40,982 nucleotides of DNA. Origin: Gonapodya prolifera JEL478 (lineage: Eukaryota > Monoblepharomycota > Monoblepharidomycetes > Monoblepharidales > Gonapodyaceae). The DNA is taken from NCBI GenBank assembly GCA_001574975.1, contig KQ965889.1:22746-63727 (forward strand). Direction: 5' to 3'. Under the pieces are notes generated by a model that ran no database searches, was not told the origin of the DNA, and saw only the letters and a program-made list of their open reading frames with translations. This document shows, in pieces, positions 1 through 40,982 of the stretch (positions within the stretch are counted from its first letter, which is position 1; each line of letters starts with the position of its first letter). Made by a program: the position numbers and the translations under genes.

Positions 1-1212
1 GATCCCACAGTACGTACTGCGAGCTAAGTTTTGAAACCTCATGAACTGATTCCGGTTTTCATTTCTCAGACCGACTTCCGTATCAGCGCTACTGGTGTTA
101 TATTGGACAATAACCATGCTACCGAAATCGTGAAGAAGCTTAAACTGACAGGTGAGCGGAACTGAATCTTGTAACCATCTTGGTTATCAATCTGGGGTCC
201 CTCTTTCCAGGTGTACCATACAAAATTTTCAAAAATACTGCATTTGTGAAAGATATGTTTACATCAGCTTTGGAAATCGCGAAGTTTGAAGGTGCAGCTA
301 TTAGAACTGTTAGTGGAATCAGAGGTCAAGTGAAGCGAGCGCTTGCTGTGAGTGGTTTCCGTTTCTCTACAACGATGTACTGGTAGTCACCTGTTTCACA
401 TTTACAGACACCCGAAGGGTGTTTTCGAGCTGCGTTTGAAGACAAGGTTCTGATGTCAGGTGAGATATTACGATTACTAGAATTGATTTACCTTGTCAGC
501 GGCCGCCAGTTTTCACGTGAATCTTTTTGCAGATATCGTGATACTTCGAACTTGGTATCCTGTGGTACCGAAACGCTATTATAATCCAGTGACTTCTTTA
601 TTGCTCCCCGAAAAGTCTTCTTGGCGTGGAATGCGAACCATGGCGCAAATCAGGAAGGACACAGGCCTGGAAGTCGCTCAGAACTCAGATTCAGCGTACA
701 AGGTAGCAAATATTTTCGGGGTACAAGAACGAATTAAAGCTAAACAACCTTTGTCGGTCCTCAGTCGATTGAACGACCTCTGCGACGGTTCAACCCGCTC
801 AGGATCAGCAAGTCTCTTCAAGGGACGCTTCCGTTTTCCAGCAAACCTAAAATGGTTCCAAAGAAGCAGAAGCCGACGCTGCTGGAGCGAAGAGCTGTTG
901 TCATGGAGACTGACGAGAAGCGGATTTACACCTTGATGCAGCAATTAAACACGATCAGACAAGACAAACTAGCGAAGCAAAAGCAGAAAAAACAGGAAAC
1001 GCAAGTCGCACGGAAGAAGGTAGCGGTGTGTATAGACTGCAGCGTTTGTGTGCTTCTGCAGTGTGGACTTGACTGACTGTTCGATCTGATTCCAGGCTAA
1101 AGAAGAAAAAATTGCATCGGAAAAAGGAAAAGCGAAGCGGAAGGAAACCTTCCGCATGCAGGGGCTTCAAAGTGAGCACGGGAGGGCAACGAAGAAGCGG
1201 AAACTCTCGTAG
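1..1212 (+). CDS. BMS1: Ribosome biogenesis GTPase BMS1, C-terminal part (5' partial)
   Basis: BMS1 is a nucleolar GTPase of the small-subunit processome that acts in 18S rRNA maturation with RCL1. Only the C-terminal third is inside the window. The first clear exon starts near base 70 after a ttctcag acceptor, with DFRISATGVILD and then VKKLKLTG. This runs across an intron (about 152-210) into VPYKIFKNTAFVKDMF and IRTVSGIRGQVK, then PEGCFRAAFEDKVLMSD, ILRTWYPV and YNPVTSLLLPEKSSWRGMRT. All are characteristic of the BMS1/TSR1 C-terminal domain. The last exons are lysine-rich (KQKQKKQETQVARKK, AKEEKIASEKGKAKRKETF), as in the family tail, and end with a TAG at 1210-1212. Introns are short GT-AG. 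Identification is by recognisable family sequence; exact exon ends in the middle are approximate. Confidence 0.93.
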
Positions 1213-1266
1213 ACACTGGGGCATTGTTGCTGCGTTTCGTACTCATATCAAATTAGAATACACGCA

Positions 1267-1294
1267 ATATATATATATATATATATGTATATAT
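1267..1294. repeat. AT dinucleotide microsatellite
   Basis: A run of (AT)n broken by a single tG, in the gap between BMS1 and the cap methyltransferase gene. It lies about 110 bp upstream of the methyltransferase ATG. It may simply be low-complexity promoter DNA. Confidence 0.9.
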
Positions 1295-1405
1295 GCGTAC
1301 TTTGATGGATGATGGTTATTTTGATGGGACAGATCGAGGCGGGCAGATCGACAGGCTGAACTTCTGGATTTCAAACCACGAATCGGTCCCCACTTGCGAC
1401 AGCAA

Positions 1406-2498
1406 ATGAAGCGCAAACAGGATGATTTCACCGAACCCGAAGCTAAGAGGCAAGGCTCTTCCGTAGCGGCTCACTACAATGCGCTAAGCAGAGACATGAC
1501 CCACCGGTCGGGAAGTCGAATCCTGCAATTGAGGAATTTCAACAACTGGATCAAAGCATCGTTAATCCAACGCTATACACGGCCAGGGGACTCAGTCTTT
1601 GATCTCGGCTGTGGGAAGGGAGGTGATCTTAACAAGTGGCAAATCGCAAATATTTCCTCCCTCGTTGGTGTTGGTGAGAGCTGTTTCATACATTGCGGTT
1701 ACAAGCCTCACTCACTTTCTTTATCGTTAAGATATTGCTGAGGTGTCGGTCACACAAGCCAGGGAGCGTTTTCAGAATCTCAGGAATAACACCTTCACGG
1801 CACAGTTTCATCACGTTGACTGCTTTTCGGTTCCACTAGTCGAGCGCATTCCGGACATCCCAATGTACGACGTAGTCAGCTCCCAATTTGTCATACACTA
1901 CTCGTTTGAGTCTGAGGCCAAAGTCCGAATGATGTTGCGAAACGTCACGGAGAGACTTCGTTCTGGAGGGGTCTTCTTTGGCACAACACCGAATGCTTAC
2001 TGGATAGTGTAAGGAATATTGCTCGTCGCGTCCTCGGTAGGAGAGCTGTGAAGAGCCATTGTTCGACTACATGATCTCCAGGAAGAAGCTACGAAATACC
2101 CCCGGGCTTTCCTTTGGCAACGATATATATCGCATATCTTTCGACCAAAAGAACTCTTACCGTGCGTTCGGATGCCGTTACGTGTTCAAGCTTGAGGACG
2201 CTATCCATGACGTGCCGGAATACCTGGTCCACTTCCCAACTCTCGTGCGGTGAGTCCGATTTTTCTCACGCTAGTGCGATTACGAAGCCAAGGTCCTCGA
2301 TATAGGTTGGCTCGTGAATACGGCCTGGAGCTCATATTCAAACAGCAGTTCCATCAGATGTATCTGGAGAGTCTCAAGGACGAAGAGTCGAAGCGCCTTC
2401 TTTACCGTATGAATGTGATGAACGCAAGAGGAGAAATTGCGTTTGATGAATGGGAAGCTATTGGTGTATATTTGGCATTTGCATTTCGAAAACAATGA
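1406..2498 (+). CDS. ABD1: mRNA cap guanine-N7 methyltransferase
   Basis: Transfers a methyl group from S-adenosylmethionine to the N7 of the 5' cap guanosine of nuclear mRNA. Sequence signs are the N-terminal [20 protein letters not shown] followed by [13 protein letters not shown], the SAM-binding motif [14 protein letters not shown], then after an intron [31 protein letters not shown] (motif VSxQFxxHYxFE of the family), [36 protein letters not shown] and the final AFAFRKQ before TGA at 2496-2498. The ATG at 1406 is chosen because it opens the frame leading to the KRKQDDF basic stretch. There are at least three introns (about 1670-1737, 2007-2055, 2250-2306). The protein is short compared with yeast Abd1 because its N-terminal extension is small. 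Confidence 0.93.
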
Positions 2499-2597
2499 TA
2501 GATTGGTTGGGTGAACAACATTTGTGGCACGGAGCTCAGTCAAAATGCATAGTGCCTCGCTGCCAGGTCAAACAACAACAACACAATCACAATCACA

Positions 2598-3394
2598 ATG
2601 GTGAGCGGGAGCCGAACGCTATAGCCTCAGAGCTCGCTTGGATAGCCTGCATCAATCCATCACCCAAGTCGAGAGCCGTCGACCGCGATTACCCTCTGTT
2701 TGGCGATTTGCTCGGAGGGCTGTAGATTCCCACTCAAGCCTTGGCCAACCTTTCTTCATTTTTTTTGGTAGGCTTCTGGAGTTGATGTTGATAGCGAGTG
2801 CCTCAACGTGTTCCAGGACCTCAAGCTGAAAAAGAAGTACGCGTGAGTAATGGAGTCCAAAATCATTCAATCCGCCTTGAGCGCTTACTAGTTTCACCGC
2901 AGTTATATCGTCTACAAACTGAGTGACGACATGAAGCAGATAGTCATCGACCAAGCTGTTGAGAAAGGAACTTACGAGGAGTTCATCAAAGGCCTCCCGA
3001 AAGATGACTGTCGCTGGGCAGTGTACGACTTTGTCTACAACACGTCCGACGGGGAGAGGCACAAGATCCTGTTTTACTCTTGGTACGCGGATAATCGCTC
3101 GCGGGACGTGTCCAACTAGTTTGCCACTCTGTTACCTTTAGGTCCCCAGACACCGCAAGAATCAAATCCAAAATGGTCTACGCCGCGAGTAAAGACGCTC
3201 TGCGGAAGAAATGTGACGGCGTGTTCACCGAGATCCAGTGCACGGATCTCTCCGAGGTGGCATTCCAGACTGTTCACGACAAAGGTGAAGCATTCTTTAT
3301 CTTTTCTCCGTCAAATCACGACTAAAAAGCTCTCTACCCGCTTTTCTTCCTGCTTTGACTGCTTGGTTCTGCAGTGAACCGTATGTCTGCTTGA
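2598..3394 (+). CDS. COF1: Cofilin / actin-depolymerising factor
   Basis: Small cytosolic protein that severs and depolymerises ADP-actin filaments. The start codon alone forms the first coding exon: ATG at 2598-2600 is followed directly by a gtgagc donor. The intron runs to 2771, and coding resumes as [19 protein letters not shown]. Later exons give [19 protein letters not shown], the core [17 protein letters not shown], and [10 protein letters not shown] joined by an intron to [20 protein letters not shown], the actin-binding long helix with the conserved K-MVYA-SKDAL pattern. Next come [13 protein letters not shown] and a last small exon ending VNRMSA, TGA at 3392-3394. Length, about 140 residues, is normal for fungal cofilin. 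It converges with VPS52, leaving 82 bp between stop codons. Confidence 0.95.
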
Positions 3395-3476
3395 GTTGCC
3401 AGACGTAGGATCTCACTTCATTTTAGAGGTATCCACCATACTTTCAGGATGTAACAAATACATGAGGTCGACATAT

Positions 3477-6400
3477 TTACACTACTCGCGCAAGTCTCTT
3501 AATTTCGAGCATAACGACCTGCAAGCCAACTAGTGAAACCGACGTGCCTCTGGCGGTGAAACGTCTCTGCCATAGTTCCAGAAATTGGCGGTAGTGTACA
3601 ATCAGTCGGGTCAAGACCGCTTTCAACGCAGAAAGACGTTACGTGCTATCATGACAACCACATCGCACGAGCGCCGAAAGGCCTACCTTGCAATACCCTC
3701 ACGCCGTTTGTGAGAGTATGAAACGATTGAAGTACACTCGGATTAACTTCGGAAATTGCTGTCTTCCAAATGCTGTTGAAGTCTGACGCAATGAGCTCCA
3801 CCTTCTGACCATCAATTTTGTCGGTTGCTGTCAGGTCGCCGGCACCAATCACATTTTCACACTGCACCACCACTAACGTAAGGATTCCAGTTAAACTAAG
3901 CTCTCTTTCGACATGAAGTCGAAATCCCTTTCTCACCTCCGATTAAACCGCTAAACCTTGGACGCAGCTGCTCCTCCACGTACTCAACCATTTTATTTGC
4001 AAGCACCTGGAACGCAAATCTTTCTCAAAGACCGTCATGAATTCGTCGCTGTCACACACACCCACATTTCCGAAGTAAAGCTTCTCGCTTTCGAAGGTGG
4101 GTGCCGTGTATTCCTTAGCAGACAGTTCGATGTGTGATTTCAGTACCAAGTAAACCATCGAACGTGCCTACCGATAGAATAGAGGTGACTAAATCGTAAT
4201 TGTTGATGAGGAATATGAGGCGACTGCGTCGGTCCCCAAACTCTGCACTCACTCTGAAAAGAAGACCTTCGATTTCGTTGCGAAGGCGCGAGAGGCTAAC
4301 AATGAGCGAGAGAAAGAGATGTTTTGTTGCAGAAGCAAATCAAAGCGATCTTTTAGCACCTGTTGTGGAGGAGTGCATCATCGTAGCCTTGGTTAAGTGT
4401 AAGAATTGAAGCTGCAAATTCACTATATCGACGAGTCACCTGAGGCAAAGAGCGATTTTGAAGGGGTGATTGCAATACGAAGGTATTAAAAAGATTCACT
4501 CACAAAATGCGGAGTGGAATCCTTCGTTGGGCCAATGAGCTTCGCAGCAGACACTTTTCTCAGGCTCTCACAATGCATGTCTATGAGCGACTGGAACCTC
4601 GGCCACAGTAACATCGTGATTGCGTTCGTGAAGCTTTCGATCCCGGGTATACGCCTCTTCTGCATGATGTGCTGGGCTTGCTGATTGAGTCCAATGCACA
4701 GCAGAAGACCAACGGCGTCACACGTGGACTCGGAGTACTGCTTCACGAGACTAAGTACGAGATTGAGCGTGGGCTCGAAAATCTCGGTGAATATGGATCC
4801 GGCAACACTGGTGCCCGAGGATCCGTGGCCCTGGCGACTGCGGGGCGAGAAGAAATATTCCGTGGTGAAGATGTACTCGGAGCTGGCGTTGTCAAGGAGA
4901 AGTCGAGTGACGTTCTTGAAGATGGCTTCGAATGGGTGTCGCCAAAATATTGCGCACCGAACTGTCGAAATCAGTTTGGCGTCAGACTTGACCTCCGCCA
5001 CTACCACGTACCGCATTATTCGCCTCCGCCATCGTCACAAGGATAATCCCGGGGTCTGGTTTCAACACCACCTGCACTCTATCTCCCAGGGCAAACACAT
5101 TCGCCTTATCGTTCACCACGGGCTTGCTGACAGCTCCACCCAATCCCAAGATGGACAGACCCCTACGGGCTCCCTCTTCCGCCATCAAGTCGGAGCGGTC
5201 CGACGATGCGGGCGCCTGCAATCGGAGTGCTGCGCGGCAGTAGCGGTCAAAGAGGGCGAGGTAGTGCGCTTGCAGCGTGGCGACGTAGACGGAGCGTATC
5301 TCGGACACGGCTTCAGCGTGGCGTTCGAGAAGGAACCAGTACATGTCGCGGTTCTTGAGGAGGACTGGGGTGGGGGGAAGGCGGTTGCGGTATGCGTGTG
5401 AGACGATGAAGGGGAATGGGGAATAATTCAAGAGAAGTTGAGGCTCGTGTTCATACCGTTCTGTTGAATTATGGCGACTTTCGTGGCCGTCGTGCGCAAG
5501 GCCTTTAATTTGTCTATAATAAAGTCTCGCAGACGTTCGGTCGCCTGGTTGGGTGAAATGCGTTGAGCATTAGCGCATTTTGTCCAGATGTGAACTGCAA
5601 AGAAGCTCGGCCACCACAAGTGGCCACGCACCTTCAACCTCAGTCGTTCAAGCTCCGGTCCGATCTCCTTGAACGCTCGCAGGACGTGTTTTCTCTGCTG
5701 GCCCTTCACGTACCCGATTTTGTCGGTGAGAAGCTGGACGGCCTCCATGTAGGAATCGTTGATTCGCCGTCGCAAATTTTACTGCATTTGTGTAAGAGAT
5801 ATTGAAGGTGGAGGGTGGAAGCAACAATGCCACAGCGGTGAAGCGTACCGGATAAGGGAGGGACTGACAACAACGCCGTCAAGAAGATCGCTGAGCTGTC
5901 GCTCAACAGCCTGCAACAGAATTCGCTGAGCAAACCAAACACCTGCGGGGCAGCACGCTGGACGCCCTACCCACCGATCTATTCTTCAGCTTCACGTCCA
6001 TCCGTTCACTCCTATCCTTCAAATCCCTGATCTCGTCGGCGAGTCCACCAAGTTCGGCTTGGAACCCCTCAAAAAGACCCTCGAGGTCGGACAAGAGGTC
6101 GCTACAGCGGGATATTTGCGAGTGCAGAGTCGTAAGTTGGCGGGATGAGGTGACGTCTGGTGGGGAATAAGTGGGAGAGGGGGCGTGACGTCGAGATGAA
6201 TTCGGAGTGAAGGGAGACATCGACGTTCCGCAACTCGAAATATCCGTGGCAGCAGTGAGCGACTATCCGAGCCAGCTAATGGCGGTAGGTATCTTCGGAT
6301 GATCCATCGCCTCTATGAAGTTCCGAAAGTAGGTGTATTCCCCTTCGCCGTGCATTCGCCCCAGCGGACAGCCTCGGTCAGCGCCTAGCGGCAATTAGGC

Positions 6401-6912
6401 CTCGGGCTCGCTGCACTCGCGGGGCTCAACTCACTTCACTCGGCTTCGCCTCGTTCGTTCCGTCTCCTCCCATGAGGAATTCACAATCCATGATGTGCTC
6501 GTTTTCGACACCTTTCAGCTGCTGCTCTATATCCTTGGCATATTGACGCAAGTCCACACCCTATACGGAGGTTTAACACGGTGAAGTAGGACATGAAAGT
6601 GAGATGCTCATTTGGGCGTGACTTCAGGCTTACCTTTTCGATCGCATCTCGAATAAGCGGGTCCTCGTAAAACATATCCTCGGAGATACCACCTTCACAT
6701 AATACGAAAAAACCCACGATGCGACGGGATTCATTATATTGGGTGGTGCTCTGCCAATTGTAACTTGTAGCTGGGTAGCTGGCGTTGCACACCTCGCCCA
6801 AGTCTTCATTCCATTCAGCAAATGAAGTTTCGTCCGAGTCAGCGTCATCGTCCTCGCCGCCACCACCCTGCAAGGAGTCGAGGTGTGAGCCGCGGGTACC
6901 GTAAGAGGCCAT
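3477..6912 (-). CDS. VPS52: VPS52, subunit of the GARP/EARP tethering complex
   Basis: VPS52 is a coiled-coil subunit of GARP, which tethers endosome-derived vesicles at the trans-Golgi. The proposed start ATG (6912-6910) leads an acidic N-terminus, then DPLIRDAIEKGVDLRQYAK and IEQQLKGVENEHIMD, which match the family N-terminus. A 328-bp intron (6157-6484) splits a Tyr codon, giving IMD-Y-VTSSRQLTTLHSQ. Further landmarks: LKDRSERMDVKLKNR, FIIDKLKALRTTATKVAIIQ, LKNRDMYWFLLERH, LWPRFQSLIDMHCESLRK, FLINNYDLVTSIL, VEYVEEQLRPRFSGLI, DFNSIWKTAISEVNPSVLQS, and last exon FLELWQRRFTARGTS to IKRLARVV, TAA at 3477-3479. One 34-residue in-frame insert near 6690-6790 has no homologous counterpart that I recognise and may be an unresolved intron. 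The open frame upstream of 6912 looks like a shadow of CCDC61. Confidence 0.9.
6339..6427 (-). repeat. GC-rich intronic repeat, copy in VPS52 intron
   Basis: Lies inside the 328-bp VPS52 intron (6157-6484). Read on the minus strand, 6427 to 6372 matches 22737-22793 of the DDB1 intron over about 57 bp with about five differences: gagccccgcgag block, then ccgaggcctaa, ccgctaggcgctgaccgagg. It is followed by a variant of the tccgccggaggcgaatgac module (here ccgctggggcgaatgc). It has the same sense as its host gene. Confidence 0.85.
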
Positions 6913-7129
6913 ATAATTGGCGACATGCACCTCGATTAGGCTTTTCACGAATGCCTGGACATCTGCGTTTTCGGTCGCTCCATTTGCAGGCAAGTCCTTA
7001 GGCGTGGAAGTATCCAGCGTTGTCGTCGCTGCCGTGTCTCGACGGTAGTCGCCATGAGCGACATTGGGATTTAGCCGGGCGGATAATTGTGGACTTACAT
7101 TGACTGCATAGCGAAGACCACCGGATGCG
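6913..7129. promoter_or_regulatory. Divergent VPS52 / CCDC61 intergenic region
   Basis: 217 bp separate the two inferred start codons, so the promoters and 5' leaders of both genes must share this stretch or overlap neighbouring DNA. The minus strand is open through it, but the translated sequence is compositionally biased and not recognisable. I see no clear TATA box. Confidence 0.5.
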
Positions 7130-9150
7130 ATGGCCGCAGGCGCACCCGCGACGCTGCCGCTGACGATTGCAGGCGACGTGGGAAACTTCACGGTTACGCT
7201 CACGGTGCATTCGCTCGACGCAGCGCAGAACGCAGCGCAGGGAAGCAACGCGCGCAGAGCACCCGCGATGGGCATCGTGGCAGAAGAAAAGGATTCGCTC
7301 GAGATATGGAGGGCAGAGTTCACTGCTGATTGTGCGTTGTCCCGAAATCAATGCTGCATCGTCTCAAGGAAAAACAGTCGTAATAATCGAACGAACGTTC
7401 TGATTGCGAAAAGATGTGGAGGAAATATCGCGCCGAACGGGAAATGTCAAAAAATATCGCGTCTTTGTCGAAATGCTCGCGTCTGCGTTGCGAAAGGTGA
7501 GTTGCAATTCCTCTTATTGAACGTTTGGGGTGAAAGTCGCCTTATCCGTGTCCTACATCCCCAAAGATGAACTCAACAGTATCGCTCAGTGTCCTGACGG
7601 CTCGCGACCTCGTGCCCGCTGATCACCGCAAGCTCAAAGGTCCTGGTGCCACTCCGTTCCCTCCTTCCAACAAACGATACCTGGTGCTCGCGTACGAAGC
7701 TGCTTTTGACCGGTGAGCATCGGTGCGAGTTCTGGATTACGAAACACGGAAGACCGAGGCTGTCCGCCGGAGGCGAATGATCCGCGGAGCGGGAGAGTCA
7801 TGGTCGAAGCTGCCTGCCGGAGGCGAATTGACTGCGCGAAGCGCGAATAATGCAGCGCTATGGGCATATTCCAAACAGAGGCGAATGATCTACCCGAGGG
7901 AATACGAGAAAGGGTGGGTATGTAGGCAATGGACTGACCCCGACCAGCGTTTTCTATCCACTTCCCCTCGTCCCCCAAGACGATTACTCTCCCGAATCCG
8001 CTCGACGTGTTGTACGTGCCTTGAGAGCAGAAGTAGAGAAATTGCGGGGAGCAGTTGAGGAGAAGGATGGCGAGATCGCTCGGGTAGGTGAACCTGTACC
8101 ACCTTGATACCGCCACGTCTCACGGACGGTCGTGAACAACGTTAATGAAACGATGCGACATGTAGCTCGTTAACGAAAACGGAAATCTTCGGCGAACGCT
8201 CGAGCAGGCGCTGTCTCGCGATCGACCAGGCAAGGATCCGAACACCAACGGCCGGAATTTCATCGAGGAGCTGGACGAATTGCAGCGCGATATCGTCACA
8301 GACGTGAGTCTTTGTTTTCGGGGGTCGTGTTAAGTGATTGTTGCTAATTGTCAGATTCCATTCCGCCCGTTGAAACTTAGGATGGACGTTCACTTGCGAA
8401 CCACCTGTCACGTCTGGAAGACGTCATGCGCGCACTCCTTGTATGAAGTCTCTCATGTCTCTTTTCCTACTGCTTCACTCACAATGCACCCCTAGGCAAG
8501 ACTCGACACCCGCCGCTCGGCGGGGGATCCTCTTGTCAGATCTCGGTCTGATGTGGTTTCGGATCTCCACGAGAGGATTTCTGCCCACGCGAGAGGTCGA
8601 GCAGCTCCCTGGGACCGGGACTCGAGAGCCAAACGATTCGAAGAGTCACTGGAGAGGGGGAGACCCAGAGGACGAAGCACGAGGATAACGTGGGTGGCGC
8701 GCCAGGCTGCAGATGCAGGTACCGTTCTCAAACCCAATCGTCCAAAACGCCCCAATCGTGTTACAGCTCTCCAGCGACGCGCTCCTCCCCATACGCCCGC
8801 GGGTCCACGTCCGCCACCTCCACGCACCATCACCCGCTCGTGTCACCCCGCGCCACAACCCTCTCACCTCGGCCGCGACCGGCACCAATGACGTACCGCG
8901 CACCAACCCGCTCTCTCCCTCGCTCAACGCATTCCGCCCCCTCCCGCTCCCGATCTCTGTCACCGTTTCCCCGCTTCGACCCGACGGCGTATATCCGGGC
9001 CAGGGAAGGACGACTGCAAGAAGCGAGGGAGAAGGGTCGAGGGTGGAGCCCGGGCGGGTCTCCTGGCCGAGTAGGAGCGTCACCCTCCAGCCCAGGCCAG
9101 AGATTCGCGACGTGGACTGGGGGCAATGGAAGGTGGAATGGAGGAATGCA

Positions 9151-9195
<45 letters not shown>

Positions 9196-10015
9196 GTGGC
9201 GGAAAATGGGCTCGAGAGAAGGGTCGCAAGAGAGGAAGGTTGGAGAGTGGGGTCTTGGAAGTAGACCAGTATCGAAAGAGCGGACAGCAGGAGTGGGCGG
9301 GAATCGAAATCGGGGATTTGGGTCTGATACGTTAATCATTCGCGAGCCAACGCCAGGTAAGTGTTGCTTTGGTGGCATTGCGGGGTCTATACTTACTTTC
9401 CTTCTTAGTTTCACGTGGGTCATCGAAAAGCAGATCAAGTGAGTTCCTGCAAATACATGCACCTCGACTTGACTCAAATGGTGTGTGCTCATCTTGGGTG
9501 ATCGGACGGTCATTAGAACCACCAAGCATAGCGGCTTCCTCACGCTCGAATTCTATCACCGCTGCGTCAAATGCGGCACCGCTGAGACGTCGCAGTGAGT
9601 TGTTGATTTTTCTTTACAATGCCTGGTGGTGTTCGGCTCACCAGCTCGTCGTCATATTCTCGACCTTCTGGTGCAAGCCGATGAAACCTCATCGTCCCCA
9701 CCATCTACCTGGTCCGACGTGCGAGTGTGCTCCAATGGCGCAAGTACCAACACGATTCTGTCGTCCCGTGGAATGTTGGACCAGATTCCTGTACGAGATC
9801 GACGCCGTCCAAACGGTCGCGCGGTGAATGGAAGTAGTCGAGAGAGTTTTGTAGGACTTGTGGAACATGGTGAGCTCAGAGCAGGTTCGACTTCTATTTA
9901 TTTGTGAATCATGTGACGTGCCATTTTGACGTCTGCAGATTCGGTTGAGATTGATGGCAGACTTGCTGCTCTTTCCCAGCTCCTACGAGATGCTCACCAA
10001 GAACTCTCTTCTTGA
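7130..10015 (+). CDS. CCDC61: CCDC61/VFL3-like centriole and basal-body protein
   Basis: CCDC61 (VFL3 in Chlamydomonas) is an XRCC4-superfamily coiled-coil protein needed for basal-body rootlet assembly and centriole number or positioning. The N-terminal head is spread over exons 7130-7331 (GDVGNFTVTLTVHSL, LEIWRAEFTAD), 7414-7496 (YVEEISRRTGNVKKYRVFVE), 7567-7712 (STVSLSVLTARDL, SNKRYLVLAYEAAFDR) and 7948-8083 (VFYPLPLVPQDDY, then a coiled coil VVRALRAEVEKLRGAVEEKD). The middle is Arg/Ser/Pro-rich. FDPTAYIRAREGRLQEAREK near 8970 matches the family's FDPTAF-KA-ER motif, and the end SVEIDGRLAALSQLLRDAHQ resembles the C-terminal EIDARLxALQ. TGA at 10013-10015. The exon-intron structure between about 8700 and 9900 is uncertain. 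An in-frame hexanucleotide repeat gives Gly-Ala. Presence implies centrioles and a flagellated stage. Confidence 0.85.
7752..7892 (+). repeat. GC-rich intronic repeat, copy in CCDC61 intron
   Basis: The 235-bp intron 7713-7947 contains gaccgaggctgtccgccgg followed by aggcgaatga (7764-7780), then two more divergent copies of the ccggaggcgaatga module near 7816-7832 and 7875-7890, spaced about 52-60 bp. The joined element gaccgaggctgtccgc is shared with the VPS52 intron copy, and the ccgccggaggcgaatga module with the DDB1 copy. It has the sense orientation of the host gene. Confidence 0.82.
9151..9195 (+). repeat. In-frame hexanucleotide microsatellite (AGGAGC)n
   Basis: About seven and a half tandem aggagc units within CCDC61. 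In the frame that carries the FDPTAYIRAREG motif it encodes alternating Gly-Ala. Being a multiple of three, length changes would keep the frame. Confidence 0.95.
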
Positions 10016-10593
10016 AAATCTTGGTGCTGTGAACGGAACGCTTGTTTCCGCCGACATGCGGCGTCCGTCAAGTTCAAGTACGTTACACGAACACGAGTGT
10101 TGACTCTGATAGCAATACGAAAGCACTCTCTCTAGAGATTGAAGAGACATGTGAATATTAATGTTATGTATTTCGTATACCATCTATTTCACTTTTATGT
10201 AACGCAATTCCAAAACACGGAAAGCAATTGATCGCCAATTTTTTCGCTCAAAGCTACACTGACGACAAAGCTCCCGGCAAGATATACACTGACCGCCACG
10301 CCATTTTGCCCGCAACTTGAACTGGGGAGCAAGAGTGCGCCGGACATCGGGGGCTTGCGGGATTGAGTGAGACTGACATCGCGGGATCACGGGGATGTTT
10401 TTGGAGCATATAGCCCATTTGGGACTCTTGGAACATGATCCGAGTGGGTTCCAATCCAAAATGAGCGAGAATAATGGGGCATTGTGTCTAACTTCACTGA
10501 TGATGCCGATCGTCAACGTCGACCGCTTTGAATGAATTCACTCTCGTTCACTTTTGGGCAATGAAACTTGAATTCCACTTTATTACCCTCTGA
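10016..10593. other. Intergenic region between CCDC61 and RALGAPB
   Basis: No convincing gene is seen. A minus-strand open frame of about 110 codons (10184-10516) is Cys/Ser/Pro-rich, has no recognisable motif, and is probably chance. A short plus-strand frame from an ATG near 10454 ends at about 10532 and could be a 5' exon of RALGAPB, but I cannot join it convincingly. Confidence 0.5.
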
Positions 10594-10620
10594 ACTACGT
10601 CTGCTCTTCGTTACACTGGG

Positions 10621-13600
10621 ATAGCTTCGTCGATTCTCTCTCACTTTCCCCTTGACATCCGTCGCTCAATCATCCGCTCGGTAGCGGAGACACTTCTCGC
10701 TCCACCACCATCGCCAGGCGTTGTTTCCGGAGGCCTTGCGACATCTGCTTCATGGCTCACATCTCCATCGCACGTTCGGTGGTCCATGGAGGTGCTTGGG
10801 CAAGGCACACAACTTCCAATAATGCCAGCCGATATCGAGCTCATGAGTCTTTGTGTGAACGTCTACTCCGGGTGGCTTCTTCAGCGAGACCATAGACCTC
10901 TCGCTATTCGTTTTGTGCTACAGGGGTCTCCTGGTTCAGAAAGTGCCAATTCGCCAACTTCCGATTCTCCCCGCACGAATTCCCCAACTTCCCCTCCAGA
11001 TTTTGATCCGTCTCGCAATGCCACTCTTCAGTATTTTCTTCAAACCATGTTCAAGCATTTGTCACTTGTCTTCCAACCGCGGACTCTTTCAGGAGATAAT
11101 TTCTTCCCAACCCTAACATCCACGTCTGCCGCACACCCACTCAGCTCAGAGCAGCCGAAGTCTGCTGTTATTTCTAATCCTGCATTTCCCTCATCGCCTT
11201 ACGGAGTCGCCTTTGGACTTGCAATGGTCGGAGCACCAATGGTTCCTTACCTCATGGCAATTCCAGCAACCCCGATTAGCGGAACATCTCCTGTCATACC
11301 ACCAACCTCCGTGCCATCTCTCAGTGAATTACGTGATAATTTGCGCCCTTCGACTCTCTCCCAACAACCACCAGCTCCACGCTCCCCAGACCCGCAGCGA
11401 TTTATTCCGGCAACTGGGTCAAGTGCTTCCTTTCGCGCATCATCTTTTGATGCCGGTATTAGTGACCTTCCCCAGCCATCTATTCCTACCGTTTCCTCGG
11501 GTGACTCAACGACAACTAAGAGGCGCACGTGGGGTGGAATCACGCTTCCTGGTTCCCTTTCCGGAGGCCAAGGACTCATCTCCACCACACCATCCGGCGG
11601 CAATGGGAGCGCCCCGGCACAGCATTCAATTCCTCATGCATCATCAAATCAAGGAAGCGGAGCTGGCGGTTCAGCTGGTTTAACTGCTGGAGTTGGGCAA
11701 GGTGGCGCCACGCCAATAACAACAACCCACATAACCCACCTCGGAGACCGGGATCGATCAGAAAAGGATCGCGATAAAAGTTTGGTGACCCCTCCTGCCC
11801 TCGCAACCGGGACAATATCTAGCGAGGAGCAAGCCGAAGCAGGTCGACGCCATTTAGAGCTGTGCAGGGCAGTTCTGGGTGTTTGGAGCGTTTGTGGACG
11901 ACAACTTGCAGGCGAAATGAATCAAGAGTACGTCTTGCTTTAATTGCGTATGTCTTGCCGGGCCCAAATTATTTCCTTTGCTCTTCCAGAACGTGGCTTG
12001 TCCTCTTGAAGATTATTCTCGGAGTTGCGGATTGCCTTCTCTCCGAACCTCGCGCAAAAGATGGTGGCGGCATGGGTGGTGCTATGGCAGACGAACTAGG
12101 CACAACAATACTCTCCGTGAGTTCAAAGTTTCACAAAGCTTCGAGATGTGACGTGGTCATACTGAACTTTTCAAATTTGTTGCAGGTTCTCTTTGACCTA
12201 ATGCTGCGTTCACGAATTCGAAATCCGAAAATATGGCTGATTATGAAGGCGTACTTTTGCAGATGGACGCACCGAGTGGAAGCAGTCATTCAGTGGGCGG
12301 AAACCGCGGCACTCCTGACCGAAAAGGTTGTTTCAGGACTATATGGAGGAATGTGAGGTTTAAAATACTCGGATTGTGGGGGTTTCCGTGCGTTACAGTA
12401 TGAACTTTCCCACAGGTCACCCGAAGAAAGGACTGGAGATTTCGCGAATTACGCTTGGCATAAAATTACTTGTAAGTCTTCTTTTATCAATGCGTAGCGA
12501 AGGCGACATGATCAAATCCATTATAAGATGTAATTTCGAATCCGAATCTCCAGAACCCTGAAAATTTCGAGGTTGCAATAAGAGTAAGTCGCATCTGAAT
12601 TGTCTTTAATAAAGTTTTCACTTTGAGCTAGCTCAAAACTAGGGATTATCTCGGCTTGTTGACATTTACCACTCTGTATCAAATCCTGATGACGCACCCC
12701 TTGACAGAGCACCGTCGAAAGTACCTCTTTCTCCCGATGGAAATACTTTATTAGGAATGTTTGGATCTTGGCTTTTTGAAGCAGCGGTGCGAGACGGAGT
12801 GCAGTGCGTTATCTTACTGCCCTTTCTTGCACCGTCTTATATGCATCACGCTCCCCTTTCCAAGATACGAGGCGGGCAGAGCTGATGCTTTGGCAATACT
12901 TTGTCGCATATTTTCACGTCCACAGCGCCGAGCTCCGTTCCTCCGAGCTTATCTTGCCCGATTCTATTCCTCAGTTTCCGGGGGTCTACGGGGTGGTCCA
13001 CTAGCACTCACCTCGATCCTTACTAATACAACGGAGCTTTTCGCCCGAGATCTAGAAGGTAGTCGGGTTCTGGTGCCTGATTTTGTGATTGCCATCAGGA
13101 GGGTTGTGCCAAGGGTGAGCTGCCCATTTGTTTGAAGACTAACGAACTGAGCTCACGAGGATCTTCATATTTGAAGACGCCTCCCGACTTTAGATCAAAT
13201 GTTTCCCATCCTGAGCTAAGGCGTGCTTGTTTCCAAATAATCGGAACACTCCTCGCACTTCCGAACCACTTTGAAACGGTGCCCATACGTGGCGCAAGCT
13301 CCAGTGACAGAGGCCATCGTGGAGATAATCGGAATCTTCCGATTGGCAGGACTCCGTCACCACTTGATCTGAAATCTGTGCTGGATTGGGTCACAAGTGC
13401 AGAAACTCTCACACGAGACCTTCATAGTTCACAACAAAATGTCAACGAGGCTGGGGTAGTTTCACAACAACGGAGAGAGTCTCTACAAGTCACCCCACAA
13501 GGTGGTGTGCTTTCGGCCGTCGGCGGTATGGATCAGTACAATTTGGGAATTTTGCAACCAGATAATGGCAGCGATCCGCAAAAGCAATTCGTGTCCCCAC

Positions 13601-16600
13601 CGGAAAAGTCATCTGTCAAGGGACAGCTGAGTCGAAGTGACGGTGACGAGGGAGAAGGGTCCCCTTCAAAGAGACTGGACAAAGCCCCACCACCGAAGAT
13701 CGTCACGTCCGGCGGACAAGACTTGATCTCCGATCAACCCGTGAGTGTTAACGTAAACCGAACTTCCTGAGCTTAAACTGGACTGTTTTCTTTCCAGATG
13801 AAAGAAGTTCGAAATTCGGCCCAGAAGTGGGATGTGCAGGCTGAGTTACGGACCATTCTCGAGGGTTGGGACATCGCCGACAGTCCAGATTCCGACGCCA
13901 AACGGCCCCTCAGTCAAGGTGATCTCACTCATTTAGTAAGCGTTCGACGAATTACACAGTGACAACCTCAGTGTTCCAACAATTATCTTCCCCCCAAAAG
14001 TTTCTGGGCATCTACAGGAACCAAGATGGATCCAACAAGTATGAGTCGCAGCTTACTCTCGGAATGGTGTGCACCTCTCCTTGCGGTTACGTCTTTTATA
14101 TCTCGCGACTTGACACTGTATTGCCATCTTATAGCTGAAACCAATTGTTGTCGGACTGCTTGTCACTTCTCTAATAGTTGAAAGTGACTCACAGAACACC
14201 CGGATTGTCTTGCATCTGCTCACCTGTTTTGTCATCGAAGATGTGGGCTTCTGTCCCGGACTACCAGGACGGGTAATTCAAAGCATTCAGGAAAAGGTAG
14301 GTTCATTCGACCACCTCTGGCATTTATCAAAAGTCTTCAATTATGATGACAGATTCTTCAAGGAAGCTGGTCGGTCGAGGTTACACTTTCAGCGTTCGAG
14401 ACGCTGACTCATTACTTGAGTTTGTGGGAATACATAAAGCGAGATACGAAGGTGAGACTTTCGCCTTTTTGGTCCCATGGTAGAACATTTACCCACGAGT
14501 TCACAAGCCTGTTCCAAGAGAACTCGTCATTGATTTGTGTCGCTATATTGAGGATTTGCTTAGCGAGGACAGCGTCGTGAGTTTGTCTGTTGGAAATACT
14601 CATCGTTCAACCACCTTTCCACGTCAAATCCCTTGCGCGTAGCCGTATCAAAGCTTACAAACGCTGATAATGCAGGCTTACGATTGCATGATTCGTTGGG
14701 CACTGACGGGACATTGGATTGCAAATGATCATGACTGTCTTCAAACAGTTCTCTCCACTCTATCACGTGGTATTTCGTTGATGGACGACACTGACTTTGG
14801 GGCTGTCAGTGTGCAGCATCCCACGGGAGGCCGTCCGGTTGGATCTTTGGGACCGATGTTAACACAGGCAGGAATTGCAGTATCGAACACACTCTCCCCG
14901 GCTGGTGGTGGTGGAGCCTTGCGAGAAACGAATATCGGTTTTGTAGACAAGTTTTCAGGTGTGGTGCAGAGCATAACCGACACCAGCGCGTCCCGAAAGA
15001 AAGGCAGAAAAGGTACCAAAGGGTTTGGAAGCCCGGGTTCCACTCTCACCGAAAAAGATAAACCTCATTCTCGAGGGGCAACTCAAACTTTGGGGCCTTC
15101 GACTGGGACTTTGGGAGTCAGCAGTAGCACCCACGATGGTGGAGTCGGATTCCCGTCTTTCGCAGCTCAGTCATTCGCACTTTGGGTAAAGCTCACTGCA
15201 GAGGTGGCATTGACACAGGTTTTGAACTATTTGGGAAGCTTTCCCCCTTTTGGAGAGGTTACAGGTGTGAGCAGACTCGGCAGTATGTGGAACGAAGTCC
15301 AAGATGTTCGTCGCTTTCTGGAAGATCGTGAGGCTCAAGGGACGTTAGCACAGAAGCAAGGGAGGTCAAGCACATCTTCCACGTTCTCCACAGCTCATTT
15401 ACTAGCTGAAGAATTCAAGGGTCGGCTTCGTGGCCGACAAACTGGGCAAATTCCGCTCCCCATAGACGAGATGCGAAAGTATCTTCGATACTACACCATT
15501 GAAAGTCGCGTGATCGTAGGAGTGTTGGAAAGGCCAGAACTACATACGGATCGGGAGTCAGTTGAAGATCTGAACGGTGAAAGTGTATCTCGAGACGAAG
15601 TGTTTGGTCGGACAGGTGGGGCAACACTGAAAGGGAGCTCGCGAGATGTCCTTCTTGAGACAAGTGGTAGCCAGTTTTCAATCTCAGATGCAGAAAAGAA
15701 CACCAAGCGCGGTCCCTCCGTCGCAGCCGTGATCCGTGACGCTACTGGAAGATTTTCTTGGGTTTCTTTCCTCAAGTACGTTCCCGACGGCCCGGACGAA
15801 CTTGTTTCTCGAAACACATTTCCCAGAGCGGCAGTGCCTGTTGTAACAACTTCGGGGGCAACCACTACACCTCATCAATTGACGGCGAGCCTTCCAGCCC
15901 GAAATTCTCCACATGCGGCATCACTCTCTGACGTCCGCCACCCTTCAGCAGTTCTTGGAACAGAGGCATTTTCTGTGGACACCCAGGTATCAATCGCCAA
16001 TGATCACGACACTCACATTGAGAGACCGATCCAGGCAATGAGTGGTCCTAATCCCAGCACTACACTCGTAGGGGCTATGACCGAGCTTCCATCGACTCAT
16101 GCTCGTCTAGCTACGATACCCTCAGGAGAAGTGTCACCTCCTACGTTTGGTGATGAATCGGTGGTACAAACAATGAAACAGTTCATCCCATCTAATGCTC
16201 CATACCTGCCTGATGCTCCAGTCCTATCCTTACAAGGGTATAACGACTCTGCAATACCCCCTGTTGCGGAGCTTTTTTCACCCGAATCTGAGTCCAATAT
16301 GGCGTACGAAGCTATGACACTGCTAACGAAACGTCAAACCCGGAAAGAAAACGAAGTACTCGCATCTATTCAATCGAATCAGTGAGTTCTCACATGGGGT
16401 GTGTGCTTAATTGTTCTGGCACTGACATGAATCACCTATAAGAATGTCTTTAATGAATCATCATATTTCAAGCTCCCCTCCCGAGTCTTCTTTGAACGAT
16501 GTGGAGCAAATGTGAGAGTAATTCTTTCAACATAGCTCCAATAAAAGGTTACCTCACATTTCCCGATTACATCTGAAATGTTAAAGCCCCCAAGCTGCAC

Positions 16601-17981
16601 GATTACTCCTTTCACATCTGGGATTTCTCACACTTCAGAACAGGCATCGTGTCTCTCCTTTGACCCTGACTGAAGGTCTGCTGAGGGATTTGGAAAAGCT
16701 GGATAGAATTCCCGAGTGAGTCAAATAACAAGCTGACCAATCTCGCATGAACCATCCAAACACCACATTTTGCAGGCGAGAATGCTTTGGCGTCACCATT
16801 TTGTTTGCGCGATCTGGGGTGGATCAGGTCGAGCAGATTATTCATGCACCAAGCATCAGCTATGATTTCGAGAAATTTCTTCATTCCATTTCATGGCCGG
16901 TGGGTGCACTAAATATTAATGCATTAAAGAGGGTATCATTTTTATGTGGTTCTCTGCTGATCCATGCTAGGTGGACATGAAGACTCACCCAGGTTTTCGT
17001 GGAAACTTGGACGCATCTATATGCGACACTGCACCGTACTACGCCAACCGAAATGTTGAAGTTATCTTTCACGTGCCCTACTATATGCACAGCGCTGCTC
17101 CCGCAGCAAAGGAGTTCTCCAGATCATATTCGACTCCCCGACAGACCTCCGGTGCACCGAACAGGCAACGCTCCGCAGTCTCTTTCTCTCAGAGTTTGGA
17201 TCAAACGAAAGTTTCCAATGTACCATCAGCTCTATCAAGTCCTGTTAATCTACCATCTCCTCTCAACGTTGTGACCTCCGGTGATCAGTTTAACAATGCT
17301 CCCGAGACAGAGCAGGACGGCCTCTCTTCTCCTAACCCGGCTGATAGCAAGGGTAACGGCACGGATACTTCTCCCGCACAGACCGCATCTAGAAGGGCTG
17401 CGCTTCGGTCCACCTTTCTCCAGGTTTCGCAGGAGGACTTGGTCTACATCGTCTGGGTGGAAGACATGAAGCATTTCCTTACTCTTCCAAAGAAAATCGG
17501 CCGTGGACAGATCTACATCTTCATTCATCCACTGCAGAATTCTCCGGGGCTGTACAATGTTCGACTTCACACTGCAGGGGGTGCAATCAGCTCCGACGAT
17601 CTTTTGGTGAGGATGGGGACGGATTCGTCGAATCTTGAAAATAAGCGCATATTTCATTGTCGCTCAATGTGTCAACTTTTCCGGTAGGTCTTTGGCCCCT
17701 TACTCGATGGAATGATCATCAGTAGGCACGCAATGGGGCACCTCGTTCGGATCACAGCGATTTCAGCACAGATGCACTGCACTTCATCTACGGGTAGAAA
17801 CCAGAGTAGACCGTGAGTGGTGGGAAATGTTTGATCTGTTTGATTGAATCTTTGATGAGCTTTTCCATGGAACTTAAACATGCATAGTTTCATGCAACGG
17901 AGACATGAAATCGAGGAGCTTTGCAAGAAGCACCGCAAATCCCTCGGTGTCTCTGCGTTTTACTGTGATTTGTTTGGTTAG
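10621..17981 (+). CDS. RALGAPB: Ral GTPase-activating protein beta subunit (RALGAPB)
   Basis: RALGAPB is the non-catalytic partner that stabilises the catalytic alpha subunit in a GAP complex for Ral/Rheb-like GTPases, analogous to TSC1/TSC2. Recognisable blocks in order: RWSMEVLGQGTQLPI with LCVNVYSGWLL near 10780; TWLVLLKIILGVADCLLSEP near 11990; a conserved GMFGSWLFEAAV segment at about 12755; YEAGRADALAILCRIFSRP and LRAYLARFYSS near 12870; HPELRRACFQIIGTLLALP near 13210; VPDGPDELVSR near 15780; HLGFLTLQNRHRVSPL near 16620; THPGFRGNLDASICDTAPYY near 16984; then VYIVWVEDMKHF, IYIFIHPLQNSPGLYNVRLH, and a last block LLDGMIISRHAMGHLVRIT, with TAG at 17979-17981. More than fifteen short introns are likely. 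A Ser/Pro-rich insert of about 250 residues follows the first block. The 5' end is unresolved: the frame is open only from 10594 and no upstream ATG is obvious. Confidence 0.85.
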
Positions 17982-18274
17982 CTGTCTGGCATATTTGCTA
18001 TGGTACTGGCGCCACTCTGCATGAATAATAAGATCGATTACATATCTGCATAGTCCGGCACGCAAGGTACGAAGAGCTCAAAGGCTGAAACAGATTAATT
18101 GTGGCTAGAAGTATTGTCTGATGTCAATTGTTGTGAACCGGGTCCTTATATTGACCTTAGTTTCACATCATTCGTTCAAAATAAATCTCATTTTAAGGTA
18201 TTCGATACGTGAATTAAGTTTATCCGTTTTTCGCCACACTCCGTATATAAGAAAGCACATTTAGTCCACATTCG
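17982..18274. other. Convergent intergenic region
   Basis: Lies between the stop codons of RALGAPB (+) and the GH26-like gene (-). It is AT-richer than its neighbours and contains a tatataa at about 18244. I see no gene here; it presumably holds both 3' untranslated regions. Confidence 0.5.
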
Positions 18275-20319
18275 TCACATGCGTGCGAAGAGCGCAGACA
18301 GAACCGCTGCGATCAGCACACTCTCGAAAGTTCCGGGTAGATTCATTTGGGCTGCACCCTGCTTCACTTGAGGAGATGTGGCCGCTGGCGTGGCCGATGT
18401 TGCCGACGCGGTGGGGGCTGCAGCTGATGTAGGCGCCACCGACGAAGAGGGCGCCACAGTTGTTGTTGACGCAGGTGGCGCGTTGATAATGGCGTACCGT
18501 CCACTATGGGAGAAGATAAGACGTTTCAGACAACGGGATGATGTGTAAGCATGTCGTCAAATACGCACTCGGAAAATAAGGGTGCCGTTTGAGTCAAGAG
18601 ATAAGTCCTAAAGGCGGTCGCCTGGTCGGGCGTCGTAGTGTACCCTTTGAATGACAATGACGTTAGCTCGCTCGAATTCTAAAAGACCCTGGTTTCAAAC
18701 TTTGGGCGCCTCACCGTAATCAAAATATACATCCGGTAGATCCGTTCCGAATTTCGCGATCTCAAAAGTGTAAGACAGCCTGTAGTTTGGAAGAAGGGCG
18801 AAAGTGGCGTCCGAAAACTGTTGCTGCCACCAAGCTTGCTTGATTTGGAGCATTGACGGCCCGTTCGGATTCGTAGCCACATCTTTTGAGTTCCAGTCTT
18901 GAATAGGAGAAATTGTGGTTGGCAAAGACGAACGATATCCGACAGGTTGAGTTGATCTCACTCGCGCTCGTCTCCGCAACACAAAAGGGCTTATTCTTGG
19001 CAGCGGAATAGATTTGGTAGAAGTTTGGTGAGGTTTGCACTCCTGAAACTGGATCCTTTCCAGTGATGGCGTTCACAAACTTGTTTGGGGGAGGGACGGA
19101 GTTTTGGCCATCTGAGAATCGCCACTGCGTTTTAGACACACAAAAAAGCTTTGATGAAAAGCGGCCACGTTCTCACAATAATCGTTTCCCGTATGGTAGA
19201 CTGTGATGCCGACCCAATCAACAACGTCGTCGCCGGGCCAAAAAGGCGCGTCTGAGGGGAAGACCGTTCAGTTTGATATGCGGCTCAAGCATGAATTCTT
19301 TCGTCACATCGTCACATACAAGGATCGTCCAGGCGGTCGATCACGCCGTTGCCATTTGTGTCCATCGTCTGTAGCTCTGCAATCTCGTACTTGGCAGCGG
19401 AAGGGACAGTTGCCTGATACGCAGCGAGTGCTGCTTCGGTGGCTGGGATCTCGGTTCCACCTGTGAAGGGCCATCCAGCGCCAGCGCTTTACGGAGTTGT
19501 AACCAAGGGTACGACGGGGAAAGCACGGTGCTTTTGGTGTCTTGATTTGAGACATTGGCACGACGGAAAAGAAACTTACGAGTTTGGGGCCCACATCATC
19601 GCTGTACCGGAACAAGCGGTGCATGATTTCACAGCCGTTGCAATTTTGCGGAACGCCTTCCGGTATTGGAAAGGTCTCCAACCCCATGGGTACCACGGGC
19701 CATTCATTTCTTGCCCAAAACGGATATAGACGCTGATCCCGCGTTGGTTCAAACCAGACACCATTGTAACCACGTCGGCAACTCCAGCATCCACAGTAGC
19801 GTCACTAATGTCTGTGTAGTTGACGGGCTCCAGACTGATCATAATTTGCGGTTTCGTAGTGTTGTCCGCTCCCAAAACTGGGAATGGCTTTCCCTTCACC
19901 GTTTGTTCCAAAAATTGTTTGTCCGTTGCAGTGAGTGGAAATAGTAGGAAGATATTGTATGCCAAAAAGGGTTGCCCAAGCCGACTGGAAACATTTTGGG
20001 GCTCGTCAATGTCCCAATTTACTTGAAGCAAGCCAGGTTGGGGCATGTAACTATTGAGCGCCTCTGAAAGGGACAACTCACATGTTGCACCGACGACCAC
20101 TTTCCCGCCTGCTGGTGGAAGTACTGGATTCACCGTCATGGACCCGCCGGGCCCGATGGGTGTGTACGTAAAGGCTGGGGCAGGTCGTTGAGATGTTCCG
20201 ACGGCGGAAGGTTGAGCCGCATCCGTGCCCGTGGGTGAGGTTGTCGATTGAGCAAGCGCTTGCGCCAGCAAGATACTGTAGAGTACCAGCAGCGAAAGCA
20301 TGCCCCGCGAGGGTTCCAT
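18275..20319 (-). CDS. Secreted GH26-like glycoside hydrolase with probable GPI anchor
   Basis: Probable extracellular beta-mannanase-type enzyme. The ATG at 20319-20317 starts a signal peptide (LSLLVLYSILLAQALA), followed by a Thr/Ser/Pro linker. The catalytic barrel contains VNWDIDEP, GISVYIRFGQEMNGPWYPWG (Glu204, expected acid/base of GH26-like barrels), MMWAPN, WVGITVYH and KNKPFCVAETSA (Glu codon 18972-18974, candidate nucleophile). The C-terminus is a Thr/Ser/Ala-rich stalk (SSSVAPTSAAAPTASATSA) ending in a hydrophobic tail LIAAVLSALFARM, typical of a GPI-attachment signal. Several introns lie between 18480 and 19700. The family is assigned from the RFGxExNGxWxPWG pattern; the substrate cannot be told from sequence, and a related endo-glucanase or a non-catalytic homologue is possible. 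Confidence 0.75.
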
Positions 20320-20417
20320 TCCCGAATTGGTTGTGATCGTCGGGGATCTCTTCGCTGAACCTTTGGTGGCGCAAACTTCGAGACACAGCCCCGTTTTGCA
20401 ACAAACCTTAAAAGATG

Positions 20418-20890
20418 AGACAGGAACGCTCCTAGTAATACTACGCCATTCTTCTTTTCGCTCCATTCGACTGACTTCCGACATCACGACACTGGATGAA
20501 GTAGAAGTGCTTTTGATTCACCAATGATCGCGGGGCCATTTGGACGTTCCCTAAAGGCCACGAAGAGCCTGGAGAAACGCCAATCGTGACTGCTCGGCGG
20601 GAGCTTCTGGAAGAGACGGGCCTTGGCGCGAACCCAGAGCTTTGTTGCGCTAACGAGATCTTTTGGGAATCGTACACGTTTGAGCATCCTCGCAAAGGAG
20701 CCGTGAGCAAGACCAACGGTTTCTTCGTCGGAGTCGTCGAAGATGGTGCCGAGGAGTCATTCAAAATTCAGGAGGAGGAGGTCTTAGAGGTGAAATGGTG
20801 CTCCTTCACTACGGCATACCTTGACGATTTCGGAAGAGAAAGATCCTTTAAATCGTGTCCGGAGCCGTCTGGAGCGTGATTTAGAGAAGG
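20418..20890 (+). pseudogene. Nudix hydrolase, frame interrupted twice (possible sequencing errors)
   Basis: A complete Nudix box GHEEPGETPIVTARRELLEE(TGL) lies at 20556-20624 and fits Gx5Ex7REUxEExGU exactly. Such enzymes hydrolyse nucleoside diphosphates linked to another moiety; the substrate is not predictable. Upstream strand TTLDEVEVLLIH is in another frame: one extra C in cacc (about 20520) separates it from NDRGAIWTFPKG. Downstream, EVKWCSFTTAY and LTISEEKDPLNRVRSRLERD are again separated by one extra C (tacctt, about 20820). Neither shift can be explained by a GT-AG intron. Both are single-base gains in CC, so a sequencing or assembly error is as likely as a dead gene. No upstream ATG is in frame except one overlapping the divergent GH26-like gene, so the start is unknown. 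Confidence 0.6.
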
Positions 20891-21180
20891 TATGTGTGTT
20901 CTTCATGCTTTTGACGTTGCAAATTAAACTCGTCTGGTTGATGTTAAGATACCATCAATCTTGGGAACACGAAACTGCATATATTTATATATATATCCCA
21001 TCACTGTTTCCGTTCCGCACGAACTCTATTTCTAGTCCGAAGTGGCGGTTGAGATTTCACTTATCACCAGCACTCCCTCTCCACGATCGACCAAGACAAA
21101 GCGCGACAGGATATGGTGCTCATTCCATCATGCGACGTCGAATTGCGCACTACTGGATGTTGTTCCTTTTCGCTTACATT

Positions 21181-22223
21181 TTACCCTTGAATGTGGCAAA
21201 TTCTCGGGGTCTCTTTTTCAAATCCCACAACCACCTCCTCCCCGGCGCCCTCACCCTGTCCCACCTCTCGCATCTCCCTCACCTCCACTGCGGCTCTTTC
21301 GAGCGCCCTCATCAGATCCTCCAGGAAGACCGGATTGCCCAAATGCTTCACGGACCCCCACAGACCGCGCCTGTGCAATATCACCCTCCGTGACGTTTGC
21401 TGTGAGGGCAATGATGTACGGTTGCTGGAGGTGCGGGAGCAGAGAGCGAATGGTGCTGGCGGCTTCGAGACCCTGCGTGGGAGGTCGAGTGGGCCGGCGG
21501 TACGCGGTGAGGAGAAGTGAAGAGACTGGAACGACAAAGTGTAGCACTCACTGTTAGTTTCGGCATTTGTCCGTCCTACCATATTTTGGGGAAACCGTGA
21601 ACATCATAAACTGAATTATGTAACGTACAAGGCCACACGGAGTCACCATAAGAACGACATCATACCCCTTCCCATCCCCACACCCCCTCTCGCACATATC
21701 AACCGCCCCCTGCCCGTCATGCGCGTTATCCGGCCGGACGCCCAACTTCGCCAGGAACTTTGTCGCCACCATGCGGGACACCGGATTATCCTCCGCGAGG
21801 AGGACGCGGAAGAATGTCTCGAGATTACCACCGCGCAGCTCCTCGACACCCATTCCCGGCTTGTACGTAGACAAGAACCACGTGGCGAGATTCCCGATGT
21901 CGACCTTGTCTGTCATGTCTGCTGTATTTCAGCGCAGCGTGTGTGCATGATTCCGGTCGTCGGTTGGGCGAAGGAGCGAACAAGGTGAGACTCAAGCCGG
22001 TATCAGCATGATTCGAGCCCACCCATCCCATCCCTCCACCGGCATCCCCATGCACAGCCGCATGTACGTTGGCATGTACGTTGTCGCCATCGTTGTCCCC
22101 CGCAGCAGTGTCGTGCATCGCTGGAATCTCGAGAACGGACATCGGCAGCATCGGTTGCGCTGCGAACGCCACGCGCGTGTCTGATGGGGTGAGCTGCGGC
22201 TGTGTGGGGCGGCGGCGGCTCAT
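21181..22223 (-). CDS. Response-regulator receiver-domain protein
   Basis: Stand-alone receiver protein of a fungal phosphorelay. From the ATG at 22223, about 80 residues are disordered and His/Asp/Gly-rich. After a probable intron comes KVDIGNLATWFLSTYKPGMG and the receiver domain: FRVLLAEDNPVSRMVATKFL (acidic pocket), then VVLM joined through a 24-nt exon (21552-21575, DGQMPKLT) to GLEAASTIRSLLPHLQ, and IIALTANVTEGDIAQARS (switch Thr). The end, HLGNPVFLEDLMRALERAAV, is reached only if one base is removed from a C5/G5 run at 21355-21359. In that corrected frame the position of the invariant Lys of the K-P motif is Asn. It could be the end of a larger hybrid kinase, but no kinase domain lies upstream. 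It is convergent with the Nudix gene and divergent from DDB1 by about 100 bp. Confidence 0.72.
21552..21575 (-). other. 24-nt micro-exon carrying the phospho-acceptor Asp
   Basis: Between the exon ending YDVVLM and the exon starting GLEAAST, the minus strand reads ...tatggtag, then eight codons DGQMPKLT, then gtgagtgct. Both flanks are good splice sites, both introns are phase 0, and the spliced product restores the canonical VLMDxQMPxxxG receiver motif. Without this exon the protein would lack its phosphorylation site. Confidence 0.8.
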
Positions 22224-22322
22224 TGGAGGGTGTGTGGGAAGAGTCGGAGTGGGGTAGAAATGAAGTAAGAATGACTTGGGGAAGGTGAAGATCGGTGACC
22301 GCAGCACAGTCCACTCGCATCG

Positions 22323-25300
22323 ATGGTGAGCACACACGCGGAAGAGGACTCCAGCGCGGGCGCAGAGTTCGATTCACAGCGTGTCTCTTCTTTTCTGACG
22401 CTCGCCCTCGTCCCTCCGTCTCCGTCTTCCGTGGCCCTTCCAATCCCCGCTGCACCCACGCATCCCACCACACGTACAGGCGCTCAACGCATATGCAGTG
22501 ACCGCCCACCACGCAACGTCTGTCGGTCACGCGGTCAGGGGGAACTTTACGGGGCCAGACACGCTCAACCTCGTCCTGGCAAAGGGATCTCGCATAGAGG
22601 TCTACGAGTGTGCCGGTGCACGTGATCAGGGAATCAGGCTGGTTCATGCAGCCAATGTTTTTGGAAGGATAGCGGTGTTGGAGTTGTTTAGGCCGCAGGT
22701 GGGTCGGTGGTGAGGGGGGCCGAGCGACGTGGAGTCGAGCCCCGCGAGCGCAGCGAGCACCGAGGCCTAAGCGCCGCTTGGCGCTGACCGAGGACACGAG
22801 CGAAGCGAGTGTGTCCGCCGGAGGCGAATGACCTTGCGGAGCGCTTATCTCCGCCGGAGGTAAATACCCCGCGGAACGGAATGTTCTTCGCGAAGCGACA
22901 GCGAGGCCTAAGCGCCGCTAGGTGCTGACCGAGGACTCCGCCGGAGGCGAATGACCTGCGGGAAGCGCGACTATCTAGCGCGGAGCGCATGACGTCGTGG
23001 TACTTTCGATCCGTGCTCTCCTTCTCTCCTTTCAACTTACATCCCACACACTTCACAACTCACCCATCCCACCACACTCCCCTCACCCCTCCCCCCCCAG
23101 TCCCGTACCACCGACCTCCTCTTCCTCTCCACCGAGCGATACCAATACTGCGTTCTCTCCTGGGACGTCTTCACCTCGTCCTTCCACACCGAAGTTACAG
23201 GCGACGCGTCGGAACGCACCGGGCGGCCAACCGACGCGGGCCAGATTGGGTGCATAGACCCCCTGGCGCGGTGTGTCGCCCTCCATGTGTATCAGGGTAG
23301 CGTCAAGATTTTTGCGGTCGCGAATTCAGAGGCGCAGTTGAGGGAGTTTGGCGGACGTGGCGCGGCAGTCGCAACGTCGGGGATGCGAGTCGGAGTGGGG
23401 GGTGCCAACTCCACGTCGTCCTCGACAACCACCACCCCCACTGCACGCACGCCCAAACTCGGCGACCTCTCGCCGCCCCACACTCTCCGGCTCGACGAAA
23501 ACTCCATACTCTCCCTGTGCTTTCTCCACCCCACCGACGCGCGCGCGGGCGCCCGCCCGACCCTCGCCGTGCTGTACCAGGACCATAAGGACACGCGCCA
23601 CTTGCGCACCTACAGCGTGAATCTGGCGCATTTGGACAGGGATTTGGAGCAGGGTTGGAACCTTGAGAAGGTCGAACCAGGGGCCGCGGTGTTAGTGGCC
23701 GTTCCAGGGCCGGTTGGTGAGTGTCTTGCGTCGTTGCAGGAGGATGAGGTTTCGGGTGTGAAGGTCGTAACTCTGAGAGGCTGAGCTAAGCAATGGCAAA
23801 AGCTGGACTGTGATTTATCTCCCATCACTTATTTTTCGCGCCCATCCCACTCCACCAGGCGGCGTGCTGATCATCGGAGAGCAGACCATTACTTACGTTG
23901 GTAATTCGGGCAAGAGAGTCGTGTCGGTGCCGATGGAGGTGACGATTGTCAAGGCGTACGTATACGCGTGGCTAGGGGCTAGGGGGGCAGGGTGTGAATG
24001 AAGTGCATGGGAGTGGTGGTATGCTGGGCACAAATGAAAGGATGTTGGGTTAGGGGTTAAATCGATTCCTTCCGAGGAATGAAGAACACTCGTGTTTATC
24101 CCCCGTTATGTCTCCCCACTCCTTTGCTGATCTCACCGATTTACTCCCCATCTTCCACCAGCGCGACTCACCTTGCCACCACACCCACATCCTCGCGCTT
24201 CCTCCTCGCCGACCTCTACGGGTCGCTCACGCTGCTCCTACTACACATCAACGGCGAGGGCATCGTGTCCAGCATTTCTCTCGAACCGCTGGGCGTCACG
24301 TCGTCGCCGACATGCTTGGTCCACTTGAACCCGGACTTGGTCTTTGTCGGGTCCCATTTCGGGGACTCCCAGCTGCTGCGCCTTCTCACGCACCCGTCCA
24401 CTACCGCGCCGCCGACCTACCCGCCTCAATTGTTTGACATCCTCGCGACGTACCCTTCGCTGTCCCCCATTGTGGACTTCACCGTCGTGGACTTAGATGG
24501 TCGCGGGCAGGGGACCGTCGTGGCGTGCTGTGGGGGGTTCAAGGATGGGAGTGTGAGGGTGGTCAGGAACGGTGTGGGCGTGAGTGAGATTGCGGGTGTG
24601 GAGGTCGAGGGCGTGAGGGGGGTGTGGAGTTTGAGAGAAGGGTTTGGGGCAAAGTGAGTTGATGCTGTCTGGGGGCAATGGATGAAACCAAGGATCCTCT
24701 CTCAACTGAAACCAAATGCCCACACCGCCAGATACCACACGACGCTCGCTCTCTCCTTCGCCACCGAAACACGCTTCCTCCTCGTCGACCCATCCACATC
24801 CGAACTCTCCGAACACGACCCCGCCGCGCTGGTCTCCTCGTCCCCCTCGCTCCTTCTCGCCACCATGGCCGCCGACTGCGTGCTTCAAGTGACCCCTGAG
24901 GCGGTCGTGTTGGCCGATACCGACATGGCCATGAAACTCGCCGAGTGGACACCCGAGGGCGGCGCACACATCACCGCCGCCGCGTGCAGCCCGACGCAAG
25001 TCGTGGTGGCCCTGGCGGGGGGCACCGTTGTTTACTTCACGGTCCCGATCGGGCGACCTGAACTTGAACTCGTATCGCGCCGCGCGATGGAGCAGGAAGT
25101 CGCGTGCGTGGACGTGTCGCCGCTTCGGGAGGGCGAGCCTTCCGAGTTCGTGGCGGTAGGCTTGTGGACGGATAATAGCGTGCGGGTGTTGAGTGTCCCT
25201 GGGTTGCATGAGGTCGAGAGGGAGGATGTGGCGGGTGATGTGGTGCCGAGGTCGGTCGTGATGGCGGAGTTGGAGGGCGTGCAGTATGTCATGGTGGGGA

Positions 25301-27161
25301 TGGGTGAGTTTGTGGAAGCGGGTGGGGTGATTGGGCGAGTTGCTTTGCTCACCTCCCAACATCGCAGGTGATGGTCAGCTGATAACATACCTCATCGACT
25401 TAACCGGTCGCCTCTCTTCCCGGCGCAAAGTCTCTCTTGGATCCCAACCCATCCGGTTGTCGCTTTTCCACCCCACTCCCTCTTCCCCACCGCACGTCTT
25501 CGCCTCATCTGACCGCCCCACAATCGTGCATTCCTCAGGCCGGAAATTGTTGTTCTCCCCCGTAGACCTGCGCGACGTCTCCTCAGCCGCGCCCTTCGCC
25601 ACGCCTTCCTTCCCCGCCGCCGTCGCCGTCGCTACCGAGGACAGGCTTGTTATCGGGGGCGTGGACGAGGTCAGTAAAGTGCACGTCAAGTCGATTCCCC
25701 TGGGCGAGATGCCGCGCCGGATCGCGCACCAGGAGGGATCGAGGACGTTTGGTATTGCCACGTCCAGGGTCGTGAGGGATCCCACAGGGACGGGGGCGGA
25801 GGAGGAGACGGGGTATTTCAGAATTGTGGATGAGAGGTCGTTCGAAGGTGGGTGTCAGGGTTGTTTGGTCATGCTGGCTCAAACCGAGATAAATGCTAAC
25901 TATTGTCCGCCACCTCTGGATCCTGCAGCCCTCGACTCGCTCGAACTCGACGCGACCGAACTTCCCACCGCCCTCACCTCGCTGACGTTCTCGGGCCACA
26001 CGACACCCGTGTACGTCCTTGGCACGGCGTTCTCTGATCCCACCGACGATGGGGAACCGTCGAGAGGCCGGATCCTCGTGCTCGAAGTGACAGAGATGAA
26101 GCGCGTTCGAGTGGTCGCACAGGCGGAGGTGGTCGGTGCGGTATACTGCTTGGAAGAGATGAAGGGGAGGGTGGTGGCCGGGGTGAATAGTAAGGTGAGC
26201 AGCGGCTTGTGGTTGATCAGGGAGGGATTGTGGCAGAACCCCGAACTCACTCAATGTCCGCTAGGTACTGATGTACCGCCTGTCGACTGGTGACGACCCT
26301 GTCCTTATCAGGGTATGCGCGCACCACGGCCACATCTTGGCCCTGCAACTCTCTGTGCTTGGCGACGTCATTGCCGTCGCAGACCTCATGAAGTCAGTTT
26401 CATACCTCTCGTACCAACTCTGTGGAAAACCACCAACAGATACCCTTGTCGAAGTCGCGAGGGACTATGGTACGAATTGGATGACTGCGGTGGGGATGGT
26501 GGACGCGAATGTGGCGGTTGGGGCCGAGAGCAGTTACAATTTGTTGGCGGTGAGGAGGGTCGAAGACGGGACGGAGGATGAAAGGAAGAGGCTGGTGGGC
26601 GTGGGAGAGTGGCATTTGGGTGACATGGTAAACAGGTTCAAGCCAGGTGAGTTTCGAAGGATTGAGAGCGATACCGCTATTTCAACTAGACACCAACGAC
26701 CGACCCGCAGGATCGCTTGTCATGAACTTTCCAGATAGTGACTCGCCAGGGAAGCCTGTCCTCTTGTTTGGCACCGTAAATGGCACGGTCGGTGTCATTG
26801 CCACGTTGAAGCCCGAGGTGTACACGCTGTTGCAGAAGGTGGAAGCTAACATCAATTGCATATTAAAACCCGTCGGAGCGTTCGAGCATGCATAGTGAGT
26901 TGCTTGGTGGCACGCACCTCGGGCTTCGACAAGCGAACTTACGTCGAAACCTCATCAACCAGTTGGCGATCCTTCTGCAACGACCAACGCGTCGCCGAGT
27001 CTACTGGATTTATTGACGGGGACGTTGTGGAGCGATTCCTGGACCTATCACCGGATCAGAAGGAGCAGGTCGTGGAGGGGAAGAATGGGGGACTGCGACT
27101 TGACGTGGACGTGCAGACGTTGATGAAGTTGGTCGAAGACTTAAGCCGGTGTTGTCATTGA
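22323..27161 (+). CDS. DDB1: DNA damage-binding protein 1 (DDB1), CUL4 ubiquitin-ligase adaptor
   Basis: DDB1 links CUL4-RBX1 to DCAF substrate receptors through three beta-propellers (BPA, BPB, BPC) and a C-terminal helical domain. The first coding exon is only ATG (22323-22325), followed by gtgagc. After a 154-bp intron the protein continues ALNAYAVTAHHATSVGHAV, aligned with the DDB1 N-terminus. Landmarks: GRIAVLELFRPQ, a 402-bp intron (22699-23100), TTDLLFLSTERYQYC, GQIGCIDPLARCVALHVYQG, GGVLIIGEQTITYVG, VFVGSHFGDSQLLRLLTH, IVDFTVVDLDGRGQGTVVAC, VVVALAGGTVVYFTV, EVACVDVSPL, AVGLWTDNSVRVL, VFASSDRPTIVHSSGRKL, VVGAVYCLEEMKG, GDVIAVADLMKSVSYL, NWMTAVGMVDANVAVGAES, VLLFGTVNGTVGVI, and the end STGFIDGDVVERFLDLSPDQ to LMKLVEDLSRCCH, TGA 27159-27161. 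Length and order fit a full DDB1. About ten introns. Confidence 0.95.
22737..22990 (+). repeat. GC-rich intronic repeat, double copy in DDB1 intron
   Basis: Fills much of the 402-bp DDB1 intron 22699-23100. Two related units start with gaggcctaagcgccgct (22762 and 22903, 141 bp apart). Each continues into gctgaccgagga and a tccgccggaggcgaatgacc module (22815-22832 and 22938-22954), with a third partial ccgccggagg at 22851. The core agcgcc-gctt-ggcgct is a perfect 6-bp inverted repeat with a 4-base loop; in the second unit one pair becomes G-T. The first unit also carries the gagccccgcgag block shared with the VPS52 intron. Confidence 0.88.
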
Positions 27162-27557
27162 GGCGGGGCGACGTGGGACTCGTGTTTTGTCTGAGTGTAC
27201 ATACATATCCAGAGTGAGAGTTGATAGAAAGTGAAGCCGCCGGCAGATCTTGCCTCCAGAGGTTGACCCGCTCAGTAATCGCAAAAATTCCCATTCTCTC
27301 TGCCGCCATTGACATGGACCGCATCAACCAACTCGACATAACTCCCCTTCTCCTTGCCCACATCGGGCTCGAAAGTGCGGGTTTGCGGCGGTGCCGAAGC
27401 GCTGACATCTCAGGCCGAGCCAACAGCCAGTCTTGCTCACCCCTCCCGATCGCCACTTTTTCCATTCGACAGTGTTTGGAGCTCTCGCCCCGTCTCCGGC
27501 ATCGTATAATGTCGCCTTAGGTGAATTCACTGGTGGCAGTGAACGCACGATGTCGGA
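27162..27557. other. Intergenic region after DDB1
   Basis: Holds the DDB1 3' end and presumably the promoter of the small membrane-protein gene. A 68-codon plus frame from an ATG at 27314 has no recognisable features, and the minus frames are antisense noise. Confidence 0.4.
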
Positions 27558-28080
27558 ATGTTTAACAACGTTAAATTCGTCGGCGCTGTCGGGAATTTGA
27601 AGCTGGTGAGTCGTTGCCGAGTTAAAACTATGTCTGTTCGCACACGGGACTGATCCCCGATGGGTGTCTGTCGCCCAGTTTTTGGCCTCTACCTCGCTCA
27701 CCAGAGCAGACTGAGCGAAGTTCCCGAACAACTGATTCGGGCATTCAAGTGAGCAGAACTCCCCTCCAGTTCACTATTGTTCAGCTATTTAATCTGTTTC
27801 TGGCCATCGCAGCCTTCTCTTCGCCCTGTCGCTGGCGTCCGACATCTTGTTTTACATCTCGAACGGCAACCTCGGGACCTTTTCTCTCATTCTCAACATT
27901 TTGAACATTATCCTCAAACCTGTTACGGTGGTGGTGAGTCGAAGAGCTGGAGGGTTAAAACGTTGTGTCTATCTCACACCCCTAAACATCTTCGTCTTGG
28001 AGGTATCCGTGCGGACATTGAAGTCTACGGGTATCAGCTTCGCTGCCATTGACCCGGAAGCTATTCCTGGCGGATTCTGA
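27558..28080 (+). CDS. Small multi-spanning membrane protein, AGTRAP-like
   Basis: A short intron-rich gene. The candidate first exon is ATG at 27558, NNVKFVGAVGNLKL, ending in gtgagt. The next coding exon is FGLYLAHQSRLSEVPEQLIR, spliced in phase 2 (gtgagc to atcgcag) to LLFALSLASDILFYISNGN and GTFSLILNILNIILKPVTVV. An intron and the last exon VSVRTLKSTGISFAAIDPEA to GGF, TGA 28078-28080, follow. The hydrophobic pattern and the LNIILKP motif resemble the angiotensin II type-1 receptor-associated protein family (AGTRAP), small three- to four-span membrane proteins of the endomembrane system. The join of exons 1 and 2 does not keep frame with the obvious splice sites, so the N-terminus is doubtful. 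The identification is tentative. Confidence 0.45.
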
Positions 28081-28376
28081 TCAGCTGAAGATACCATGTC
28101 AGCATTAGAAATCTGTCTGTACTATTTGCGTTACCGCTATTCAACCTTGGTGCAATAGCATTCGTGTTGTTGTAGCAAAAGTCACGCTTGTCCCTTCATG
28201 GAGATTTTGCTCTGAGCTCAGTCTTCAGACGTCCACCATTCTGTTCATCACATGCACCCCGGGCGCGGAAAGCTCGAACCACCCCTTGTTTGGAGGATCG
28301 CAAACTCTTGTATTGCAAGTAAATAGCTGCGAACGGAACATTAACTAAGAACTACGTGAAAACTACTTAAAACCCG
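28081..28376. other. Convergent intergenic region
   Basis: Between the AGTRAP-like gene (+) and the first MYND gene (-). I see no open frame or RNA signature here; presumably the two 3' untranslated regions. Confidence 0.5.
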
Positions 28377-29067
28377 TCATTTCTTTGATCTAACAGAGTC
28401 CAACAAATGTTCTATACGATTCTCAAACTCTACCATATCTACGCCACGAATCACACGTTCTCCAAAACCGCCTGACAACTGACAGGCTTCAGACGCCCAA
28501 GCATCCCCCAGTCCAACATCTTCCGGAAGGTGCATGATCTCCCCCTCACAAAACATTTTGTGACATTTCCAGTCGGATTTTTGGCACTCTTTGGAGCAGT
28601 ATTTGATCCGCTTGCAGCCAGCACAGGAGAACAGCTACCGTGGCTCGCTGCCCTTTGGTGCTTTTGTCTAAACGTCTTCGTTCCAAGTGCAGCAGGAAAA
28701 GCTGCCGCACGTCTGATAGTACGTGACAATACAGGTGGACTTGTCTACCGGAGCGCCGCTCCACAGCGTGTCGGCGACAAGGCGAAACTTCCTTGAGAAC
28801 TGCTTTGGTGACGTTGCGGCTTTCTTGACCAGTTGGAAGAAGGCCGTATCGCTCTCGGCCATTTGTTGAATCGCAGCGATTGCGTTGGCGTTGGCACCGT
28901 ATTGGTCCTTGTGAATGCTTGCAAATGCATGCTCATATTCAAAATGTTCCAAGGAACTTGTGCACAATCATCCGCAAGGGCGTGGACGCAATCGGACTTG
29001 CAAAGCCTTGTCCTTCGCGGAAGTGCAAGAAGGTCGCACATAGGATTCCGTGATTTGTCTCGGTCAT
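28377..29067 (-). CDS. MYND zinc-finger protein, copy B
   Basis: MYND fingers bind two zinc ions and mediate protein-protein contacts. The minus strand reads IHKDQYGANANAIAAIQQMA, ESDTAFFQLVKKAATSPKQF, TYYQTCGSFSC, then, across a probable intron, FSCAGCKRIKYCSKECQKSD and WKCHKMFC. This gives the second part of a MYND signature (CxxCxxxxYCxxxCxxxxxxxCH). The C-terminal tail ends EFENRIEHLLDSVRSKK, TGA at 28377-28379. The upstream part (from an ATG at 29067, TETNHGILCATFL) is in another frame near 28950, so a splice or an indel is missing from my model. It is a neighbour and paralogue of copy A. Function unknown; such genes are common and variable in fungi. Confidence 0.6.
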
Positions 29068-29412
29068 TATTATTGTAAAAAGAGGGGAGGCATGAAAATC
29101 AATATTATCACTCCGTATGCGCTCCATCACCAGCAGTCGCAGTGATCTCTTCCACATCTTCACTCTCGTCTGTTCAAAGGAGAGTACGGGGATTGAGAGC
29201 AGAAATTGCTGCCCAAAGCTGGGTAAGCTGAGGAACTTGTGAGTTGTGATATTTTTATCAACTCCTAAAGTAGGTCTGTTTCGTGTCTTTTGAGTACCAA
29301 TAACTATCACATTATTCGCAAATCAATCGTAGGAAAAGTTACTTCTTGTCGTCCGTGAGCCAGCCCAATAAACGCTTTTAATGTGCCTCTAATCCATCAA
29401 GGTCAACCTTGT
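29068..29412. other. Spacer between the two MYND genes
   Basis: 345 bp between the proposed start of copy B and the stop of copy A. A minus frame runs through part of it without recognisable motif, and it may include 5' exon sequence of copy B. I see nothing else in it. Confidence 0.4.
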
Positions 29413-30460
29413 TCACTGCCACCCGATAACAAGCACGTTTGTGATCTCCACCACGGCGCCAATCCGAAGTCTTCTGGTTTCGGCATGCGCTCCAAACAAC
29501 AAAAAGACCTTGTGGCATTTCCAGTCTGCCCTTCGGCATTCTGCCGAACAGTACTTGATCCGTTTGCTTCCCGAGCACGCAAAACGCGGCTCCATTTTCA
29601 TTTCCTTGTGCGCGGCGACATCCACGCTGATCAACTCGAACCCATTAATAGTGCATGAATTGTTGCCACACACTTGGCGGATATAGAATTTGACTTTGGA
29701 TCTTTCCATTATGGGCTTAATTCCAGCCTATATTGTGCTGACAATGCGACGCCATTGACTCTTTGGCTGTTTGCTGGTGGCAGTCTTTCTTACCATTGTG
29801 AAGAATGCCTTGTGAGCCTTGGCGGCTTCATGAATCTTCGTGTAGTGCTTGGCGTCAGCTGCCCACAAAATAGAAATTTCCTCTGAGAGGGATGACTGAG
29901 CGATTTGCCCATGATAAAAAAATTCCAATAAAAGGGATATGTCGACAAATACATACAGTAAGAATTTCCTTCTGTCTCGTTCGATAGCGCTGATGTCCTC
30001 TGCAAGTGTACTTTGCGACTGTGACCTCCCAAGTCTTGTTTGGGGAGGACGATCTTAGCTCCAACAATAAAGCATTTTGCGATAATTCAAAGCAAAGGAG
30101 TTGATGCGAGGAACCCGGGCATCTGTAGGCAGAATGGTAGGTCGAACGGAAAAGGAACTGAAGTCCCCTTCATAATGAGGGTCCGAGCAGCATCATATTC
30201 CCGTAGCACTTCCATGAGGCCAATGTTGCAACCGCGCGGGCAACAGATTGTGTGAGCAATCTCCATTGCGAGCTGAACAGGCGTCCAAGTCAGTACATCC
30301 TTTCGCAGTTGGATTCGCAGTATCTCTAGCTCCGTCACGCAGCTGCAGGGACCTTTGAACCCATCATCGCCACACGCGTAGCACGTGTGCACGCTACCCT
30401 TCGGAATATCGACGATTGAGTTGTGGTTGGAGCTTTGGTCACAATCTGCTGCCCTCCCTT
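29413..30460 (-). CDS. MYND zinc-finger-like protein, copy A (degenerate finger)
   Basis: Tandem paralogue of copy B. From the upstream end: SIVDIPKGSVHTCYACGDDG, LTWTPVQLAMEIAHTICCPR, GLMEVLREYDAARTLIMKG. After introns come HEAAKAHKAFFTMVRKTATS (parallel to AFFQLVKKAATS in copy B), SKVKFYIRQVCGNNSC, and the finger FACSGSKRIKYCSAECRRAD, WKCHKVF, ending IGWQ at 29413. The second Cys of the middle pair, present as CAGC in copy B, is CSGS here: the Ser codon is at 29566-29568, so one zinc ligand is lost. No ATG lies at the 5' end of the open frame, so the start is unknown. Either an expressed divergent paralogue or a decaying gene. Confidence 0.55.
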
Positions 30461-30739
30461 CCACCAAGGGGAGACGTCTCTTATGATGACGTTTCAACGA
30501 AGCAAACTGGAGTTTTGGTGCAGTACGGAAACATCGAAAGTTGTCGAAGAGTTACTTTCTCTAGTCCGATCAAGCGAAGGTCTTGCCTGGGCCGCAGTTT
30601 CACCGCGTTTACTCGTCAAACCAATCCATGTCCTGACTCTGCTCGGATCTCCCCGCAATCATTCGCTCGCCTCGACGCCTCTTGCATCGCACGTTCTATC
30701 GCACCTTCCATCGCTGCTGTCCGAAACCCGAATGAAAGA

Positions 30740-33700
30740 ATGGCTTCACCAACTTCCCCTCTTTCCCCACCGTCTGTGACGTCTCCCACATCCCCGTCTT
30801 CCGCAATGTCGGCAATCTCTGCAGCCGCTGCCCTGTCCAGGATGAATGGCGGGACAAATCACCTGCAGGAGGAGAAAGTCTACAGGACTGGTCATGTCGA
30901 TGTCAAGCACGACATGGTCAACAGAGTCACCCCGTCCAAGGAGAGAAACTGGAAGCAAGCATTTGTTGCGCTGAAGGGAAACCTGCTGTTTGTGTACGAT
31001 AAGGAGAAGGACGTGAGTGTCAACAACGATGTCCACGGACTTGGACAGTCAGGAAGGAGGATAAGCCTCATCGTGAGACCTACTGAACGGATTGACACAT
31101 TACGGATCGTAAAGCTACGGGCAACTGCCGACGTCAACGAACTTCTCCACGCCACATACCTTCGGAGCTTGCACGGAATTTTGCTAACTCCACACTGCTG
31201 TCCTCCCAGTACACCTCCAACAAACCCCCCACCTGGCTCGTCTCTCTCAGCGACACGACCGTCACTCCCGTCCCGCTCTACAAGGACGGGAAGCGGGAGC
31301 ACATTCTCCGCATCCAAGGCCCCGATGGGTCTTCGTACCTCATGCAATGCACCTCGGACGCCGACAGGACGTCGTGGGCGCTCAACCTCGAAGCGCGAGC
31401 GAGGGACGCTTGCGATTTCAAGGGCGCAAAGATCAGGCAGGAGATTGAGCTGCTCAGGGCGTATTTGGCGCAGACAATCGAGCCGTTTGGTGATGGCGAG
31501 ATGCCAGAGGCTATTACACGGGTACGTGGTCAGTGTATTTTTGGGTACCATTGATCTGGAACCATGCTTGCCCTCTTAATCGTCGACCTATCATACCATT
31601 CCTGGTCCCGTTCGTGGTTTCTCCTCGCCTCGAAATCCCGCCAACCGCCTCAGCAACTCGAGAAAATCACCGACGACATCGCGCGCAAAGAATTTGCACT
31701 CTCTCAACTCGACTCCACCGACTCGGACCAAGATATCTCCCCTTCCACCCTCCCGCCCCTCAGCAGCACGTCCCACTCCAAAATCGCCTCCCGATCATCC
31801 ATGGGATCCTTCTCGCAAACTTTGGGGCACTCTCCAGCGGCTTCCGCTGGTGGAACGTTCCGCCCAACTGCGGGGTCCGGGGTGGGCGTCGGCGGGGCCG
31901 GGTTCGTCACTGGGGGGAGACCGCGCGGGGAGTCGGCCGCGTCCCGACAGGGTGCGCCACCACCGAGATCGACTCTGACGGGTGTACGAGCGAGGGGTGC
32001 GACAATCACCAGAGGCGGGTTGGGAGCTGGAGCTGGAGTGAAGCCGGGAGGAAGTGTGGACCAGCTGGGGTCGCCCAAAGTCTCTCCAACTCAGGCGCAA
32101 GGGTCGAGCTCACCGGATTTGCTTGGTGGAGATCAAGACGAGAACATGGCTGGATCTCCACCCTCACCTCCACCACCTCCACCACCTCCACCTCCACCGT
32201 CCGGTCGCACACCAGCGCCTCCCTCCCCACCCTCCAACGACGACACAGATGACGCGCAAGCTCCCGGATCGCTCGCTGCCCAACTCGCCGCCAAACGAAA
32301 GCAATTTGTCAAAGAAACACCACCGGATGACGGGTCTACCACCGGCGGAGCTCCTCCGCCACCACCACCTCCTCCGGCGCCAGGAGGTGGACCAAAAAAG
32401 CCGGCACTGGCATCGACGTCAAGCTCTCACGATGCGTTTTATGCAGGTTCGGGCGACCCGCCACCACCACCTCCTCCACCTCCACCGCCAGGAGGATCAA
32501 AGCCCAAACCTGCGGCTACGTCACAACCCGCCCCGGCAGAGGACGACTCGGAAGGCGCGCCTGCGGCAGGCTCGCTCGCGGCTCAGCTGCTCGCAAGGCG
32601 GAAGCAAGTCGTTAAAGAAGAATCAGAAACAAGCGGCGGTGACGAGCAGGACGGACCTCCACCACCACCTCCACCTCCGCCTCCGGGGCTCGCAAAGAAG
32701 GCGGTACCGGTAGAGGATTCGGCAAGTCCGTCACGTCCAGGTGGGCCGCCACCACCTCCGCCGCCACCTCCCCCAACGGGTGGGCGGAAAGCGGCACCGG
32801 TTGCCGTGGGAGGAACAATGAAGGGAACAGTCAAGACCCCGCCCCAAGCCTCAGCGACCTCGGGTGCCGAAGATAGTAGATCTATTGGTGGAGTACCTCC
32901 AGCACCTCCACCGCCTCCGCCCCCTCCTCCGCCGCCTCCTCCACCAAACAATACCGCTCCAACAGGCAACACCGTCAAGAAGCCGGCAGTGGCGAGTTCC
33001 ACTAACGAAGACGCAAGTACACCACCGGCGCCAGGCTCCTTCGTTGCGCAGATCCAAGCGAGGAGAAAGAAGCTGGCTGGGAGCTTGGACGGGGATGACG
33101 GGGGTCTGGCTGTTGCAGGTGTGACGTCGGTGGCAGAACGGCAGGGCACGATTGGACGACGGGATCCACCTGCTGGAGGTGGTGGCCCTCCCCCGCCTCC
33201 ACCACCGCCACCCCCAGGTGGAGCGAAGGGTAAGGTCGCTGCCGGAGGTACATTGACAAGAAATGCAGCGGAAGAGGGGGCGCAAGGAGGTGCTCCGCCG
33301 CCTCCTCCACCTCCGCCGCCTGGGTCAGGTCCCCGCAACACATCACCACCCCCACCTCCGCCTTCATCAAATGGGGGCCCTCCGCCTCCACCGCCTCCAC
33401 CACCTCCCGGCGGGATGTCCAAGGGCACAATCAAACCTTCCGGTTGTGCACCGCCACCACCTCCGCCATCATCGAATGGGGTCCCTCCGCCTCCGCCTCC
33501 ACCTCCTTCACCTGGCGCGATGCCAAAAGGCACAATAAAATCTTCAGGTAGTGCACCTCCACCACCTCCGCCACCTGGTGCAGCGAGAAAAAATGAAAGT
33601 GACGGGGACAAGGCACCCTCAGGTCCTCCAGGCAGTCTTGCCGAACAAATCGCTGCTGCGGCGAGGTTGAAGAAGGCTGGCGGTGGTGTGCCAAAACCTG

Positions 33701-33819
33701 CTGGAGACACTCAACGGGCGCCCGCACCACCACCGCCAAAAGCGACAGGAGGAGGGGGTGGTGATGGGGACATGATGAGTGAGTTGCAGAAGAAGATGGC
33801 GAAAAGGAGGGTAGAATAG
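30740..33819 (+). CDS. PH-domain protein with long poly-proline region and repeated helical motifs
   Basis: Start ATG 30740 (ASPTSPLSPPS). After a Ser/Ala-rich leader, a PH domain begins RTGHVDVKHDMVNRVTPSKE, NWKQAFVALKGNLLFVYDKE. An intron starts at gtgagt (31014) and the domain resumes with WLVSLSDTTVTPVPLYKDG, HILRIQGPDGSSYLMQCTSD, closing with the usual Trp helix (DRTSWALNLEARAR). An acidic coiled segment (QLEKITDDIARKEFALSQL) follows. From 32150 to 33590 come more than ten runs of 5-14 prolines. Four motifs GS(L/F)xxQ... alternate with them: GSLAAQLAAKRKQFVKE (32266), GSLAAQLLARRKQVVKE (32569), GSFVAQIQARRKKLAGS (33034), GSLAEQIAAAARLKKAGG (33631); the tail is ELQKKMAKRRVE. The layout suggests a membrane-recruited actin or profilin-binding regulator (FH1-like prolines, WH2-like helices), but no FH2, EVH1 or RA domain is seen. 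Family not recognised. Confidence 0.8.
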
Positions 33820-33997
33820 TGAACGCTCGGCGGGGAATTTACACAACAATTGCTCGAGAGTGCAGCAGTTCACTACGGCATGAGTGAAGAGCACACTAAG
33901 TTTTGTTTGGCACATGTTGCGCTCTACAATAACAATATATACTAACTTATAATCCAACGCTAAGAGCAAAAAAATGCTTCGGTTTTCTCGTCCAGCT

Positions 33998-36119
33998 TCA
34001 GACACCCGAATCATCCATTTCCCACGTTTTCGGCCATGAGTCCCAATTCTTGCATACACGGTCGTAGTCTTGGATCTCGCTCGCAACAACGGCTGGTATT
34101 TCATCTGGCCTTTCAACAAACTGCATGGCCAAACCTTGGCTGACGTGCCATGCCTGTTTGATACAACGAGTACTCAGTTGATATCACAAACGTCCCGATT
34201 GGAGAGATCAAACTTACAATATGGCAGTGCATGAGCCATGATCCAGGATTGTCTGTCAACATCGCAATGACAGTGTAGCCGCCACCGTAGAGTGTCACAG
34301 TATCCCTCCGCGGCGGGTTCACCGTATTCAAGTTGACGAGTAGGGGTACAAAAGGTCCCTTTCCTTGTGCGAGAATGTAGAAGTCGTGCCCATGCAGGTG
34401 CATGGGGTGGAACGCATTGACTAGTGTCAGGTCTTGAATGACCCAGTACGCCCATTTGTTGGCCGGTTTGACGGTGTACACGTTGGACTTGGTAGGCAGG
34501 GATAAGTCTCCATTGTAAATGGATCGCGTGGTCGGGTCTGACCAGTTCACTTCAAGAGACTTGGAGTGGAGTGTCCAATGGAAAACAAGATCGAGCTCGT
34601 AGTACCTGAATTGACAAGACCAAGTGCGTCAATGGTCTGTGCGGGAAGACAGCGACACATTATCTCAAACAGAAAGACGCACCATTGCAAAGCGATATTG
34701 TCAAGTATAGTGGCTCCACCGACGTTTATTGCTACCCAGGGTACGAGGTTGCTTGGTTTCTCATCACCGCATGAGTTTGTAATTGTTGGCGAGACCTTGG
34801 TCGTTGGAAGAGCAGTCTGGTCCGCACCAACATATCGGAACACGCCAAGAATATTGTTCTTGTTGCCGTTGTCGTTTTGGTTGCATGCTGCAAACAATTA
34901 CCGCATTGATTTCCAAAGATATCTCGTTGCAAAACTAGCAACACTCACCTGTTTGGTATATCGCACGGATCCAATAGTTTCCAATCGGCTGATTTGCTTC
35001 CACTACAATATCGTACCTCTGCCCAGACACGATTATGATGTTATCTGTCTCGTAGGGCACTATCGGCACAAAGTCAGCAGAGATGACTTTGAATTTATGC
35101 CCGTCGATGGTGAACTTGAAGTACCCGTCGACTTGTGCACCAATAATCCGCATGCGATACTTGTTCCGACTGGTGACGTTGACTTGAAACCTGGCACCTC
35201 CACCCTTGCATTTGGGGTCAGTCGAGCGAGAGCAGTCGTAGGGGTTCAACCCGTTAATGAGGCCGTTCTCCAAGACGGGTTGGTAGAGCGCCACCTTGCG
35301 TTGAGTCCACTGCCAAATGGTGAACGCCGAGACGTGGCCCCAATCTTGCAGCATGACGGGGCCAAGATCCACGTCGTAATTGGCAGTTGCGGGTCCGTAA
35401 ATCACAAGCGGGCCGACCATACCGTCACCGAGCTGAAGGCTGAAATGGGAATGATAGAAAGATGTGCCGTACTGCGTTGCATGGAATTTGTACGTCATTG
35501 TGTCACCGGGTGCGATGGGGCACTGCGTCACGCCAGGAACGCCGTCAGCGTTGTTTGTATTTCGTTGCTGGATACCGTGCCAGTGGATTGCAGTGCTTGC
35601 GGTCGGGAAGGAAGTCGGCACATCAATTGTCATTTGGTAACTTTTGATGAATGGCAGGCGATGAAGCACTCACCCATTGTCCAAAAGGTTATTTGTGACG
35701 TGTATGACAATATTGTCACCCCAGTTCGCCTCAATCAAAGGTCCAGGTATTGTCCCATTGAACGTGAGTACCTGGCGCTCGTACCCATCAGGCGCCAGCG
35801 TTGTGCTCATGACGGAGAGCCAGTACTGATAGTGGTGCAGGAGGAAACATATTAACCCGCCGCCTGACAGGTACCACCACCCTTAAATCAGTCATCAAAA
35901 GCAGCTCACCTCCCGCGTAACGCCCGTGTTGGGAACGACTTCGTACCAGTTCGTATTGATATCGTACTGGCCCCAGCACTGGCGATTTGCTGGTCCATTT
36001 GCGCAGCTCGCCCGACTCGACAGATGTGGCCCATCTTTTGATGTGAACGCGGGCAGGGCGGGCAGGGCGGAGCCCAGTGACAGGAAGGAAACGAGCGATA
36101 CCACAGCCACCAGCTTCAT
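33998..36119 (-). CDS. Laccase (multicopper oxidase), ascomycete-type
   Basis: Secreted copper oxidase of phenols with O2 reduction to water. The ATG at 36119-36117 begins a signal peptide ([20 protein letters not shown]). Domains in order: [130 protein letters not shown], and across an intron [18 protein letters not shown]. All four copper motifs are complete. The residue ten after the type-1 Cys is Leu, as in many fungal laccases. The protein ends DDSGV (TCA at 33998-34000 on the plus strand), like the DSG(L/I/V) C-terminal plug of ascomycete laccases. Four or more short introns. A broken copy of one exon-intron piece lies at 40236-40412. Confidence 0.92.
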
Positions 36120-36555
36120 CGTGCGTTCGGGGAATAGCGTGTTGGAAGATGGAGCGAGAGTCGAGTCTGGATAAGTGTTAGACTTCTCGTGCTATGCCCC
36201 GCCGCAACAGATTCCGCTTCGGCATTGTACATCGCCGAAGAACATCTCCCGCGTAAATGAAGACAGCGGACACTGTTCGCTTTAGAGACACCCAGAATTT
36301 TCGTTGGGTTTTCATTTGAGTGCAAAGCTGGATCGGTCGATTCGGTGGAGCTGTTTTCCTTTTGAAGCCACGTGCACCAGCTCTCATTGCGTTTGAGTTC
36401 AAACACCACGTTTTCCGCATCGATCGATGGAATAATGTTCAGTGATGTCGGTGGGTGACATCTGGTCATTTTGGCCACGGCAGTGAAGGATATGTAGTCT
36501 ATTCACAACGTGGAAATATGCCAAACATTGCTTATGTTACTCGGTAGGTGATATC
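36120..36555. other. Region upstream of laccase
   Basis: Lies between the laccase ATG and the stop of the histidine kinase, both on the minus strand. It should contain the laccase promoter and the kinase 3' untranslated region. A minus open frame here has no recognisable sequence. No clear TATA box was noticed. Confidence 0.5.
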
Positions 36556-39500
36556 TTACACAGACGTGATATGAGACTGGCAGAACTCGTTACTCGGTGT
36601 TACGGTCGTGAGAAATAAAGTCCAATAGAGCAGAAGCCAGAGAGTCTCATCGCGCATCGGAGTGAGTGGACCATTGACCCTCCTCTTCGCAAGCTCCGAA
36701 ATAGCTTTCTCCAAAGCTTGTCGCAGCGCACCGAGGATTGTCGGCTTCGCAACAAAGTCTTCCATTCCCGCGTTCCTACCTTGCACAATGTCGTGCTCGT
36801 ATGCATTCGCCGAGACTGCAATAATGCTGAAAAAGCTGCCGTGAGCTACACCGAACGAAGATGTGCGGAAATGGTACTCACTAGGGTTGTTTATCCGGTG
36901 GGATTCCCAGGGTATTCCGTATTGCATAAGTTGCCTCAAGGCCACTCAAAATCGGCATCTGCAGGTCCATAAGTACTAGATTGAAGTGCTGATTCTTGTC
37001 GGCTGCCTTTGCAACAAGCTCCACCGCTTCCTTCCCATTCATTGCAGCTACCGCCTGGACGCCCATGCTTCCCAAAAACTTTCTCATCAGGGCCTGGTTG
37101 ATTTCATTGTCTTCAACACTCAGAATCCGAAGGGGAAATGGAGCTTCGAGGAGGTGTCGAGATTTCTCAGATGTTTTGGGTTGTTGTCCCACATTTTGGG
37201 GTGTGGAGCTTTGACGCGTGAGGGGTTTGCGTCGCTTGGCAACAGATGCCTTGATGGTAAAAGCAAGCGATGTGCCCTGGCCTTCGGTACTTTTGAGCCA
37301 AATACGGCCGCCCATAAGCTCGACCAGTTGCCGAGAAATGGCGAGACCTTGCATAACACATTGTGTTGGAGGTACGCAAAGGGGAGAATCGTCATGTTGA
37401 AGACGCACCTAAACCTGTGCCCCTGTGTGAAGGGCTTGAGGTGAAGCTGACTTGGCTAAAATCCAAATCGCGAATGAAGCAGGTCAATGCTGAAGTTTGT
37501 TCGATTCCTCGGATATCACTCACCTAAATGGCTTAAATAGCTCCGCCTGGGACGCATATGGTACGCCGCACCCAGTGTCCTGCAAGAAAAAGATGAAAGT
37601 TAGAGAATGTGTTTCCGACCAGAGAAATCCCGCTTACCTTCACCACAAACAGCAAATCTGTGTCCACCATACCCTCCATATTGCTGTCGTCTGAATGTAA
37701 TCGTCTCATCTCTCCAACCGTATTGACCATCAGTTCCACAGTGCCCCGTTCTGTGAACTTGAAAGCGTTCACAACTAGATTGTACAGCACCTGAAATAGA
37801 TGAAGGATTGGGAATAGATTGCGACGTGACAATCATTTGCAGCCAAGTAAACTTGAATCACCTGCCGCAATCTGCTTCCATCAACTAGCACCCGTGAAGG
37901 CACCTCCTGCGAAACGTGGACCGACGACACGATTTCCTTGGACGAAAAGGCGGGGCGAGTCGAGTTGACGACCGACTGGGCAATCTCGGTGATATTCGTT
38001 GGTGTGGGATGGATAGTGTACTTGCCCCTGGAGACGTTGACGAGTTTCATGATAACGTATCCAGGCCTCATCAACCAATGATCGCTCACGCTTCGATCTT
38101 GGCAAGGTCCAGTATGTCGTCAATGATTTGTTTCAGGGCGACGCNGCACTGTGTCATGTCCTCCACACATTCGGACTGTTCTGGGGTGAGGTTGTCCAAG
38201 TTCTGAAGAAGCTGGATCATTCCTGGGAGTCTGTCAAGTCTCCGAACAACGCTTCTACGAGTCCAATCTTCTCACCTAAAAGACCATGCAGCGGTGTCCG
38301 AATCTCATGTGATACATTGGCCATTAGTCGATCTTTCATTCCAGCTGCGTGTCGCGCCTCTTTTAGGGCGTTGTCGAGAGCCTCTTTCTGCTGTGCTAGC
38401 GTATGCTCAAGCTCGCGGTCAATCTGAATTGCGAACGGAGGGTTAGTTTTAGCGAATATGTTGGGAAGAGGTCCTTGAATCTTTGCCAGACTCACAGTGA
38501 TCCCAATCCAGAACTCCGTATCATAAAGGCCCTTAAATGGCAGACTCATGGTGCGGACTGGTACCACTGTTCCATCGGCCGCTACGATCGCACTCTCCGT
38601 GACACGGAGTGCTATCTGGCTTTCATGGCTTTCAGGATTGCGAAGAGAGTTCCCAGGCTGAACGAGATCCTTCCACCCATACCCAAGGAAGTGCTCGCCA
38701 TTAATGTTTACTTGACGTGATAGTACGAGAAAATTTGTGAGACATCGCTGAAACGGCAGGATCAGATATTTTCAAACTCACGGACTCTTTGGACGTAATC
38801 ATTGTTGGAACAATAGACGATACACTGATTGGAATCCGAGACATGCAACATAGCTGGAATCATATCAAGAATAGCTTGGAAGAGGAGGTGGACAGGTTCG
38901 TCATTAGAGTGAAGGGGGCCGTCGTAAGCTCATTAAGATTGGGGCTTGATTAGTTCGGTGGTCTGATGTCCGCAAAATAGCCATCCTTCTACCCCCTGCC
39001 TTCTCTCCTTATGTGCTCACTTGTCACGAGAAACAGTGGTCCCATTTCTGAGTCGCCAAAGTGCTCGATCTCACAAACAACCTTTTGTTTCCCAACTGCA
39101 TTTTCATCAATGAGCCCCCCTCCCTCTCTTCCAGTCGCCCCTCTGATCTCAGCAAGTCTGTCTGGTAGAAAGTTGGTTCCCGTGGACGATAATATGAAGA
39201 GCTGCTCGATCGTCGTGTTCGGCGTCGGAATGGCCGATGCGGCGTTCCCAAGAAGAATTCGCCGAGCACGGTGTCCCGTCTGCAGTACTTCGTGACACGC
39301 GGTGATCATATCATCGACAATGGCTTGTGGCCTGTCAAGGTCACGGCCAAGGAGTGCGTTGATGGGGTTTTGGTACCAGAAGCTTCAAATTTCCGGGTTC
39401 AGAGTGCTCTAAAGTTGATTCCTTCAAAGAAGAGACCCACTAGCGACGGCGGTTGGTCTCTGTCACGTACAGCTTCCTGATATCCTGTGACCCGTCCTCC

Positions 39501-39907
39501 AAAGTTTCGAGACAAACTACTGAACACGAGAAAGGGGAAGGACCCATCACATCCTAAATTGCAAGGAACGTCAAAGCTTGGAACGCTTCCACACGTCCTT
39601 GCGAAATTTGATTGCACCTTTTCCGCGGTGTGGAGCCTCGGCTCCTCTCTCAACCGGAGCGACAACTCCGGAAACGACGGCTTCCGCAGGCGAGCGAGCT
39701 CCCGTTCCAGATGCTGAACTCTCCTCTCAAGGAAAACGAGTCGGTCGCAGCAGGTCGTCGATGAGCAGGACCAGGAGGGGAGCGGGAGAGAATGAAGAGG
39801 TTCCTGAGATCGAAGACGGGACCCAACGTGAACTTACATTCCACAGGGTGGAGCTTTGATTGGGAAAGCGAGCAAACCTGCGTGTTGCAGAAAGCCTCTG
39901 CATTCAT
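36556..39907 (-). CDS. Hybrid histidine kinase (sensor, HisKA, HATPase, receiver)
   Basis: A fungal hybrid kinase: autophosphorylates on His and passes phosphate to its own receiver Asp. The N-terminus is tentative (ATG 39907); a coiled segment RVQHLERELARLRK follows. Then come EVLQTGHRARRILLGNAASA with a helix-rich sensor (GAF- or PAS-like) near 39000-39400, a PAS-like segment HFLGYGWKDLV and VTESAIVAADGTVVPVRTM near 38560-38700, the linker helix DRELEHTLAQQKEALDNALK, and the H-box MANVSHEIRTPLHGLLG with His codon 38307-38309. QIIDDILDLAKIEA follows. The ATPase has N-box LYNLVVNAFKFTERGTVEL and G2 GLAISRQLVELMGGRIWLKS. The receiver has LRILSVEDNEIN, LVLMDLQMPILSGLEA (Asp codon 36965-36967), IIAVSANAYE and FVAKPTILGALRQALEKA. 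A hydrophobic tail (LWLLLYWTLFLTTV) ends the frame and may be intron read-through. Base 38145 is N, inside the first helix hairpin. Confidence 0.85.
38145..38145. other. Ambiguous base (N)
   Basis: The only N in the window, in the histidine kinase HisKA region. It makes one codon of the minus-strand frame (between TQC and VALKQIIDD) undefined. It suggests draft-quality sequence. Confidence 0.99.
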
Positions 39908-40235
39908 CTTCTTCAGCCCTCTGGTTGGGTGGGTAATCTTCTGAGGTGCGTGTTGTGGATGATTTCAAACCGAAGCGGAACACATTTTGTGGAAGTGACT
40001 CTTCTCACTGAAAGCTGCAAAGCAAGCCTAGCAAAATTTCAGCGTCGAATCTTTGTCAGGATTTAACTTTTTGCGTTCAGCTCGAACTTCCCCCCTGTCG
40101 ACCATAGGTGAAGTATTGATTTGTGGGGACCCGGCGTGCTCACGAACTTTGTAGTGCGACGTGTGTCGCTGCTTTGCCCCTTTTCACCAAGCCTGCCACC
40201 CCCAGAATTTGCAAACTCGGGCATTTGGTGAGCCC
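39908..40235. other. Intergenic region upstream of the histidine kinase
   Basis: No gene recognised. The stretch presumably holds the kinase promoter; short plus-strand frames here have no familiar motif. Confidence 0.5.
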
Positions 40236-40412
40236 TGCTGCGGTCGAGAAGGAAGACACATCAATTGTCATTTGGTAACTTTAGATGAATGGCAGGCGAT
40301 GGAGCACTCACCCATTGTCCAAAAATTTATTCGCGAAGTGTATGATAACATTGTCACCCCAGTTCGCCTCAATCAAAGGCCCAGGTATTGTTCGGTTGAT
40401 CGTTAGTACCTG
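40236..40412 (-). pseudogene. Laccase fragment (partial duplicate of 35600-35777)
   Basis: The minus strand encodes [33 protein letters not shown] and then a gtgagt donor and about 60 bp of intron, matching the intact laccase at 35600-35777 in exon and intron alike with roughly 10-15% differences by eye. No further laccase motif (HWHGI, HSHF, HCH) is found on either side, so this is a truncated genomic duplicate, not a gene. Homology stops abruptly near 40412 (caggta) and near 40236. Confidence 0.9.
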
Positions 40413-40740
40413 TGTGTGGGTGCTGGAAGAGGGTCGGAGATGTGGTGGGGGTGGTGTTGCCGTGTGCGGGGGGTATTCCTGTCGACCCCACAGAGAGAGC
40501 GCGATGATCGATTGTGGAGCGATAGGGCCGAATGGGGAGTCGCGGTGAGAGATCCAAAGGCTGGAGAGAGACGCCGCGAGAGACTAGCTCAGTGGAGAAG
40601 CGTAGTGCACTCAGATACACCAGAGGAGCGTGCATCAGAGCTTATGCTGGGAATTGAGTCTGATTCTCGTACCACTACGTTACAAGCTTTGCTTAAATAG
40701 TCTGTCAGGGGGAGCGGGTGGGGGTTGCCGAGTGCGTCCG
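40413..40740. other. Region beyond the laccase fragment
   Basis: GA/GT-rich sequence with short frames and no recognisable protein. On the minus strand, upstream laccase exons would be expected here if the copy were whole; none is seen. Confidence 0.5.
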
Positions 40741-40754
40741 AAGGCACGCGACCA

Positions 40755-40885
40755 GCGTGTAAGAGAGCCGTGTACGAGCGAGAGAGAGCCGAGTACGAAT
40801 GAGAGAGAGCCGAGAGGGAGCCGAGAGGCCACGCCGAGTGACCTGAGAGCCGAGACGAGCAAGTGGGAACGAGTGAGACGAGTGA
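40755..40885 (+). repeat. Degenerate GA-rich tandem repeat
   Basis: Imperfect units of about 20 bp built on gagagagccgagtacga recur (for example at about 40763, 40784 and 40803) and decay into shorter gagccgag and gagacgagtgag units. Low-complexity DNA; no gene is evident. Confidence 0.65.
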
Positions 40886-40982
40886 GATTCGAAGTCCAAA
40901 GGCTTGTTCTTAGCATTTCTACAAGTGTTTATATAGCTCCAATTCTAGTTTACGCTTTTCATATTCTGCTTATCAAATCGTG

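Follow-up and report, generated by a model that had tools for sequence, protein, structure and literature searches.

Introns of three genes on the two strands of a 40,982-nt stretch of Gonapodya prolifera JEL478 DNA (hereafter the window, part of contig C159) contain a common GC-rich repeat. An earlier note, made from the letters alone, took this repeat for a candidate introner or another small mobile element. The locus raises the question of whether such an element makes introns or enters introns that already exist.

The earlier note had reported that about 57 bp, with about five differences, are common to the introns of VPS52 and DDB1. Alignment of minus-strand positions 6427-6372 with plus-strand positions 22737-22793 gave 4 substitutions and 1 one-base gap, as reported, and the same match was recovered (34 nt, 91%) in an independent repeat search of the window. 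The VPS52 intron (6157..6484, minus strand, 328 nt) was given identical coordinates by the gene finder; the joined protein has a Sec3_CC match (1.1e-8) spanning the junction and a Vps52_CC match (7.8e-12) that starts there. The intron is indeed unusually long, as had been claimed, compared to a median of 97.5 nt for 244 element-free introns. It hosts one element copy with an intact head (6297..6466, minus strand; nhmmer E 2.6e-39, model positions 1-174). The head, GAGACGG..., begins at 6466, 18 nt past the intron start, and the core motif with its hairpin (6372..6405, minus strand; 2 mismatches to the core pattern) is common to DDB1 positions 22760-22793 (91%).

The DDB1 intron (22699..23100, plus strand, 402 nt) was likewise called by the gene finder, and its joined protein matches PF10433 (RSE1/DDB1/CPSF1 propeller, 5.9e-32) across the junction. 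A G-run at 22714..22719 (plus strand) lies between the donor and the element copy (22719..22995, plus strand), which consists of two rounds of core and downstream modules (nhmmer matches at 22719-22847, E 7.9e-27, and 22890-22995, E 9.3e-18), with plus-strand cores at 22760-22793 and 22901-22934. The third host intron, in CCDC61, was read by hand as 7713..7947 (plus strand, 235 nt) and by the gene finder as 7713-7979, with a later acceptor. It holds a partial copy with another head type, represented by modules downstream of the core (7752..7871, plus strand; two nhmmer matches, E 2.2e-8 and 3.4e-4). CCDC61 is a cilium gene. A fitting domain was found in nine of the ten joined proteins that were checked, CCDC61 being the unconvincing one, with no CCDC61 domain match and only a sub-threshold Geminin match. 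At E 0.001 the element profile had no match in the window beyond these three introns, which carry one repeat family in the sense of their host genes.

We next searched the whole genome (47.6 Mb, 207 contigs). The strict 5′ head GAGACGGAACGAACGAGGCGAAG (up to 2 mismatches) was found at 50 places, the core CCGAGGCCTAAGCGCCGCTAGGCGCTGACCGAGG (up to 3 mismatches) at 219, and the module CCGCCGGAGGCGAATGA (exact match) at 87, while reversed-pattern controls for all three gave 0 matches. These counts are lower bounds: of the three element-bearing introns in the window, the core pattern catches those of VPS52 and DDB1 and misses that of CCDC61. At a density of three introns per 41 kb the genome would contain some thousands of copies, a figure that three cases are too few to support. 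In total, 88 copies were read with their flanks, 49 chosen by head and 39 by core. Of the 50 places with the head pattern, two were dropped from the head loci: L001, the copy in VPS52, and L007, which was judged to repeat L006 at the end of a contig. L010, found in a DNA search, was added. The core loci are those of the 219 places with 0-1 mismatch, among the matches listed, that head loci did not cover, so that diverged copies are under-sampled. L006 and L007 lie at the ends of contigs C23 and C22, apparently with the same end sequence and the same element match at equal distance from the end, and appear to be an assembly duplicate or a haplotype pair.

Copies were assigned to genes with a gene finder trained solely on the window and the fetched loci and run with repeats masked. 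Seventy-two of the 88 lie in introns in sense orientation, 3 in introns in antisense orientation, and 13 where no gene was predicted. For head copies the numbers are 36, 3 (L002, L026, and L048) and 10, respectively; among core copies 36 are in sense introns and 3 outside predicted genes. When repeats were left unmasked, one core copy shifted from a sense intron to no gene. Further copies within the same loci are in sense introns in 7 out of 7 cases. The sense share of intronic copies (72/75) differs strongly from one half (P-value 1.9e-18); coding bases within the loci amount to 75.8 kb in sense vs 11.9 kb in antisense, according to the gene finder. Introns make up 28% of predicted non-coding bases of the window (7,702/27,653), a rough yardstick, as the finder misses genes. 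For example, it leaves 9599-18274 geneless despite a Rap_GAP match there, and some of the 13 copies without a gene may be intronic. The host exons are real, and the 127 exons flanking the 72 sense copies (66 + 61) match 26 and 24 Pfam families, some overlapping (E 1e-4, sense strand scanned), including ubiquitin hydrolase, thiolase, Thg1, VPS11, and Kti12. A few hosts are paralogues of one another. Hosts such as VPS52, DDB1, ubiquitin hydrolase, P450, and others are nuclear-type genes with spliceosomal introns rather than organellar ones. The earlier note had proposed a genome-wide tabulation by location and strand, and had named an even spread through intergenic DNA on both strands as the pattern that would speak against its reading; no such spread occurred in the 88-copy sample. 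Intronic location and sense bias are well supported.

To compare introns with and without the element, we used 367 introns, of which 84 are element-bearing and 244 element-free; 39 with slight similarity were left out. Element-bearing introns have a median length of 332 nt (n = 84), compared to 97.5 nt (n = 244) for element-free ones. The element lies close to the donor: the head starts 2-65 nt from it in 30 of 35 head introns (103-298 nt in the other five), and the first profile match of core copies falls 0-88 nt past it in 31 of 35 (142-247 nt in four). The fixed start of the head is partly due to selection, since head copies were chosen by their head. A run of at least five G at +7..+46 is present in 44/84 element introns vs 23/244 element-free ones, and such a run separates donor and element in 28/36 head introns and 13/35 core introns. 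In L045 a G-run of more than 60 bases stands shortly 5′ of the element head. Element-free introns have a G frequency of 0.31-0.34 vs 0.23-0.27 for C at +7..+36.

By reading, the head is followed by a few modules in a fairly constant order, then by the core hairpin, and then by GCCGGAGGCGAATGA and GCGCGAAGCGC-like modules, which are sometimes repeated. The core is common to several different head types. Small hairpins with a 4-bp stem and a 3-nt loop occur at 11.0 per kb, compared to 3.9 in mononucleotide shuffles and 3.6 in flanks; GGA and GAA loops account for 97 of the small three-base-loop hairpins, and the middle base of the heptamer GCGNAGC is freer than the others. Outer pairs of the stem are largely preserved among 67 core copies, whereas the loop varies in length and sequence.

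In 35 head introns the (masked) sequence common to the copies gives out 40-594 nt before the acceptor, and in 36 sense core introns it does so 14-520 nt before it. The element comes to 18 nt from the acceptor in L063 and to 14 nt in L086, where the gene model is doubtful. Used as a query, the 245-nt intron of L035 matched others to base 168 and once to base 212 (42 matches listed; best 40 of 205 candidates scored); 41 other stretches were matched, none beyond base 212 among the matches listed. The 3′ part of the intron therefore looks private to each gene. Introners, as defined in PMC9860276, show similarity that comes as near as 10 intronic or 5 exonic bases to each of the two splice sites, which these introns do not. 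The same survey asks for a group of at least four similar introns in unrelated genes, and here the 72 sense introns are hosted by genes of many Pfam families.

Paralogues of host genes were compared at seven host sites (L043, L085, L066, L081/L082, L012, L035, and L065). Six paralogues at four of them have element-free introns at the same place: 77 nt in L111 (L043 site), 58 nt in L115 and L116 (L085 site), about 65 nt by eye in L102 and 91 nt in L103 (L066 site), and 149 nt in L117 (L081/L082 site). No element was found in these six introns by the element profile at E 1, which did match L114, a sister of L085. The L043 and L111 exons are 88/100 and 92/100 identical on the two sides of the intron; two further paralogues, L109 and L110, read straight across the L043 site by eye. 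At the L066 site more distant paralogues align straight across, and the L066 intron too may therefore be young. The single other paralogue at the L065 site is too distant to be informative.

At two sites the whole intron is missing from relatives. The L012 intron, whose acceptor as given by the gene finder was corrected by the paralogue alignment, is absent from all four paralogues (L043, L109, L110, and L111). The trypsin-like L035 intron (245 nt) is lacking in 10 of 11 fetched paralogues (L091-L101; closest 84% identical at the DNA level), with L099 ambiguous and three more distant matches left out. Together, the intron is absent in 14 of 15 paralogues, with one ambiguous, and intron birth with or near the element is possible. 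Without the element, about 50-70 nt would remain by eye in L012 and L035, so these introns could also be older than the element. A second intron of L012 (from 1364) is one base off the position of the L043 intron; a short run of its sequence looks like element modules and may be a decayed copy. Positions of element-free introns also differ among paralogues (L097-L101, L109, and L110), and intron turnover may therefore be high in general in this genome.

Signs of insertion were sought as duplicated flanks. The clearest case is L036, where a 22-bp direct repeat with 21 identical positions, GTTGGCTGTCGGTGGGCAATTC and GTTGCCTGTCGGTGGGCAATTC, flanks the G-run and the element inside the intron. The downstream exon of L036 matches VPS11 and the upstream exon has no Pfam match. 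No inverted repeats were seen by reading at the ends of the L036 insert, the sole copy inspected. The second case is the pair of L043 and L111. L111 reads GAATGTT followed by CCAAATTATAG, and L043 reads GAATGTT, then the element (GAGACGG...), then CAAATTATAG. The L111 stretch TTGCGTGGGTGGGAAGAATGTT has a counterpart on either side of the L043 element: on the right, with flank, 20/29 positions match by eye, and on the left stands an expanded G-rich version. This amounts to a diverged duplication of about 22 nt; MAFFT chose the right-hand copy, and the alignment on the left is ambiguous. Taken by itself, the pair leaves the direction unsettled, as L043 could have gained the element or L111 could have lost it between the repeats. 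Weaker candidates are L014 (11 bp), L003 (12/14), and L061 (12/13).

No general target-site duplication was detected in 59 introns (6.16 for matched flanks vs 6.05, P-value 0.23) or in 70 introns (6.20 vs 6.08, P-value 0.19). With G-runs masked in the 70-intron test, 0.17% of mismatched pairs reach the L036 score. Element introns showed no repeats in register at the splice junctions, and no duplication was seen in the L035 intron. The absence of a class-wide duplication is weak evidence either way, since the copies that were read are mostly diverged.

Given the element-free paralogue introns and the duplications at L036 and L043, copies seem to insert into existing introns; two cases, one with an element-free counterpart and one with direct repeats of about 22 bp, support this. 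Of the earlier note's introner or mobile reading, one part stands, a genome-wide family of intronic, sense-oriented copies with signs of insertion (the empty L111 intron and the L036 repeat). That the element makes introns as its main mode was not supported, given the unshared acceptor side and the element-free introns of six paralogues.

Intronic location, sense orientation, donor proximity, and the G-run are evident in the sample that was read. The explanation that we favor, at slightly less than an even chance, is a short, non-coding, non-autonomous mobile element of about 100-350 nt, which enters introns downstream of the donor, a probable route being target-primed reverse transcription of an RNA antisense to the host. 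We propose such an RNA because the sense strand carries a G tract next to the fixed end of the element, because the opposite end varies, and because duplications, about 20 bp long, are seen. In this scheme the antisense strand would be the mobile RNA, its 3′ end being fixed (...CCGUCUC) and extended by a C-rich tail. This tail could anneal to the G-rich sense strand just past the donor, perhaps exposed by transcription, and target-primed reverse transcription would then lay down the G-run, head, core, and modules, with variable stop points. Orientation, position, the G-run, the duplications, and the variable downstream end would all result from this one step. Against it, more than one head type is seen after the G-run, so that the RNA would have no single, constant 3′ sequence. 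Also counting against it are the lack of a class-wide target-site duplication and of any duplication in the L035 intron, the ambiguous L043/L111 alignment, the 13 copies outside predicted genes, the 3 antisense copies, and the possible youth of the L066 intron. The genome contains 50 reverse-transcriptase matches; in three non-LTR candidate regions, picked by match length only, no significant profile match tied a reverse transcriptase to the element (best E 5.2). It is a tentative idea, which we hold to be on the unlikely side, that the retroposon targets the 5′ splice sites of genes under transcription, with the G-rich non-template strand just past the donor, perhaps in R-loops, serving as primer on a C-tailed antisense RNA. 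If true, insertions would land in introns in one orientation and be spliced out with little harm, and from there it would be a short step to new introns.

A second explanation, which we regard as unlikely but worth serious attention, is spread at the DNA level: 5′ halves of introns (donor, G-run, and modules) would copy one another through gene conversion or template switching with G-runs as anchors, and slippage would expand the hairpin modules. The excess of small hairpins described above is in line with it, as is the reiteration of modules in L023, which has five element-profile matches. L029 and L030 share an identical 5′ half of the element and then diverge, and the closely similar permease genes L085 and L114 have different heads. 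This head swap and patchwork identity point to gene conversion or template switching as a further process at work on element sequences, and it may be the main one. Yet such copying does not predict the 22-bp repeat of L036, and G-run anchors in intergenic DNA should work equally well.

Less probable still, and in our judgment quite unlikely, is that the copies are introners or introner-like elements, each of which arrived in an exon and became a whole intron; the private 3′ parts would then be products of decay, and the element-free paralogue introns would be old introners minus their interior. The intron missing from relatives of L035 and L012, the uninterrupted L109 and L110, and the near approach of the element to the acceptor in L063 and L086 favor this view. 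Element introns also differ from element-free ones in phase 0 (45/84 vs 79/244, P-value 0.0007) and in G at exon position -1 (64/84 vs 129/244, P-value 0.0002). It is opposed by the early end of the L035 matches, the six paralogues with element-free introns at four sites, the location of the L036 repeats inside the intron, the possible greater age of the L012 and L035 introns, and the likewise variable positions of element-free introns among L035 and L012 paralogues. An end-to-end introner was not supported as the general case, the acceptor side not being common to the copies.

In other organisms, G-runs close to donors act as splicing enhancers, and the outer pairs of the core stem are mostly kept, but a functional intronic RNA or splicing enhancer selected in sense is very improbable: most introns lack the element, the VPS52 intron has no Rfam match up to E 5, and the VPS52 copy, the sole one folded, is no better than shuffles (z 0.38 as RNA, z 0.33 as DNA), so that a role of RNA structure was set aside in spite of the enriched small hairpins. 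As a possible part of an RNA polymerase III promoter, a B-box-like GGCTCGACTCC was noted by eye on the antisense strand.

SINEs are short and non-coding, with a homopolymer-like tract at one end, a variable other end, and direct repeats. The proposed donor-proximal retroposon resembles them in being short and non-coding, with a tract at one end and, in one clear case, repeats of about 22 bp. It differs in that its tail would be C-rich, its intronic copies run with the host gene in 72 cases and against it in 3, its VPS52 copy has no RNA family match, and a partner LINE was not found in the three candidate regions. We also considered the repetitive hairpin-forming or double-hairpin elements of mitochondria, of which Allomyces offers a case. 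Like the family described here, such elements (PMC2800124) are dispersed clusters of small GC-rich hairpins; unlike them, this family resides in introns of nuclear-type genes in one orientation. Fungal ILEs and Micromonas IEs likewise comprise many sequence-similar introns of unrelated genes, in sense by necessity, but there the repeat spans the entire intron, whereas in the present family the 3′ portion looks private to each gene and the same site can hold an element-free intron in paralogues. Fungal introners are described as gene-biased and devoid of TSDs and TIRs in PMC9860276. This 2022 survey counts introns as introners only if similarity extends close to the two splice boundaries, and classes other cases as secondary insertions; a family like the present one would therefore be set aside by it. 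No known case of such a donor-side intron family was recognised in a search of open-licence papers.

The usual expectation for mobile elements within introns is that they become scarcer close to splice sites and in sense orientation. The family goes against this expectation in 72 of the 88 copies that were read. Should the preference act at insertion, it would represent a safe-harbour strategy linked to transcription or the 5′ splice site. The family would then also offer an intermediate stage, open to testing, between elements that simply reside in introns and introners.

Several other features of the window were observed. The stretch 9599-18274 contains long open frames, including the Rap_GAP match at 16971 and a 580-aa frame with no Pfam match. 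Proline-rich coding repeats in a long open frame at 32145-33600 resemble a formin-like FH1 region by eye, and a 105-nt tandem unit lies within this frame at 33344-33573. A 156-nt direct repeat (35619-35774 and 40257-40412), of which one copy in a single frame gave no Pfam match, is 90% identical between its two copies, 4.6 kb apart.
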